From contig NZ_JACSQC010000003.1 in assembly GCF_014836875.1 (NCBI RefSeq), positions 46,619 to 110,618 of the forward strand: a DNA stretch of 64,000 nucleotides. Reading direction: 5' to 3'. The position numbers were made by a program, and so were the translations under genes. The first letter of the stretch is position 1; each line of letters opens with the position of its first letter. This stretch comes from Arthrobacter pullicola (GTDB lineage Bacteria; Actinomycetota; Actinomycetes; Actinomycetales; Micrococcaceae). Positions 1-64,000 of the stretch are shown piece after piece. The notes beneath the pieces are model-generated. The model made no database searches and was not told the origin of the DNA. It was given only the letters and a program-made list of their open reading frames with translations.

Positions 1-44
1 GCGCCCCATTTGGGCCCCCCCCACCGTTTTTTTAAGCCGAGTAG

Positions 45-1652
<1,608 letters not shown>

Positions 1653-1704
1653 TCCGGTCATAGAAGCGGAGCTGGAGGGAACTTGGACATAGGGTGGATC
1701 GGTC

Positions 1705-2949
1705 ATGAGTGAAGAAACTGAAGTACAGATCCCTCCCGTTCCCAAACGTCCGCTGAAGTCGCGGGCCGGCCTGGCCCGCGCCCGCCGCATAGTCGTGAAG
1801 GTCGGCTCCTCATCCCTGACGTCCGTTGCGGGCGGCATCTCCGATGAAGCACTGACCTCCCTTGCCGACGTCCTGGCGGCACGGCGGCGGCAGGGAACCG
1901 AAATCATCCTGGTGTCCTCCGGCGCCATCTCGGCCGGCCTGGCGCCCCTGGGCCTGTCCAAGCGGCCGGCCCAGCTGTCAACACAGCAGGCGGCCGCCAG
2001 CGTGGGCCAGGGGCTGCTGATGGCCCGGTACACCCAGGCCTTCGGCGCCCACGGCGTCACGGTCAGCCAGGTCCTGCTCACGGTGGAAGACCTGATGCGC
2101 AGGACGCACCATGCCAACGCCCACCGGGCGATGGAGCGGCTGCTGAACTTTGGCGTGGTGCCCATCGTGAATGAGAATGACACCGTCGCCAGCCATGAAA
2201 TCCGCTTCGGCGACAATGACCGTCTGGCGGCGCTCGTCGCGCACCTGGTCAAGGCGGATGCCCTGATTCTGCTTTCCGACGTCGATGCGCTCTACGATGG
2301 CCCGCCGTCGGCCGGTGCGCGGCGCATTCCGGAGGTCACGGGCCTGAAGGACCTGGAAGATGTCCGGATCGGCAAGGTCGGCAAAGCCGGCGTCGGCACG
2401 GGCGGAATGGTCACCAAGGTCGAGGCCGCCACCATTGCCGCGCAGTCCGGCATTCCGGCACTGGTGACGTCCACGGAAAACGCCGCCGCGGCGCTGGCCG
2501 GTGAAGACGTCGGCACCTGGTTCGCCACCCGCGGCGTGCGCCAGCCGATCCGCCTGCTCTGGCTGGCCCACCTCGCCAGGATCCAGGGAACCCTGGTGCT
2601 TGACGACGGCGCGGCCCGGGCTGTGGGGGAGCGGCGCCGGTCGCTGCTGCCCGCGGGCGTAGTGGCTGTGGAAGGGCACTTTGAGCCCGGTGACCCGGTG
2701 GCGCTGCGCGATACCTCCGGACGCGTCCTGGCCCACGGACTGACCAATTATGCCTCCGATGAACTGCCCCAGATGCTGGGCCGCTCCACCCGCGAACTGG
2801 CCCGGGAACTCGGCCGCGGTTATGAGCGCTCGGTGGTGCACGTCAACGACCTTGTGATCCTGCAGCCACGCTCCGCCCGGGCGGACGCAGGACCCTCACT
2901 GTCACGGACCGGGCAGGCCGGCGGGGCCGCCGCTACACTGGGAGCATGA
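1705..2949 (+). CDS. proB: Glutamate 5-kinase
   Basis: It phosphorylates L-glutamate with ATP to gamma-glutamyl phosphate, the first step of proline synthesis in the cytoplasm. The 414-aa protein has an amino-acid-kinase domain (VGSSSLTS near the N-terminus, FGDNDRLAALVA for substrate binding, GTGGMVTKV) followed by a PUA domain around residues 290-375. The stop codon overlaps the proA start (ATGA), so the two enzymes that pass on a labile intermediate are translationally coupled. The last ~30 residues are a poorly conserved tail. The start lies 52 bp after obgE. Confidence 0.97.
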   Translation: MSEETEVQIPPVPKRPLKSRAGLARARRIVVKVGSSSLTSVAGGISDEALTSLADVLAARRRQGTEIILVSSGAISAGLAPLGLSKRPAQLSTQQAAASVGQGLLMARYTQAFGAHGVTVSQVLLTVEDLMRRTHHANAHRAMERLLNFGVVPIVNENDTVASHEIRFGDNDRLAALVAHLVKADALILLSDVDALYDGPPSAGARRIPEVTGLKDLEDVRIGKVGKAGVGTGGMVTKVEAATIAAQSGIPALVTSTENAAAALAGEDVGTWFATRGVRQPIRLLWLAHLARIQGTLVLDDGAARAVGERRRSLLPAGVVAVEGHFEPGDPVALRDTSGRVLAHGLTNYASDELPQMLGRSTRELARELGRGYERSVVHVNDLVILQPRSARADAGPSLSRTGQAGGAAATLGA

Positions 2950-4271
2950 CCGCCGTGAACACCACTTCCGCCACGTCCGACGACCGCGCCGGAAGTGAGG
3001 CACCCTCGCCGGAGGAAGTCGAAGCCGGCGTGCACCGTATTGCCGACCGGGCCAGGACTGCTGCCCGGCGGATGGCCCGCGCCAACCGGGCCTGGAAGGA
3101 CCTCGCCCTGGAGCAGATCGCCCAGGACGTCGTCGCCAGGCGCGACGTCGTGCTCGCCGCGAACGCGGAGGACGTACGGCGGGGCCGTGAAAGCGGCACT
3201 TCCGAGGCACTGCTGGACCGTCTCACGCTGACCCCGGAACGCATCGACGGGCTCGCCGACGCGCTGCGGAACCTGGCCGGGCTGCCGGACCCCGTGGGAT
3301 CGGTCGCCCGCGGCCAGACCCTGCCCAACGGGCTGCGCCTGCGGCAGGTCCATGTGCCGCTGGGCGTGGTGGGCGCCATTTACGAGGCCCGCCCCAACGT
3401 GACCGTGGACATTGCGGGACTCGCACTTAAGAGCGGGAACGCGGTGATCCTCCGCGGCGGAAGTGCCGCCGCTTCGACCAACACGGTGCTGGTGGACCTG
3501 ATCCGCGACGCCCTGGACACTGTGGGACTGCCCGCGGATGCAGTCCAGAGCATCGACAGCTACGGCCGGGCCGGGGCGAACGTCCTGATGAAGGCCCGCG
3601 GGCGCGTGGATGTCCTGATTCCCCGCGGCGGCCGGGCACTGATCCAGAACGTCGTCACCAACGCAGCCGTGCCGGTCATCGAGACCGGTGAGGGCAATGT
3701 CCACATCTTCCTGGACGAGACCGCTCCCGAAGAGATGGCCGTCGACATCCTGCTCAATGCCAAGACCCAGCGCCCGAGCGTGTGCAACACGGTGGAGACC
3801 CTGCTGGTGCACAGCGGCGCCAAAGCTGCCCGTGAAGTCCTGGCAACCCTGGCGGCTTCCGGGGTGCGGCTGCACGCCGATGAGCGCATCCGGGCCATCC
3901 TGCCCGGCGGTGTCGAAGCAACAGCTGCCACGGACGAGGACTGGGGCCGCGAGTACATGGACCTGGACCTGGCCGTGGCGATGGTGGACTCCATGGACGA
4001 AGCCCTGGACCACATCCGCCGCTGGACCACCGGCCACACCGAGGCCATCATCACCAACGACCTCGCCAACGCCGAGCGTTTCATTGCTGAAATCGACTCC
4101 GCTGCCGTGATCGTCAATGCCTCCACCCGTTTCACCGACGGCGGGGAACTTGGCCTTGGCGCAGAGGTAGGCATCTCAACCCAAAAGATGCATGCGCGGG
4201 GCCCGATGGGCTTGAAGGAATTGACGACCACCAAATGGATCATCCAGGGCGAGGGGCAGGTGCGGGGCTAA
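2946..4271 (+). CDS. proA: Gamma-glutamyl phosphate reductase
   Basis: It is the NADPH-dependent reductase that makes glutamate-5-semialdehyde, the second step of proline synthesis. The 441-aa protein is a full-length aldehyde-dehydrogenase-fold member. The catalytic cysteine lies in QRPSVCNTVETLL (Cys280), and the C-terminal signature region FTDGGELGLGAEVGISTQK is intact. The N-terminus has about 20 extra residues compared with many homologues. The ATG overlaps the proB TGA by four bases. Confidence 0.97.
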   Translation: MTAVNTTSATSDDRAGSEAPSPEEVEAGVHRIADRARTAARRMARANRAWKDLALEQIAQDVVARRDVVLAANAEDVRRGRESGTSEALLDRLTLTPERIDGLADALRNLAGLPDPVGSVARGQTLPNGLRLRQVHVPLGVVGAIYEARPNVTVDIAGLALKSGNAVILRGGSAAASTNTVLVDLIRDALDTVGLPADAVQSIDSYGRAGANVLMKARGRVDVLIPRGGRALIQNVVTNAAVPVIETGEGNVHIFLDETAPEEMAVDILLNAKTQRPSVCNTVETLLVHSGAKAAREVLATLAASGVRLHADERIRAILPGGVEATAATDEDWGREYMDLDLAVAMVDSMDEALDHIRRWTTGHTEAIITNDLANAERFIAEIDSAAVIVNASTRFTDGGELGLGAEVGISTQKMHARGPMGLKELTTTKWIIQGEGQVRG

Positions 4272-4379
4272 CGCCCTTCACCCCCGGGCCCGGACTGCGT
4301 TGTTCGGGCCGCAGACGCGTACCATTGATCTAGAAACGATGCTCTGCCGGGTTCTCCGGCGGTTGATTTAGGGAGATTC

Positions 4380-4616
4380 ATGCTGATCCAGCTTTCCAGT
4401 GCTGCACTGATGGCGGCCGAAGTTGCCGAAGAACACGCCGAGGGCACCCCGGCGATCGTCTACGGAGCGGTCATCTTCGGCATTTTCATGGTCCTGATGT
4501 TCGCCACCATGGCGTTTACCAGCCTGGGCCACCGCCACGAAGCAGTAGCCGAGCACGTGGATCCGCAGCGCCAGCACCCGAACAAGCACGACCACGGACA
4601 GGGCATCCCCGAATAA
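4380..4616 (+). CDS. Small single-pass membrane protein, function unknown
   Basis: This 78-aa protein has one hydrophobic segment at about residues 26-47 ([21 protein letters not shown]) flanked by acidic (EVAEEHAE) and His-rich ([10 protein letters not shown]) tails. An AGGGAG Shine-Dalgarno sequence lies 5 nt before the ATG. Similar small membrane proteins are often found between proA and nadD in Arthrobacter relatives (from memory, not checked). It sits 108 bp after proA and 37 bp before nadD. No catalytic motif is visible, so no function is assigned. Confidence 0.75.
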
Positions 4617-4653
4617 AGGTCCCGCCCCAGGTGGAGCCGCGGGTACCGCACGC

Positions 4654-5286
4654 ATGAACACAGCAGAAGACCTGGCTGAGGGACGACGCCGCCCCTACCG
4701 CCTTGGCGTTATGGGCGGCACGTTTGATCCCATTCACCACGGCCACCTTGTGGCGGCCAGCGAAGTGGCGGCGGTGTTCAATCTGGACGAAGTGGTCTTC
4801 GTGCCCACCGGTGAACCGTGGCACAAACCCGCCCAGGAGGTTACTCCGGCGGAGCACCGCTATCTCATGACAGTGGTCGCCACGGCTTCCAATCCGCGCT
4901 TCACGGTAAGCCGGGTGGACATCGACCGGCCCGGACCCACCTACACAATTGATACGCTAAGGGATCTGCGCCGCGCGCGCCCGGACGCCGAACTGTTCTT
5001 CATCACCGGTGCGGACGCCATGGCGCAGATCCTTTCGTGGAAGGACGTCCAGGAACTCTGGACGCTGGCCCACTTTGTTGGAGTGACCCGGCCCGGGCAC
5101 GAACTGCAGAACATGGGCCGCGACGATGTCAGCCTCCTGGAGGTTCCGGCGATGGCCATTTCATCGACCGACTGCCGCCAGCGGGTCGCAGCGTCCGAGC
5201 CGGTCTGGTACCTGGTACCGGACGGGGTGGTGCAGTACATCGCCAAGCACAACCTGTACACACCTTCGCAGCAGCAGCAGGCATAG
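4654..5286 (+). CDS. nadD: Nicotinate-nucleotide adenylyltransferase
   Basis: It transfers AMP from ATP to nicotinate mononucleotide to form deamido-NAD, a step of NAD synthesis. The 210-aa protein has the nucleotidyltransferase motif [12 protein letters not shown] near residues 23-34 and the C-terminal (I)SSTDCRQRV motif that contacts ATP. The length is normal for the family. The RBS is weak, so the exact start among the first ~18 residues is uncertain. nadD followed by rsfS after one intervening gene is the usual bacterial context. Confidence 0.95.
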
Positions 5287-5312
5287 GCTGCCGGAACTGA
5301 AACCGGCAGCCT
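5285..5312 (+). other. Perfect stem-loop overlapping nadD stop
   Basis: Arms AGGCTGCCGG (5285-5294) and CCGGCAGCCT (5303-5312) pair perfectly around an 8-nt loop. There is no T-tract, so it is more likely an mRNA processing or partial attenuation element than a complete intrinsic terminator. Confidence 0.5.
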
Positions 5313-5339
5313 GAGCGATCAACACCGGATGGGTAGGAA

Positions 5340-6824
5340 ATGACTAACGGTCCAGAGTCCGCAGACGCACCTCGACGCAGCCGCCGCGCGGCAGGCTCGA
5401 CGGCAGATGCGGGGCACCAGGAACGGGAGTCCCAGCAGCGGGCACGGGACCGGGAAGCCCTTCGTGCTTACAAAGCGCTCACCGACAGCCAGAAGCGGCC
5501 CGATGAGTCCAGTGCCAACCCTCCCACCCGGCGGCAGCTGCGGATAGCCCAGCAGCAGGCCCAGCAGGCCGCCCGGGAAAAGACTGCGGCCGAGCAGGAG
5601 CAGAAACCGGAAACCTCCGTTCCTGTCCCGCCCCTGCCCGGAGGCACTCCCGCTGCTCCTTCGGCTGCCGCAGGTGTTGCCAGCGGCGCCCCCGCTGCTC
5701 CTCCCGCTGCCGGAGATGTGCCCGGCAAGCCTGCGGGAACACAGGCGCCGGCCGCCGGCGGCTCCGGCCGCCGTTCCGGCCCCGCAGCAGCATCCCACCA
5801 GACCAGCGAGCCGGCACCCCAGATATCGAGCCGCAGGGAACGCCGGCGGCGTGCCGCCGAAGAGCAGCCGGCACCCGTCATCAAACCCGTTACCCCGGCA
5901 CCGAGCCGCGCGCCGTTAGTTCAGGCACCTGCTCAGGCACCGGTCAAGGCGCCAGCTCAGTCACCCGCGGATCCAGCCGCAGCGCTTGATGCTCAGACCG
6001 AAGCGCCCGGGCCGCGGGGAGTTAAGCGGTCCACCGGGGTCAAGTCATCCACGGGTCCTGAAAAGCTTCCCCCGTCCGCCCCGGAACCCAATGCGGACAT
6101 CGCGGATATGACCGTGGAACAGGCACTGGCGGCACGGGAAGCGCTGAAGCATCAGGCGCGCAACCAGGTGGCAGCCATGGAGGCCCTGCAGCAGGCCGAT
6201 CCGCAAGCCGTGGACCTGGAGCTGCTGGCGCAGCAGCGCGCTCTGGCCGAACGGGCCGCCGTCCTGAACCGGCGGACACAGAACATCCAGCGCCTGGCCC
6301 AGGAAAACGAGCAGCGCCGCTCGCCTCAGTCAGACCCAACGACTGCCCACAACCTGGCCATGGTGACTCCGCTCGAGTTCGTAGAGGTTCCGGGATTGGA
6401 GCGGCCGGTCATGAAACCGCCGGCCACGTCCCACGTGCCTGTTGTTACGTCGTCGAATCCTGCTGCTCCCTCCAATCCTGCGCCACCGCAGGCGGCGGGG
6501 GCCGGCAGGAAGGCTCCCGTCCGGCAGCCGGCGAGGGGGCACCGCCCCGGCGGCGCGCAGGCACGGACCCCGGAGCAGGCAGATGTCCGGCATTCGAGGA
6601 TCCTGGCCCGCGCCGACGCACTGGTGAATGCCCCGTTGGAAGCGGACCAGGGTGCCAAGCCGATCGGTGCACGGAGCGCCTTTGGCCTGGACCCCCTGGA
6701 TGTTATGACTGCCGGCCTCGGCCGCAGCCGGAGGATACGAGCCGTGTCCCTGGGAATTGTGGGTGTGGGCCTGTCGGCCCTCATCCTCGGAATAATACTG
6801 ATCGTCGGCGGCCTTGGCAGCTGA
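5340..6824 (+). CDS. Pro/Ala/Gln-rich protein with C-terminal membrane anchor
   Basis: This 494-aa protein begins with a charged, Gln-rich region. A long low-complexity Pro/Ala segment follows (about 100-240), then a helical, probably coiled-coil stretch rich in Ala, Gln and Glu (about 255-330). It ends in one hydrophobic helix (IVGVGLSALILGIILIVGGL, last ~25 residues). This predicts a long cytoplasmic domain tethered by a C-terminal transmembrane helix. It lies between nadD and rsfS, where actinobacteria often carry a poorly conserved gene. No enzymatic motif is seen and no function can be given. Confidence 0.7.
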   Translation: MTNGPESADAPRRSRRAAGSTADAGHQERESQQRARDREALRAYKALTDSQKRPDESSANPPTRRQLRIAQQQAQQAAREKTAAEQEQKPETSVPVPPLPGGTPAAPSAAAGVASGAPAAPPAAGDVPGKPAGTQAPAAGGSGRRSGPAAASHQTSEPAPQISSRRERRRRAAEEQPAPVIKPVTPAPSRAPLVQAPAQAPVKAPAQSPADPAAALDAQTEAPGPRGVKRSTGVKSSTGPEKLPPSAPEPNADIADMTVEQALAAREALKHQARNQVAAMEALQQADPQAVDLELLAQQRALAERAAVLNRRTQNIQRLAQENEQRRSPQSDPTTAHNLAMVTPLEFVEVPGLERPVMKPPATSHVPVVTSSNPAAPSNPAPPQAAGAGRKAPVRQPARGHRPGGAQARTPEQADVRHSRILARADALVNAPLEADQGAKPIGARSAFGLDPLDVMTAGLGRSRRIRAVSLGIVGVGLSALILGIILIVGGLGS

Positions 6825-6843
6825 TACCACACAAGGAGAAACG

Positions 6844-7227
6844 TTGAGCGCCACCGAATCATCCATAGATATCGCCCGGACTGCGGCCAGAGCCGCATCG
6901 GCCAAGCTGGCGGATGACATCGTCGCGATCGACGTGAGCGAACGGCTGGCTATCACCGACGTTTTCCTCATCGCGTCCGCGTCGAATGAACGCCAGGTCA
7001 ACGCCATCGTCGACGGCGTCGAAGAGGAGCTTGCCAAGTCGGGACTGAAGCCGGTGCGCCGCGAAGGCCGCAGCGAAGGCCGCTGGGTCCTGCTGGACTA
7101 CGCCACAGTGGTGGTTCACGTCCAGCATGAGGAGGACCGGGTCTTCTACGCCCTGGAACGCCTCTGGAAGGACTGCCCCGCGGTTGACCTGCAGCTTCCC
7201 GAAGCCCCGGCAGCCGACGCCGAGTAA
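6844..7227 (+). CDS. rsfS: Ribosomal silencing factor RsfS
   Basis: RsfS (DUF143/Iojap family) binds ribosomal protein L14 and blocks subunit joining when translation must be reduced. The 127-aa protein has the family core around LADDIVAIDVSERLAITDVFLIAS, EGRSEGRWVLLDYATVVVHV and the terminal FYALERLWKDCP. A TTG start at 6844 is chosen because AAGGAG lies 5 nt upstream. An in-frame TTG at 6814 lies inside the preceding gene and has no RBS. It is the last gene of the obgE-to-rsfS block. Confidence 0.95.
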   Translation: MSATESSIDIARTAARAASAKLADDIVAIDVSERLAITDVFLIASASNERQVNAIVDGVEEELAKSGLKPVRREGRSEGRWVLLDYATVVVHVQHEEDRVFYALERLWKDCPAVDLQLPEAPAADAE

Positions 7228-7238
7228 CGTTGCTTAGT

Positions 7239-7270
7239 GGGGGGCAGGAGCTTCCGGCTCCGGCCCTCCC
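7239..7270 (+). terminator. GC-rich hairpin after rsfS
   Basis: A strong stem (GGAGC at 7247-7251 with GCTCC at 7257-7261, continued by GGGC/GCCC) encloses TTCCG just after the rsfS stop. It lacks a U-tract, so it is only a candidate terminator or 3' stabilising hairpin for the upstream operon. Confidence 0.4.
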
Positions 7271-7295
7271 ACAGCGCGAATACCAACGGTGTAGT

Positions 7296-7324
7296 TTGAT
7301 TTTGCACTACCGCGCTTCTGTACT
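7296..7324 (+). promoter_or_regulatory. Candidate promoter for the tRNA-Ala pair
   Basis: TTGATT (7296-7301) and TGTACT (7319-7324) are separated by 17 bp. They lie about 80 bp upstream of the first tRNA in an otherwise gene-free gap. Only partial matches to the -35/-10 consensus are present. Confidence 0.35.
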
Positions 7325-7406
7325 AAAGTAGAGGAGTTGCTTCGGCAGGGACCTAAGAATCCAGGCGGGAAAGACATTCTGAACTGCACTGATAGAGCAG
7401 TATTTC

Positions 7407-7479
7407 GGGGCTGTGGCGCAGCTGGTAGCGCACCTGCATGGCATGCAGGGGGTCAGGGGTTCGAGTCCCCTCAGCTCCA
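7407..7479 (+). tRNA. tRNA-Ala (anticodon GGC), copy 1
   Basis: This 73-nt cloverleaf has a GGGGCTG/CAGCTCC acceptor stem (one G-U pair), D stem GCGC/GCGC, anticodon stem CCTGC/GCAGG with loop ATGGCAT (anticodon GGC at 7440-7442), and T arm AGGGGTTCGAGTCCCCT. The discriminator is A. The bases that follow are CCG, so the 3' CCA is not genome-encoded and must be added. It decodes GCC, a very frequent Ala codon in this genome. Confidence 0.97.
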
Positions 7480-7548
7480 CCGATAAACACACGGGCAGCC
7501 GTGGTTTAGGGTTGGATCGAAGGATCCGATGGAAACAAAAACTGAATT

Positions 7549-7621
7549 GGGGCTGTGGCGCAGCTGGTAGCGCACCTGCATGGCATGCAGGGGGTCAGGG
7601 GTTCGAGTCCCCTCAGCTCCA
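7549..7621 (+). tRNA. tRNA-Ala (anticodon GGC), copy 2
   Basis: It is identical in all 73 positions to the first copy, 69 bp downstream. Here CCA is encoded directly after the discriminator (7622-7624). The two genes probably share a transcript ended by the hairpin at 7668-7703. Confidence 0.97.
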
Positions 7622-7623
7622 CC

Positions 7624-7667
7624 AATTCGAAAAAGATTCACGAATTCGAAGAAGATTCACGAATTCG
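7624..7667 (+). repeat. 19-bp direct repeats after tRNA-Ala
   Basis: AATTCGAA(A/G)AAGATTCACG occurs at 7624-7642 and 7643-7661, with a partial third copy (AATTCG) leading into the terminator. The repeat begins at the last base of the tRNA CCA. Confidence 0.7.
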
Positions 7668-7703
7668 AAAAACCTGTTCCGCAGCTGCGGGGCAGGTTTT
7701 TTT
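7668..7703 (+). terminator. Intrinsic terminator after the tRNA pair
   Basis: AAAACCTG and CAGGTTTT close a stem whose interior holds the palindrome CCGCAGCTGCGG. The stem is followed by a run of seven T residues ending at 7703. This is the clearest Rho-independent terminator in the window. Confidence 0.85.
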
Positions 7704-7777
7704 GTGTCCGGGTGCCGGTGCCGGTGCAGGCGGGGTGCCTTACGGCAGCGGACGCCCGGATATGAAAAGGTGGGCGC

Positions 7778-8683
7778 GTGAGTATTGAACAACCTGCCCC
7801 CGGAGAACCCCGCCGTCCCCACGGACCGCGGGATCCCGGCGATGCCTGGGTGGTCGCAGAAACCGGTGAGCGGTACTGGGGGCGCTTTGGCGCCGCCGGC
7901 CTGCTTGCCTTCGACCCGGCACGCGGGATCCTGCTGCAGCACCGGGTTACCTGGAGTCATCACGGCGACACGTGGGCGCTGCCGGGAGGTGCACGGCACG
8001 AGCACGAACCGGCGCTGGCGGCGGCCCTGCGGGAATCTGCCGAGGAAGCCGGTGTACCGGCAACAGCCATCCGGCCCAGACTCATGAGTGTGCTGGACCT
8101 GGGGATCTGGTCCTACGCCACGATCGTCGGGGATGTCACCGTCCCCTTTGAACCCGTCATCAGCGATCCCGAAAGCCATGAACTTGCCTGGGTGGCGCCC
8201 GACGACGTTGCCGGGCTGCCGCTGCACCCCGGGTTTGCCGCGTCCTGGCAGCGCCTGCGGCCATTGCTTGACGTCCGCCCTGTGGTTGTTGTTGATGCAG
8301 CCAACGTGATCGGCTCGGTGCCGGACGGCTGGTGGAAGGACCGGGCAGGCGCAGCGGCCCGGCTGCTGGACGCCGCGGCCGCCGCTTCGGGTCGCGGGCT
8401 TCCGGCCTCCCTGCTCGGCCTTCCGGAAGACCTCTGGTATCCCGAGCTGGTGGTGGTGCTGGAGGGGCAGGCCCGGTCCGCTCCGGACCCCGCAGGTCCC
8501 ATTCGGGTTGTCCGTGCCGACGGCCCGGGTGATGACACGATTGCCGCCGTTACGGAACAGCTGGTGGCTGATGGACGGACGGTCACCGTGGCTACGAGTG
8601 ACCGTGAGCTGGCGGAGCGCAGCCGCGGCGCCGGTGCTTCCGTCATCGGCGCCGGTGGATTCAGGGACCTGCTCGGCTACTGA
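7778..8683 (+). CDS. Nudix hydrolase fused to a NYN/PIN-like nuclease domain
   Basis: The N-terminal half (301 aa in total) carries a Nudix box starting at Gly71, with E77, RE at 85-86, EE at 89-90 and G92. This predicts hydrolysis of a nucleoside diphosphate-linked substrate. After residue ~165 a second domain starts with VVVVDAANVIGS (D173, N176), then GDDTI (D252, D253) and ATSDREL (D275). This acidic pattern fits a NYN/YacP-like PIN-fold RNase. The GTG start follows AAGGTGG. The gene is convergent with the next one, 15 bp apart. The substrate and the activity of the second domain are inferred. Confidence 0.85.
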   Translation: MSIEQPAPGEPRRPHGPRDPGDAWVVAETGERYWGRFGAAGLLAFDPARGILLQHRVTWSHHGDTWALPGGARHEHEPALAAALRESAEEAGVPATAIRPRLMSVLDLGIWSYATIVGDVTVPFEPVISDPESHELAWVAPDDVAGLPLHPGFAASWQRLRPLLDVRPVVVVDAANVIGSVPDGWWKDRAGAAARLLDAAAAASGRGLPASLLGLPEDLWYPELVVVLEGQARSAPDPAGPIRVVRADGPGDDTIAAVTEQLVADGRTVTVATSDRELAERSRGAGASVIGAGGFRDLLGY

Positions 8684-8698
8684 GGAGCCCGGCGCCGC

Positions 8699-10033
8699 TC
8701 ATGGACCCAGGACCCGGTCCAGGTACGGATTGGCGAACACACGGCCGGGGTCGAGCCGGTCCCGCAGGGCCAGGAAATCCCTGAAGCGGGGATAGCGCTG
8801 CTCCAGGGCCGCGGCATCGAGGCCGTGCAGCTTGCCCCAGTGCGGCCGGCCGCCGTGAGCGAGCATCACTTCCTCCACGGCCCCGAAGTATTCGGCCGGA
8901 TCTTCCCGGTAGTAACGGTGTACGGCGATGTAGGCGGTGTCCCGGCCGTAGGCGGTGGAGAGCCAGCGGTCGTCAGCGGCGGCCCAGCGGACTTCCACCG
9001 GAAAGGAGATCCGCCAGCGGTTTTTCTTCAGCAGAGTCTGCAGCGCCTCGAACGCCGCGGGCAGCAGATCAGCGGGCAGCCCGTATTCCATTTCACGGAA
9101 GCGCACCGTGCGCCGCTGGGTAAAGACCTTCGGCGCGAAATCGGCATAGTCCCGGCCGCCCAGCAGCCGTGCCGCGGCGCGGTTGACGGCCGGCACCACC
9201 GCGGGAGCAAGAGTTCCGGCCGCGCAGGCTGCCCGGAACACCGTGTTGGAGAGCAGCGACTCATCCACCCACCGGCCCAGCGGCGGCAACGGCCGGCGCG
9301 GCACGGAGCCCGCCAGCCGGGTGTTGCTCTTCGTGGCAGCCCGGTCGGTATGCGGGAACCAGTAGAACTCAAAGTGGTCGGTGCCCAGGACCCGTTCGGT
9401 CAGTTCTTCGAGCACACCTGCCAGCGGCTCGGATCGTTCCTCGGCACGCAGCACGAACGCCGGTACACACTGCAGGGTCACCTCGGCAATGACGCCAAGG
9501 GCCCCCAGGCTCAGAGCCGCCGCCGGCAGCAGGGGATCGCTGGCGTCCAGGGTGAGCAGGCCGCCGTCGGGCTGTACCAGGGTCAGTCCTGCCACCTGGG
9601 TGGCAAGGCCGCCGAAGGCTGCGCCGGTCCCGTGGGTGCCCGTGGAGACGGCACCGGCAATGGACTGGCGGTCAATGTCGCCGAGGTTCGGCATCGCCAG
9701 GCCGTAGGGAGCGAGGAGTCCCGGAATCCGGTGCAGACGGGTTCCGGCCAGCAGCCGAACCTGGCCGCGGGCCGTGTCCACACCGAGCAGTCCCTGCAGC
9801 TGGGCCAGATCCAGCAGCAGGCCGGGAGCTTCGGCGATGCCGGTAAAGCTGTGTCCGGCGCCAACAGCCTTGACCCGCTGCCCGGCACCCGCGGCGGATG
9901 CCACCAGGCGCTGAAGTTCGGGGAGGGAGCGGGGAGCCTCGACCCGTTCCGGGCGGACGCTGACGGTCCGGCCCCAGTTCCGCCACTCCAGCCGTTGGCG
10001 CTGTTCCTGTCGAGTTTTGACCCGCCTGGTCAC
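8699..10033 (-). CDS. FAD-linked sugar lactone/alditol oxidase family protein
   Basis: This 444-aa protein belongs to the VAO-type flavoprotein family that includes L-gulono- and D-arabinono-1,4-lactone oxidases and alditol oxidase. The FAD-binding PCMH segment contains VGAGHSFTG, with His61 at the position used for covalent flavin attachment in the family. The C-terminal ALO domain ends with the typical RPHWGKLH and FANPYLDRVLG motifs. It overlaps the upstream PLP-enzyme gene by four bases, so the two are translationally coupled. The real substrate (alditol, aldonolactone or other) cannot be read from the sequence. Confidence 0.88.
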   Translation of the reverse strand: MTRRVKTRQEQRQRLEWRNWGRTVSVRPERVEAPRSLPELQRLVASAAGAGQRVKAVGAGHSFTGIAEAPGLLLDLAQLQGLLGVDTARGQVRLLAGTRLHRIPGLLAPYGLAMPNLGDIDRQSIAGAVSTGTHGTGAAFGGLATQVAGLTLVQPDGGLLTLDASDPLLPAAALSLGALGVIAEVTLQCVPAFVLRAEERSEPLAGVLEELTERVLGTDHFEFYWFPHTDRAATKSNTRLAGSVPRRPLPPLGRWVDESLLSNTVFRAACAAGTLAPAVVPAVNRAAARLLGGRDYADFAPKVFTQRRTVRFREMEYGLPADLLPAAFEALQTLLKKNRWRISFPVEVRWAAADDRWLSTAYGRDTAYIAVHRYYREDPAEYFGAVEEVMLAHGGRPHWGKLHGLDAAALEQRYPRFRDFLALRDRLDPGRVFANPYLDRVLGP

Positions 10034-11367
10034 AGGAACGCCTTTCCCTCGCCGCGGTAGGTGGGCAGCACGCCAACCACAACGCCGTCGTGGACCACCT
10101 GGAACTCGTTGACGCGCTCGGAAAGTTCGCCGCTCTTGGCGTGCCGCAGCCAGACCCGGCCGCTGACGCTGAGGTCAGCTGCCGCGCTGCCGGTGAGCGG
10201 GGTCTGCACTTCACCGGCTCCCTCCCGCGGCAGCAGCTTCAGGCCCGGTGGCCAGGCCACCTGCGGAACGCGGCTGGCGCCGGGCGGGCCGGAGGCGATC
10301 CAGCCGCCGCCCAGGACGGTTGCGGTGTCCGGCTTGGGGCGGCGCACCACATCCAGTGCGACGGCGGCAGCGGGGGCGGGGGAGAAGGCCCGGTAAGTGT
10401 CAAACAGGTGCCCGGCGAACAATCCGGAGCCAACGGTAATCTCCGTGATCGAAGGATCCCGGCCCGTTGCCTCGACGGATCCGGTGCCGCCGCCGTTGAC
10501 GAATTCCAGGTCCGCCAGCTGCCTGAGCCCGCGGACGATTACTCCGCGGCGTTCCGTCAGCTCGGCCATGGACCGGGCCTGGATCCAGCGCATCAGCTGG
10601 TTGGCCGGCAGGGCACCGGGAACCGCATCCCCGACGCCGGCGATCTGCCCTTCGTACATCATCAGTCCCACCAGGGTGAATCCCGGGCGGGCGAGGATGC
10701 GGCGGGCCAGTGCAAGGGCCTGTTCCGGCGCGTGCAGGGGGGAGCGGCGGGTGCCGATAAACCCGAGCACCGGTGCCTGCCAGGAGGCATCTGCGTCCAG
10801 GCAGACTCGCACCAGGGGGCGCCTCCCGGGAGGAACCAGGGAATCGACCAGGTCCAGCTGCGCCTCGTCATCGACCATCAGCGTGATCCGGGAAGCCAGC
10901 CGTTCATCGGCAAGCAGCCGTTTCAGCGCATTCCGGTCGGCCGAGGGGTAGCCCACGACGACGTCGCTGCAGCGTTCTGCCAGCCACAGCGCCTCCGGCA
11001 GGGTAAACGCGAAGATGCCGCTGAATCCCGGCAGCTCGAGCAGGGCGTCCAGCACCGCCCGGACGCGGATGGACTTGCTAGCGACGCGAAGCGGGAGGCC
11101 GCCGGCCCGCCGGAGCAGGTCGCGGGCATTAAAGCGCAGGGCATCGAGCCCCAGTACCGCCACCGGCGCATCCAGGTGCGCGACGGCGGCGCTCAGCGAG
11201 GGCCAGTAGGTTCCCGGATCCCGCCAGGGTTCCGCGTCGGCTGGTACGCCGAGGCCGAGGGCGGCGTGCCGGGGGCCGGCACCCTCCGCCGGGCTGCCGG
11301 CCCCCGGGGGATTCTCCGCCGGGGCACCGGCAGCCCCGGGTTCGGGCGCCGGGTCACTGAATCTCAT
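10030..11367 (-). CDS. PLP-dependent alanine racemase-fold enzyme (amino acid deaminase/aldolase type)
   Basis: This 445-aa protein has an alanine-racemase-like TIM barrel. LRVASKSIRVRAVLD carries the likely PLP lysine near residue 98, and later conserved pieces include MMYEGQIAG and FVNGGGTGS. C-terminal D-serine dehydratase/racemase-type motifs (LGGGWIASG, LRHAKSGELSERVNEF) follow. The first ~45 residues are low-complexity Pro/Ala/Gly. Its translational overlap with the lactone oxidase gene suggests a shared pathway; this pairing is common in actinobacteria (recollection). The reaction is not known. Confidence 0.8.
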   Translation of the reverse strand: MRFSDPAPEPGAAGAPAENPPGAGSPAEGAGPRHAALGLGVPADAEPWRDPGTYWPSLSAAVAHLDAPVAVLGLDALRFNARDLLRRAGGLPLRVASKSIRVRAVLDALLELPGFSGIFAFTLPEALWLAERCSDVVVGYPSADRNALKRLLADERLASRITLMVDDEAQLDLVDSLVPPGRRPLVRVCLDADASWQAPVLGFIGTRRSPLHAPEQALALARRILARPGFTLVGLMMYEGQIAGVGDAVPGALPANQLMRWIQARSMAELTERRGVIVRGLRQLADLEFVNGGGTGSVEATGRDPSITEITVGSGLFAGHLFDTYRAFSPAPAAAVALDVVRRPKPDTATVLGGGWIASGPPGASRVPQVAWPPGLKLLPREGAGEVQTPLTGSAAADLSVSGRVWLRHAKSGELSERVNEFQVVHDGVVVGVLPTYRGEGKAFL

Positions 11368-11419
11368 GCCTGGATACTAGCCATGCATCAGCTCCCGCGC
11401 CCGGAACCCGCCGGGGAAG

Positions 11420-12205
11420 CTAGCCCTTCAGCCCGCCCTCCAGATAAGCGAGCAGCGACTCACGGACGAACGCTGCCCCGTCGGGTCCACCGTAGTTGGC
11501 GGCGAACCGCGGATCGGCCACGTACATGTCGGCCAGGCCCCGTACATACCCGGACAGGTTTTCCGGATCGGTGGGAGCGCCGGGCACTCCCTTCAGCCAG
11601 TCGATGTGGCGGGCCGCAAGTCCCTGGGCAGCTGGACCGGTGGGGTCGGTGCCCTGCGCTGCCGCCTCGGTCCAGGCCTGTCCCAGCGCTTCCGTCTCGG
11701 CCCGCCACTGGGTCCGCTCGCCGTCGGGAAGGTTTCGCCACCACTCATCCGAGCGGGCATAGGCCTCCTGGCCCCATTTTTGCTCTACTTCCTCCTTGTA
11801 TTCCCTGTGGTCAAAGCCATCGAATGCTCTGTCCGCCATGATGTCCTTCCCTTCCTCCAAAGCTGTGATGGTCCGTTGCACTGAGGCGATCTGCCGTCCC
11901 AGCCGGTCCCTGTCCTTTCGAAGCCAGTCCAGGTGCGTCCGCAGCGCGGCGGCTGCGTCAACGTCGCGTTCCAGGACCGCGGCAATGCCATCCAGCCCGA
12001 CGCCCAGTCCGCGCAGCAGCAGAATGCGCTGCAGCCGGATGAGTGCCGCCTGGTCGTAGTAGCGGTAGCCATTGGACCCAATGCGCGACGGCGGCAAAAG
12101 GCCAACGGCGTCGTAGTGCCGCAGGGTGCGGCTGGTTGTTCCGGCCAGCCGCGCGACTTCCTGCACGGACCATTCGCTGCGTCCGGGGCCTGGTTTCTGG
12201 CTCAT
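11420..12205 (-). CDS. MerR-family regulator with TipAS domain
   Basis: The N-terminus is a MerR winged helix (WSVQEVARLAGTTSRTLRHYD, then GYRYYD). A dimerisation helix and a TipAS-type ligand domain from about residue 120 follow (FDHREYKEEVEQKWG, then EWW). TipA-type regulators sense thiopeptides or other ligands and activate promoters with long spacers. At 261 aa it matches full-length TipA. It lies 52 bp upstream of the PLP enzyme in the same orientation, so it may be cotranscribed with, or regulate, that pair. Confidence 0.93.
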   Translation of the reverse strand: MSQKPGPGRSEWSVQEVARLAGTTSRTLRHYDAVGLLPPSRIGSNGYRYYDQAALIRLQRILLLRGLGVGLDGIAAVLERDVDAAAALRTHLDWLRKDRDRLGRQIASVQRTITALEEGKDIMADRAFDGFDHREYKEEVEQKWGQEAYARSDEWWRNLPDGERTQWRAETEALGQAWTEAAAQGTDPTGPAAQGLAARHIDWLKGVPGAPTDPENLSGYVRGLADMYVADPRFAANYGGPDGAAFVRESLLAYLEGGLKG

Positions 12206-12282
12206 GCCTCAACGCTACAAGTTGACGCCGCGTCAATGTCAACCGGCGACCATCCAATCGGCCGCCAGCCATCGGGCCACCA

Positions 12283-13272
12283 TCAACCGGCCAGCGCAGC
12301 GGCCAGTTCCCGGAGCCGTTCGCCGTCAGCTGCCACCAGGGCATCAGCGGTCGCCAGCAGCCCGCGGATGTTCTCCGGGCTGGCGTTGTCCAGGGCATGG
12401 TCCACCCCGGGAAGCAGCCGGGTCTGTACCCGGACATATCCCGTGCCCAGCGCGGAGGCGAGCAGGTGACGGGTGAGCAGTCCGGGTGCCCCGTAGAGTG
12501 ATTCGACTATTGGTTCCAAGGCGGCCAGCTGTTCGGGATGGGCCAGCTGCGCCAGGGAACTTGCTTCGAGGGAACCGCCGCCTGCCTGGAGGCCGGTGCC
12601 CAGGGAGACCAGGAGGATTTCCTCCGTCCCTCCGGAGCGCCGCTGCTGAACCAGTGCCAGCGCCAGTGCCACGAACGCCGGATCATTGGCCGCCAGTCCT
12701 CCGTCCACCAGGAGGCGGTCGACGCCGTCCGGCCCGGCATAGCGCACCGGTTCGAAGTACGTGGGCGCGGCGGACGTTGCCAGTGCGGCCAGCGACATCC
12801 GTGCGTCGCCGAGGGGGTGCTGGCCCAGCCCGCCGCCGCTGAAGAGCAGGCCGGCGAAGTGGGCCAGGTCCACCGTGACCACCGCAACCGGCTTCAGCGC
12901 CTGGGAGAGCCTCCGGTCGCTGAAGTACTGGTCCAGGTACCGGCGCAGCGGCTCGGACGAATAGCGTGCCTCCCGGGCCGGTCCTGCGGAAGCCTGTTCT
13001 GCTGAACCGGTGCTCAGGCGGCGTCCCTGACCGGAGAATATTTCCGCACCGTGGTCGACGTAGAGGCTGCGCAGGGCAGCCGCGCTGTGCGGGGTTTTGC
13101 CCTGGGCAGGGCAGGCGAGGCCCAGAGCCAGGATGCCGCCGGTGGAGGTGCCCACCATAATGTCGAACAGATCAGCGGTGTGCCTGCCCGTAAGCTCCTC
13201 GAGCTTCATCAGCCAGGCCGCGGGAATGATGCCGCGGATTCCTCCGCCGTCGATGGACAGGACTCGGATCAC
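12283..13272 (-). CDS. Patatin-like phospholipase
   Basis: The GTG start at 13272 is preferred over an upstream TTG because AGGAG lies 7-8 nt before it. The 329-aa product then begins VIRVLSIDGGGIRGI, the oxyanion-hole motif. The nucleophile elbow GTSTGG and a DGG motif (LLVDGGLAAND) complete the Ser-Asp dyad. The length and the mid-domain YVDHGAEIF fit cytoplasmic patatins such as the CapV/GumTB-type set. No cyclase or other defence gene is adjacent, so a general lipid acyl-hydrolase role is more likely than phage defence. Confidence 0.9.
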   Translation of the reverse strand: MIRVLSIDGGGIRGIIPAAWLMKLEELTGRHTADLFDIMVGTSTGGILALGLACPAQGKTPHSAAALRSLYVDHGAEIFSGQGRRLSTGSAEQASAGPAREARYSSEPLRRYLDQYFSDRRLSQALKPVAVVTVDLAHFAGLLFSGGGLGQHPLGDARMSLAALATSAAPTYFEPVRYAGPDGVDRLLVDGGLAANDPAFVALALALVQQRRSGGTEEILLVSLGTGLQAGGGSLEASSLAQLAHPEQLAALEPIVESLYGAPGLLTRHLLASALGTGYVRVQTRLLPGVDHALDNASPENIRGLLATADALVAADGERLRELAAALAG

Positions 13273-13533
13273 GGCTGCTCCTGGGGGCTGGCGTTGCGGG
13301 ACCGGTTCTGCCAGCAATGCTCCGCCCGGAGACTGGACCGGTCAACGGGGCCGGGCTGCATCGGTACGTCAACCGGAGTCATCAGGCTCATCCGGAAGCG
13401 TCACATAGCTGCACCGGCCGCGCCCCGGAGACACCGCTCAGGGTTTTGCCAGCAAGACGGGTTACGCTGGTCACATCTGCAGAGCAAATGCTCTACCTTC
13501 GCGGCTGGGAAGTCGAAGACCACCAGAGGCGCT

Positions 13534-14625
13534 ATGAGCATTGCTGCACAGTCCCGCACGGCCGGAAACACAGGCCGCACCCCCCGAAACCGGGATAACC
13601 CGGTCACCAGCAGCTACTCGGCGCTGCTGAAAATCATCCGGGACGAGGGACTGCTCAAGCGGCGCCGGGCCTTCTACATCACCACCTTCGCTTTCCTGTG
13701 CGCCGGCCTGATTGCCGCCGGCACAGGGTTCTTCCTGATCGGTGAGAGCTGGTTCCAGCTGCTGATCGCAGCCGCGCTGGGCATCCTGTTGACACAGATC
13801 GCGTTCATCACCCACGAAGCCTCGCACCGCCAGGTGTTCGAGTCCGGACCCGCGAACGACCGGGCCGGCCGCTTCCTGGCCAACGCCGTCGTCGGCATCA
13901 GCTACCAGTGGTGGATGAACAAGCACAACCGTCATCACGCCAACCCCAATACGGTTGGCAAGGACCCGGATATTGAGATGGATACCATCTCCTTCCAGGT
14001 CGAGCAGGCAGAAACCCGTAAGGGCCTGATGGCCTGGCTGACCCGCCGGCAGGGCTGGCTGTTTTTCCCGCTGCTGCTCCTTGAGGGCATCAACCTGCAT
14101 GCGACGTCGATTCGGCACCTGTTCTCCAAGAACAAGGTCAAGGGCCGCTACACCGAGATCACCCTGGTATTCCTGCGCCTGGGCCTCTACATCGGCGCAG
14201 TGTTCTTCTTCCTTCCGGTGGGTATGGCATTCGCCTTCCTCGGCGTGCAGCTGGGCGTCTTCGGTGTCTACATGGGCGCTTCCTTCGCACCGAACCACAA
14301 AGGTATGCCGCTGATCCCGCGGGATTCCAAGGTGGACTTCCTCAGCCGGCAGGTCCTGACCTCGCGCAACATCACCGGCCGGGGCATGAGCACGTTTATG
14401 GGCGGGTTGAACTACCAGGTGGAACACCACCTCTTCCCGAGCATGCCCCGCCCGCACCTGGCACGGGCCAGCGAGATCGTCAAGGAACACTGTGCCAAGC
14501 ACAAGATTCCTTACACGGAGGCCACCATCACCGAGTCCTACGGCATTGTGGTGCGCTATCTGAACCGGGTTGGCCTGGCCGCCCGGGATCCGTTCGACTG
14601 CCCTGTCCGGTCCCAGTACCGGTAG
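13534..14625 (+). CDS. Membrane fatty acid desaturase
   Basis: This 363-aa integral membrane di-iron desaturase has all three histidine boxes: HEASH, HNRHH and QVEHHLFP. Four or more hydrophobic helices are visible (FLCAGLIAAGTGFFL, LLIAAALGILLTQIAF, LGLYIGAVFFFLPVGMAF). It introduces a double bond into acyl chains, which in this group probably adjusts membrane fluidity. The ATG at 13534 is the first Met in register with the family; its RBS is poor. It is divergent from the patatin gene, so the 261-bp gap must hold both promoters. Confidence 0.92.
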   Translation: MSIAAQSRTAGNTGRTPRNRDNPVTSSYSALLKIIRDEGLLKRRRAFYITTFAFLCAGLIAAGTGFFLIGESWFQLLIAAALGILLTQIAFITHEASHRQVFESGPANDRAGRFLANAVVGISYQWWMNKHNRHHANPNTVGKDPDIEMDTISFQVEQAETRKGLMAWLTRRQGWLFFPLLLLEGINLHATSIRHLFSKNKVKGRYTEITLVFLRLGLYIGAVFFFLPVGMAFAFLGVQLGVFGVYMGASFAPNHKGMPLIPRDSKVDFLSRQVLTSRNITGRGMSTFMGGLNYQVEHHLFPSMPRPHLARASEIVKEHCAKHKIPYTEATITESYGIVVRYLNRVGLAARDPFDCPVRSQYR

Positions 14626-14653
14626 CCCAGCCAGCATCTGACAGACTGAAACC

Positions 14654-15748
14654 ATGTCTTCGACTCCTCTCCCAGGCCTCCCCGCAGTCAAACGGACCAA
14701 GGACCAGGCGATCCATATCGGCGCCCGTCTCGAGGACCGGCTGCACGCCTACCGGATGGAACGCGTACGTAAACGGGGCGGAGTCCAGACGGTGCTCTCC
14801 TTTACCGGTTATGGATCCACCACCTGGGTGCGGGTACTGGGCAGGGTGGTACTGGCCAAGCCTGGAAAGCTCTCAGCCCGCAGCGGCGAATCCGCCAAGG
14901 CACTGCGCGACGGCGTGCGCGGCTGGCGCAACTTCACGTCTCCGCCGGTTAATGACGCTGTTGTCTGCATTGAAGTGGGCACCGAGAAACATCTGGTGAC
15001 GGCGGACCGCGGCGGCGTCATCGACGTCGTGCTCCCTGCCTCCCTGTCCCCGGGCTGGACCACAGTGACGCTGCGGCCTGAGTCGGAGCCTGAGGCCCCG
15101 GCGGCCGTGTCGCCGGTGTTCATCGTGGACCCCCAGGCCCGTACCGGGGTCATCTCCGACATCGACGACACGATTATGGTGACGGCGCTGCCGCGGCCGC
15201 TGCTCGCGGCGTGGAACACTTTTGTGCTGGACGAGCACGCCCGCACGCCTACTCCCGGCATGGCCGTGATGATGGACCGGCTGGCGCGGGAGAGTGAAGC
15301 GGGTCCGGTGTTCTACCTGTCCACCGGTGCCTGGAACGTTGCGCCGGCCCTCACGCGCTTTATCACCCGCAACCTGTATCCGGCGGGCCCGCTGCTGCTC
15401 ACGGATTGGGGACCGACCAGGGACCGATGGTTCCGCAGCGGTCCGGAGCACAAACGCACTCAGCTGGAACGGCTCGCCGTTGAGTTCCCCGAGGTCAGCT
15501 GGCTCCTGATCGGGGACAACGGGCAGCACGATGAGCAGATCTACGCAGAGTTCAGCCGGAGCCACCCGCAGAACGTAAGGGCCGTAGCTATCCGGGAACT
15601 GTCACCGGGTGAAGCCGTGCTGGCCGGCGGACGGTCGGCGGGCCGGGGCGGGGAGCAGCCCCGGGATATTCCCTGGATCTACGCACCGGACGGCGCAGGT
15701 ATGTCGCGCCAGCTGTCGGAGCTTGGCCTGCTGCCCGACGCAGGCTAA
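14654..15748 (+). CDS. App1-family phosphatidate phosphatase-like protein (DUF2183)
   Basis: This 364-aa protein contains the HAD-like motif ISDIDDTI (the DxDxT nucleophile pair), YLSTGAWNV, RDRWFRSGPEHK and LIGDNGQHDEQIY. These are the hallmark blocks of yeast App1 and its bacterial relatives. The family dephosphorylates phosphatidic acid in yeast; the bacterial substrate is unproven. It starts 28 bp after the desaturase and may be cotranscribed with it, which would place two lipid-related enzymes together. Confidence 0.9.
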   Translation: MSSTPLPGLPAVKRTKDQAIHIGARLEDRLHAYRMERVRKRGGVQTVLSFTGYGSTTWVRVLGRVVLAKPGKLSARSGESAKALRDGVRGWRNFTSPPVNDAVVCIEVGTEKHLVTADRGGVIDVVLPASLSPGWTTVTLRPESEPEAPAAVSPVFIVDPQARTGVISDIDDTIMVTALPRPLLAAWNTFVLDEHARTPTPGMAVMMDRLARESEAGPVFYLSTGAWNVAPALTRFITRNLYPAGPLLLTDWGPTRDRWFRSGPEHKRTQLERLAVEFPEVSWLLIGDNGQHDEQIYAEFSRSHPQNVRAVAIRELSPGEAVLAGGRSAGRGGEQPRDIPWIYAPDGAGMSRQLSELGLLPDAG

Positions 15749-15761
15749 CCCCCGCATGTGA

Positions 15762-15800
15762 TTAGCTATTGAAAATCGATAGCTAACCGCTGATAATCGA
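15762..15800 (+). promoter_or_regulatory. Inverted and direct repeats before the DUF2975 gene
   Basis: TTAGCTAT (15762-15769) and ATAGCTAA (15779-15786) form an 8-bp inverted repeat with a 9-bp spacer. AATCGAT recurs at 15774-15780 and again a few bases before the ATG. The segment is markedly AT-richer than its surroundings and looks like an operator overlapping the promoter. Confidence 0.45.
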
Positions 15801-15803
15801 TTT

Positions 15804-16304
15804 ATGAATCGACCGGTGCGGGTACAGCTGCGAGTCCTTCTGGTCCTGATGTTCCTGCTCATCCTTTTGGCCCAGGCCGTTCTCTTCCCAACGATGGGTG
15901 CAGAAATGGCTGCGTCGTTCCCTGAGTACGCGCACCTGCTGGTGCCGTATGTTTCGGTGGTTGTCTGTGGACTCGCGTGTGTCCAGATCGCAGTGCTGGC
16001 AGCCTGGTGTCTGGTCGGGATGACTGTCCAGGGCCGTCCGGTCACGCCCCGGGCGCTGGCCTGCGCAACCGTCATGGCCGCCGCCAGCGGAACTGCCACC
16101 CTTCTGGCCGTACTGCTGGCCTGGCACCTCTTTGAAGTGGTGCAGCAGGGGAATCCTGCGACCCTCTTTGGGCTGGGATCCGCCGTCATCACCGGGACGG
16201 CGATGACGGTGATGTCGCTCCGCGTTCGAGGCCGGTTGGGCGCTTCCATGGCAGCGGAAGCGGGAACGCCTGCGTCGGACAGGGGACGCGGTAACCGGGT
16301 CTGA
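15804..16304 (+). CDS. DUF2975-family membrane protein
   Basis: This 166-aa protein has four hydrophobic helices: near residues 9-30, 48-70, 88-108 and 118-140. The YxxLLxPYVSVVVCG... layout is typical of DUF2975. Such genes are usually followed by a small XRE/YozG-type regulator; none is present here. No Shine-Dalgarno sequence precedes the ATG, which sits right after an AT-rich repeat region, so a leaderless mRNA is possible. Function unknown. Confidence 0.75.
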   Translation: MNRPVRVQLRVLLVLMFLLILLAQAVLFPTMGAEMAASFPEYAHLLVPYVSVVVCGLACVQIAVLAAWCLVGMTVQGRPVTPRALACATVMAAASGTATLLAVLLAWHLFEVVQQGNPATLFGLGSAVITGTAMTVMSLRVRGRLGASMAAEAGTPASDRGRGNRV

Positions 16305-16309
16305 GGGCC

Positions 16310-17404
16310 TTACGGCTGGTCTTCCTCGGTACGGATCGTGCGCATGATCCGTCGCAGGCTCATGGCCAGCGAAGCCGTGGCGTCAATGGGGGTGTCCGGC
16401 GAAGCGGAGCTGTTCATCCGGCGCACCAGCGCCTGGACTGCATCCACCGCCTCCTGATACTCCTCCGTGTCGGCATCCCAGGTCTCGACCGCTTCGGCGC
16501 TGGCAAGCAGGGCACGTTCCAGGGCCTCCGCGACGGTCCCGGGAACCGGCGTATCCTCCGGGGTCTGCCAGATGGCGGTGGCGAGCACCTCCGTCATGTC
16601 CTCCACGTACAGGGTGACGCGTTCCATGGCACGCAGGGCGCGGAAATCGGCACTGAGATCCCGCTGGTGGCGCCGCCGCCGCAGATTGCCGTGCCGGCTG
16701 GAGTCTGCCAGCTGCACTGCTTCACGCACTTCGCGGCTAAAGGCAACCAATTCGGTGCGCCGGTTGGACCAGTCCTCGTGTTCCGGCGGCCAGCTTTCTC
16801 CGACGGCCAGGCCCATCTCCCGGAGCTGTTTTGCCAGGTTCAACCGCAGCGCCGCCAGCCCGTCCACGGCACCGTTCAGGTGCAGCGGCGGGAAGACAAC
16901 GGCGTTGACAATCAGGCCCACCAGTACGCCCACGCCCATTTGGACTCCGTAACCGTAGGAATAACCGTCAGGGTCATCCCCGCCCAGGACCAGGACGAAC
17001 AAAGCTGCGACCGGGAGATAGTCCCGGCCCGCCCCGAGCCGCGGAATACCTGCGAGCAGGACCCCGACGCCCACAATCAGGGCAATCGTCCAAACCGTGG
17101 GCCCGCCGAACAGCAGGGCGACCAGCGCCAGTCCGATTCCCGTAACCAGCCCGATCAGGGTCTGGATCCCGGCCCGTGCCGAGCCGGAAACGGTGGGGTA
17201 CATGCTCACCAAAGCACCCAGCGGTGCGTAGTAGGGGTACTGGGATGCCACGCCGGGCACCAGCGGGGCTATGGTCCAGGCGATCCCCACCGCCAGTGCG
17301 GCTTTCAATGCCAGCTGGAGCCGCGTATAGCGCAGCATGCCTGTCAGCCGGTTGGATACAGCGGCCAAGGACGGTTTGGGTAGGGATTTCCCTCGCAGTG
17401 CCAT
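16310..17404 (-). CDS. FUSC/aromatic acid exporter family protein
   Basis: This 364-aa protein has an N-terminal membrane domain of about six helices (residues ~30-180, including IGLVTGIGLALVALLFGG and MGVGVLVGLIVNAVVFPPLHL). A long soluble helical domain follows (~190-364). This is the FUSC/ArAE architecture associated with efflux of aromatic acids or with envelope stress. It is convergent with the DUF2975 gene with only 5 bp between stops. No partner membrane-fusion protein is nearby. Confidence 0.85.
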   Translation of the reverse strand: MALRGKSLPKPSLAAVSNRLTGMLRYTRLQLALKAALAVGIAWTIAPLVPGVASQYPYYAPLGALVSMYPTVSGSARAGIQTLIGLVTGIGLALVALLFGGPTVWTIALIVGVGVLLAGIPRLGAGRDYLPVAALFVLVLGGDDPDGYSYGYGVQMGVGVLVGLIVNAVVFPPLHLNGAVDGLAALRLNLAKQLREMGLAVGESWPPEHEDWSNRRTELVAFSREVREAVQLADSSRHGNLRRRRHQRDLSADFRALRAMERVTLYVEDMTEVLATAIWQTPEDTPVPGTVAEALERALLASAEAVETWDADTEEYQEAVDAVQALVRRMNSSASPDTPIDATASLAMSLRRIMRTIRTEEDQP

Positions 17405-17475
17405 TTGGCCAGTATGTCCTGCTGCGCTGGGTGCGTCGATTTATGGGACCTGCCCCACAGGCCGGAGTGTACGGT

Positions 17476-18426
17476 CTAGACCGGCGGTGAGCTGTGACCC
17501 GGTTCTTCCCGGGCGGGGGAGATGCTGATGCCCTGCAGGACTTCGGCGAGCCGGTCCAGGAAGACCCTGGTCCGCGGCAGCTGCCGGTCATTGAGCAGCA
17601 GAGCAAAGATACTGCGCGCGAGCCGGATCTCGGGGACATCCAGGACCACGACGCCGTCCTGCCGGCCCCGCATCGCAAGCTCGGGTACCAGCGCCGCACC
17701 GATTCCTGCGGAGGCCATCTCAAGGCTCGCGTTGAAGTCGTCACAGTAGGCGGCGACGCGTGGATGCAGGCTGCAGCTGGCGAACAGCCTTTCGATCACC
17801 AGGGCATCCGGGGTACCGGGATGGTGCATGATCCAGGGCATGTCTGAAAGCTGTTCGGCGGAGACCTTGGCGCCGGGCTGTATGCCCCACTGGGCCGGCA
17901 GGACCACGCGGAAGTTATCATCACCAAGCCACTGACGGGTGACGGTGGCGGGCCAGGCCAGCCCGCCCTGCCCAACCTGGAAGACCAGTGCGACGTCCAG
18001 CTCTCCGCCTGAGCGCAGGCCCTGAATCGTCTGGCCCGGCTCCGCGACGAAGATCTTGAGGTTGATGCCGAGGTCCCGCCAGTCGGGGGAGCCCACCAGC
18101 CGGGGGAGGGCAAAGGTGGCAAGGCTGGGGAAGATGCCCAGGCGCAGAACATGTTCCGTGCCGGCTTCGGCCCGCGCCGCAGCAGCGAGCAGGGCATCCA
18201 TATCGGTCAGCACCTTCGCGGCATGGCGGGACATCACGACGGCGGCCTCAGTGGGAACGGCCGCCCGCGCCGAGCGCTCGAAAAGCCTGGTGCCGGTATC
18301 GCGCTCCAGGGCAGACATTTGCTGGGACACAGCGGATGGTGTGTAACCCAGGTGCACTGCGGCCGCGGCGAAGGATCCGGACCGGATGACCTCCAGGAGT
18401 GTCTTGAGATGGATCGGATTGACCAC
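17476..18426 (-). CDS. LysR-family transcriptional regulator
   Basis: The 316-aa product has the N-terminal winged HTH (HLKTLLEVIRSGSFAAAAVHL, then SAVSQQMSALE) followed by a periplasmic-binding-like effector domain. A GTG start at 18426 is chosen because AAAGGGAGGG lies directly upstream and the HTH then begins at the usual position. An upstream start at 18492 would add 22 unlikely residues. It is divergent from nrdH across 361 bp and lies 71 bp upstream of the FUSC exporter in the same orientation, so it could control either. The effector is unknown. Confidence 0.92.
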   Translation of the reverse strand: MVNPIHLKTLLEVIRSGSFAAAAVHLGYTPSAVSQQMSALERDTGTRLFERSARAAVPTEAAVVMSRHAAKVLTDMDALLAAAARAEAGTEHVLRLGIFPSLATFALPRLVGSPDWRDLGINLKIFVAEPGQTIQGLRSGGELDVALVFQVGQGGLAWPATVTRQWLGDDNFRVVLPAQWGIQPGAKVSAEQLSDMPWIMHHPGTPDALVIERLFASCSLHPRVAAYCDDFNASLEMASAGIGAALVPELAMRGRQDGVVVLDVPEIRLARSIFALLLNDRQLPRTRVFLDRLAEVLQGISISPAREEPGHSSPPV

Positions 18427-18470
18427 GATGCCCTCCCTTTGCTCTCCTTGGTGCCCTGAACCGCCGTCGA

Positions 18471-18486
18471 CCACCATATCTAGTGG
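18471..18486. promoter_or_regulatory. NrdR-box-like palindrome (distal)
   Basis: CCACCATATCTAGTGG matches the NrdR core CACTATATATAGTG at 12 of 14 positions. It lies close to the lysR start, so it could alternatively be the LysR protein's own site. Confidence 0.4.
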
Positions 18487-18545
18487 TGCCACCTACTACG
18501 GACGACACGCCCATGGCAGGCGACACGCAATCATTCAGGCAGCCC

Positions 18546-18582
18546 CACAGGCTGTGCATCCACTCTCCACAGGCTGTGGAGA
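18546..18582. promoter_or_regulatory. Tandem palindromes with DnaA-box-like halves
   Basis: CACAGGCTGTG (18546-18556) and TCTCCACAGGCTGTGGAGA (18564-18582) are perfect palindromes around a central G, with centres 22 bp apart. The right half read on the minus strand is TTCTCCACA, one mismatch from the DnaA box TTATCCACA. Confidence 0.45.
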
Positions 18583-18708
18583 AACCCGGTCCGCGGAGCG
18601 GAAAACCACGTAAATCAAGGGGTCGCCCCTGTGTAGAAACTGTGGACGAACAGCGTGTTGAATGACATACTTGTAATACATCATCTTGGGGTTCGACCCG
18701 TGGCAGCG

Positions 18709-18722
18709 CACTAGATGTAGTG
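18709..18722. promoter_or_regulatory. NrdR-box-like palindrome (proximal to nrdH)
   Basis: CACTAGATGTAGTG matches the NrdR consensus core CACTATATATAGTG at 12 of 14 positions and is palindromic at its ends. It lies 65 bp upstream of the nrdH start. A looser GATGTAGTATC element follows 13 bp downstream. Confidence 0.6.
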
Positions 18723-18787
18723 GCCGGATGTAGTATCAAGGGACAGACTTCAAAGGCATCATCATGCATCATCAAGGGGAGACCACC

Positions 18788-19033
18788 ATGACCGTCACGG
18801 TTTACACCAAGCCTTCGTGCGTTCAGTGCAACGCAACATACCGCGCCTTGGACAAGAAGGGCATCGCCTACCAGAGCGTCGACATGTCACAGGATCCGGA
18901 GGCTCTTGAGCGTGTCCGGGCACTCGGCTTTATGCAGGCCCCCGTGGTCATCACCGAGCAGGACTCCTGGTCCGGTTTCCGGCCCGACAAGATCGAGGAA
19001 CTGGCTCAGGCTGCAGTCACTTCCGTCGCCTAG
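18788..19033 (+). CDS. nrdH: Glutaredoxin-like protein NrdH
   Basis: This 81-aa redox protein supplies electrons to class Ib ribonucleotide reductase. It has the CVQC active site ([21 protein letters not shown]) and the C-terminal SGFRPDKI block typical of NrdH. The ATG at 18788 follows AAGGGGAG; an earlier in-frame ATG at 18764 has no such RBS. It is the first gene of nrdHIE and is preceded by NrdR-like and DnaA-like sites. Confidence 0.96.
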
Positions 19034-19140
19034 GTCCGCAGGCGCGCCGGTTGACGGCCGCGGCGGGGCAGCAGCCCCGGGCCGCGGCCGAACCCCGGCA
19101 ACAGAGCATTACAGAAACCGCAGCAGAGAAGCAGGACGCA

Positions 19141-19662
19141 ATGACTTTGGGAATCGCGATGCTGACAACCGGGGCCGCTGACGGCGCCGGGAACCCGCAT
19201 CCGGCTGCCGAATCCAACCCGGAGACCTACGCCGATCTCGTTTTCTTCACCTCGGCCTCCGGCTACACCGGACGGTTCGTGGAGAAACTTGGACGCGGGG
19301 CGGCCCGGATTCCGCTCCACACCAGTGCCCCCACACTGATTGCCCACAGGCCCTTCGTCCTGGTGCTGCCGACTTACGGCGGCACGGCAGCGCAGCCCGG
19401 CGCCGCCGCCAAGGGTGCGGTGCCAAAGCAGGTCATCAAGTTCCTGAATGTCGAGCAGAACCGCTCCCTCATCCGGGGCGTGATTGGTGCCGGCAACACA
19501 AACTTCGGGGAGAACTACTGCCTGGCGGCGGACATCATTGCCGTCAAATGCCAGGTCCCCGTGCTTTATCGATTTGAACTCATGGGCACGTCCGAGGACG
19601 TCGCCACAGTAAACCAAGGATTGGAAGAGTTTTGGACACATCAGTCGCAGAAGCCGGCATGA
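19141..19662 (+). CDS. nrdI: Flavodoxin-like NrdI
   Basis: NrdI activates the dimanganese-tyrosyl radical cofactor of NrdF. The 173-aa product from ATG 19141 (AGGA 6 nt upstream) has [28 protein letters not shown] and [19 protein letters not shown], matching FMN-binding loops of the family. The first ~28 residues are extra compared with typical NrdI. A TTG 90 bp upstream would lengthen it further but has no RBS. Its stop overlaps the nrdE ATG. Confidence 0.94.
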
Positions 19663-21797
19663 CGGACTCCAAGGAGCTGCCGGAAGCCTATAAGGGCCTG
19701 GGCTATCACGAGCTCAACGCCATGCTGAACCTCTACGGCAAGAACGGTGAAATCCAGTTCGACGCCGACCGTGCGGCTGCACGCCAGTACTTCCTCCAGC
19801 ACGTGAACAACAACACCGTGTTCTTCCACGACCTGGAAGAGAAGCTGGATTACCTCGTAAAGAACGAGTACTACGAGCGCGAGACGCTCGACCAGTACAC
19901 GATGAACTTCATCCGCGAGCTCTACCAGCGCGCGTACAAGAAGAAGTTCCGCTTCGAGACCTTCCTCGGCGCGTTCAAGTTCTACACCTCCTACACGCTG
20001 AAGACTTTCGACGGCAAGCGTTACCTGGAACGCTACGAGGACCGCGTCTGCATGGTTGCCCTGCACCTGGCCCGCGGCAACGAGCAGCTGGCCGAGCAGA
20101 TCGTGGACGAAATCATTGAGGGCCGCTTCCAGCCGGCCACTCCCACCTTCCTGAACGCCGGCAAGAAGCAGCGCGGCGAGCTGGTCTCCTGCTTCCTGCT
20201 GCGCATCGAAGACAACATGGAGTCGATCGGCCGGTCCATCAACTCCGCGCTGCAGCTCTCCAAGCGCGGCGGCGGCGTCGCCTTCGCGCTGACCAACATC
20301 CGCGAGGTCGGCGCGCCGATCAAGCAGATCGAGAACCAGTCCTCCGGCGTCATCCCCGTCATGAAGCTCCTTGAGGATTCCTTCTCCTACGCCAACCAGC
20401 TCGGTGCCCGCCAGGGCGCCGGCGCCGTCTACCTGCACGCCCACCACCCGGACATCAACCGGTTCCTGGATACCAAGCGGGAAAACGCCGACGAGAAGAT
20501 CCGGATCAAGACCCTCTCCCTCGGCGTCGTCATTCCGGACATCACCTTCGAACTGGCCAAGCGGGATGAGGACATGTACCTGTTCTCCCCGTACGACGTC
20601 GAAAAGGTCTACGGCATGCCGTTCTCCGACGTCTCGGTCACCGAGAAGTACTACGAAATGGTGGACGATTCCCGGATCAAGAAGACCAAGATCAAGGCCC
20701 GCGAGTTCTTCCAGACCCTCGCCGAGATCCAGTTCGAATCCGGTTACCCGTACATCATGTTCGAGGACACCGTGAACCGGGAAAACCCGATTGACGGCAA
20801 GATCATCATGTCCAACCTGTGCTCGGAGATCCTCCAGGTTTCCCAGCCCACCACGTACCACGACGATCTCTCCTATGACGAGACCGGCAAGGACATCTCC
20901 TGCAACCTGGGTTCGCTGAACATCGCGAAGACCATGGACTCGCCGGACTTCGGCCGGACCATCGAGACAGCCATCCGGACCCTGACCGCGGTGTCGGACA
21001 TGAGCCACATCGGCTCGGTTCCTTCCATCGCCCGGGGCAACGACCAGTCCCACGCCATTGGCCTGGGCCAGATGAACCTGCACGGCTACCTGGCCCGGGA
21101 GCGGGTCCACTACGGCTCCGAAGAGGGCATCGACTTCACGAACATCTACTTCTACACGGTCGTTTACCACGCCGTGCGGGCCTCGAACCTGCTGGCCATC
21201 GAAACCGGCCGTACCTTCGCCGGCTTCGAGAAGTCCAAGTACGCCAGCGGTGAGTTCTTCGACAAGTACGTGAACCAGGAATGGGTTCCGCAGACCGAAC
21301 GGGTGCGTGAACTGTTCGAAAACGTGCAGATCCCGACCCAGGAGGACTGGGCGGCGCTGCGCGAGTCGGTCATGGCGCACGGTATCTACAACCAGAACCT
21401 GCAGGCCGTTCCGCCGACCGGCTCGATCTCCTACATCAACAACTCCACCTCCTCCATCCACCCGGTGGCATCGAAGATCGAGATCCGCAAGGAAGGCAAG
21501 CTGGGGCGCGTGTACTACCCGGCTCCGTACCTGACGAACGACAACCTGGAGTACTACCAGGATGCGTACGAAATCGGCTACGAGAAGATCATCGACACCT
21601 ACGCCGCTGCCACGCAGCACGTGGATCAGGGCCTGTCGCTGACGCTGTTCTTCAAGGACACCGCCACTACCCGCGACATCAACAAGGCGCAGATCTACGC
21701 CTGGCGCAAGGGCATCAAGACCATCTACTACATCCGTCTGCGCCAGCTTGCCCTGGAAGGCACCGAAGTTGAGGGCTGCGTCTCCTGCATGCTGTAG
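19659..21797 (+). CDS. nrdE: Class Ib ribonucleoside-diphosphate reductase, alpha subunit
   Basis: This catalytic subunit reduces ribonucleoside diphosphates to deoxy forms. The 712-aa protein has the substrate-site cysteine region ([13 protein letters not shown]), NLCSEILQ, the radical-transfer tyrosines near the C-terminus ([10 protein letters not shown]) and the terminal CVSCML pair that is reduced by NrdH. There is no long ATP-cone, as expected for class Ib. The ATG at 19659 overlaps the nrdI TGA. A TTG 27 bp upstream with GGAAGAG is an alternative start. Confidence 0.97.
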
Positions 21798-21806
21798 CCC
21801 ACTTAA

Positions 21807-21845
21807 AGGCTTGAGGAGTCAAGCTGTAGGAAGCCTGACTCCTCA
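21807..21845 (+). other. Competing hairpins after nrdE
   Basis: TGAGGAGTCA (21812-21821) pairs perfectly with TGACTCCTCA (21836-21845). AGGCTT (21807-21812) can instead pair with AAGCCT (21831-21836). The two pairings cross, so only one can form easily. No T-tract is present. Confidence 0.5.
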
Positions 21846-21910
21846 TGAAAGTCCCGGTGTAACCGAGACAGTCCCATTTGCGATGGTCTGTCGAGCTTAC
21901 AGGAGTTGTC

Positions 21911-21928
21911 GGCCTTCTGTCGAAGGCC
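21911..21928 (+). other. Stem-loop upstream of the 19-codon ORF
   Basis: GGCCTTC, loop TGTC, GAAGGCC forms a perfect 7-bp stem, 22 bp before the AAAGGAGG Shine-Dalgarno sequence of the small ORF at 21965. It could influence access to that site. Confidence 0.45.
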
Positions 21929-21964
21929 CTCCGACCGGGCAGGACTCCGAAAGGAGGGGTTGTT

Positions 21965-22024
21965 ATGGCTATTCGCCGTACGATTCGCCGGACTATCCGG
22001 ATCACGGTTCGTCCCGTCAGGTGA
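21965..22024 (+). CDS. Arg-rich 19-residue micro-ORF between nrdE and nrdF
   Basis: The ORF encodes MAIRRTIRRTIRITVRPVR and starts 7 nt after AAAGGAGG, a full-strength Shine-Dalgarno sequence better than those of the surrounding nrd genes. Eight of 19 residues are Arg, in an IRRT-type repeat. It may be a leader-type peptide, a tiny nucleic-acid-binding protein, or a chance ORF. The strong RBS with ideal spacing is the main support. Nothing comparable is recognised. Confidence 0.4.
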   Translation: MAIRRTIRRTIRITVRPVR

Positions 22025-22069
22025 CGAATTTCATGTCCGCTGTGAGATCGACAGACGAGGGGAGGAACC

Positions 22070-22168
22070 ATGGCAAAAGGGTCATACCGCAGCGCTAAGA
22101 CAGGCCGCTATGTAACCGACAAATATGGAAAGTCGCACCCCGCGACGACCGTAAAAGAATCTAAGTAG
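22070..22168 (+). CDS. 32-residue small protein with RSAxTGRYV motif
   Basis: The ORF starts behind GGGGAGGAACC-ATG and encodes a basic peptide containing YRSAKTGRYVTDKYGKSHP and ending TTVKESK. A short-protein motif of the type R-S-A-x-T-G-[RK]-[FY]-V...H/N-P-x-T-T is, from memory, widespread in bacteria as unnamed proteins of 30-60 aa. That resemblance and the strong RBS make this likely to be a real gene. It lies between nrdE and nrdF and is followed by a perfect 12-bp hairpin. Function unknown. Confidence 0.65.
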   Translation: MAKGSYRSAKTGRYVTDKYGKSHPATTVKESK

Positions 22169-22176
22169 TAGCGCCC

Positions 22177-22215
22177 GAGTGCTGGGAGCGGGCATGTTGC
22201 CCCCTCCCAGCACTC
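22177..22215 (+). terminator. Hairpin after the 32-codon ORF
   Basis: GAGTGCTGGGAG (22177-22188) and CTCCCAGCACTC (22204-22215) are perfectly complementary 12-mers with a 15-nt loop. The T-tract is absent (CTGTGTAG follows), so termination would be partial. It separates the micro-ORFs from nrdF, which would then need its own promoter; TAGAAT at 22266-22271 is a possible -10. Confidence 0.5.
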
Positions 22216-22273
22216 CTGTGTAGTCGCGATCGCTACACGTGGGTGCGGCTTCCTTGTGGAGCAACTAGAATGA

Positions 22274-23305
<1,032 letters not shown>

Positions 23306-23326
23306 TTCCCCGGAGGGTTCCTCCAA

Positions 23327-23376
23327 AAACATTGCAGCCGCAGCGGGCTAACCAGCCCGCTGCGGCTGCAATGTTT
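23327..23376 (+). terminator. Strong 23-bp hairpin after nrdF
   Basis: AAACATTGCAGCCGCAGC... (23327-23349) is perfectly complementary to 23354-23376 around the tetraloop AACC, and ends in TTT. It can work for nrdF and in reverse for the convergent arfB. Confidence 0.8.
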
Positions 23377-23475
23377 AACCTTCCTGCCTGACTTAGCCTG
23401 CCTGACCTGCTGGTGAATTAGCCTGCCCTGTCGGGCCTGCTCACATCAAGCGTGCTCCTGAACAGCTGAACGGGG

Positions 23476-23898
23476 TTAGTCCCTCGGAGGCTTCTGCCGT
23501 TGCTGCTTGGTTGCTGAGCGCTGCTTCTTCGCATCAAGGCGCCGGAAGTTGGAACCCCGGGTGGGTTTGGTCCGGCGGCGCCCGGCAGGTGCAGGTGCAA
23601 GCCCGTCCGCCACCAGCGCGGCGAGCCTGGCCAGGGCGATCTCCCGGTTACGCAGCTGGGAACGCTGTTCAGACACTGTCACAACCAGCGATCCGGCAAT
23701 CATTCGGCGTTTGAGGCGCTGGAACAGTTTTGCGCGCTGGTCTTCCGACAGCACCGCTGAGTCCGCCACGTTCCAGGACAGGGCGACCCGGCTGTCCGTG
23801 GTGTTGACGTGCTGGCCCCCCGGACCGGACGAACGGGAGAACCGCCACTCAAGTTCCGAGGCGGGAATCGTCAGCTCCGGCGATACCAATAGATCCAT
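23476..23898 (-). CDS. arfB: Peptidyl-tRNA hydrolase ArfB (ribosome rescue)
   Basis: This 140-aa RF-1-like protein has the catalytic GGQ loop (SRSSGPGGQHVNTTDSRVAL) near residues 20-35. It also has the basic C-terminal tail (RRTKPTRGSNFRRLDAKKQRS...) that enters the empty mRNA channel of stalled ribosomes. It therefore rescues non-stop complexes without a stop codon. The start at 23898 (MDLLVSPEL) is set by family length; upstream in-frame codons would add an unlikely 56-aa extension. It is convergent with nrdF across a strong terminator. Confidence 0.93.
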   Translation of the reverse strand: MDLLVSPELTIPASELEWRFSRSSGPGGQHVNTTDSRVALSWNVADSAVLSEDQRAKLFQRLKRRMIAGSLVVTVSEQRSQLRNREIALARLAALVADGLAPAPAGRRRTKPTRGSNFRRLDAKKQRSATKQQRQKPPRD

Positions 23899-24084
23899 GG
23901 TTCCAGCGTCGCATGAAAGTGCTGGGCCCTCACTCCTGGGTATTTGCCGGACAGATAAAGCTTGGATTGCGGGAATTTCCCCTTGTGCAGGCGGATACGT
24001 GGTCCCGAGTATCTGGGACCGCTTGAAAGTTGGACGCCAGCGTTTCACTGTAGTGATAGGCCACAATGCAGCGGAGGGGAGACC

Positions 24085-24777
24085 ATGGGTGGTCCCGTTT
24101 GGGAGATAGCCCTAGCCGTTTTGCCAGCCCTCATCACGGCGGCTGTCACCGGACTAGGCTTTCTGCTCGCTGAGCGTCGCAAGGACAAAGGGGCCCTACT
24201 TCAGCGTTCTACAGTCATATCCGAAGAATCGGCACGCGTTCGATACCTGCGCTCGTGGTTGGAGACTTACGACTTAATGCCAGAGAACGCGTCCGGACAA
24301 ACAGGGCAGGCTAGAGACGCTGTGGGTGCTGATCTCGCAGCATCACATGCGCGATTATCAAATGCCCTCGAACGTTCCTCAGACGACGGGCGTCCTTCGT
24401 TGGCAGGCCGGGTGTGGCAGCGAATTCTGCTCGTGCCCCTTCGCCGTCCGTTCGCTCGCGCTATCCGCTGGGGATACTGGTTCTTTCTGTTTATCGGAGT
24501 AGTCTTTTCGCTGGCCTTTATGACATCCGGATACCAATCGCCCAACGGTACCCCTGCCTCACCGCTCACCGTGTTTGCTTCGACCTCCCTAATGTTCGCC
24601 ATATTTTTTGGAATCGCAATGTTGTTTCGGGGATGGTCGGCGTGGCTGGAACGTCGCTATATCTTGCGCTCCAACCCGGGATCTCCGGTGCCGGCGGAGA
24701 CTCAAATCAAGCGGCCTTATAACGCACCTCCCCAAGGATCGGCAGGTGGCTTCGGCCCCCCATACCCGCAGCCGTAG
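24085..24777 (+). CDS. Membrane protein of unknown function, atypical composition
   Basis: This 230-aa protein has an N-terminal helix (IALAVLPALITAAVTGLGFLL), a charged middle, two close C-terminal helices (WFFLFIGVVFSLAFMTSG and LTVFASTSLMFAIFFGIAMLF) and a Pro/Gly-rich tail. GGAGGGGA precedes the ATG. The gene uses TTA, ATA, CTA and TCA codons that its neighbours largely avoid, so it is visibly less GC-rich and may have been acquired. No family is recognised. Confidence 0.7.
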   Translation: MGGPVWEIALAVLPALITAAVTGLGFLLAERRKDKGALLQRSTVISEESARVRYLRSWLETYDLMPENASGQTGQARDAVGADLAASHARLSNALERSSDDGRPSLAGRVWQRILLVPLRRPFARAIRWGYWFFLFIGVVFSLAFMTSGYQSPNGTPASPLTVFASTSLMFAIFFGIAMLFRGWSAWLERRYILRSNPGSPVPAETQIKRPYNAPPQGSAGGFGPPYPQP

Positions 24778-24862
24778 GCGATCCGCATTACACGGTTGTT
24801 CGTAGTGTTAGATCCTTGGTTCGACGATGCGCGAAAGCGCATCCGGATCCCGGTAAGCCGAG

Positions 24863-25237
24863 TCAGGGCAGTTCCTGCTGGTACAGCCGGTCGGTCGGCA
24901 GGAGCAGCACCACCGAGGCCCGCATGTCGGCAGACTTGGCGATGGCACCTTCTGCAGACGGTGCTACATGCACCCGGTCGCGCCGCACTTCCTGGATCAG
25001 GACCTGCATCCGCTCACCGTCGACGTCGAGCCACCAGTTCTCAGTGAACATCCGCAGTCCCAGTTCATCCAACAGGCTCTCCGCGTCCTCCAGTTCCATG
25101 GCCTCGGCCCGCTGCCGGTGCAGCAGGTCGAAGGGGACAAAGCCGCCCTCGGGCGCCATATGGATGTAGCCAACATGCTCGCCGTCGAGCCTGCGGAGGT
25201 GGTCGAAGGTGTTCTCCTGAGGCAGGGGCGTAGGCAT
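24863..25237 (-). CDS. Conserved-type hypothetical protein
   Basis: This 124-aa acidic soluble protein contains LDGEHVGYIHMAPEGGFVPF near the N-terminus and a beta-rich C-terminal half. It has no membrane helix or catalytic motif that can be named. It starts only 9 bp after the stop of the YafY-type regulator in the same direction, so the two are probably cotranscribed. The normal codon use and the RBS (AGGATC) support its being real. Confidence 0.65.
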   Translation of the reverse strand: MPTPLPQENTFDHLRRLDGEHVGYIHMAPEGGFVPFDLLHRQRAEAMELEDAESLLDELGLRMFTENWWLDVDGERMQVLIQEVRRDRVHVAPSAEGAIAKSADMRASVVLLLPTDRLYQQELP

Positions 25238-25246
25238 GGGAGGATC

Positions 25247-26224
25247 CTAGCGGGTTGCGTCTGCTGCCGCGGCGGCGAACCGCGAGGCAAGAGTCCCGAA
25301 TGCTGCTGCGAGCTGCGGCGGACTAATCACCTGAATATCGGCGTCGAACCGGCCGAATGAGGCCGCCAGCGACACCCAGGACCAGGAACCCGCCGTCAGC
25401 CGGCACTGCCCGGTGCCAAGATCCTCAACTACCCCGTCCCCGGCGAAGGGCAGCACCTGGACGGCGGGCAGGCTCAGCACCACACTGCCGCTGCAGGGCC
25501 AGGCGTCTGCCTGATCTGAGCCCTTGAACCGTGCCGCCACAAACTGGCGCACGTCACCGCCCGGGAGTTCCCGCGGGGTGAAGCGCGGTCCGGCCGGGGT
25601 GCGGGGGTGCATCCGGTCGGCCCGGAAGATCCGCCAGTCTCCGCGTTCCAGATCCCACCCCACCAGGTACCAACGCCCCCGTACCGTGACCAGATGATGC
25701 GGCTCAACCCGGCGGACAGGCGCGGGGGTGTCCGGTGTATCCGGCTGCCCTGCCGGGTAGTCGAAGCGCAGGACTTCCTTGGCGTGGACAGCGCTGGACA
25801 GGGCCAGGAGCACGTCGGGAGCCACAGGGGCAGTGCGTCCCGCGGGAATGGCCGTGAACTCCAGGGCATCAAGCCGGTGGCGCAGCCGCGAAGGGAGAAC
25901 CTGCCGCACGGTTGTCAGAGCCCGCAGTGCTGCTTCCTCAATCCCGGCTCCGCTGGCGGCTGCCGTCTGGAGGGCGACGGCGAGGGCCACAGCCTGGTCG
26001 TCGTCGAACAGCAGGGGTGGCAGTTCGGAGCCTGCGTCCAGGCGGTATCCGCCGTCCGGTCCTTTGACCGCGCTGATGCGGTAGCCCATTTCCCGCAGCC
26101 GGTCGACGTCGCGGCGGATGGTCCGGTGGCTGACCTCCAGGCGGCCGGCTAGAACTTCGCCGGGCCAGTCCCGCCGCGTCTGCAGCAGGGAAAGCAGATG
26201 AAGCAGCCGGGAAGTTGTGGTCAT
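25247..26224 (-). CDS. YafY/WYL-family transcriptional regulator
   Basis: This 325-aa protein has an N-terminal HTH_11 domain (LLSLLQTRRDWPGEVLAGRLEVSHRTIRRDVDRLREMGY) and a WYL domain (about 140-230: VEPHHLVTVRGRWYLVGWDLERGDWRIFRADRM). WYL domains bind nucleic-acid-derived or other ligands, and these proteins usually repress nearby genes. It is divergent from a VOC-family gene. The intergenic inverted repeat at 26242-26270 is a good candidate operator. Confidence 0.93.
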   Translation of the reverse strand: MTTTSRLLHLLSLLQTRRDWPGEVLAGRLEVSHRTIRRDVDRLREMGYRISAVKGPDGGYRLDAGSELPPLLFDDDQAVALAVALQTAAASGAGIEEAALRALTTVRQVLPSRLRHRLDALEFTAIPAGRTAPVAPDVLLALSSAVHAKEVLRFDYPAGQPDTPDTPAPVRRVEPHHLVTVRGRWYLVGWDLERGDWRIFRADRMHPRTPAGPRFTPRELPGGDVRQFVAARFKGSDQADAWPCSGSVVLSLPAVQVLPFAGDGVVEDLGTGQCRLTAGSWSWVSLAASFGRFDADIQVISPPQLAAAFGTLASRFAAAAADATR

Positions 26225-26241
26225 GTTTTCGATCGTAGTTC

Positions 26242-26270
26242 CAGTAGAGGACAGAAGCTGACCTCTACTG
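26242..26270. promoter_or_regulatory. Inverted-repeat operator between YafY regulator and VOC gene
   Basis: CAGTAGAGG (26242-26250) and CCTCTACTG (26262-26270) are perfect 9-bp arms separated by 11 bp (20-bp centre spacing, two helical turns). The site lies 18 bp from the regulator start and 73 bp before the VOC gene, so one dimer could control both directions. Confidence 0.65.
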
Positions 26271-26342
26271 CTGTGAGAGTGGTGTTAACCCGGAAAACCG
26301 GGAACTCCGCACCTTCCGTGGTGCATCAGCTAAGGAGCCGTC

Positions 26343-26768
26343 ATGTCAGTTACGACCACCCCACACCTGAACTTCCGCGGCGAAGCCGCCAAGGCACTCG
26401 AGTTTTACCAGTCCGTTTTTGGCGGACAGCTTGTCCTCATCACCAACGAGGACGCACACTCCGTGGAAACGCCCGAGGAGGCGAAGCAGATCAAGTTCGG
26501 CCAGGTCACCGGCGCGGACGGCTTCCAGATCATGGCCTATGACGTGCCGTCGGGCACCTCCTACGACCAGGGCGAAAAATCCGTGTTCATCTCTGTCCGC
26601 GGCGATTCGGCAGATGAAATCACCGAACTGTGGAACAAGCTCTCCGCAGGGTCGGCCATCGTGGAAGACCTCGGCCCGTCCGGCTTCGCACCGCTGTACG
26701 GCATGCTCAAGGATCCCTTCGGAGTGGTCTGGGTGCTCGACGTAGCAGTGCCGTGGGACGCTTCCTGA
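26343..26768 (+). CDS. VOC-family (PhnB-like) protein
   Basis: This 141-aa protein has the PhnB/glyoxalase-like start (PHLNFRGEAAKALEFYQSVFGGQL) and the late motif MLKDPFGVVWVLDV. This is the 3-demethylubiquinone-9 3-methyltransferase-like subgroup. Such proteins bind small molecules, and their catalytic role is usually unknown. AAGGAG precedes the ATG. Divergence from a YafY/WYL regulator is a recurring pair, suggesting regulated expression. Confidence 0.85.
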   Translation: MSVTTTPHLNFRGEAAKALEFYQSVFGGQLVLITNEDAHSVETPEEAKQIKFGQVTGADGFQIMAYDVPSGTSYDQGEKSVFISVRGDSADEITELWNKLSAGSAIVEDLGPSGFAPLYGMLKDPFGVVWVLDVAVPWDAS

Positions 26769-26790
26769 TCAAGCAGAGCCTCAGCCATGG

Positions 26791-26825
26791 CCCCGGTTCG
26801 GCAGGCTCACCCTGCCGAACCGGGG
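26791..26825 (+). terminator. Perfect 15-bp hairpin after the VOC gene
   Basis: CCCCGGTTCGGCAGG and CCTGCCGAACCGGGG pair perfectly around CTCAC and are followed by TTTCC. It probably terminates the VOC transcript and the convergent small gene. Confidence 0.7.
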
Positions 26826-26882
26826 TTTCCGGTCCAGGGGTGAGGCTATCCGGGTAGCGGTGGGCTGGCGATTGGGGGGCGG

Positions 26883-27173
26883 CTAATGGGGGAGTGGGAT
26901 CCGCCTCCAGCCCTCGGAATCGACTTCGAGGAGGGCGGGAATCGTGCCAGCCAGCCCCCGCCGCTGCAGGATCTCCACCAGCTCAGCAAGGGGAGCGCGG
27001 ATCACGAACGTTTCGCCGCGGAACAGATCTGCGGATTCTTCAACCAGTGCGTCCGCGGTGCCTGGCACCGGCGCCTCGAAGCTGGCGGCCACCGGCAGCC
27101 GCTTGAGCCACGGCGGCGGCAGCACCTGGTCCTCAAGCAGGACAGCGGTGGCGGGGCACTGCAGATCGGTCAC
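26883..27173 (-). CDS. Hypothetical protein, 96 aa
   Basis: The product is small, acidic and soluble. It contains LLEDQVLPPPWLKRLPVAASFE, then GETFVIRAPLAELVEILQRRGLAGTIPALLEVDSEGWRRIP. The GTG start follows GGAG. It is not recognised as a named family, and no membrane segment or cysteine cluster is seen. The codon bias resembles that of the neighbouring genes. Confidence 0.6.
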   Translation of the reverse strand: MTDLQCPATAVLLEDQVLPPPWLKRLPVAASFEAPVPGTADALVEESADLFRGETFVIRAPLAELVEILQRRGLAGTIPALLEVDSEGWRRIPLPH

Positions 27174-27319
27174 GGGACTCCATCTCTTCCGGGAGGCTCC
27201 CTGGGAGCCGAGGCGGCACCGGCTCTTTGAGGAGCTTTCGAGGATAGTCCACTTCCGGCCTCCGCGTCGGTACTAACGGGCACGGCGCGATTGTGGGAAA
27301 GTTGCGGGGGAGGAAAAGC

Positions 27320-28102
27320 ATGCCGCGTCAGCACGTCAACACACACATCGCCATGATCGTGTGTGTATGCCTGTGCCTGCTGGCCTACCTTTCCTGGTCC
27401 GCGCCGGAGCCCGACATCAATGCCAGCGCACCTGCTTCGGATTCGGAGAGGACAACCAGCGCAGCTGCTTCCGATCCGGACGCGGAGACCAGTGCCCCTG
27501 CCCCAGCCCCGGCGACGGCCAGCGCGCCCGGCCCGGACTTCGACTCACCGCAGAGCGTCACCGTTGTGGTCAACAAACACCGCCCGCTGACAGACCGCGC
27601 CTACGTCCCCGGAGACCTGGCCGACGCCTCAGGGGTGCAGCTGCGCGCAGAAGCCGCGGCCGCCTACCTGCAGATGAGCGCCGACGCCGCGGCGGCAGGC
27701 ATCGGGCTAACCGCCGTCAGCGGCTTCCGGGCCGCGGATGCGCAGGGGCTGCTTCACGACTCCTACACCCAAAACTACGGAGTGAGCACTGCCGAGGCCA
27801 TCTCCGCCCGCGCGGGCTTCAGTGAGCACCAGACCGGATTGGCAGTGGATATCGGCAACAATGACGGCGCCTGCTCACTGCAGTCCTGCTTCGCCACCAC
27901 CCCGGCCGGCGCCTGGGCCGCAGCCAATGCCCACCGGTTCGGGTTCATCATCCGCTATCCGAACGGAGCGGAACACATCACCGGGTTCACTTACGAACCC
28001 TGGCATCTCCGCTACGTGGGCCCGGACGTTGCGCAGAAACTGTTCGACGCCGGAATCACCTTGGAAGAGCACGCCGGCCTGCCGCCCGCCCCGGGCTACT
28101 AA
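27320..28102 (+). CDS. VanY-type D-alanyl-D-alanine carboxypeptidase, membrane anchored
   Basis: This 260-aa protein starts with a signal anchor (IAMIVCVCLCLLAYLSW) and a Ser/Ala/Pro linker (~35-85). An M15B zinc peptidase domain follows, with SGFRAADAQ, SEHQTGLAVDIG (the SxHxxGxAxD zinc motif) and EPWHLRYVG (third ligand and base). It trims peptidoglycan stem peptides outside the membrane. GGGAGG lies 7 nt before the ATG at 27320; a GTG 27 bp upstream is less likely. No van regulatory genes are nearby, so it is probably a wall-maintenance enzyme. Confidence 0.92.
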   Translation: MPRQHVNTHIAMIVCVCLCLLAYLSWSAPEPDINASAPASDSERTTSAAASDPDAETSAPAPAPATASAPGPDFDSPQSVTVVVNKHRPLTDRAYVPGDLADASGVQLRAEAAAAYLQMSADAAAAGIGLTAVSGFRAADAQGLLHDSYTQNYGVSTAEAISARAGFSEHQTGLAVDIGNNDGACSLQSCFATTPAGAWAAANAHRFGFIIRYPNGAEHITGFTYEPWHLRYVGPDVAQKLFDAGITLEEHAGLPPAPGY

Positions 28103-28136
28103 GCAGGCATGGCTGGCAGCCTGCCCCGGGCCGCAG

Positions 28137-28970
28137 CTATCCCGCCTCCTGCGCCCACCGGCCGGCGTCGAGCGCTGCCACAACACCGCCGTCGACCAGC
28201 AGGTCCGTACCCGTGATGAAGCTGGCCTCGCTGCTGAGCAGGAACGCTGCGGCGTTCGCGATGTCGCCCGGGGTGCCGAGCCTGCCGGTGCCGGAGCCCT
28301 CAATCATGGCGCGCATCTGCGCCCCGGATTCGCCCGCTAGCTCCTGCCGGCCCATCGGCGTCGAAATCACTCCGGGACTGATGCTGTTCAGCCGCGCACC
28401 GCGGCCGCCCCAGCGCACGCTTTCTGCCTGGACCCGCGCCTGGTTCGCCCGTTTGGCAACGCTGTAGGCGTAGCCCAAATTGTCGATGCCCGTCACGAAC
28501 GGCAGCCCCAGCAGGTCATCCGCCGGCTTGGCGGCGAGGTCCGCGAGCGCCTCAGCGGGAATCTGGCCGCCGGCCATATACGCGGACATGCTGGAGATGA
28601 CGACGCCGGCGCCGCCGCGGGCGATCACCTTTTCGAACTCCTCCAGCACCAGTGCGACGCCGAACAGGTCCACCTTCCAGATGGCTTCCGCCGGCGCCTG
28701 CACGGGGGAGAGCCCGGCGGTATGCACGACGCCGGTGACCGTACCCAGTTCCCGGGCCGCAGCTGCCAGAGCTGCTACTGAATCCCGTGAGGAGACATCC
28801 ACAACCTGGGAGGCGACGTCGTACCCCTCGCCGAGTGCCGTATCCACGGCGTCCTGAAGGAGCGCCTCGTTGAAGTCGGCAAGGAGCACTTTCCTGCCCG
28901 CACCGGACCGGCGCACAACGGCCTGCCCCATCCCGCCAACGCCGATCACTGCCAGTACATCCGCTGTCAT
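28137..28970 (-). CDS. Short-chain dehydrogenase/reductase
   Basis: This 277-aa Rossmann enzyme has a cofactor loop of the form VIGVGGMGQAVV, a variant of the usual TGxxxGIG. It also has the catalytic block YAYSVAKRANQ (Tyr and Lys of YxxxK) after ISSMSAYMAGG, and the late LLVDGGVVAALD. The 24-residue stretch between serine and tyrosine is longer than usual. The start at 28970 is chosen from the Rossmann position with GGAG upstream. The substrate is unknown; it is convergent with the VanY gene. Confidence 0.88.
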   Translation of the reverse strand: MTADVLAVIGVGGMGQAVVRRSGAGRKVLLADFNEALLQDAVDTALGEGYDVASQVVDVSSRDSVAALAAAARELGTVTGVVHTAGLSPVQAPAEAIWKVDLFGVALVLEEFEKVIARGGAGVVISSMSAYMAGGQIPAEALADLAAKPADDLLGLPFVTGIDNLGYAYSVAKRANQARVQAESVRWGGRGARLNSISPGVISTPMGRQELAGESGAQMRAMIEGSGTGRLGTPGDIANAAAFLLSSEASFITGTDLLVDGGVVAALDAGRWAQEAG

Positions 28971-29133
28971 GTCCGCTCCAGTCCTCTGCACGGTTGGGGT
29001 GCTGTGCCTCCGCGGCGAATCCCGCGGGGGCCGGCCGGAGCGCCAGGTCCCGGCCATCTGCCCAGTCTGGCGCGGGCAGCGGCGCTTCACAACAGTCAAC
29101 GGCTGGTGCCCGGCAGGTCAAAGGCGGGAGGAC

Positions 29134-29403
29134 TTATCCGCAGGCGGGCGCGTCCGCCAGGTTGCCCCTGGCGGGTGCGGAACTGCCGCTCGACCCTCCC
29201 GCCGCTCCGCCGGCAGGACGGCTCAGTGGAGACGCAGGCAGCCAGGAACCGGGCTCGCTGAGTTCCACGCGGTAAACGCCGCAGCGGACGCACATCCGGT
29301 AGGCAACTGTTCCCTGGGATGTCCGGTGCCGGGAGGCCGTGACCCACCCGTGTTCACACTCCTGGCGGACTCCGGGGCTGGCCGGTTTCTTCTGTGTTTC
29401 CAT
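29134..29403 (-). CDS. Small protein with Cys/His zinc-ribbon-like pattern
   Basis: This 89-aa product has ECEHGW, then SRHRTSQGTVAYRMCVRCGVYRVEL. The C-x-H ... C-x2-C spacing suits a small zinc-binding fold. The C-terminal third is Ser/Ala/Gly-rich. It is divergent from the CGNR-domain gene with 25 bp between start codons, an arrangement that leaves room only for overlapping promoters or leaderless transcripts. Similar small proteins are common in actinobacteria (recollection); function unknown. Confidence 0.6.
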   Translation of the reverse strand: METQKKPASPGVRQECEHGWVTASRHRTSQGTVAYRMCVRCGVYRVELSEPGSWLPASPLSRPAGGAAGGSSGSSAPARGNLADAPACG

Positions 29404-29428
29404 GTACTGAGCATGATGTAATGGTGTT

Positions 29429-29962
29429 ATGCATCTCAACCCTTACGGGGAGTACGCCGTGCTGCTGGCGGCGTCGCTGGCAAACGACTGGCCCCAGACC
29501 CGCAGCGGCATTGTGGCCAGGACCCGTGACTTCGGTATGACGATGGCTTTCACACGGACACCGGCAGATCACAGCGAGGTCAGGGACGTAGTGGACCGGT
29601 GGCTGGCGGTTGTGGACGCTTCCGGCGCGGACCAGCGTGCCAGTCTGCTCAATGGACTGATGAAGGACGCGGCGGCCTACCCCCGGCTTACTGACCACGA
29701 TGGCGAAGGCTGGCATCTGCACTACCGGGACGATGGACAGTCGCTGGCCGAGGTTCTGCTGGCCGTCATCAGTGTGGGCACCGCCCTGCACCTGACCACC
29801 CGGGGAATGACCCGCCTGCGCCGGTGCGAAGCCGGACTCACGCCCGGGGACCCCTGCCGGAACGTCGTCGTCGATGTCACCCGCAACGGCCGGCAGCGGT
29901 ACTGCTCCGTGCGGTGCGGGAACCGGGCGGCCGTGCGCCGGCACCGGGCGCTGCATCCGTAA
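29429..29962 (+). CDS. CGNR zinc-finger / ABATE-domain transcriptional regulator
   Basis: This 177-aa protein has an N-terminal ABATE-like helical domain and a C-terminal CGNR zinc finger. The finger reads RRCEAG, C-RNVVVDVTRNGRQRYCSVRCGNRAAVRRHR, supplying four Cys ligands and the name-giving CGNR box. The family comprises predicted DNA-binding regulators. No Shine-Dalgarno sequence is visible; the tight divergence from the small Cys/His protein suggests joint control. Confidence 0.9.
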   Translation: MHLNPYGEYAVLLAASLANDWPQTRSGIVARTRDFGMTMAFTRTPADHSEVRDVVDRWLAVVDASGADQRASLLNGLMKDAAAYPRLTDHDGEGWHLHYRDDGQSLAEVLLAVISVGTALHLTTRGMTRLRRCEAGLTPGDPCRNVVVDVTRNGRQRYCSVRCGNRAAVRRHRALHP

Positions 29963-30094
29963 GAGCCATCCACACGAACACAGTCCGGCACGCTGTTGCG
30001 GTCCTGCAGGGGAAGTCTGTTCAGCACCCTGTGCAGCCGGTGGGACGGTGCGGGACACTGGGGGACAAGCTCTGGCCGAATCGGAGAACCTGCC

Positions 30095-32177
<2,083 letters not shown>

Positions 32178-32466
32178 GGCCGGGGGTGGGGGCTCGGTGC
32201 CGTCACCGGGGGTGGCCGGGGTGCCGGGGGTGCCGGGGGTGGCCAGGGGTGCCGGGCTTGCGGGGTTGCCGGGGGTGGGGTTCGTGTGGGTAGGCGTGGT
32301 GAGCGTGCGCCGGAGAGCTTCGGTGAGTGACGCATGAGGTGGGGCCGGAGTACTCGGTGAGCTGACGCCGTCGTACGTTGGAACCCAGACGTTGGAGTGT
32401 TTACCGGGACGCCGGAGTTCGACTCGGGTGTGCAGGCCGGTGGCAGGGAATGGAGGAACGGGCAGG
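32178..32466 (+). repeat. G-rich degenerate 9-bp repeats in a gene-free gap
   Basis: From about 32188 to 32285 the + strand is built from imperfect GGGGGTGCC / GGGGTGGCC units and is almost free of A. The remainder (32286-32466) carries the leader of the DUF1992 gene with GGAGG at about 32451. No other gene is visible. The repeats could form G-quadruplexes or simply be slipped-strand products. Confidence 0.55.
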
Positions 32467-33093
32467 ATGGGCAACCGGGGAGCTGATGCTTACCGCCGCC
32501 GGATGGAGCGGGCCGCAAGGCTGCGTGCCTCCGGAGTTCCGGAGCAGCAGGAGGCCCCGGAAACCCCGGCGGAGGCCGAGCTGCGGCGCAGGAAGGCGAT
32601 GATTGACCCGGGGGACAGAGCGGACTACCTCATCCGCGACGCCATGCAGCGGGGTGAATTCGACAACCTCCAGTATGCGGGTAAACCCATACCCGGAATG
32701 GGCGAGGGGCACGATCCGGACTGGTGGATCAAGGGACTCATCCAGCGCGAAAAGCTCAGCGGCCTGGGACCCCCTGCCCTTTTGCTGCGTGTCGAGGACG
32801 CCGAACTGGACAGCCGTCTCGATACGATTCCGTCCGCTGCCCTGGTCCGGGCGGCTGTGGAGGACTTCAACGCGCGCATCGTGGAGGCCCGCCGACAGCT
32901 GCTCGGTGGTCCTCCGGTCATAACGAAAATGCGCGACGTCGACACTGAGGTCCGGCGCTGGCGGGAACGCAGGGCTGCGGCAGCGCCTCCGGAAGCCGTG
33001 CCGGAACCACCGAGGCCTTGGTGGCGGCGCGTAGGGCGGAGAAGCGGAAGGGGAAGAAGCGGAGGGCGGCGAAACGGAGGGGGCCGCGCCTGA
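32467..33093 (+). CDS. DUF1992 (DnaJC28 conserved domain) protein
   Basis: The 208-aa protein contains the DUF1992 core: DYLIRDAMQRGEFDNLQYAGKPIP, DPDWWIKGLIQREKLSG and RVVxDFNARIVEARRQLLGGPP-like sequence. In animals the domain accompanies a J domain (DNAJC28); in bacteria it occurs alone with unknown function. The C-terminus is a very basic, Arg/Gly-rich tail suited to binding nucleic acid. The ATG at 32467 is chosen because the conserved part starts soon after it. Confidence 0.85.
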   Translation: MGNRGADAYRRRMERAARLRASGVPEQQEAPETPAEAELRRRKAMIDPGDRADYLIRDAMQRGEFDNLQYAGKPIPGMGEGHDPDWWIKGLIQREKLSGLGPPALLLRVEDAELDSRLDTIPSAALVRAAVEDFNARIVEARRQLLGGPPVITKMRDVDTEVRRWRERRAAAAPPEAVPEPPRPWWRRVGRRSGRGRSGGRRNGGGRA

Positions 33094-33458
33094 CTGGTAC
33101 CCGGGAAGCTGGGCGAGGTGAATGGCTGGCTGGGTGGGGGTGCCTGAGTGCGAGGCGAGGCGCGGCGAGGCGCGGCGCGGCGCGTGAGCGCGAGCTGCGT
33201 GGGGGTGCAGGAAGCGAAGCGGGTGCGTGGGCGTGGGCGAAGCGGGTGCGAGCGCGCGAGCTGGGGGGTGGGGGTATTGGCGGCGTCGGACGTTGCCTGG
33301 TGCGGTTGGCTGCCTGGCTGGGACCACCGTTGAGGCCCTGGCTTAGACACCGCCCGGCACGCTACTCGGCTCCGGTTATTTCGGCATGGAAAAACGAGTA
33401 TTCGACGGCAAATGTCCCGTATCCGACCACGCCAAAAGTGCCCAATTAGGGGCCTCAA
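33094..33458 (+). repeat. GC-rich low-complexity gap before the HNH gene
   Basis: This 365-bp gap has no convincing gene. From 33145 to 33185 it is a run of GCGAGGCGCG-like units. GAAGCGGGTGCG occurs twice near 33214 and 33238. The last 90 bp are suddenly AT-richer (CGGTTATTTCGGC..., GAGTATTCGACGG), which marks the probable promoter of the DUF222 gene. Confidence 0.5.
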
Positions 33459-35309
33459 ATGTCAGTGGCAGATGAAAGCCTTGGACACATGAACAGCTTT
33501 TCAGACACGCGGCCATCTAGCGCAGGTGCCCCGGATTCCCCGGAATCGGCTCCTGGTGCAAGCTCCGCGCTCGCGGTCTTCTGTGCGGACGGCGAAGCTC
33601 CAGCCGTTGCCCGCGACACGTTCCCCAGCGGTTTTGACGGCAGACTTTCCCTCAAGAACCCCGGCTCCCTGACAGATGTGGAGGCCGGGACCACTCTGGC
33701 CAGACTCGGCGCCCTTGTCTCCTGGGCACAGGCTCAGCAGGCACTGGTTGTGGCCCGGATCGAGGAGCTCTTCGCCCGCGACATCGCCCAGTCAACCGGC
33801 CGGGAGGACCCTGCATGGGCACAAAGCCTGGCGGCGGCTGAGGTTGGAGCCATCCTCAACCTGCCACATATGAGCGCGTTGCGTCTGGCTAACGAGTCCG
33901 ACACCCTCTGCACCGGGCACACTCAGACACTGCGGCGGCTTTCGGAAGGCCGGATCAGCTACCAGCATGCCAGGGTGGTCCTGGACGAGGCACAATTCGT
34001 TCCTGACGGGATTTCTGAAGACCCAGCCTGCAATCCCGGCTGCGAGGGGCTGGATGACCTGCCCGATGGTGGCCCCGCCTGCAGTGCGCGTGCCCGGTTT
34101 GAACGGGACCTGCTCGCACATGCTGAAGGGATCACGGCGGCACGCTTCACAGCAAAGGCCCGCAGGCTTCGGGAATCTCTGTTTCCGGACACTATCCCCG
34201 TACGGCACAAGGACGCCCTGGCCAAGCGACGCGTCTGCTTTGAGGCCCGGCCCGACGGAATGTCCTGCATCTCCGCTTTTCTGGCAGCCGAAAAAGGCTT
34301 GGCCATCCATTCGGCCCTGACTGCTGCGGCCCGCGGCGAGAAGTCAGCGGGGGATGAACGTTCCATGGACCAGCTCCGGGCTGACATCCTCCAGTCGCTG
34401 CTGCTGGATGGGGGTCTTCCCATCAGCTGGCCGGATGAAAAAGCACCGTCGGTCCGCGGGGCGGGCGTTGCCGGAGACCCTGCACCGATTGGCCGGCCGT
34501 TCGATGTGGCGGACAGCTCTCGCAAAGCCCGCGCTCCCCGGAACCCCAAGGCGCGCAAGGCCCGCAGAAACGGTCTGAGGACGGAGGTCATGGTCCTGAT
34601 CAACGCTGATACCCTCGCAGGGCTCGACGAATCACCTGTGGAACTCAACGGCTACGGCCCCCTGAGCCCAGAAGCCGGCCGCCGAATGATCTCTCAGGCT
34701 CTGAGCTGGACGCCGCTGGTTCAGGACCCGGCGAGCGGTGAGATCCTCGGGGTCGGACGCCGCCGGCGAATCCCAGCGGGGCTGAAGCGCTGGCTCCAGG
34801 CAAGGGACGGCACCTGCAGGTTTCCTGGCTGCGGCGTCAGCGTGCAGAGCTCGCAGATCGACCACACCCGGCCTTGGGCCCACGGCGGAAACACTGTGCA
34901 CTCAAACCTTGAGCACCTGTGCCCGAAGCATCATCGATTCAAGACACTCGGGCATTGGAAGGCCAGACAGCCAGAGCCGGGGACCATCGAATGGACATCT
35001 CCTATGGGCCGCAGCTACCGCACCACGCCAATGTTCGGATATGGAGCCCGGGTAACTCCGGGCGGCCACTGGACCCCACCGGACTCTGGCGCCCGGCAGG
35101 GGAGTGGAGGAGGTGCAACCGGGATGGGTGGCCCAAATGGTATGGCTGGTGCGACCGGGGTGGGCGGTCCTAACGGGGTGGGCGGCCTACAGGGTACGGT
35201 CGGCGCAACCGGGATGGGCGGCCCAAATGGTATGGCTGGCTCACCGGGTATGCCCGGAGAAAGCGCCAACGTCGAGACAGCTCACGACCTGGACCCGCCA
35301 CCGTTCTGA
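33459..35309 (+). CDS. DUF222 / HNH endonuclease (13E12-repeat-type) protein
   Basis: The 616-aa protein has a DUF222 domain (about 75-400) and a C-terminal HNH nuclease motif (RFPGCGVSVQSSQIDHTRPW, then GGNTVHSNLEHLCPKHHRFK). Such proteins are multicopy in actinobacteria and often sit at variable loci; their role is unknown, though the HNH predicts DNA cleavage. The last ~70 residues are a Gly/Met-rich repeat (GxGGPNGMAG type). AGGGG precedes the ATG. Both sides are repeat-rich, non-coding DNA. Confidence 0.9.
   Translation: MSVADESLGHMNSFSDTRPSSAGAPDSPESAPGASSALAVFCADGEAPAVARDTFPSGFDGRLSLKNPGSLTDVEAGTTLARLGALVSWAQAQQALVVARIEELFARDIAQSTGREDPAWAQSLAAAEVGAILNLPHMSALRLANESDTLCTGHTQTLRRLSEGRISYQHARVVLDEAQFVPDGISEDPACNPGCEGLDDLPDGGPACSARARFERDLLAHAEGITAARFTAKARRLRESLFPDTIPVRHKDALAKRRVCFEARPDGMSCISAFLAAEKGLAIHSALTAAARGEKSAGDERSMDQLRADILQSLLLDGGLPISWPDEKAPSVRGAGVAGDPAPIGRPFDVADSSRKARAPRNPKARKARRNGLRTEVMVLINADTLAGLDESPVELNGYGPLSPEAGRRMISQALSWTPLVQDPASGEILGVGRRRRIPAGLKRWLQARDGTCRFPGCGVSVQSSQIDHTRPWAHGGNTVHSNLEHLCPKHHRFKTLGHWKARQPEPGTIEWTSPMGRSYRTTPMFGYGARVTPGGHWTPPDSGARQGSGGGATGMGGPNGMAGATGVGGPNGVGGLQGTVGATGMGGPNGMAGSPGMPGESANVETAHDLDPPPF
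35100..35260 (+). repeat. In-frame repeats in the tail of the HNH gene
   Basis: A 35-bp block at 35115-35149 recurs at 35205-35239 with one mismatch, a 90-bp (30-codon) period. Smaller GGxNGxGG-coding units lie between. All units keep frame, encoding a flexible Gly-rich tail. Confidence 0.75.
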
Positions 35310-35676
35310 GCGTGTTCCGCGGGCGGGCCCTAGGAGCCCGGCCTGGGCGCGCGGGGCCCAAGAGATCCCGCCAGTGCCCGCGGCCGGACCCCAGAGATCC
35401 GGTCACGCCGGCCAGGGTGGGAACCGTTGAGGGCGGACATCCGTGCCGGGTAGGAAGGCGACCGGCGGCATCCGAGCCCACAGACCCGGCTGGAAATCGG
35501 GTTCGGTTTCGGCTTTGGATGTGACATACGGTTTACGGTGACAGGTGCCGACGCGTACCCCCGGAAAGCCGCTAGGAACCGCAGCATCCTCCGATCCCCG
35601 CAGCGAACAGCAAGCCAGCAACCAGCAAACAGCGAACAGCGAACAGCAAACAGCAAACAGCAAACAAAGGAACCGC
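35310..35676 (+). repeat. Gap with heptanucleotide repeat in the GNAT leader
   Basis: This 367-bp gap has no gene. At 35601-35663 it contains nine heptamers of the type CAGCAAA/CAGCGAA in perfect register, ending 14 bp before the acetyltransferase ATG and so within its probable 5' leader. The stretch is purine/CA-rich and strongly unlike the surrounding G/C-rich sequence. Confidence 0.75.
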
Positions 35677-36261
35677 ATGGCAATCCGCCGGCTGACGCAA
35701 GCATCTCCGGCCGAAATTACCGCCCTCGCGGCAACCCTGGCCGAGGCCTTCGAGAACTACCCCTGGACCTGCTGGACCGTGGACAGTGAACGGCACGAGG
35801 CCCGTCTCGCAGCCATCCAGCGCCTCTACCTGGAGCACGTGGGACTCCCTTACGGAGAGGTATGGACGGACGACCGGCTTGAATGCGCTGCCGTCCTCGT
35901 CCAGCCAGGACCCATCGAGCTGGATCCCGGACTCCAGAAAAAATTGTCTGAACTGCACGGTGAGGCAGGGCACCGTCTGCAAACCCGCCTGCCGCAGCCG
36001 CCCCCGGCTGCCTGGACGCTGGCGACCATCGGCGTCGCTCCGGACATCCAAGGCAATGGGCTCGGCTCCGCCCTCCTGGAAGCCATGCTGCAGCACGCGG
36101 ACGCGTATGGGCGCCGCATCGCCCTCGAAACATCCTCCGACCGGAACCTCGCCTTTTACCGCAGACGCAGCTTCGTGGTCTGGGCCGTAACCGAGATGCC
36201 CGACGGCGGACCAATGGTCTGGTCCATGATCAGGGAGCCTGTTTCCGGCGCGGCGGCATAA
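35677..36261 (+). CDS. GNAT-family N-acetyltransferase
   Basis: The 194-aa protein has the acetyl-CoA pyrophosphate loop in TIGVAPDIQGNGLGSALLEAML (motif A, R/Q-x-x-G-x-G/A form) and motif B-like ALETSSDRNLAFYRRRSFVV. It should acetylate a small molecule or protein amine; the substrate is unknown. AAAGGAACCGC places an AGGA RBS before ATG 35677. The 7-bp tandem repeat directly upstream may affect its expression. Confidence 0.88.
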   Translation: MAIRRLTQASPAEITALAATLAEAFENYPWTCWTVDSERHEARLAAIQRLYLEHVGLPYGEVWTDDRLECAAVLVQPGPIELDPGLQKKLSELHGEAGHRLQTRLPQPPPAAWTLATIGVAPDIQGNGLGSALLEAMLQHADAYGRRIALETSSDRNLAFYRRRSFVVWAVTEMPDGGPMVWSMIREPVSGAAA

Positions 36262-36475
36262 ACCAGCTTCACAGGTTAAAAGAGTCAGCCTCATAAATCA
36301 GCGCCCGCCCCACAGTGTCCACGAGCCCCACCCGGCCGCAGCGGGCCCCGGTGGAACCAGGAACAGCAGAGCAAAATGCAGGAGGTCTCGACGCACCCCT
36401 CCCCGGTTGCCAGACTGAAACAGCGCCGGATTACAGAATCTGTTCCGGCCGGACGAAATATCCGGGAGGTTGCCC

Positions 36476-38074
36476 GTGCTCGGTCTGGAACTCCTCGTTG
36501 GCCTGGGAATAGCAATCCTCGTTTGTTCCCTTGCCGCTCCGTACCTTCGGATAGGAGCCCCTCTGCTATTGCTGGCGTGGGGCGTCCTGCTGGGTTTCGT
36601 TCCTGCCTTCCGGGAAGTCGAACTGCCTTCCGAGGTGGTGCTGCTGCTCTTCCTGCCAGCCCTTCTCTACTGGGAAAGCCTGACGACGTCGCTCCGGGAA
36701 ATCCGCACCCATCAGCGGCGGATCATCCTCATGAGCACGGTCCTTGTTGTCCTAACCGCAGCAGGAGTCGCCGCCGCAGCCCATGCGTTGGGAATGCCGT
36801 GGGGGCCGGCCTGGGTCCTGGGTGCCGCCGTCGCACCCACCGACGCCACCGCCGTCGCCGCCCTGGCGAGGATTCTGCCCCACCGCAGCGTGACGCTGCT
36901 GCGCGCTGAGAGCCTGATTAATGATGGAACCGCCCTTGTGGTGTATGCCGTGGCGGTGGGGATAGTCGCGGGAGACCGGGACTATACGCCCCTCGTCGTC
37001 TCGGGCCTGCTCGTCCTGTCCTATGCAGGGGGCATAGCCGCCGGATTCCTGGTGGCCTGGGCGGGGATCCGGCTGCGCCGCCGTGTCGACGACGCGCTGC
37101 TGAGCACTGTCATCAGTTTCCTGACGCCGTTCTCCGCTTTCCTGCTCGCCGAAGAGTTCGGGGGATCGGGGGTGCTGGCCGTGGTGGTCTGCGGCCTGAT
37201 CATGAGCCAGGCCGGACCGCGGATTAACTCCGCGCTGGCCCGAAGGCAGGCCCGGGCGTTCTGGTCATTTTCGACCTTCCTGCTCAACGGGGCCCTGTTC
37301 GCCCTCATCGGCATTGAACTGCACGCCGTCGTGCGGATCCTCAGCGGCGGCGAAATCGCGTTGGGCCTGCTCTGGGTCGCCGTCGTCTCCGCAGTGATCC
37401 TCGCGATTCGCTTCTCCTTCCTGTTCCTCACCAGCTTCCGCGTCCCCCTGCGGAGCAGGGCAACCACCCGAAAACTGCGCCAGGTCAGCAACCGCTCATG
37501 GGTAGTCAGCGGCGTCGCGGGATTCCGGGGCGCTGTCTCGCTAGCCGCAGCCCTGGGCGTTCCGGTCCTCACCGCCGCAGGCACCCCCTTTCCGAACCGC
37601 GGCATGATCATCTTCGTGACCGCGGGCGTGATTGTTGTGACCCTGACGGTCCAAGGCCCGCTGCTGCCCCTCGTAGCCCGCTGGGCCCGGCTGCCGCAGG
37701 ACACCGCGATGGAGAAAGAACGCCAGCTGGCCGAAATCCGGACCACCGAGGACGGGCTCCTGGCTATTCCGCGGCTGGCAGCGCAGCTGGGTACGAACGG
37801 GGACGTCGTGGACCGGATCACCCGGGAACACTGGCACCATCTCGATGTCCTGCGCGCAACCGGGACCGGCACCGGCGAAACGCAGGAGTCTCCGCCTGCG
37901 GTGATGCGTCATCAACAGGACTCGGAACTGCGGCTGGCGCTGCTCGGACGCAAACGTACGGTGCTTCTGCAGCTGCGGGATGACAGGGTCATCGACGACC
38001 GGGTGCTGCGTCTCCTGGAGCTACGGCTCGACGTCGAGGAGCTGCGCCTGACCAGGCCTGACGTCGAGGAGTAA
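36476..38074 (+). CDS. CPA1-type Na+/H+ antiporter
   Basis: The 532-aa protein has about 12 hydrophobic helices and the CPA1 signatures APTDATAVAAL and RAESLINDGTALVVYAVAV (ion-binding Asp/Asn-Asp region). The ~130-residue cytoplasmic C-terminus is rich in charged residues. It exchanges Na+ or K+ for protons in pH and salt homeostasis. A GTG at 36476 is chosen because GGGAGG lies 6 nt upstream; a TTG at 36470 overlaps that RBS. Confidence 0.93.
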   Translation: MLGLELLVGLGIAILVCSLAAPYLRIGAPLLLLAWGVLLGFVPAFREVELPSEVVLLLFLPALLYWESLTTSLREIRTHQRRIILMSTVLVVLTAAGVAAAAHALGMPWGPAWVLGAAVAPTDATAVAALARILPHRSVTLLRAESLINDGTALVVYAVAVGIVAGDRDYTPLVVSGLLVLSYAGGIAAGFLVAWAGIRLRRRVDDALLSTVISFLTPFSAFLLAEEFGGSGVLAVVVCGLIMSQAGPRINSALARRQARAFWSFSTFLLNGALFALIGIELHAVVRILSGGEIALGLLWVAVVSAVILAIRFSFLFLTSFRVPLRSRATTRKLRQVSNRSWVVSGVAGFRGAVSLAAALGVPVLTAAGTPFPNRGMIIFVTAGVIVVTLTVQGPLLPLVARWARLPQDTAMEKERQLAEIRTTEDGLLAIPRLAAQLGTNGDVVDRITREHWHHLDVLRATGTGTGETQESPPAVMRHQQDSELRLALLGRKRTVLLQLRDDRVIDDRVLRLLELRLDVEELRLTRPDVEE

Positions 38075-38184
38075 GTGCGGCGGGCGCCGATGGCGACGGC
38101 TGGGTTAGGGGAGGAGCTCCGCGCTGACATCTGCAGGAGAGATTAGGCGGTACCCCGAACGGCGTCCATGGGCAGAGATGCCCA

Positions 38185-38337
38185 TGTGGATAAGCGCCTA
38201 AGTCGATAACTGCCTATGTTGATGAGCGCCTGTATTGATAACTGCCTGTATCGATAACTGCCTGTGTCGATAACTGTCTGTGTCGATAACTGCCTGTATC
38301 GATAACTGCCTGTGTCGATAACAGCACAGGTGGATAG
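38185..38337. repeat. Ten-unit 16-bp array of DnaA-box-like 9-mers
   Basis: Ten 9-mers start exactly 16 bp apart at 38185, 38201, 38217, 38233, 38249, 38265, 38281, 38297, 38313 and 38329. The first, TGTGGATAA, is a perfect DnaA box (TTATCCACA on the other strand). TGTCGATAA occurs three times and TATCGATAA twice; the others are TGTTGATGA, TATTGATAA, AGTCGATAA and GGTGGATAG. The spacer core is CTGCC or CGCC. The array fills most of the 331-bp gap (38075-38405) between the antiporter and umuC, which otherwise shows no gene. Confidence 0.8.
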
Positions 38338-38405
38338 GCGCGCGCATGCGGATGGGTACGGTCACAGCAGCCCGCCACGGTTGTCCTTCGCCCAGCGGTA
38401 CTTCC

Positions 38406-39779
38406 TCAGCAGGCCTTCACGACCGGCAGCTCCTCCCACTCGGTGGTGTACCGGGGAGACGAAAACTTCCGGGACATGGTCCAATCCGGTTTCGCGCTGG
38501 AGAGGCCGGCCAGGCCCAGGCCGATGCTGGCGGCACCGTACTTGTCCGCAACCTTCCCCAGGAGTTCGCCGAGATGCCGGTGTTCATGGGCGGAGACGAA
38601 TTCATCAAACACCGGTTGTGCACCGGCGTCGGACAGGCCGCTCAGCATCACTCCGGCCTTGGTGTAGGGGACCCCCTCCACGATGGAGTCCTCCAGCGCA
38701 CCGACAGCGGCGCGGGTAAGCACCACGGGATCGGACGTCGGGCTTTGCAGGCGAACCGTAACGGAGGGGAATGACGCCGCCTTCTGGCTAAAGTGCGAGG
38801 TGCCGGCATAAGCGGTGAGCACCCGGGCATGCTGCCCCTCGCGTTCCAGCCGGGCCGCCGCCTGCTGGGCATAGATGCTCATCACCTGCCGCATCTCCGC
38901 CGCCGTCGTCACGGGCGCCGAAAAGCTGCGGGAGAAGATCAGCTGCTGCCGGTCTGCGCGTTCTTCCTCCAGCGGCAGGCAGGAGGTCCCGTTCAGTTCC
39001 AGAACGGTGCGCTGCAGGGTGACGGAGAAGCGGCTGCGGATCAGCGCCGGATCGGCCGCCTTCAGGTCCGCGACGCTGCGGATACCCAGCGCATGCAGGC
39101 GCTTGCCCAGCTTGGCTCCGACGCCCCAGAGACCCGTCACCGGGACGCGGGACATGATGGTCTCCACCACGTCCGGATCCATCGTGTCCAGGTTGCAGAC
39201 TCCGCCCAGGTGCTTGTTCTGTTTCGCGATCCGGTTGGCAAACTTTGCCAGGGTCTTTGTGGTGCCGATGCCCACGCAGACCGGCAGGCCGGTGTGGCGG
39301 GCGACGGCGGCACGGATGTCCGCGCCCTGGGCGTCCAGTTCTGCTGCCGTGCCGGCCAGGCCCAGGAAGGATTCGTCGATGGAGTAGACCTCCTGCCAGA
39401 GCGCGTACCGGCCCAGCAGCTCCATGACCCGGGAACTGAGGTCGCCGTACAGCTCGTAATTGCTCGAACGCTGGACCAGGCCAAGCCGCGGTGCGGCGTC
39501 GGCCAGCTTGAACCACGGCTCGCCGGTCTTGATGCCCAGCGCCTTGGCCTCATCCGAGCGGGCCACCACGCAGCCGTCATTGTTGGAAAGCACCACCACC
39601 GGAATGCCTGCGAGCGCGGGATCGAACGCGCGCTCGCAGGAAACGTAGAAACTGTTGACATCCACCAGGGCAATCCGGTGCAGCTGCGCTGGAGCAGGCG
39701 CGGGCCCGGGCCAGGGAAGGGCGGGACCCGGCGTCGCAGTTTTGGGCATAACGGTGCCGGGCATGTCAGTCTCAGACAT
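38406..39779 (-). CDS. umuC: Y-family DNA polymerase, UmuC-like
   Basis: This is the translesion polymerase subunit of a UmuDC pair. The 457-aa protein has the Y-family start [17 protein letters not shown] (metal-binding Asp), [20 protein letters not shown], the catalytic YSIDESFLG (SxDE) and a helix-hairpin-helix region [18 protein letters not shown]. The C-terminal little-finger and UmuC tail are complete. Its start overlaps the umuD stop by 8 bp. The N-terminus carries about 25 additional Pro-rich residues. Confidence 0.95.
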
Positions 39780-40194
39780 GGTGCAGGCACCGGGTCACAA
39801 CGCCCCAGATCGAAAGCTCCGCCGGGTCCGGCACCGGAATGTCCTCATAGTTGGGATTCTCCGCGGCCAGGACAATGCCCCGGCCGGTGAGCCGGAGCCG
39901 GCGGACGGCCAGCTCGCCGTTCAGGACGGCGACGACGACGGCCCCGTCCCGCGGCGTGAGCGAACGGTCAACGATCAGCTCATCACCGTCGCTGATTCCG
40001 GTGCCGGTCATGGAGTCCCCGGACACCCGCACGATGTACGTCGAGGTGATGTCGCGGATCAGATGCCGGTTGAGGTCGATCCGGCCATCGAAATAGTCGC
40101 GGGACGGGCTGGGAAAGCCGGAGGCGGCATCGCCGTCGGACATGGCCTGGGACCGGGACGATGTCCCGGGAGTATTACCCGAGAACACAGGCAT
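39772..40194 (-). CDS. umuD: UmuD-like S24-family protein with Lys-to-Arg at the catalytic base
   Basis: The 140-aa protein aligns without gaps to E. coli UmuD from the cleavage region (ASGFPSPS, expected cut Ser25-Gly26) through SGDSM (Ser61) and SDGDELIVD. Where UmuD has the catalytic Lys97 in FTVKKLQL, this protein reads LAVRRLRL, so the general-base Lys is Arg98 (codon at 39901-39903). Self-cleavage may be lost or may need another residue. The ATG at 40194 follows GGAGG 7 nt upstream; an SOS box lies just before it. Confidence 0.9.
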
Positions 40195-40207
40195 CCGCAG
40201 ACCTCCA

Positions 40208-40223
40208 TAGAACATACTTTCGA
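40208..40223 (-). promoter_or_regulatory. LexA/SOS box before umuDC
   Basis: Read on the minus strand it is TCGAAAGTATGTTCTA, close to the actinobacterial LexA motif TCGAAC-N4-GTTCGA. It lies 14 bp upstream of the umuD ATG and could also affect the divergent kinase gene. Confidence 0.8.
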
Positions 40224-40285
40224 TTCCTCCAAGGTTAGCACTGGACGGTGGCGGTGGCTGGAAAGTAGTGGCTAGGGTGCCGCCT

Positions 40286-41020
40286 ATGGAATCGACAGCA
40301 ACCTCAGGGGACATTTTCCGGCAGCTGGCAGGAGGACTTCCGCGGCCGGAGGACCTCGGCAGGCACGTCTTCATCGGCGTCGACGGAGTCGATGGAGCCG
40401 GAAAAACCATGTTCGCGGACGAACTGGCCGTTGCCCTGTCAAAGGGGCACGGTGGAGACTCCGTGAGGGTTTCCCCAGTTGTCCGGGTGTCGATTGACGG
40501 CTTCCACCGGATTCGCCGTGAACGCTACCGCCAGGGGAGAGACTCACCGGAAGGATTCTGGCAGGATTCCTACGACTATGAAGCGTTCCGCAGACTCGTT
40601 GTGGAGCCGCTGAAACCCGGAGGCTCCGGCACGTACCGCGCGGCAAGTCACGACCTTGCCACGGATGCCCTCCTCGGCGGCCCCGATCTGGCCATTTCCG
40701 TGCCGTCGGTCATCCTGATTGACGGCATCTTCCTGCACCGTCCGGAGCTGGTGCAGATATGGGATGCGTCCGTGTTCCTCCACGTGTCCTTCACCACCTC
40801 CTTTCAACGGATGGCGGAGCGCGATGGGAGCGATCCACTACCGGAAGCGGCGGCAAACCGAAGGTACATGCAGGGGCAGCTGCTGTATCTGGGAGAGTGC
40901 GCACCGCTCTTCCGTGCCACAACCGCAGTCGATAACAATGACTGGGCGGCGCCGTCGATCCTCTGGCCGGGGTGGATCGTCCAGCCGCCGGGCGGGCAGC
41001 AGGTACCGTTTAACCCATGA
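40286..41020 (+). CDS. Uridine kinase-like P-loop protein
   Basis: The 244-aa protein has a P-loop GVDGVDGAGKT near residues 32-42 and the later kinase pieces VSIDGFHRIRRERY, YDYEAFRRLVVEPL and ILIDGIFLHRPEL. These match the uridine kinase/phosphoribulokinase family. It probably phosphorylates a nucleoside or a related alcohol group. The ATG 40286 start is favoured, but a GTG 18 bp upstream is possible. Its stop overlaps the ATG of a 49-codon gene. Confidence 0.87.
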   Translation: MESTATSGDIFRQLAGGLPRPEDLGRHVFIGVDGVDGAGKTMFADELAVALSKGHGGDSVRVSPVVRVSIDGFHRIRRERYRQGRDSPEGFWQDSYDYEAFRRLVVEPLKPGGSGTYRAASHDLATDALLGGPDLAISVPSVILIDGIFLHRPELVQIWDASVFLHVSFTTSFQRMAERDGSDPLPEAAANRRYMQGQLLYLGECAPLFRATTAVDNNDWAAPSILWPGWIVQPPGGQQVPFNP

Positions 41021-41166
41021 ATGTCGAGGTGTATATCCCGCCAAAACTTGGGCGGGAGCTGGAAGAATTGGCTACGGAACAGGGTGTCCCCGTGGAAACG
41101 CTGATTCTCAACGGAGCCAGGCTGCTTCTGGAGCACCGTCACCGGCGCAACCACGTACAGTCCTGA
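41017..41166 (+). CDS. 49-aa protein coupled to the kinase gene
   Basis: The ATG overlaps the kinase TGA (ATGA), a typical sign of translational coupling. The product starts MNVEVYIPPKLGRELEELA and continues with EQGVPVETLILNGARLLLE, so it has a beta strand followed by two helices. This layout suits a ribbon-helix-helix or small antitoxin-like fold. No toxin gene is adjacent, so a regulator or a kinase partner is as likely. Gene prediction by length cut-off would miss it. Confidence 0.65.
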   Translation: MNVEVYIPPKLGRELEELATEQGVPVETLILNGARLLLEHRHRRNHVQS

Positions 41167-41226
41167 CGGCCGTAAAGGTAGTAGCATCCGGTCATCCGCG
41201 CAGACGCGGAGTGGAAGGGAACAGTC

Positions 41227-41616
41227 ATGAGAATCACCCTCACCAGCATCTTCGTGGATGACCAGGCCAAGGCGCTGGACTTTTATACCCGGGTACTCGG
41301 CTTCGAAAAACGCTCAGACGAACCCGCCGGAGGTGCCCGCTGGCTGACGGTCGGCAATCGCGGGGAGCAGGGCGGCGTGGAACTGCTGCTGGAACCGAGC
41401 GGGCACCCGGCTGTGGCACCGTTCAAGGAAGCGCTGGTCCGTGACGGCATTCCCTTCAACTCTTTCGCGGTGGAAGATGTCCAGGCCGAGTATGACCGGC
41501 TGTCGGGACTGGGCGTGGAATTTACCCAGCCGCCTGCCCAAATGGGTCCGGTAACGACGGCTGTCTTCTCTGATACCTGCGGCAACCTCCTGCAAATCAC
41601 CGCTATGAACCCCTGA
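41227..41616 (+). CDS. Glyoxalase/VOC-family protein
   Basis: The 129-aa single-domain protein has the paired beta-alpha-beta-beta-beta modules of the VOC superfamily: SIFVDDQAKALDFYTRVLGFEKRSDE at the start and PVTTAVFSDTCGNLLQI at the end. The end contains the Asp/Gly-Asn signature that usually carries a metal ligand Glu/Gln. The catalytic role is unknown. GGAAGG precedes the ATG. It stands alone after the kinase/small-ORF pair. Confidence 0.87.
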   Translation: MRITLTSIFVDDQAKALDFYTRVLGFEKRSDEPAGGARWLTVGNRGEQGGVELLLEPSGHPAVAPFKEALVRDGIPFNSFAVEDVQAEYDRLSGLGVEFTQPPAQMGPVTTAVFSDTCGNLLQITAMNP

Positions 41617-41843
41617 CGCGCGGCTGACGCACTCTTTTTACCAACCCGCTGAAACTCACCGGCAACGCGTTACTGCCGGGGATCATCGGCACCTCACGCC
41701 TTTGCGCACCCTGCTTCACGCCTCCCTGCACACCCCCATGCCTCGACCCTTGTGACTCAGCCCACGCCGCCGGCTGGTGACGATGCTCCGGCTGGGGCCG
41801 ACAGTCCTGCGGGGGAGAACAGCGAGAATAGTGAGGGTACTAG

Positions 41844-42464
41844 TTGACAGTCCTGCATGAGACGATCCGGCACGAGGCCGCGCATGGAAGGCCCGGCGGC
41901 ATGAGCCCCGGCAACCGTGCCCGCGGCTATCTGGGTGCCGTGATGTTCGCCAGCCGCTGGCTTCAGGCACCCCTGTATCTCGGACTGATCGTTGCCCAGA
42001 TGCTCTACGTGGTGACCTTCATGCGTGAGCTGTGGCATCTGGCCACGCACATCACCACTCTGAATGAGGCGGAGATGATGCTGATGGTCCTGGGCCTGGT
42101 GGATGTGGTGATGGTGGCCAACCTGATCATCATGGTCACCATCGGCGGCTATGAGACCTTCGTCTCACGCCTGTCCGTGGACGGACACCCCGACCAGCCC
42201 GAGTGGCTCTCCCAGGTCAATGCAAACATCCTCAAGGTGAAGCTGGCCATGGCGATCATCGGGATCTCCTCGGTGCACCTGCTGAAGTCCTTCGTGGAAG
42301 CGCGCACCTATTTTGAGGACCCGGAGCTTGGAGCGCATGCAGGGGACGTCCTGCTGTGGCAGACCGTGATCCACATTGCCTTTATCCTCTCGGCCATGGC
42401 GCTGGCCTGGATCGACAAGCTCAGCATTGCCTCCCATGCGGCGGCAGCGGCACGCCACGGCTGA
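41844..42464 (+). CDS. UPF0114 (YqhA) membrane protein
   Basis: The 206-aa protein has four hydrophobic helices, including YLGLIVAQMLYVVTF and MLMVLGLVDVVMVANLIIMVTIGGYETFVS, the hallmark YqhA/UPF0114 block. A last helix is VIHIAFILSAMALAWID. The TTG start at 41844 lies behind GAGGG. Function is unknown in all members. The first ~30 residues are variable. Confidence 0.88.
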   Translation: MTVLHETIRHEAAHGRPGGMSPGNRARGYLGAVMFASRWLQAPLYLGLIVAQMLYVVTFMRELWHLATHITTLNEAEMMLMVLGLVDVVMVANLIIMVTIGGYETFVSRLSVDGHPDQPEWLSQVNANILKVKLAMAIIGISSVHLLKSFVEARTYFEDPELGAHAGDVLLWQTVIHIAFILSAMALAWIDKLSIASHAAAAARHG

Positions 42465-42516
42465 AGCCGGGGACAACCGGGGACAGCCAAGGGCACCCGG
42501 GGACGCCCGGGGACTG

Positions 42517-42663
42517 TCAGCGCCCGGCGTCGTAGCTGGATTCGCGCAGCGTGGAGCCACTGACGCGGTGCATGCGCTGGCGGCAGAACGGATCATAGAC
42601 CGTAACGCCGATCCGGCCGGAGAAGGGATCGGCCGATTGGATGCAGGTGCACGGTGCGGACAC
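42517..42663 (-). CDS. Possible 48-aa Cys-containing protein
   Basis: An unbroken frame from GTG 42663 encodes VSAPCTCIQSADPFSGRIG, then TVYDPFCRQRMHRVSGST and a TGA. The composition (Cys, Tyr, Phe and Met included) looks protein-like rather than a GC-rich shadow. AAAGG lies about 10 nt before the GTG. It sits 40 bp downstream of the SOS-box-linked 111-aa gene and could be cotranscribed with it. No family is recognised. Confidence 0.42.
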   Translation of the reverse strand: MSAPCTCIQSADPFSGRIGVTVYDPFCRQRMHRVSGSTLRESSYDAGR

Positions 42664-42703
42664 GGGCGCTGAACCTTTCTGGGAACCGGAGATACCTATC
42701 CCC

Positions 42704-43039
42704 TTAATTTTTACTCTTCCGTGCCGGGGTCCGGTCGCCCAGGGAACTCCGCCCGCCCTCCGCGGAACGCCGGGAAACCGCCGATGCCCACACCCAGGTT
42801 GAGCGGCGAATGCCGGCGTCCTCCCACAGCACCTGCACTGCTTTCGCAGACCAGGTGCAGGTTTCCCCTTTCACCAGTTCGGCACAGCCCGGGAACCGGA
42901 TCCATGCCCAGACGGGGATTGCGGGCAGGGACGTCGTCACCGGGGTGTGGTCAAAATCAAGTTCTTCGGGGGTCAGCCCGATGGGTTCGGCGCGCCTGGC
43001 ATAGCGGGCAGCCAGCCGCCCTGCAGCCTTCTGATCCAT
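42704..43039 (-). CDS. SOS-box-linked protein of unknown function
   Basis: The 111-aa basic protein has RYARRAEPIGLTPEELDFDH and a Trp-rich centre (VWAWIRFPGCAELVKGETCTW, then STWVWASAVS). No named family is recognised. Its ATG lies 9 bp from a strong LexA box that it shares with the divergent SRAP gene, which makes DNA-damage control likely. GGGAAG precedes the ATG. A role in repair or in crosslink processing together with SRAP is inferred from location only. Confidence 0.65.
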   Translation of the reverse strand: MDQKAAGRLAARYARRAEPIGLTPEELDFDHTPVTTSLPAIPVWAWIRFPGCAELVKGETCTWSAKAVQVLWEDAGIRRSTWVWASAVSRRSAEGGRSSLGDRTPARKSKN

Positions 43040-43047
43040 CTTCCCAG

Positions 43048-43063
43048 TAGAACATACGTTCGA
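43048..43063. promoter_or_regulatory. LexA/SOS box shared by 111-aa gene and SRAP gene
   Basis: On the minus strand it reads TCGAACGTATGTTCTA, one base different from the umuDC box at 40208-40223. It is 9 bp from the divergent gene's ATG and 69 bp before the SRAP ATG. Confidence 0.82.
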
Positions 43064-43132
43064 AGAGGGTTCGACGGCGGCGGGAGGGTTTGCCGCTGTG
43101 TTCCGGAAGGGTTTTCGGGCACAATGTTGGCC

Positions 43133-43852
43133 ATGTGCGGACGATACGTGATGGCCAGGGCGACGTCGGACCTGGTGTCAGCCTTTGCGGCGGAGCAGGT
43201 AGTGGGGGAGGACGTTGAGCCCTCGTGGAATGTGGCGCCCACCGATGATGTGCGCATCATCACCGCCCGCCACCGGCCTGATGATCCGGACGGCACCGTG
43301 CGCCGCCTGGCGACGGCAAAATGGGGGCTGGTCCCGGTGTGGGCCAAGGATCCGAAGATCGGGGCACGGCTGATCAACGCCCGGCGGGAAACCATCCTGG
43401 AAAAACCCGCATTCCGGAAGGCCGCGGTCAAGCGGCGGGCACTGGTTCCCGCGGACGGTTACTACGAGTGGGAGAAGACGGAGGAGGGCAAGGTCCCGAC
43501 GTACCTGCATCCCCCTGTTCCGGAGCCGCTGGCGTTCGCCGGATTGTATGAGTTCTGGCCCGATCCAAACCTGCCCGAGGACCATGAACACAAGTGGCTG
43601 CTCAGCGTCACGATCATCACCACGAAAGCGGCGGACGAGCTCGGGCACATCCATGACCGGACCCCGCTGGTGGTACCGCCGGACATGTACGCCGAATGGC
43701 TGGACCCTGCACTGATGGACGCGGAGGCGATTGCCCGCCTGCTGGAGGCCATTCCCGATCCGGTGCTCAGCCCGAGGGTGGTCTCCACCGAGGTGAACTC
43801 CGTCCGCAACAACGGTCCGCAGCTGATCGAACCGGCTGGATCGGAGACCTAG
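43133..43852 (+). CDS. SRAP/HMCES-type DNA-protein crosslink protein (YedK-like), copy 1
   Basis: SRAP proteins covalently trap abasic sites in single-stranded DNA through Cys2. The 239-aa protein starts MCGRYVM, has INARRETI (Asn), DGYYEWEK (Glu) and IHDRTP (His), so every catalytic residue is present. The ATG must be at 43133 because Cys2 has to be exposed after Met removal. It is transcribed away from an SOS box, consistent with SOS induction. Confidence 0.94.
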   Translation: MCGRYVMARATSDLVSAFAAEQVVGEDVEPSWNVAPTDDVRIITARHRPDDPDGTVRRLATAKWGLVPVWAKDPKIGARLINARRETILEKPAFRKAAVKRRALVPADGYYEWEKTEEGKVPTYLHPPVPEPLAFAGLYEFWPDPNLPEDHEHKWLLSVTIITTKAADELGHIHDRTPLVVPPDMYAEWLDPALMDAEAIARLLEAIPDPVLSPRVVSTEVNSVRNNGPQLIEPAGSET

Positions 43853-43910
43853 ACGAGTGCGAGCCGGCCAAATCCTGAGAGCGGACTAACCAGCCGGGGG
43901 CCGGCCCGGC

Positions 43911-44879
43911 CTACCAGGCATAGTCCTCCGGGGCCGGGCGGTGGCCGGGAAAGATCTCCTCCAGTTTTGCCAGGGCATCCTGATCAAGCTCGACGTCCAA
44001 GGATGCGAGCGCGTCATCAAGCTGGCCGGAGGTCCGGGGCCCGATGATCGGAGCACTCACCGCGGGCTGGTGCAGCAGCCACGCCAGGGCCAGGATCCCC
44101 GGCTCAATCTGCAGCTGCACAGCCAGGTCCTCGTAGGCCTGGATCTGGTCCCGGTGCTTGTTGAGCAGGTTCTGGACCCGTTCCTCCGCCCGCCTGCCGC
44201 CGTCGTTCTGGGCTTTCAGGATGCCGCCGAGCAGCCCGCCCTGCAGGGGAGACCAGGGGATCAGGCCCAGGCCGTACTTCTGCACGGCCGGGATCACTTC
44301 CAGTTCGACGGTCCGCCGGAGCAGGTTGTAAATGGATTGCTCACTGATCAGTCCGTTGAACCGGCGGCGCCGGGCGCTTTCCTGCGCCTCGGCAATATGC
44401 CAGCCGGCGAAGTTGCTGCTGCCGTTGTAGATGACCTTTCCCTGGGCGACGGCGGTTTCCATGGCCTGCCAGATTTCGTCCCAGGGCGTGTTCCGGTCCA
44501 CATGGTGGAACTGGTACAGATCGATGTGGTCGGTTTGCAGGCGCTTCAGGCTGGCGTCGAGGGCCTGGCGGATGTTCAGTGCCGAGAGGAAGGTGTCATT
44601 CGGGCCAGGGCCCATCGAACCGTAGAGCTTGGTGGCGATCACCGTGTCTTCGCGCCGGCCGCCGCCCCTGGCGAACCAGCGGCCCACGATCTCCTCTGTC
44701 AGCCCCTTGTTCTCCCAGCCGTAGACGTTGGCCGTGTCGAAGAAGTTGATTCCGGCTTCCCGTGCGGCGTCCATGATGGTGTGCGCGTCCAGCTCGGGGG
44801 TTTTCGGTCCGAAGTTCATGGTGCCCAGGCACAAGCGCGAAACTTGCACACCGGACCGGCCCAAATGTGTGTACTTCAT
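43911..44879 (-). CDS. Aldo/keto reductase (YghZ/AKR14-like)
   Basis: The 322-aa protein has YTHLGRSGVQVSRLCLGTMNFG, FFDTANVYGWENKGLTEEIVG (catalytic Asp/Tyr), ATKLYG, HIDLYQFHHVD and the late APIIGPRTSGQLDDAL. This is the AKR group that includes YghZ and voltage-gated potassium channel beta-like enzymes. GAGGAAGC precedes the ATG 44879. The 196 bp upstream contain no gene. The substrate is unknown. Confidence 0.92.
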   Translation of the reverse strand: MKYTHLGRSGVQVSRLCLGTMNFGPKTPELDAHTIMDAAREAGINFFDTANVYGWENKGLTEEIVGRWFARGGGRREDTVIATKLYGSMGPGPNDTFLSALNIRQALDASLKRLQTDHIDLYQFHHVDRNTPWDEIWQAMETAVAQGKVIYNGSSNFAGWHIAEAQESARRRRFNGLISEQSIYNLLRRTVELEVIPAVQKYGLGLIPWSPLQGGLLGGILKAQNDGGRRAEERVQNLLNKHRDQIQAYEDLAVQLQIEPGILALAWLLHQPAVSAPIIGPRTSGQLDDALASLDVELDQDALAKLEEIFPGHRPAPEDYAW

Positions 44880-45075
44880 GCTTCCTCGGTTTCCTCTAGT
44901 GGGATGGGCATCTTCCGCAGCGCCGGGAGGGCGGCCCGCCACCATTCTGCGCCCGGCCCGGAAGGCGAGGAAGGGCCAGCCGCAAAGCCGGCGGCACCCC
45001 GGAGGGAAGTGCTCCGGAACGCACCGCCTCCTGTAGCCTGAGAGCGCATCTTTTAAGGACCTGCCAGGAGGATTT

Positions 45076-45861
45076 GTGCCGGAATCGTATTACCGCCCGC
45101 TGGGTGAGGGAACGTTCGAATCAACACTCCTCACCCAGGGCGCCTGGAACGACCACGAACAGCACATGGCACCGGCAGCAGGGTTGCTGGTCCACTGCCT
45201 GGAGCAGACGGATCCCCGTCCGGATATGCGCCTGGCGCGGGTCAGCTACGAAATCCTGGGCGTCATTCCGCAGGGCACCTTCGATGTGCGGACCAAGGTT
45301 ATCCGGGCCGGCCGCACGATCGAACTTCTCGAAGCCGAGCTCGTGGCCGGCGGACGCACCGCCATCCGTGCCACGGCCTGGCGCCTGGCCCTGGGCGACT
45401 CCGCCAAAGTGGCTGCCGTTGAGGATGAGCCGATGCCCGGACCGGAGGAAGCCGCCGATTTCACCGGGATGACCGCGTGGCCGGGGAAGTTCATCAACAC
45501 CCTGGAATTCCGGGCGGTACCCGGCCTGCGTCCCGGCCGCGGACAGGTCTGGGTGCGCTCGCCGTTTGAAATGGTCGACGGCGAACCGACCCCGGACCTG
45601 GTCAGCCTGCTGGGACTGGTGGACGGAGCCAACGGGATCGCCGCCCGGGTGCCGCCGGGAGGGGACAGCTGGATGTTCCCCAACGTGGACCTGCAGATGC
45701 ACCTGTACCGGCAGCCGGCAGGACGCTGGCTGGGACTGGATACCCGCGTCACCTTCGGAACGGATGGAATCGGCCTGACCTCCTCGGTGCTGCACGACCT
45801 GGCAGGACCTTTCGGCCGCAGCGAGCAGATCCTGACCGTCCGTCCGCTGAGCAAGGGCTAG
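45076..45861 (+). CDS. Acyl-CoA thioesterase-like protein
   Basis: The 261-aa protein has two hot-dog repeats: about residues 15-110 (YRPLGEGTFESTLLTQGAWN, RVSYEILGVIPQGTFDVRTKVIRAGRTIE) and about 150-258. The second holds a conserved Asp-Gly-Ala (GLVDGANGIAARV). It likely hydrolyses acyl-CoA. CAGGAGG is 5 nt before the GTG start. It ends 3 bp before the lipoate-ligase-like gene, and the two form an operon. Confidence 0.82.
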   Translation: MPESYYRPLGEGTFESTLLTQGAWNDHEQHMAPAAGLLVHCLEQTDPRPDMRLARVSYEILGVIPQGTFDVRTKVIRAGRTIELLEAELVAGGRTAIRATAWRLALGDSAKVAAVEDEPMPGPEEAADFTGMTAWPGKFINTLEFRAVPGLRPGRGQVWVRSPFEMVDGEPTPDLVSLLGLVDGANGIAARVPPGGDSWMFPNVDLQMHLYRQPAGRWLGLDTRVTFGTDGIGLTSSVLHDLAGPFGRSEQILTVRPLSKG

Positions 45862-45864
45862 CCG

Positions 45865-46644
45865 GTGGATGAATCTCCCCGGGTGCTGGACGTTTACCGC
45901 CAGCAGCAGTCCTTTGGGGCAGCAGCAGACCTGGAGTGCGCACTGAACCTGCTGACTGCGGCGCGGCACGGCGACTTTGGCCCGGCATTGCGGATCTACC
46001 GTCCGCGGCCCACGGTCGCCTTCGGCCAGCGCGACGCCCGCCTGCCGGGCTTCCCGGCCGCTGCCGATGCCTGCCGCGAACAGGGTTTCGAGCCCCTGAT
46101 CCGCAAGGCCGGCGGGCGGGCCGCGGCGTACCACGAAGGCTGCCTGATCCTGGACCACATCGAACCCGAGCCCAACGCCGTCGCGCAGTCCCTGGCCCGC
46201 TTTTCCTGTTTTGCGCAGCTGCTGGCCACATCCTTGCAGGACGCCGGGGTGCCGGCAGCAGTGGGGGAAATCCCGGGGGAGTATTGCCCGGGTGAGTACA
46301 CCGTGCACGGCGGGACCGGAGACACACGCATCAAGCTGGTGGGAACCGCGCAGCGTGTGGTGTCCGGAGCCTGGCTGTTCTCCTCGGTGGTGGTGGTCCG
46401 GAATGCTGATCCGCTGCGCCGCGTACTCACGTCTGTCTACGCGGCCCTGGGTCTCGACTGGGATCCCGCGACTGCAGGCGCCGCCGAGGACCTGGCGCCG
46501 GGACTCACGATGGACGATGCCGAGACAGCACTCCTGGGCGGCTATCGCAGGTATGCGGGCCTGCGTCAAGGGGATGCCTCCCTCCTGGAGGAAATCACGG
46601 GCGGACCGGGTCCTGTCCTTCCAACCATTGCCCGTTCCCCATAA
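45865..46644 (+). CDS. Lipoate-protein ligase/octanoyltransferase family protein
   Basis: The 259-aa BPL/LplA-fold protein has IYRPRPTVAFGQRDARLPGF, RKAGGRAAAYHEGCLILD (the RRxGGGxxxH-like acyl-binding block) and IKLVGTAQRVV with the conserved Lys that contacts the acyl-adenylate or acyl chain. It may attach lipoyl or octanoyl groups to proteins, or act as a LipL/LipM-like amidotransferase. The GTG start is 3 bp after the thioesterase. The exact reaction is unproven. Confidence 0.82.
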   Translation: MDESPRVLDVYRQQQSFGAAADLECALNLLTAARHGDFGPALRIYRPRPTVAFGQRDARLPGFPAAADACREQGFEPLIRKAGGRAAAYHEGCLILDHIEPEPNAVAQSLARFSCFAQLLATSLQDAGVPAAVGEIPGEYCPGEYTVHGGTGDTRIKLVGTAQRVVSGAWLFSSVVVVRNADPLRRVLTSVYAALGLDWDPATAGAAEDLAPGLTMDDAETALLGGYRRYAGLRQGDASLLEEITGGPGPVLPTIARSP

Positions 46645-46784
46645 CATCGGGCGCGAACCGCAGAACCAGCGAACCACGTCAGCCGACACAGAACTTGTCC
46701 AGGACAACCAACCGGTCCAGGACATCCCGCCAGTCCAGCCGACAGAACAACCCAGCGGCGCCCACCGATCAGGAGGATTCCACC

Positions 46785-47570
46785 TTGCCTAAAAAGAGCA
46801 TTGAGAACACTGCCACCCGGCTGAAAGTCATCCTGGAGACTCTGGCCGTCCAGGATCCGTCGAATCCGGGGAGGACAGGCCGCGCCGACGTGCTGCGCCA
46901 GGCCCTGGAACAGGTCCCGCTGGAAGGACCCGAAGCGGATCTCCTGGCCAGCGGAGTGGCCCGCGGAGAGCGCACGCTGGTGACTGCAACCACCAAGCTG
47001 GTCAAGGCGGGCTGGATCCTGAAGGAAGGGCGCGCAGGGTGGAGCATCACCGCCGCGGGCCGGGCCGCCCTGGCGGACTTCCCCGACGTAGAGCAGTTGC
47101 AGGCCGCGCTGGCCGGAACCAAAGCTTCGGGAGGAGCCATAACACCGGCGGAAACCCGCAGCGAGGCAGTGCTGGAGGAAGCCCTGATCGATTCCGAGGG
47201 ACCCAGCGGGCAGCCGCCCCACGGATCGCATCCGGAAGACCGCTACGAAGGCCCGTCCTTCCCGCAGCCGCAGGCGGTGGCGGTGGCAGGTACCTTCGGA
47301 TCCGCGCTCGGCGGCGAGGACTGGGAGCCGGCGGACCCGGCTGTCCAATTGACCTTTGACCGCAGCGACGAACTGTGGAAACTCAGTGTGGAACTCCCGG
47401 CCGGCGACTATGAATTCAAGGCTGCACTTAACGGCTCCTGGGAGGAGAACTACGGCTACGGAGCCCACTTCGACGGCGCGAACTACAGCTTCCACCACGC
47501 CGGCGGGCCCGTGACGTTCCTCTACGACCACGCCACGCACACCGTGGTCACCAAACCGGACGGAGCGTAA
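46785..47570 (+). CDS. Winged-helix plus X25 (pullulanase-type) domain protein
   Basis: The 261-aa protein has an N-terminal helical, probable winged-helix part (TATTKLVKAGWILKEGRAGWSITAAGRAAL) and a linker of ~50 residues. A C-terminal beta-sandwich follows, of the X25/SusE-like kind found beside pullulanases (AVAGTFGSALGGEDWEPADP, LPAGDYEFKAALNGSWEENYG). There is no signal peptide, so a starch-binding-like module would be cytoplasmic. The TTG at 46785 follows AGGAGG. The function of this combination is unknown. Confidence 0.75.
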   Translation: MPKKSIENTATRLKVILETLAVQDPSNPGRTGRADVLRQALEQVPLEGPEADLLASGVARGERTLVTATTKLVKAGWILKEGRAGWSITAAGRAALADFPDVEQLQAALAGTKASGGAITPAETRSEAVLEEALIDSEGPSGQPPHGSHPEDRYEGPSFPQPQAVAVAGTFGSALGGEDWEPADPAVQLTFDRSDELWKLSVELPAGDYEFKAALNGSWEENYGYGAHFDGANYSFHHAGGPVTFLYDHATHTVVTKPDGA

Positions 47571-47602
47571 AGCCCGGGCGCCACGCCGCACAACACACCG
47601 GC

Positions 47603-49039
47603 TCAGGCGTCCCGGTCCCTGCGCTTGATCGGATCCACCAACACACCGGCGGGTTCACGGACCCACCAGACATGTTCGGCGCGCAGTTCCTGTGGGGTGG
47701 AGAACCGGTACCGGAAAACGCGGGCCCGGACCCAGCGCGGCGGCTGACCGTCGAACGGGTCCTCCCGGAGAAGCTTCAGCGTCCGCGGATCGGCAGCCAG
47801 CAGCCGCTGCAGCAGCACCGGGAACCAGTTCCCGCCGGATGAGCCCAGGGCCAGGAACCACATCAGCCAGTCCAGCCGCAGGTGATAGGGGGCGAACTGG
47901 CGCGGCAGCCGTGCCGGGTCGCCGGGCTTTCCGTGGAAGCCGTACTCCCGCCAGCGGGCGTCCGGCCCGGGCTCGTCCATGGTCCCCTCAATGACCACTT
48001 CGTTCCGACGCCGGGTAATGCTGCCAAAGGCGCCATAAGCATTGGAAAGGTGCCAGCGGTTGAAGGACGCGTTCATCAACTGGTCCCGGCTGAACAGGTT
48101 CCGCAGCGGCTCCCAGGCCCAATAGAGCATGACCGCCGTCATCAGCAGCACCACCGCCACAAACCACAGCGGCGTGCTGCCCGGGTCCGGTGACCCGAAG
48201 GCCGCCCACGGCAGGACTGCCCGCACGGCTGCATCATCCACGGCGCTGAAGGCCACCAGGATGGTCAGGACGTTGAGCCAGGCGAAGTTGCCGGAAAGCA
48301 CCAGCCACAGCTGTGTGAGGATCACCAGGCCGGCCGCGATGGAAGCCACCGGCTGTGGAAAGAAGAGGAAAAACGGAACAACCAGCTGGGCGAAATGGTT
48401 GCCGAGTACCTCGGCTTTGTGGAGCGGTTTGGGCAGATGGTGGAAAAACCAGCTGGCCGGGTTGGGCATCGGCTGGGTCTCATGGTGGTAGTACAGTGCG
48501 GTCAGGTCCCGCCACACCCGGTCCCCGCGCATCTTGATCAGCCCCGCGCCGAACTCCAGCCGGAACACCAGCCAGCGGAACAGGAACAGCACGGTGACCG
48601 GAGGCGCAACCTCGTTGGAGCCCAGGAAGGCCGCCAGGAAACCGGCCTCGAGGAGCAGGGACTCCCAGCCGAAGGCGTAGAACACCTGGCCGACGTTCAC
48701 GATCGAAAGGTAGAGGAACCAGATCAGGCCGAACACCAGCAGGGGCACCCACGGCGGGCCCTGCTGCGGCAGCCCTGCCACCAGAAGGGCGGAGGCCACG
48801 GCACCGGTCCAGGCCACCACCCGCAGGAGCCGGTCCGAATAATGCAGCCGGAAGAGGGTGGGAATCCTCCGGCCGGCGGATCGTTCCAGGTACCGCGGTG
48901 CCGGCAGCAGGCCATGCTCGCCCAGCAGGGGCGGGAACTGGGCGGCGGCGTTGAGGAACGCGAGCAGGAACACGGCCGCAATACCGCGCTGCAGCACCTG
49001 CCGCGCCAGCTCATATCCCTCTGCACTGAAATATTCCAT
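47603..49039 (-). CDS. Lipase maturation factor family membrane protein
   Basis: The 478-aa protein has several membrane helices in its first 330 residues and the LMF signatures VFRLEFGAGLIKMRGDRVWRDLTAL, NPASWFFHHLP and HHLRLDWLMWF-like late sequence. Eukaryotic LMF1 helps lipases fold in the ER; bacterial homologues have no settled role. It starts at the ATG 49039 and is divergent from PIG-L. It is convergent with the X25 protein, 32 bp apart. Confidence 0.88.
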   Translation of the reverse strand: MEYFSAEGYELARQVLQRGIAAVFLLAFLNAAAQFPPLLGEHGLLPAPRYLERSAGRRIPTLFRLHYSDRLLRVVAWTGAVASALLVAGLPQQGPPWVPLLVFGLIWFLYLSIVNVGQVFYAFGWESLLLEAGFLAAFLGSNEVAPPVTVLFLFRWLVFRLEFGAGLIKMRGDRVWRDLTALYYHHETQPMPNPASWFFHHLPKPLHKAEVLGNHFAQLVVPFFLFFPQPVASIAAGLVILTQLWLVLSGNFAWLNVLTILVAFSAVDDAAVRAVLPWAAFGSPDPGSTPLWFVAVVLLMTAVMLYWAWEPLRNLFSRDQLMNASFNRWHLSNAYGAFGSITRRRNEVVIEGTMDEPGPDARWREYGFHGKPGDPARLPRQFAPYHLRLDWLMWFLALGSSGGNWFPVLLQRLLAADPRTLKLLREDPFDGQPPRWVRARVFRYRFSTPQELRAEHVWWVREPAGVLVDPIKRRDRDA

Positions 49040-49117
49040 GGCGCCACCACCCTAGCCCCGAAGCTCCTAAGCTGGGACTGGTGGCAAAAAACTCTCCAGC
49101 TAGGCGGAGGTATCGAA

Positions 49118-49933
49118 ATGTCCGCCCCGCGCGTCCTGGCACTGGTGGTCGCGCACCCCGACGACGATGCTTATGGGCTCGCCGGAACGGTGGCGCTCCA
49201 TGAATATGATCCCGGGTTCCGCTTTATTCTGGTCCATGCAACCGACGGCGGCGCCGGGCAGGTGGATCCTGCCTACCCGCCGCTGCACGAGCCGCTCGGC
49301 AGGATCCGGCGGCGGGAAATGGACGCGGCGTGGACGGCGCACGGCCGTCCACCGGACCGGCACGAGTGGCTGGAGTACGACGACGGTGAACTTGCCGGGG
49401 TTCCCCGGACGGAACTCGTCGACCGGATCGGCGGGATCCTCGCCGAGGAGCGGCCCGACGTTGTCGCCACCTTTGGCCCCGACGGGCTGACCGGCCACCC
49501 GGACCATATTGCCGTGGGCGCCGCGACCGACGTGGCGTTTGCGGATCTGCGGAACGACGGCGGTCCTGGCCTCCTGCGGCTGGTGCACGGTGCTCTTCGC
49601 CGGTCCACCTGGGAGCGCTGGAACCGCGGACGCATCCTCCACGGCCTGGATCCCTGGGACGCCGGCCGGATGTATGACCTGCATCCGGTGCCGGATGAGC
49701 AGATAGGCATCGAAGTGGACGTCAGCACCGTGGCCCACCGGGTGGTTGCCGGACTTCTGGAGCACCGGACCCAGCGCCATGTTGTCTCTCCCGGCGTCCC
49801 GCCTGACGCGGAGGAAGACGCCCGGTGGACACGCGCCGTCGGCGCCGAAGCGCTGGTCATTGCCTGGCCGCCCAGACCGGCGGCGGCAGCTGTGCTGGGC
49901 GACGTATTTGAAGGCCTGCCTGGCCTGCGGTAA
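49118..49933 (+). CDS. PIG-L family deacetylase
   Basis: The 271-aa LmbE-like zinc hydrolase has the metal motif VVAHPDDDAYG near the N-terminus and GLTGHPDHIAVG (third ligand) mid-chain. Family members deacetylate N-acetylglucosaminyl lipids, or GlcNAc-inositol in mycothiol synthesis (MshB) and bacillithiol analogues. MshB identity is not claimed because MshB signature context is missing. GGCGGAGG precedes the ATG at 49118. Confidence 0.9.
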   Translation: MSAPRVLALVVAHPDDDAYGLAGTVALHEYDPGFRFILVHATDGGAGQVDPAYPPLHEPLGRIRRREMDAAWTAHGRPPDRHEWLEYDDGELAGVPRTELVDRIGGILAEERPDVVATFGPDGLTGHPDHIAVGAATDVAFADLRNDGGPGLLRLVHGALRRSTWERWNRGRILHGLDPWDAGRMYDLHPVPDEQIGIEVDVSTVAHRVVAGLLEHRTQRHVVSPGVPPDAEEDARWTRAVGAEALVIAWPPRPAAAAVLGDVFEGLPGLR

Positions 49934-49961
49934 AGCTGGGCTGAGGTGACCCGGCAGCCGG

Positions 49962-50118
49962 TAACCCGGTCTTGGTAACCCAGTAGCCCGTAAACCCGGT
50001 CTTGGTAAATCCGGCAGCCCGCCGTCCGGGGCACCTAGGGATGACCGGTGCCCGGGGCGACTCCCGGGTTTATCATCGAGGGGCACGGCAAGGCACGGCA
50101 CGGCACGGCAAGGCAAAG
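49962..50118 (+). repeat. Short direct repeats before the 42-codon ORF
   Basis: AACCCGGTCTTGGTAA occurs twice (from about 49963 and 49993). Just before the RBS of the next ORF, a CACGGCAAGG/CACGG repeat runs from about 50083 to 50118. Nothing else is seen in this 195-bp gap. Confidence 0.6.
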
Positions 50119-50128
50119 GAGTGCCACC

Positions 50129-50257
50129 ATGTTCGACTACGGCAGCGCGTTTCACGGAGTCGGCCTGGCGGACAGGGCTGCCGCCCGCCGCTTCGCGTTG
50201 ACCGCCGGATTTCGGGACCCTGCGGGGAATTTCCTGATGACGCCGGAACGGAACTAG
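50129..50257 (+). CDS. 42-aa protein upstream of the SRPBCC-like gene
   Basis: The ORF starts 7 nt after AAAGGAG, a strong RBS, and encodes MFDYGSAFHGVGLADRAAAR followed by RFALTAGFRDPAGNF and a TAG. It ends 8 bp before the GTG start of the SRPBCC-like gene in another frame. It may be a small real protein translationally coupled to the next gene, or the detached N-terminus of a frame-shifted ancestor. No homologue is recognised. Confidence 0.5.
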   Translation: MFDYGSAFHGVGLADRAAARRFALTAGFRDPAGNFLMTPERN

Positions 50258-50265
50258 AACGTTTC

Positions 50266-51009
50266 GTGGCTGGCTGGCGGGATGCCTTCGGGCACGCAGG
50301 CAGGCCGTACCGGCGGGCGCTGGGCGCGGCGGCCGCGGCCGGATCCGCCGCGGGTCTTTATCTCCGGGTTCTCCAGCACCGCAGGCAGCAGCGCGTCATG
50401 CCCCCGCCGGGACACAGGATGCCCGGCGACTCGGTGCTTTCCGGCTCGGTCCGCCAGCGCACGCGCAGCATCCTGATTTCCGCTTCCGCACCGGAGATCT
50501 GGTCCTTCCTGAACCTGGTGGACCACGGTCGAGCCGGCTGGTACCTCCTGGACCGGCTCAGTCTCCCGGATTCCAGTCTCCCGGATCCCAATGTCCTTGA
50601 TTCCAATGTCCCGGATGTTGCCCTCCCGGACTTCCGGGTGCCGGGCAGGTTTACTCCGCTGCGGACTTTGGGCACCGGGGAGAACCCGGGGAAGGACATC
50701 GGAGACGACATCGGTGACCTGCTGGCCACCGGCGCCGGGCACCGGCTGCGGATCAAGGAAGTCCAACCGAACGAATGGATGCTGTGGGCCGACGGCGACG
50801 GCCGGTCCACCTGGCTCTGGCTGCTGCAGCCGGTCCGCAGCGGGCAGACGAGGCTGGTGGTGCGTGGCCGGTTCCGGTACGGGCTGCGGCCGGGCGGCCT
50901 GGCGGGCCTGCCACTCGACGCGGTGGATTGGGCTACCCTGCGCCGCTGCCTGATTGGGATCAGAGACCGGGCGGTGCTTTGGTCTGCGACCCGGCCCGGG
51001 CAACGCTGA
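50266..51009 (+). CDS. SRPBCC-like (polyketide cyclase/dehydrase fold) protein with pentapeptide repeat insert
   Basis: The 247-aa product has a basic N-terminus with one possible helix (RALGAAAAAGSAAGLYLRVL) and then ISASAPEIWSFLNLVD, the start of a START/SRPBCC-like fold. After an insert it has LRIKEVQPNEWMLWADGDGRSTWLW. The insert (about 100-125) is five copies of a (S/N/A)(L/V)(P/L)D(x) pentapeptide coded by 15-bp DNA repeats. The GTG start is uncertain because no good RBS is seen. Confidence 0.6.
   Translation: MAGWRDAFGHAGRPYRRALGAAAAAGSAAGLYLRVLQHRRQQRVMPPPGHRMPGDSVLSGSVRQRTRSILISASAPEIWSFLNLVDHGRAGWYLLDRLSLPDSSLPDPNVLDSNVPDVALPDFRVPGRFTPLRTLGTGENPGKDIGDDIGDLLATGAGHRLRIKEVQPNEWMLWADGDGRSTWLWLLQPVRSGQTRLVVRGRFRYGLRPGGLAGLPLDAVDWATLRRCLIGIRDRAVLWSATRPGQR
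50559..50633 (+). repeat. Five 15-bp tandem repeats inside the SRPBCC-like gene
   Basis: Units at 50559, 50574, 50589, 50604 and 50619 follow the pattern CA(G/A)T(C/G)TCCCGGATTC with a few changes. They encode SLPDS, SLPDP, NVLDS, NVPDV and ALPDF, an in-frame repeat that can change length without breaking the gene. Confidence 0.75.
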
Positions 51010-51129
51010 CGGGGTGGTGAGGTGGACCGTGGCGGTGTGCGGGGCGCAGACCGGTTGGGGGCCGCCTGATTATTGGTCCTCTCCAGAATTTTGGTCTGGT
51101 GGCACCGGGCCGGCTGGTACGTTTGATCG

Positions 51130-52224
51130 ATGGATTTCACATCCACCACGGCCCTGCTCGCTGGTCCCCGCGGCCGCGGGCTCTGCCTTGAACTGGCTAG
51201 GATCACAGCGCCCCGGCGTCCCGGCGAATCCTACGGAAGCACGGTGCTGCCGGCTCCGGGTCTGTCCCGTGAAAGTGAGCAGGTGCTGCGGATCCTGGCG
51301 GGTATCCCGGATCGGCCTGTCTTCAGCGGCTCGGACCTGCACCGCAGCCTGGCCCGGATTGTCCGGCAGGCAGTGTACTGGCAGCCCCCGGATGAAACGG
51401 CGCAGCTGCTGACTGAAGCCGAACCGTGCCGGGCGCTGCTTCAGGTGGCCGCCGCCGTCGTGCGTTCGCCGGCCGCCGCCTGGTGGAGCGATCCTGCCGC
51501 TCCGGTGACCCACTGCGTGCAGTGGGTACAAACCAGTACCGTTCCCGGAACCCCGCCTCCTGCACTGGACGACGCCGGACCCGCCCTCGCCCGGTGGCGG
51601 TCGGGCATCACGGCACAGGAGTCCAATACGCCGTTCTCCACGGGGTGGACCGGCCGCTGGTGGTCCTCGCCCACCTTGTCCGGCCTGGTCAGCAGCACGC
51701 CGGCCGTGCCAGGCAACGGTCCGGCCGGCCTGGAGCTGGTGGAAGACGCCTTGGGATGGACGCTTGCCCGCTCGTATCCGGTGCGTCCGGCACCCGGTGC
51801 CCGCATCTGCGAGATCCGTGGTCCCGGTGACTGGCAGGACCTCGCAGTGCGCTATCCGCTGGAGGTCACCCGGTCGCGGGGCAGCACCTGGAATCTGGCG
51901 GTTCCGCAGACCGGAGACTGGACCTGGGTGATACCGGACTTCACCGCCGTGGCTGATGAGTACGACGCCGTGCACCTGACCGTCATCGGCTACCTCAGCA
52001 CCGCCGGGGCGGTTTTGGCCGCCGGTGAAGCGAAAACCATGTTGGCGGGGTGGGGGCCGGGCGAAACCTGGTGGCTGAACGACGTGCTGGCACCCGCCGG
52101 CGAGCCAACGAACTGGCAGAGAGCCAGCGCACCGCACACCACACCCCGGCCCGGGTCCGCGGCCGATGACCCTTTCGCGGCCGGGCTCGACGGCGTGTGC
52201 TGGCAGGTGCAGGCCCGGCAATAA
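51130..52224 (+). CDS. Hypothetical protein, 364 aa
   Basis: This Trp-rich, soluble, acidic protein has segments such as DLHRSLARIVRQAVYWQPPD, TGWTGRWWSSPTLSGL and PGDWQDLAVRYPLEVTRSRG. No signal peptide, membrane helix or catalytic motif is seen, and no known family is recognised. Normal codon bias over the full length and the downstream terminator support a real gene. The ATG at 51130 lacks a strong RBS. Confidence 0.7.
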   Translation: MDFTSTTALLAGPRGRGLCLELARITAPRRPGESYGSTVLPAPGLSRESEQVLRILAGIPDRPVFSGSDLHRSLARIVRQAVYWQPPDETAQLLTEAEPCRALLQVAAAVVRSPAAAWWSDPAAPVTHCVQWVQTSTVPGTPPPALDDAGPALARWRSGITAQESNTPFSTGWTGRWWSSPTLSGLVSSTPAVPGNGPAGLELVEDALGWTLARSYPVRPAPGARICEIRGPGDWQDLAVRYPLEVTRSRGSTWNLAVPQTGDWTWVIPDFTAVADEYDAVHLTVIGYLSTAGAVLAAGEAKTMLAGWGPGETWWLNDVLAPAGEPTNWQRASAPHTTPRPGSAADDPFAAGLDGVCWQVQARQ

Positions 52225-52269
52225 TTACCGGAAGCGTGTACCGGAAGTTAATAGCCAGGCAGCAAACCT

Positions 52270-52305
52270 GAAGGCGCTGCTTCCGAAGCCGGAAACAGCG
52301 CCTTC
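52270..52305. terminator. Bidirectional terminator between convergent genes
   Basis: GAAGGCGCTG (52270-52279) and CAGCGCCTTC (52296-52305) form the outer stem. TTCC/GGAA extends it inside, and the right side continues into AATAAAA. It serves the 364-aa gene and the opposing MBL hydrolase gene. Confidence 0.65.
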
Positions 52306-52323
52306 AATAAAACCCTTCAGGGC

Positions 52324-52965
52324 TTAGTGACCCCGGGCGATCCATTCGTCCAGATGCGGGGCCTCGGCACCGATCGACGTCGAATCCCCGTGTCCGGTGT
52401 TCACGATGGTCTCCGCGGGCAGGGTGAGCAGCCGTTCGCGGATCGAGTCGATAATGGTGCCGAAATCGCTGTAGGAGCGGCCGGTGGCACCGGGACCGCC
52501 GTTGAACAGTGTGTCGCCGGAGAACAGCACCGGAGAGCTGCCTTCTTCGTCTTCCAGCAGGAAGCAGACCGAGCCGGGGGAGTGCCCGGGGGTGTGCAGT
52601 GCTTCGAGCGTGGCGCCGGCAATCTCGAATGTGTCTTCGTCTTCGATCACGTCATCCGGAGCCTCATCCGGGAACACGGCGTCCCAGAGCATCCGGTCTG
52701 CTTCGTGCAGGAGCACCGGAGCACTGAACCGGTCCCGGGCCTCGGCGACGGCACGGATGTGGTCGTCATGGCCGTGCGTGAGCAGGATGCCCATGACTTC
52801 CCGGTCGCCGACGGCGGCCGCAATGGCGTCGACGTCGTGGGCCGGGTCGATGATGATGACTTCGAGGTCATCACCGACGATCCAGACGTTGTTGTCCACG
52901 TCCCAGGTTCCGCCGTCGAGGCTGAAGGTGCCGGAGGTGACTACCTTGTCGATGCGCGCCGCCAT
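52324..52965 (-). CDS. Metallo-beta-lactamase-fold hydrolase next to mscR
   Basis: The 213-aa protein has the MBL metal motif THGHDDH, then HTPGHSPGSVCF, FSGDTLFNGG and NTGHGDSTS. It is of the glyoxalase-II-like type. Its ATG overlaps the stop of the S-(hydroxymethyl)mycothiol dehydrogenase gene (TGATG). It therefore probably hydrolyses S-formylmycothiol to formate, completing formaldehyde oxidation; this step assignment is inferred from the pairing. Confidence 0.9.
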   Translation of the reverse strand: MAARIDKVVTSGTFSLDGGTWDVDNNVWIVGDDLEVIIIDPAHDVDAIAAAVGDREVMGILLTHGHDDHIRAVAEARDRFSAPVLLHEADRMLWDAVFPDEAPDDVIEDEDTFEIAGATLEALHTPGHSPGSVCFLLEDEEGSSPVLFSGDTLFNGGPGATGRSYSDFGTIIDSIRERLLTLPAETIVNTGHGDSTSIGAEAPHLDEWIARGH

Positions 52966-54050
52966 CAGAGCTCCACCACCGAACGCAGGACCTTGCCGTC
53001 GTGCATCTTGGTGAAGGCTTCCTCGATGTCGCCCAGGCCGATCCGCTCGGACACGAACGCGTCCAGGTCCAGCCGGCCCAGCTTGTACTGCTCCACCAGC
53101 ATCGGGAAGTCACGCGAGGGCAGGCAATCGCCGTACCAGGAGGATTTCAGCGATCCGCCGCGGCCGAACACGTCGGCGAGCGGCAGGTCGATCTGCATGT
53201 CCGGGGTGGGCACGCCCACCAGGACCACGCGGCCGGCGAGGTCGCGGGCGTAGAAAGCCTGCTTGTAGGTTTCCGGACGGCCCACGGCTTCGATGACGAC
53301 GTCGGCGCCGTTGCCGCCGGTGAGCGCACGGATGGCCTCCACCGGATCCTCTTCGCGGGAGTTGATGCCGTGGGTGGCGCCCAGGGACAGGGCCAGGTCA
53401 ACCTTCGCCGGGTCAATGTCCACGGCGATGATGGTGGTGGCGCCGGCGAGCTTGGCACCGGCGATGGCAGCGATGCCGACGCCGCCGCAGCCAATCACGG
53501 CCACGGATTCCCCGCGCTGGACCTCACCGGTGTTGATGGCGGCGCCAATGCCGGCCATCACGCCGCAGCCGAGCAGGCCCACCGCAGCGGGATCGACGTC
53601 GTCGTCCACCTTGGTGCACTGGCCGGCGGCTACGAGTGTCTTCTCGGCGAACGCTCCGATGCCCAGGGCGGGGGAGAGCTCCGTGCCGTCTTCCAGCGTC
53701 ATCTTCTGGGTGGCGTTGTGGGTGTTGAAGCAGTACTGCGGCTGGCCCTTGCGGCAGGCGCGGCACTCGCCGCAGACAGCGCGCCAGTTCAGGATCACAC
53801 GGTCGCCGGGAGCGACTTCGGTGACATCGGGGCCGACGGCGGAGACGATGCCGGTGGCTTCGTGTCCGAGGAGGAAGGGGTAGTCGTCGCTGATGCCACC
53901 CTGCTTGTAATGCAGGTCGGTGTGGCAGACGCCGCAGGTGAGGATGTCCACCAGGGCCTCGCCGGGGCCGGGATCCGGGACGAGGATCGTCTCCAGCGTG
54001 ACGGGGGCGTTCTTTTCCTTGACGACTACCGCTTGGACCTTGTGAACCAT
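52965..54050 (-). CDS. mscR: S-(hydroxymethyl)mycothiol dehydrogenase (formaldehyde dehydrogenase)
   Basis: The 361-aa medium-chain Zn-alcohol dehydrogenase has the catalytic zinc motif [18 protein letters not shown], the structural zinc cluster [15 protein letters not shown], and NAD-binding [12 protein letters not shown]. Its length and start ([21 protein letters not shown]) match MscR/AdhE2 of mycothiol-using actinobacteria, which oxidise S-hydroxymethyl-mycothiol and also reduce S-nitrosomycothiol. It is cotranscribed with the MBL hydrolase. It supports a mycothiol-based redox system in this organism. Confidence 0.93.
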
Positions 54051-54221
54051 GGGGAAGGACTGCCTCTCGGGAGATTACTCAGGGCACCCCGCAGCTATGG
54101 GGGCATCTCCATCCTAGGGAGGGCGCCGCCGGGAGTCACTTTTGGTGCTCCCGGCGGCGGCCTGCGCCAGTGCAGGTCGGAGCCAGAACACCCTGGGCCC
54201 AACAGGCGCTGGTCAGTTCAG

Positions 54222-54494
54222 TCAGAGACCCAGACGGGACTTAACCTCGGCGGCGGAAGGGTTCGTTGCCGAAGAACCATCCGGGAAGATCACGGTTGGC
54301 ACGGTCTGGTTGCCGCCGTTCAGGGATTCCACCAGGTCCGCGGTGCCTTCAACGTCCTCGATATTGACCTCCGTGTAGCCGATGCCCTGGGAATCGAGCT
54401 GCGACTTCAGACGCCGGCAGTAGCCGCACCAGGTGGTCGAGAACATGGTGATGGTCCCGGCCTCGGGGGTAAACGCTTCGGCAGTTGCGGGCAT
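54222..54494 (-). CDS. mrx1: Mycoredoxin (glutaredoxin-like)
   Basis: The 90-aa protein has the active site TWCGYCRRLKSQLD (CGYC) and the TVPTVIF cis-Pro segment of glutaredoxins, with the mycoredoxin-type DSQGIGYTEVNIEDVEG. It reduces protein-mycothiol mixed disulfides. It lies 171 bp upstream of the mscR operon, in the same orientation. The upstream region includes a large inverted repeat (54580-54627). Confidence 0.92.
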   Translation of the reverse strand: MPATAEAFTPEAGTITMFSTTWCGYCRRLKSQLDSQGIGYTEVNIEDVEGTADLVESLNGGNQTVPTVIFPDGSSATNPSAAEVKSRLGL

Positions 54495-54579
54495 TGGGAA
54501 CTCCTTGCTGGATCGTTTGAGCTGGATCGTGCTTGCTGCTGGTTACTGCTTGGTTCTGCTGCCATGGGAACATCCGCGC

Positions 54580-54627
54580 GGGGCTTTCCATTCCCGGAGG
54601 CATCTATTCCAGGGAATGGAAAGCCCC
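54580..54627. promoter_or_regulatory. 16-bp inverted repeat in the mrx1/phoX divergent region
   Basis: GGGGCTTTCCATTCCC (54580-54595) and GGGAATGGAAAGCCCC (54612-54627) are perfectly complementary with a 16-bp spacer. There is no T-tract on either side, and the two genes diverge from here, so an operator is more likely than a terminator. Confidence 0.5.
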
Positions 54628-54741
54628 GGAACTGCGGAACCAGGCCCGAAATTCACCTCCCGTTAAACCAGCGTCCGCCTTCAGGCCGCCTGGGGCTGCC
54701 AGCGTGGGCCGCGCAAGCACCCCACCGGAGGAAGACCAGAG

Positions 54742-56904
54742 ATGACTGAGCAGATGAACCCTGATTCCCGCGCCGCGTTTGTTTCGGGCCCGCGCCCTGC
54801 CAAGAAGAGGTTCCTGCCCATGCTCGGGCACACCCGCGGAAAGCGCAGTGCGGTCACCTGCGCCTTGAAATGTGACAATGCCTGCAGCAAGGCGGTCTGC
54901 AACACCTCCTCCAACAGCTACTTCCGGGACATCGTTTCGGCTGAACTCTCCCGGCGTTCGGCGCTGGGTGCCGGCGCGGCCGGAATCCTGGGTGCTGCAG
55001 TGCTGACCCTTGGTGGTGAGCTCCCCGCAGCGGCAGCTGACCCCGGCCGCGGCAGTTCCAAGCCGGGCCGGCTGGCGTTTACGCCGATAGCACCGGTGGA
55101 TGCCGCCGTCGACAGTCTGGATGTCCCCGGAGGCTACGGCTGGGAACCGCTGCTGCGCTGGGGCGACCCGCTCTTTGCCGACTCGCCCGAGTTCGACTTC
55201 GACGCGCAGAGCGCAGCGGCCCAGGCCCGCCAATTCGGGTACAACAACGACTACCTGGAGATCCTCCGCCAGCCCAACGGCAAAAAAGGACTGCTGGTCT
55301 GCAACCACGAGTACGTCAATCCGCAGATCATGTTCCCGGCAGCTCCGGCTACGGCGGCCGAGGAGGCGCAGCGGCGCGGCATTTTCCGCAACGCCGTCGG
55401 CCTCTCCGTGGTGGAACTGGAACGCAGTTCACGCGGGACGCCCTGGTCCTATGTCCGCGGTGCCCGCCTGAACCGGCGCATCACCCTGGACACGGTCTTC
55501 GAGCTCACCGGGCCTGCCGCCGGCTCGGACCTGCTGAAGACCGCCGCGGATCCGCAGGGCCGGTACGTGCTGGGAACCCTGGGTAACTGCGCCGGCGGGA
55601 GCACGCCGTGGGGGACGGTTCTCTCCGGGGAGGAAAACTTCAACGGCTTCTTCCGGACCGGCGGGACCAGTCCTGAAGACCGCCGCTACGGCCTTGGCAG
55701 TGATCCCACGGCCATGGGGTGGGAGCAGGAGGACCCGCGGTTTGACGCCCGCACAGGGCAGACCAGGAACGAGCCAAACCGTTTTGGGTACATCGTGGAA
55801 CTGGATCCCGAGGATCCGGAATCAATCCCGCGCAAGCACACCAGCCTGGGCCGGTTCAAGCATGAGGGCGCCAACGTCATCATCGCCCGGAACGGCAAAG
55901 CGGTGGCATATTCCGGCGACGACGAGAGGTTCGACTATCTGTATAAGTTCGTCTCGAAGAGCAAGTACCGGAAGAACAACAAGCGGCACAATATGACCCT
56001 GCTGACCGAGGGCGACCTGTACGTTGCCCGGTTCACCGGGAGTTCGCCGGCAGCCGAGATCGACGGCTCCGGGAGCGTTCCGGCCGACGGCGGTTTCGAC
56101 GGCCGAGGCACCTGGCTCCCGTTGGTAGAGCATGGCAAGTCGGCCGTCGCAGGCATGAGTGTGGAAGAGGTGCTGGTTTACACCCGGCTGGCAGCTGACA
56201 AGGCCGGGGCCACCAAGATGGACCGCTGTGAGGACGTCGAACCGAATCCCGCCACCGGACGCGTGTACGTGGCCTGCACCAACAACTCCAACCGCGGCAC
56301 CGGCACCAACGCACCGGCAGATGAAGCCAACCCGCGGAGGGAAAACCGTGACGGGCACATCGTGGAGATCACGGAGGACCGTTCCGATGCCACGGCCACG
56401 ACGTTCAGCTGGAACCTGCTGATGCTCTGCGGTGATCCGGCGCAGGGAGATCCCACGTACTTCTCCGGCTACCCACAGGAAAAGGTGAGCCCCATTTCCT
56501 GCCCGGACAACTTGGCCTTCGACACTGCCGGCAACCTCTGGATCTCCACCGATGGTGCGCCGTCGGGCATTGGCTACAACGACGGCCTGTTCAAGGTGGC
56601 GCTGGACGGACGCGACCGCGGCAAGGTGGAGCAGTTCCTCTCCGTGCCGCGTGACGGCGAAACGTGCGGACCGGTGATCCATGACGAGGAATCCATGGTG
56701 TTCGTCGCCGTGCAGCACCCTGGGGAGGACGGCAGCTACGGTGCCCACACCTCCTATTTCCCCGATTACGTGCCCGACGGCGCGGTGCCGGCTGCGGGGA
56801 CCGTTCGGGCACCCCGGCCCTCCGTCGTCCAGGTATTCCGTCAGGAGACTAAGCCCGGGAACGGGAACGGCGGGAACGGGAAGCCCGGAAAACCCGGAAA
56901 GTAG
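54742..56904 (+). CDS. PhoX-family (DUF839) secreted phosphatase
   Basis: The 720-aa protein has an N-terminal region with a cysteine group (CALKCDNACSKAVC) and a Tat-like motif LSRRSALGAGAAGILGAAVLTLG starting near residue 69, so it is exported folded. Family landmarks: GGYGWEPLLRWGDPLF, NHEYVNPQIMF, GNCAGGSTPWGT, SGEENFNGFF and PDNLAFDTAGNLWISTDG. These PhoX enzymes are Ca/Fe-dependent alkaline phosphatases used under phosphate limitation. The C-terminus is a Gly/Asn/Lys-Pro repeat. No Pho box was found. Confidence 0.92.
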   Translation: MTEQMNPDSRAAFVSGPRPAKKRFLPMLGHTRGKRSAVTCALKCDNACSKAVCNTSSNSYFRDIVSAELSRRSALGAGAAGILGAAVLTLGGELPAAAADPGRGSSKPGRLAFTPIAPVDAAVDSLDVPGGYGWEPLLRWGDPLFADSPEFDFDAQSAAAQARQFGYNNDYLEILRQPNGKKGLLVCNHEYVNPQIMFPAAPATAAEEAQRRGIFRNAVGLSVVELERSSRGTPWSYVRGARLNRRITLDTVFELTGPAAGSDLLKTAADPQGRYVLGTLGNCAGGSTPWGTVLSGEENFNGFFRTGGTSPEDRRYGLGSDPTAMGWEQEDPRFDARTGQTRNEPNRFGYIVELDPEDPESIPRKHTSLGRFKHEGANVIIARNGKAVAYSGDDERFDYLYKFVSKSKYRKNNKRHNMTLLTEGDLYVARFTGSSPAAEIDGSGSVPADGGFDGRGTWLPLVEHGKSAVAGMSVEEVLVYTRLAADKAGATKMDRCEDVEPNPATGRVYVACTNNSNRGTGTNAPADEANPRRENRDGHIVEITEDRSDATATTFSWNLLMLCGDPAQGDPTYFSGYPQEKVSPISCPDNLAFDTAGNLWISTDGAPSGIGYNDGLFKVALDGRDRGKVEQFLSVPRDGETCGPVIHDEESMVFVAVQHPGEDGSYGAHTSYFPDYVPDGAVPAAGTVRAPRPSVVQVFRQETKPGNGNGGNGKPGKPGK

Positions 56905-57013
56905 GCTGCTGGATGGTTAGCCAGCTGGACGGCTAGGCAGCTGGCCGGCGGGACAGCCAGGCCGCGGCGCACCCGATTCCGTCCTCCAGCGGCGGAACAG
57001 GCAGACTGGGAGG

Positions 57014-57976
57014 ATGTGCGGACGATACGTCATGGCCAAGGCCATCGGAGACCTCGTGGCAGAGGCAGAGGCTGAAGCCGATGCCAACCTGGAGCTGCGC
57101 CAGTCCTGGAACGTGGCGCCGACCTCCGACGTCCCGGTGGTCCTCGAGCGCCTGATCGACGGGACTGCTGGGACCGGAACGCCTCAGACAGTCGGGACCG
57201 GGACTGACAGGGAGGGAGAAGCTTCCGCCCGGCAGCCACGGGCCGTGCGACAGGTGCACGTAGCCCGCTGGGGCCTGGTTCCGGGCTGGGCGAAGGACAT
57301 CTCCGTGGGAGTGCGGGCGTTCAATGCCCGCAGCGAAACCCTGCTGGAAAAGCCGACCTTCCGGGATGCCGTCCTCTCCCGCCGGTGCGCGGTACCGATG
57401 GAGGGCTACTACGAATGGAAAACCGGCCCGGGGAACAGCAAACAGCCGTACTTTGTGCACCGGCCGGACGGGAAGCTGAGCTGGTTCGCCGGTTTGTACG
57501 AGTGGTGGGCGGACCCGGCTGTGCCGGCGGGGGACCCGGGCCGCTGGCTGCTGTCCACCACCATCATCACGCTGGCCGCACCCGATCCGGAGGATCCCCA
57601 CCCGGTGCTGGCCGGGCTCGGCACGCTGCACAACCGGCTTCCGCTGCCGCTGGCTTCCGCTGCGCTCGCGGCCTGGACTGCACCCGGAACCCTCAGCAAC
57701 ACCGGGGCCCTGGATTTGCTGGGCCAGGTCCTGGACCAGGCCTACCCAACGGCGTCGAACTTGCAGATCCGTGCCGCGGACCCGGCTGTGGGCAGTGTGC
57801 GCAACGATGGTCCGTGGCTGCTGGAGCCACCGGAGCTGGACACTGCACCAGGGTTGGACACTGTGCCAGGGCTGGACACAGCACCACGTTTGGACACACC
57901 ACCGGGGCAGGACACCGCTGCGGGCAGCGCCCCCGGCGGGGTGCGGGAGCCTGCCACGGAGAACGTCCTGTTTTAG
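57014..57976 (+). CDS. SRAP/HMCES-type protein, copy 2
   Basis: The 320-aa paralogue also starts MCGRYVM, with FNARSET, GYYEWK and LHNRLP, so Cys2, Asn, Glu and His are kept. It differs from copy 1 by a ~25-residue hydrophilic insert near residues 55-80 and a long tail containing LDTAPG-type hexapeptide repeats. No SOS box was recognised upstream, so it may be constitutive. The two SRAP genes lie 14 kb apart. Confidence 0.92.
   Translation: MCGRYVMAKAIGDLVAEAEAEADANLELRQSWNVAPTSDVPVVLERLIDGTAGTGTPQTVGTGTDREGEASARQPRAVRQVHVARWGLVPGWAKDISVGVRAFNARSETLLEKPTFRDAVLSRRCAVPMEGYYEWKTGPGNSKQPYFVHRPDGKLSWFAGLYEWWADPAVPAGDPGRWLLSTTIITLAAPDPEDPHPVLAGLGTLHNRLPLPLASAALAAWTAPGTLSNTGALDLLGQVLDQAYPTASNLQIRAADPAVGSVRNDGPWLLEPPELDTAPGLDTVPGLDTAPRLDTPPGQDTAAGSAPGGVREPATENVLF
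57836..57925 (+). repeat. 18-bp tandem repeats in the tail of SRAP copy 2
   Basis: Units begin at 57836, 57854, 57872, 57890 and 57908 and follow CTGGACACTGCACCAGGG with changes. They code for LDTAPG-like hexapeptides and add a disordered acidic tail. Confidence 0.75.
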
Positions 57977-57979
57977 GTT

Positions 57980-58504
57980 CTACAGCAACCGGGCCTCGGC
58001 TGCCCCTGACTCGGCTGCCCCTGACTCCGGTGCCCCGGGAGCATCTGCGGAACCGGTGCTCTCCCCTCCCAGCGGATCCAGGACGGACAGGGTAACTTTC
58101 CCGTTCGCGTCCACCGACAGACCCGGGTTGTGGCACACCTCCCAGCGGAACCCGTCGGGGTCCGTGAAGTAACCCGAATATCCTCCCCAGCTCATCTGCG
58201 TGCCGGGAGCGGCAATCGACCCGCCGGCCGCTGCAGCTTCGTGGAGGATAACGTCGACGTCGTTCGGCGAGTCCACATTGTGGCCCAGAGTGACCGGAGC
58301 CAGGCTGGCGGCTCCCGTGGCTCCGGATTCCGCGGCCAGATGGTCGCTGCGGAAGAACGAGAGCAGCACTCCGTGGCCGACCTGAAAGAAGACCACTTCG
58401 CCGGCCACATACTGGAGCGGTTCCCAGCCCAGCCGGGCGTAAAACGCATAGGTAACTTCGACATCACGCACACCGAGGGTGACGACACTCAACTGGGGCA
58501 ACAT
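57980..58504 (-). CDS. VOC-family protein
   Basis: The 174-aa protein has the VOC start LSVVTLGVRDVEVTYAFYARLGWEP and the second module SWGGYSGYFTDPDGFRWEVCHN, a glyoxalase-like pattern with conserved Glu. The last ~30 residues are Gly/Ala/Glu repeats of low complexity. The start at 58504 is preferred because the VOC fold begins right after it. It is convergent with SRAP copy 2, 3 bp apart. Substrate unknown. Confidence 0.85.
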   Translation of the reverse strand: MLPQLSVVTLGVRDVEVTYAFYARLGWEPLQYVAGEVVFFQVGHGVLLSFFRSDHLAAESGATGAASLAPVTLGHNVDSPNDVDVILHEAAAAGGSIAAPGTQMSWGGYSGYFTDPDGFRWEVCHNPGLSVDANGKVTLSVLDPLGGESTGSADAPGAPESGAAESGAAEARLL

Positions 58505-58709
58505 GATCCGATCCTGCCACTGAAAAGCCGCCAATCCCAGAACCTCCCACGCATGTCTTTTGTGCCGCGCAGGCGCCGGCAGACCCGGATGTGTTGACGC
58601 GGAGACCGGTCAAAGGCTGTCATGGGATTTCCAGCAGTGCATGCCCACCGGCGGGGAATCGGCCCGGATACGGGCTGGCCCACGCTCTCGCGAGAATGCG
58701 ACGAGACCC

Positions 58710-60950
58710 ATGAGCACAGCGATCCCTCCAGATACCGGTGCACAAGGGCGTTCGCCCGCCGGCTCCGGAAGCAGGAACGGCCCTCCGGCCTGGTTGAGGA
58801 TACTCATTCCCGTGGTGCTGATCATCGTCTGGTTTGTGGTCGGAGGGATCGGCGGACCGTACTTCGGAAAAATCAGCGAAGTCACGGAAAATGACCAGGC
58901 CTCCTACCTGCCGGCCAGCTCTGCCTCCACCCAGGTGGCTGACCTGCAGGAACAGTTCAGTGACAGCAACGCGATTCCCGCCGTCGTGGTGTTCGTGAAC
59001 GACGGCGGGCTGACCGCGGAGGACCGCACCTTCATTGAAGGGCGTGCCCAGGCGGTCGAAGGCGCGCAGGGCGTGGCCGGCGAGATCTCTCCCGTCCAGT
59101 ACTCGCAGGACGGCAAGGCCGCCGAGTTCTTTGTGCCGGTGGCAGATGACTCCGAGACAACAACGTCGGTGGAGAACCTGCGCAGCCTGATCGAGGACGG
59201 GCCGCCCCCGGAGGACCTGGACGGTTACGTGACCGGTCCGGCCGGGCAGCTGGCGGACATCTCCGACGCATTCAGCGGAATTGACGGCACACTGCTGCTG
59301 GTGGCCGTGGGGGCGGTGCTGGTCATCCTGATCATTGTGTACCGCTCGCCGCTGTTGCCCATCCTGGTGCTGCTGACCTCAATATTCGCCCTCTCCGCTG
59401 CGATCCTGGTGGTGTTCTGGCTGGCCAAGGCAAACCTGGTGAGCATCAACGGCCAGGTCCAGGGCATCCTGTTCATCCTCGGTATCGGTGCAGCCACCGA
59501 CTATTCGCTGCTCTATGTCTCGCGCTACCGGGAAACCCTGCGCGATTACAGTGACCGCTGGAGTGCCACCTGGGCTGCGCTGAAGGGCACGTTCGAGCCG
59601 GTCCTGGCATCTGCGGCCACCGTTATTGCCGGGCTGCTCTGCCTGCTGCTGAGCGATCTGAACTCCAACAAGGCGCTGGCTCCGGTGGCCTCGATCGGTA
59701 TTGCCTTCTCCTTCCTCGCAGCCATGACGCTGCTGCCGGCGCTGCTGTTCGTTTTCGGCCGGGCGGCTTTTTGGCCGCGCCGGCCCGTGTTCGGTTCCGA
59801 GCATGCCGAACTGGACCATGAGTCAAAGGGAATCTGGGCGCGGACTGCCCGGACCATCAGGTCCCACCCGCGCCGCACCTGGGTCATCTGTGCCATCGTC
59901 CTGGCAGCCGCCGCCGTCGGAACCCTGCAGTTCCGGGCCAGCGGAATACCCCAGAGCGACGTGGTGCTTGGCGAGACCCAGTCAGGGGACGGGCAGGAGG
60001 TCCTCGGCGAGCATTTCCCCTCCGGCTCGGGCAGCCCGGTGCTGATCATTGCTCCGCAGGACGAGTTGCAGGCCGTGGCCAACACGGTGCTGGCTAACCC
60101 GGACATCGCCTCGGTGGCCGTCGCCGCGTCCGGAACACCGGCCGGGCAGCTCCCGGTCACTGCAGACGGTGTGCAGGTGCCGCCGATTCCCGGATCGGAA
60201 TCCGCGGCACCGAAGACCGTGGACGGCCAGGTGCTGCTTGAAGCGACCCTGACCCAGGATCCGGACTCCGACGCAGCGCAGGACACGGTGAAGGAACTGC
60301 GCTCGGACCTTGCCGGCTATCCAGGTGTCCTGGTGGGCGGAACCACGGCCACCAGCGTGGACACCAATGCTGCCGCCACCCATGACCGGAACCTGATCAT
60401 TCCCGTGGTGCTGGTGGTCATCCTGTTCCTGCTGATGCTCCTGCTGCGTTCGATCCTGGCGCCGGTGCTGCTGATCCTTACCGTAATGCTCTCCTTCGCT
60501 GCCACCCTGGGGATTTCCGCACTGGTGTTCAACCAGGTACTGGACTTCCCCGGTGCCGATCCGGCGGTTCCGCTGTACGGATTCATCTTCCTGGTGGCGC
60601 TGGGCGTGGACTACAACATCTTCCTGATGACCCGCGTCCGGGAGGAGAGCCTTGTCCACGGAACCCGGAACGGGGTGATCCGCGGGCTGATGATTACCGG
60701 CGGTGTGATTACCTCCGCAGGCGTAGTGCTGGCCGCGACCTTCGCTGCGCTCGGCGTTATCCCTGTGCTGTTCCTGGCGCAGATCGCCTTCATCGTCTCC
60801 TTCGGGGTGCTGCTGGATACCCTGGTGGTGCGCTCGCTGCTGGTGCCGGCGCTGTCCTACGACATTGGCCCGAAGATCTGGTGGCCTTCCAAACTCGCCA
60901 AAGTCTCCAGGACTGATGAGCCGCAAGAGGCAGGCGCCGGCTCCCGATAA
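58710..60950 (+). CDS. MMPL-family RND transporter
   Basis: The 746-aa protein has an N-terminal helix, a periplasmic domain, a first membrane bundle with ATDYSLLYVSRYRE, a second periplasmic domain (~460-550) and a second bundle with GVDYNIFLMTRVREE. The duplicated GxxxDY motifs supply the proton-relay pairs of MmpL proteins. It would export lipids, small molecules or drugs by proton exchange. The RBS is weak, so the start is set by the first hydrophobic region. Confidence 0.9.
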   Translation: MSTAIPPDTGAQGRSPAGSGSRNGPPAWLRILIPVVLIIVWFVVGGIGGPYFGKISEVTENDQASYLPASSASTQVADLQEQFSDSNAIPAVVVFVNDGGLTAEDRTFIEGRAQAVEGAQGVAGEISPVQYSQDGKAAEFFVPVADDSETTTSVENLRSLIEDGPPPEDLDGYVTGPAGQLADISDAFSGIDGTLLLVAVGAVLVILIIVYRSPLLPILVLLTSIFALSAAILVVFWLAKANLVSINGQVQGILFILGIGAATDYSLLYVSRYRETLRDYSDRWSATWAALKGTFEPVLASAATVIAGLLCLLLSDLNSNKALAPVASIGIAFSFLAAMTLLPALLFVFGRAAFWPRRPVFGSEHAELDHESKGIWARTARTIRSHPRRTWVICAIVLAAAAVGTLQFRASGIPQSDVVLGETQSGDGQEVLGEHFPSGSGSPVLIIAPQDELQAVANTVLANPDIASVAVAASGTPAGQLPVTADGVQVPPIPGSESAAPKTVDGQVLLEATLTQDPDSDAAQDTVKELRSDLAGYPGVLVGGTTATSVDTNAAATHDRNLIIPVVLVVILFLLMLLLRSILAPVLLILTVMLSFAATLGISALVFNQVLDFPGADPAVPLYGFIFLVALGVDYNIFLMTRVREESLVHGTRNGVIRGLMITGGVITSAGVVLAATFAALGVIPVLFLAQIAFIVSFGVLLDTLVVRSLLVPALSYDIGPKIWWPSKLAKVSRTDEPQEAGAGSR

Positions 60951-60960
60951 GCTGGATCAC

Positions 60961-61302
60961 ATGGCTGAAACAGTAGAAACAGACCCCATGACCGAGCAGC
61001 TCGATGCCGTGCGCACCGCGATAGACGAGATTGACGAAGAGATTGTGGCGCTCATCTGGCGCCGGGAAAGGCTGGTCCGGCTCGCCGGAGGACTCAAGGA
61101 CGACGATGCCCAGGTCAAGGCGAGAGACCGGATCGACGAAGTAATCAACCACGTCCGGCAGACCGCCGAAGCGCAGGACCAGGACTCCACCGTGGTGGAA
61201 CGGACCTACCGGGCCATGATCGATGCGTTCATCGACTACGAGCTGCGGACCCGCCGCGAAGACGAGGCCCAGGCGCGCCTGGACGCGTTCAGCAGGAGTT
61301 AG
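60961..61302 (+). CDS. Chorismate mutase family protein
   Basis: The 113-aa all-helical AroQ-type protein has AVRTAIDEIDEEIVALIWRRERLVRLAGGLK (first helix with active-site Arg, Lys) and YRAMIDAFIDYELR. It is predicted to convert chorismate to prephenate for Phe and Tyr synthesis; a chorismate-binding relative (isochorismate-pyruvate lyase type) cannot be excluded. It starts 10 bp after the MMPL gene, so the two may share a transcript. No other aro/phe genes are close. Confidence 0.8.
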   Translation: MAETVETDPMTEQLDAVRTAIDEIDEEIVALIWRRERLVRLAGGLKDDDAQVKARDRIDEVINHVRQTAEAQDQDSTVVERTYRAMIDAFIDYELRTRREDEAQARLDAFSRS

Positions 61303-61311
61303 GAGAGCGGC

Positions 61312-62619
61312 CTAGGCCCACTCCGGAGCGGCTGAACCCAGCGGTGCCGCCGGGACTTCCCAGCCCATCTGCGGGCTGCTTCCCTCCGGGCTAAACACCA
61401 GCGGCGGAAAGAGCCGCTGCCCGGGACCCCAGCGGGTCTGTTCTGCTGCCATGGGAAATTCCTCCGCGGCAGCCGCCAGCTGGCCGGTCTTCCAGAGCGG
61501 GGGAACAGCGGGCCGCGCATCGGCGGCCCGCTGCAGTTCAACGGCGGTCCGGGCCAGGGAAAGCCGTGCCGCATGGACCTCACCGTCGAGCCGCCGGGTC
61601 CACGCGCGCACGGCGGCAGCTGCGGCGAGGTATCCGGTGGCATGGTCCAGAGCCTGGACCGGCAGCGGGCGGGGCGCATCCGAGGCTGCCCAGGCCATGC
61701 CGGCGTCGGCAATTCCGGAGCTCATCTGCACCAGGGAATCGAAGCCCCGCCGGCCCCGCCATGGTCCGCTCCAGCCGTAGGCGTTGACCGCCACGGTGAT
61801 GATCCCGGGGTGCAGCTGCTGGAGCCGGTGTTCGTCCAGGCCCAGCCCGGTGAGGGCGCCGGGTCGGTAGCCGTGCACCACAATGTCAGCCCCGGCAATC
61901 AGTTCCCGGATCTTCGCGGCTCCGCTGGGACTGCGCAGGTCCAGCCGGGCGCAGTGCTTGCCTACGGTCATCTCAGGCTCCAGCGCGGGCTCGTTCCAGT
62001 CCGGAGGGTCGATCCGCAGCACGTCGGCACCGAAGCCGGCCAGGAACCGGGTGGCGGCCGGCCCGGCGATGACCCGGGTCAGGTCCAGCACCCTGACCCC
62101 GCGGAGGGGCCGCCGGACCGTTCCCGCGGACTTCTCCGGTGCCGCCGGCCGCCGCCGCGACCAGCCGACCAGCGGTTCGCCCGCCACTGCCTGCCCCTGC
62201 GGATGACTGAGCCACTGTTCCACGGTGAGCATCCTGGCTGCGCAGCCTCCCGCCTCCACCACAGCGTCTTCCAGCTCCCCGCCCTTCCACGGCCGGACTG
62301 CAAGCGCGGCGGCGGCGGTGTCCGCATCACCGGGCAGCCCCAGCACGGCGAGCGCTGCCGCCCGGTGGTGCGGGGCATTGGTGTGCAGCCTGATCCAGCC
62401 GTCGGCACAGAGGTAGTCACGGGACAGGGCGTCCCATGGTGAGGGGAGGTCCCAGCCCGCCGGCTGGAACGATCCGGCGAACCACGCCCGGGAGAGGTCC
62501 GGATCAGCTGAGGCGGATATCGGTGTGCCGGCGATCGATTCGGCCAGTTCAGCGACCGCCCGCCCTGCCGCAGCCACGGCAGCCGCAGCAAAGGAACGCA
62601 CGGGATAGCACGATTCCAT
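61312..62619 (-). CDS. CaiB/BaiF-type CoA-transferase
   Basis: The 435-aa family III CoA-transferase has PLRGVRVLDLTRVIAGPAATRFLAGFGADVLRIDPP, then GADIVVHGYRPGAL and GIITVAVNAYGWSGPW. These form the usual interlocked-dimer fold; the catalytic Asp is not clearly located here. The first ~160 residues form an additional domain (AELAESIAGTPISASADPDLSR, TNAPHHRAAALAVLG). The start at 62619 (GGAG 8 nt upstream) excludes an improbable 133-residue extension. Substrate unknown. Confidence 0.85.
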   Translation of the reverse strand: MESCYPVRSFAAAAVAAAGRAVAELAESIAGTPISASADPDLSRAWFAGSFQPAGWDLPSPWDALSRDYLCADGWIRLHTNAPHHRAAALAVLGLPGDADTAAAALAVRPWKGGELEDAVVEAGGCAARMLTVEQWLSHPQGQAVAGEPLVGWSRRRPAAPEKSAGTVRRPLRGVRVLDLTRVIAGPAATRFLAGFGADVLRIDPPDWNEPALEPEMTVGKHCARLDLRSPSGAAKIRELIAGADIVVHGYRPGALTGLGLDEHRLQQLHPGIITVAVNAYGWSGPWRGRRGFDSLVQMSSGIADAGMAWAASDAPRPLPVQALDHATGYLAAAAAVRAWTRRLDGEVHAARLSLARTAVELQRAADARPAVPPLWKTGQLAAAAEEFPMAAEQTRWGPGQRLFPPLVFSPEGSSPQMGWEVPAAPLGSAAPEWA

Positions 62620-62797
62620 AAGGCCGCTCCGCTCGGGTTGTGAGGTCGTGCCAGGGTTTGTGAGCCAGTGCCAGTAGGCTACGTCACGGGTCCGGGGGCG
62701 GAACACCCGGTGGCTGCGTGTCTTTCCGGCGCGGGGGACCGGCAGTACGCGCAAACCGGCACACGCCGGGCACAGTAAGAGGTCTGAAGGAGCAGCA

Positions 62798-63475
62798 GTG
62801 ACGGCAGGAAGATTCCCGGGTACGGATACCGGCGCAGACGACGGCGGCGCCTCCAACCGGTGGAAGGCCCTCGCCGCGGCGCTCGCCGATGACAGGAGGC
62901 TGCGCCTGTACGGCCGGATCATTTCAGCTGCGGACAGCGGCCAGCCCCTGCAGCGCGCCGGTTTGGACCGGACGGAGGTCAAATCCCTGACAGTGCTGCA
63001 AAAGGCCGGGCTGGTCACCGCCGCGGAAGACGGAGCCCTCGGCGCGGATCCCGGCGTCTTTCAGAATCTGCTGACCGGCGGCCGTCAGCCCGCGGTCACC
63101 TCACCTCTGCGCCTGCTGACCCCCGGGCGGGCCGGAAATCTTCCGGGCCGGCGGGCGGACCGCCTGGAGCTTCTGCATCATTTGGCCGGAGCGGTGTTTT
63201 CCCGGCACGGCTCGCTGGGCGCGGGCACAGGCGGAACGGGAGGGGATTCGGAGGCTGGGACAAGCGGGGAGACAGGCATGGATGGAGCTGACCCTGCCGG
63301 TTCGCCAGCACGGCTGACCGAGGCGGAAGTAACGTCCCGCCTGGCCGAATACTCCGATGACCCGGCGATGGTCCGCCGGGCAATGGTGGATGAGGGAATT
63401 GTCCGCCGCAGCCCCGATGGCTCCCGCTACTGGCTGGCGCGCCCTCGTCCGGCGGACGGGATGGAGTTCGCCTAG
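62798..63475 (+). CDS. DUF2087-domain protein with winged-helix N-terminus
   Basis: The 225-aa protein has an N-terminal winged-helix-like part (WKALAAALADDRRLRLYGRI, SLTVLQKAGLVTA) and a C-terminal DUF2087 region (LTEAEVTSRLAEYSDDPAMVRRAMVDEG, RRSPDGSRYW). This combination suits an ArsR-like DNA-binding regulator; members are common in actinobacteria without known targets. A Gly-rich linker (~145-170) joins the parts. AGGAGCAGCAG precedes the GTG start. It is divergent from the CoA-transferase. Confidence 0.82.
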   Translation: MTAGRFPGTDTGADDGGASNRWKALAAALADDRRLRLYGRIISAADSGQPLQRAGLDRTEVKSLTVLQKAGLVTAAEDGALGADPGVFQNLLTGGRQPAVTSPLRLLTPGRAGNLPGRRADRLELLHHLAGAVFSRHGSLGAGTGGTGGDSEAGTSGETGMDGADPAGSPARLTEAEVTSRLAEYSDDPAMVRRAMVDEGIVRRSPDGSRYWLARPRPADGMEFA

Positions 63476-63516
63476 ACAAGCTGCCGGGTATCCAGCCGGC
63501 TGAACCGGGTGCCGCG

Positions 63517-63588
63517 CTGGCCCGCCCCCGACTGTTGACTCCGCCCCGCCCCCGACTGTTGACTCTGGCCCGCCCCCGACTGTTGACT
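63517..63588 (+). repeat. Three 24-bp tandem repeats upstream of the MFS gene
   Basis: CTGGCCCGCCCCCGACTGTTGACT occupies 63517-63540, 63541-63564 (two changes at the start) and 63565-63588. Each unit contains TTGACT, similar to a -35 hexamer. The set lies 73 bp before the MFS ATG in a 185-bp gap with no gene. Confidence 0.75.
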
Positions 63589-63660
63589 CTGCCGGGCTGC
63601 GGGCTTCTGATGGAAGGTGCGTCCTGTTCCAGACAGCGGCTCGGCTCCCAGGAGGCGTCC

Positions 63661-64000
63661 ATGGCACGATTTTTCGCCCGCAACACGGACCCGGCCCATC
63701 CAGCAACCAAAACTGCCACTGACCTCGGCTCTCCGGCTCCCTGTGACCGCGACCCGAACGAGCCGAACGGTCTGCACCAACCGCAGGGCACCGGTACCAT
63801 CACCGCAACGGAAGTGAAGCCGGCACCAGCCGGACCGGGAGCCGGCAAACCTCCGGCTCCGCACTCGCGGCGGCAGCTGGCCCTGATCTTCAGCGGACTG
63901 ATCATGGCGGTCCTGATTTCCTCCCTGGACCAGACGATTGTCTCCACTGCGCTGCCGACAATTACCGGCGAACTGCGCGGACTGGACCACCTGTCCTGGG
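63661..64000 (+). CDS. DHA2-type MFS transporter, N-terminal part (cut by window end)
   Basis: Only 113 codons are present. After a Pro/Ala-rich hydrophilic N-terminus of ~75 residues, the first transmembrane helix begins (RRQLALIFSGLIMAVLISS), leading into LDQTIVSTALPTITGEL, the conserved TM1 motif of 14-helix DHA2 drug/H+ antiporters. AGGAGG lies 5 nt before the ATG at 63661. The remainder lies beyond the window, so it is not a true truncation. The long hydrophilic N-terminus is unusual for the family. Confidence 0.85.
   Translation, partial: MARFFARNTDPAHPATKTATDLGSPAPCDRDPNEPNGLHQPQGTGTITATEVKPAPAGPGAGKPPAPHSRRQLALIFSGLIMAVLISSLDQTIVSTALPTITGELRGLDHLSW

Follow-up and report, generated by a model that had tools for sequence, protein, structure and literature searches.

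The window analysed here, a 64,000-nucleotide stretch of the Arthrobacter pullicola genome (3.62 Mb), carries a Na+/H+ antiporter gene (36470..38074, plus strand; open reading frame with PF00999, E 1.1e-48) and a umuC-type gene for a Y-family polymerase (38406..39779, minus strand; PF00817, PF11799, PF13438, PF11798). These two genes are convergent, and their stops, at 38074 and 38406, bound a gap of 331 bp (38075-38405). Beyond umuC lies a umuD-type gene with a peptidase S24 domain (39772..40410, minus strand; PF00717, E 3.8e-25), whose true start is probably internal. Near the start of this gene, at 40210-40223, is GAACATACTTTCGA, which we take to resemble the actinobacterial SOS box; this motif is present in 18 of 30 umuC loci, and GAACACACTTTCGA in five of the 30. 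On the other side of the antiporter, a run of 9.3 copies of the heptanucleotide CAGCAAA (35601-35666) falls within the start of, or immediately precedes, a GNAT acetyltransferase gene (35545-36261; PF00583, E 3e-8), where its 7-bp step could alter frame or spacing through slippage.

A tandem array in the antiporter/umuC gap

The gap contains ten 16-bp units (38185-38344 in the register of the first-pass annotation), which had been described as ten DnaA-box-like 9-mers at exact 16-bp intervals between an antiporter and the SOS polymerase operon. The array is real: the 9-mers start every 16 bp without exception between 38185 and 38329, and open reading frames and Pfam domains place them between the named genes. 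The array opens with TGTGGATAA and, as reported, has three copies of TGTCGATAA, in units 6, 7 and 9. The common core proposed for the words, xxTxGATAA, holds in eight of the ten units and fails in unit 3 (TGTTGATGA) and unit 10 (GGTGGATAG).

Tandem Repeats Finder (TRF) reported the array with period 16, 7.6 copies and a score of 172, the highest of 25 rows for the window. Its self-identity at lag 16 is 0.785, compared with maxima of 0.389 over 5000 shuffles of the same bases and 0.507 over all 63,486 array-free 160-base windows of the stretch. When the window was combined with a 400-kb sample of the genome (464 kb), the score ranked fifth among 94 repeat rows; as tandem repeats go, the array is therefore unusual but not unique. 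With 49% G+C it is richer in A+T than the window as a whole (66% G+C). Unit 5 has the same sequence as unit 8, and unit 6 as unit 9, and an exact 38-bp stretch has a second copy 48 bp on; an internal repeat of this length could distort the copy number in a short-read assembly. The repeats have the layout of a minisatellite, with head-to-tail copies of a unit within 10-100 bp, and they resemble bacterial intergenic minisatellites (VNTRs) also in the near-identical middle units, the diverged edge units and the restriction to one lineage; the array differs in that its seed can be identified, as the arm of a promoter operator (see below). CRISPR was discounted, as no spacers separate the units. 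A scan of 37900-38700 against Rfam (E up to 5) matched nothing.

The array occurs at one place in the host genome. The first-pass annotation had proposed looking for the same array in related genomes, and it is absent there: in searches with one genome per species, a three-unit pattern with up to two mismatches matched one of 395 Micrococcaceae genomes, the host itself. A 176-base query against 59 genomes returned, outside the host, only pieces of 15-29 bases with E values of 0.045 or weaker, and matches to the array in the 28 other genomes of the genus did not exceed 29 bp. A 14-mer of the unit (up to two mismatches) had 35 near-matches in the host genome, six of them inside the array, versus nine for the reversed control; no second cluster was present among the matches listed. 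The array was unmatched in collections of plasmids, phages and E. coli, and a pattern of 1.5 units had zero matches in IMG/VR.

The same gap was compared in seven relatives by UmuC, the named ones being Arthrobacter species: A. citreus (G022), Arthrobacter sp. Edens01 (G016), A. luteolus (G017), A. gallicola (G024), A. koreensis (G025), G005 and G023. Its content varies in the genus (window 38075-38405; L083-L089), being a direct junction, a cupin gene, a DUF6507 operon or the array. The antiporter and umuC are directly joined, over 36-61 bp, in A. gallicola, A. koreensis and G005. A. luteolus, the closest relative by UmuC (98%), has a cupin gene in the gap (PF07883, E 1.7e-12); neither its gap nor that of A. 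gallicola, with a UmuC 96% identical, contains the array or the operator described below. The gaps of A. citreus, Edens01 and G023 hold a leftward operon with a DUF6507 gene first. The next gene of the operon has an Abhydrolase_8 domain in A. citreus, and an ORF of similar length occupies that position in Edens01 and G023.

The position of the array between two convergent genes raises the possibility that it forms a structured 3' region acting in termination or stability of the antiporter and umuC transcripts. The plus strand of 38150-38350 folds more strongly than shuffled sequences (z -3.0; none of 200 as stable), although part of this is the hairpin of a neighbouring palindrome, and this stability may point to a function in the transcript of the antiporter. 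Against this proposal, the minus strand folds much like its shuffles (z -1.1; 29 of 200), a simple-consensus scan of 38000-38450 for terminators, which also covered sigma-70 promoters, found neither, and the three direct junctions do without an array in 36-61 bp. We regard a role of this kind as highly improbable.

DnaA-box content of the array

On the minus strand, the words of units 1-5 read TTATCCACA, TTATCGACT, TCATCAACA, TTATCAATA and TTATCGATA, and those of units 6-10 read TTATCGACA, TTATCGACA, TTATCGATA, TTATCGACA and CTATCCACC. One published account gives the DnaA-box consensus as TTWTNCACA (PMC5835720). By this consensus the first 9-mer is a perfect DnaA box, as had been claimed, and it is the only such unit: three others have one misfit and six have two, and the C at position 6 is missing in all of units 2-9. 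This TTATCCACA word (38185..38193, minus strand) is also the sole match to TTWTNCACA or TTGTCCACA in the window.

The lead hypothesis of the first-pass annotation was an iteron-like or DnaA-titrating array. In such a reading, a datA-like cluster or other titration site would lower free DnaA or DnaA-ATP, with DnaA bound tightly at unit 1 and loading along the weaker units of the same orientation. The array does share with E. coli datA a clustering of DnaA-box-like 9-mers outside oriC, and the single orientation of its one consensus, three one-misfit and six two-misfit boxes would suit such loading. Misfits are themselves common in datA, which in the same account has two consensus boxes and four with one misfit, together with a two-misfit box that is essential for DnaA-ATP hydrolysis (PMC5835720). 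The array differs from datA, however, in its single consensus box among ten units, its regular 16-bp tandem layout, the loss of position 6 in eight units and its absence from relatives; the three-unit pattern occurs in none of the 394 other family genomes, so that a locus kept among related genomes, as expected of the datA type, was not found. A 400-kb sample of the genome contained ten TTWTNCACA matches, which extrapolates to about 90 per genome, and one more box would then titrate little. Three TTRTCCACA boxes are located in the host gap between dnaA and dnaN (DnaA identified by PF08299, DnaN by Pfam). On these sequence comparisons, titration is not supported. DnaA loading on the weak sites of the array is conceivable, but the idea is weakened, and we consider a datA-like cluster very unlikely. 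One further point touches it from both sides: TTATCCACA recurs upstream of WXG100-like genes, which counts in its favour, but it belongs there to a promoter element found without an array (see below).

Plasmid iterons are likewise short direct repeats with fixed spacing. Their step is about 20 bp, whereas that of the array is 16 bp, and its immediate flanks, the antiporter gene and umuC, include no replication-initiator or other replication gene.

A palindromic promoter element beside the array

The array overlaps an 18-bp palindrome, ATGGGCAGAGATGCCCAT (38168..38185), detected in a pattern scan of 29 genomes. When the units are set in phase with this putative operator, unit 1 (TGCCCATGTGGATAAG; 38179-38194, plus strand) consists of the right, upstream arm of the palindrome and its flank, and TRF and the unit layout place units 2-10 at 38195-38338 (plus strand), with TGCCTGTGTCGATAAC / TGCCTGTATCGATAAC as the commonest middle unit. 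A leftward promoter is predicted at the palindrome, with a -35-like hexamer TGGACG (38163..38168, minus strand) separated by 17 bp from a -10-like hexamer TAATCT (38140..38145, minus strand), a spacing shared by roughly half of the element's other sites. The site at 38140-38185 matches the ATGGGNA-N3-CTNCCCAT palindrome with zero mismatches, even though its centre, on the minus strand, is ATCTCT and not the AGTTCT usual among 67 distinct contexts. It also has TANNNT at the 17/18-bp distance from a -35 starting where the palindrome ends. No WXG100-like or DUF6507 gene is present within 300 bp downstream, for which reason we call the promoter and its operator orphan.

This promoter is homologous to that of the DUF6507 operon, which adjoins the umuC stop in A. 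citreus, Edens01 and G023. Positions 38164-38193 agree with the operators of A. citreus and Edens01 in 26 of 30 bases (score 40 for each, where 200 shuffles reached at most 29 and 26, respectively), and the window operator gives a 34-column alignment with that of G023, including one gap (score 36, against 29 at most in 200 shuffles); these three alignments covered the umuC-side 220-279 bases of each gap. For the other four relatives, alignment scores of the gaps to the window operator were within those of shuffles. In A. citreus, 25 bp separate the palindrome from the umuC stop, and the array occupies the corresponding interval in the window. Comparison of 38061-38162 with five relatives gave no operon remnant or shared junction above shuffles.

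Within the genus, the pattern ATGGGNANNNCTNCCCAT matched 78 sites in 14 of 29 genomes, and its reversed control matched once. Most sites read ATGGGNAGTTCTNCCCAT; they are found within L109-L134, L165-L182, L209-L228, L240, L243, L246 and L248-L251, although not in each of these loci. A DUF6507 match (42 sites) or a WXG100-like match (19 sites) lies 0-300 bp downstream of 61 of the 78. Viewed from the genes, the palindrome precedes 19/19 WXG100-like genes and 42/60 DUF6507 matches in the 14 palindrome-bearing genomes. We term these genes WXG100-"like" because the match of the query to PF06013 (E 2.3e-4) falls short of the cut-off that Pfam sets. The other 17 sites, including that of the window, have neither match downstream; at ten loci from this set the neighbouring ORFs were listed and carry no product assignment. 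Eight genomes of the genus without a WXG100-like match also lack the palindrome, and seven further genomes have WXG100-like genes and no palindrome.

Merging of identical contexts and the omission of some sites reduced the 78 sites to 67 distinct contexts for comparison. The AGTTCT centre is found in 60 of them, and with the spacer counted from a -35 that begins on the last base of the palindrome, a sense TANNNT follows at 17 or 18 bp in 29/60, versus 1/60 for the reversed direction. This count omits the seven contexts whose centres differ; three of the seven, including the window site, have TANNNT in one direction. TRF at a lowered threshold detected an array of this kind at the window site only, among the 67 contexts. 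Two copies of a 16-bp unit span the palindrome of one G023 site (L079), and two other tandem repeats, each no more than about 300 bp from a palindrome site, are a 55-bp unit (2.9 copies) in A. koreensis (L170) and a 15-bp unit (4.7 copies) in G002 (L223).

Outside the genus, 14 of 54 genomes had a WXG100-like match, and the looser pattern ATGGG-N8-CCCAT was present within 400 bases upstream of seven of these 14 genes, in six genera (a raw count). The centre is AGTTCT/AGAACT at five of the seven sites and deviates at the other two. The palindrome pattern matched nine stretches in IMG/VR, about as many as expected by chance on a rough, uncomputed estimate. Among the matches listed for literature on WXG100, DUF6507 and type VII secretion or the DnaA box, in the portions of text these provide, the element is undescribed.

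The window site resembles this element in its palindrome, its -35/-10 spacing and the adjoining TTATCCACA, the last being a property of part of the element's sites; it differs in lacking a target gene, in its deviant centre and in the tenfold repetition of one arm. A candidate protein recognizing the WXG100/DUF6507 operator might bind the multiplied half-sites, so that the array would act as a sponge for the regulator or as an upstream enhancer tuning the orphan promoter. The operator arm and its flank are indeed contained in unit 1, the -35 and -10 hexamers look intact, and the host genome has four further palindrome sites (C8, C10 twice and C14). The arm, however, is not kept: it is GCCCATG in unit 1 and GCCTAAG, GCCTATG, GCCTGTA, GCCTGTG or GTCTGTG in units 2-9. 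In addition, a 16-bp step puts alternate sites on opposite faces of the helix, and the predicted promoter has no DUF6507 or WXG100-like gene downstream to control. Such a sponge or enhancer appears very improbable.

The DnaA-like word also recurs with the element. Perfect TTATCCACA is present at -149 to -174, always on the sense strand, upstream of 12 of 26 WXG100-like loci of the genus, which are related and not independent. Both strands of the 76.6 kb of partly overlapping flanks of these 26 loci contain zero TTATCCACA or TTGTCCACA. The word abuts the palindrome in five of the 12 loci, and the other seven have no palindrome; it is also present in 2/14 WXG100-like loci of other genera. The loci with the word are L109-L112, L114, L118, L119, L122, L125, L127-L129, L242 and L244, and seven genomes of the genus without the palindrome are among them. 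The host's own WXG100-like gene (L113) has the palindrome and lacks TTATCCACA. As judged by this recurrence, the DnaA-like word of unit 1 is a recurrent part of a putative WXG100 promoter type, and it is thus probably older than the array. If TTATCCACA were a true DnaA box, DnaA and a candidate palindrome-binding regulator might together tie WXG100-like genes of Micrococcaceae to the replication cycle, with the multiplied arm as a sponge that shifts this control here; we place this among the least probable readings of the locus.

Origin of the array and its significance

We think it probable that the array is a minisatellite private to this lineage, with one half of the orphan promoter as its seed. 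The ancestor would have had a DUF6507-type operon, probably associated with type VII secretion, between the antiporter and umuC, the arrangement seen today in A. citreus, Edens01 and G023. With the gaps of A. luteolus and A. gallicola devoid of operator and array, this ancestral state is inferred from the more distant species. The operon would then have been lost, while the promoter, with its palindromic operator and the adjoining TTATCCACA, was retained. Next, slipped-strand replication would probably have copied the 16 bp that comprise the upstream arm of the operator and its flank into a head-to-tail series extending towards umuC. At least one later step of 48 bp may have taken place mid-array, which fits the exact 38-bp repeat at 48 bp and the identity of units 5 with 8 and 6 with 9. 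Slippage usually leaves a pattern of this kind. An early duplication of 32 bp is weakly indicated by the 13 of 16 bases common to units 1 and 3 and by a TRF score of 171 for period 32, compared with 172 for period 16. Unit 2, however, is nearer to units 6 and 9 (13/16) than to unit 4 (12/16). The units would subsequently have drifted from both the DnaA box and the operator arm, and the array is for this reason most likely without a dedicated function.

Further points against this origin are the lack of a recognised operon remnant or shared junction in 38061-38162 in the comparison with five relatives, the deviant centre of the window operator, the 17 of 78 palindromes without a target, the 18 of 60 DUF6507 matches without a palindrome and the strong plus-strand folding of 38150-38350. 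As a fallback, the first-pass annotation had suggested a simple minisatellite whose seed happened to be a DnaA-box-like word. This suggestion fits, with the upstream arm of the orphan promoter as the likely seed; the earlier description is thus retained for the array and the minisatellite, and its lead, DnaA titration or iterons, is not.

The idea of a DnaA array gives way to a traceable origin, in which a promoter element seemingly outlived its operon and seeded a minisatellite. A second outcome of the comparison is a well-defined palindromic element that precedes WXG100-like and DUF6507 genes in the genus and, in six other genera of the family, WXG100-like genes, in part with TTATCCACA conserved next to it. 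The palindrome ATGGGTAGTTCTCCCCAT offers a concrete DNA bait for a regulator of secretion-associated genes in actinobacteria, and the regulon of this operator would be of more interest than the array itself.
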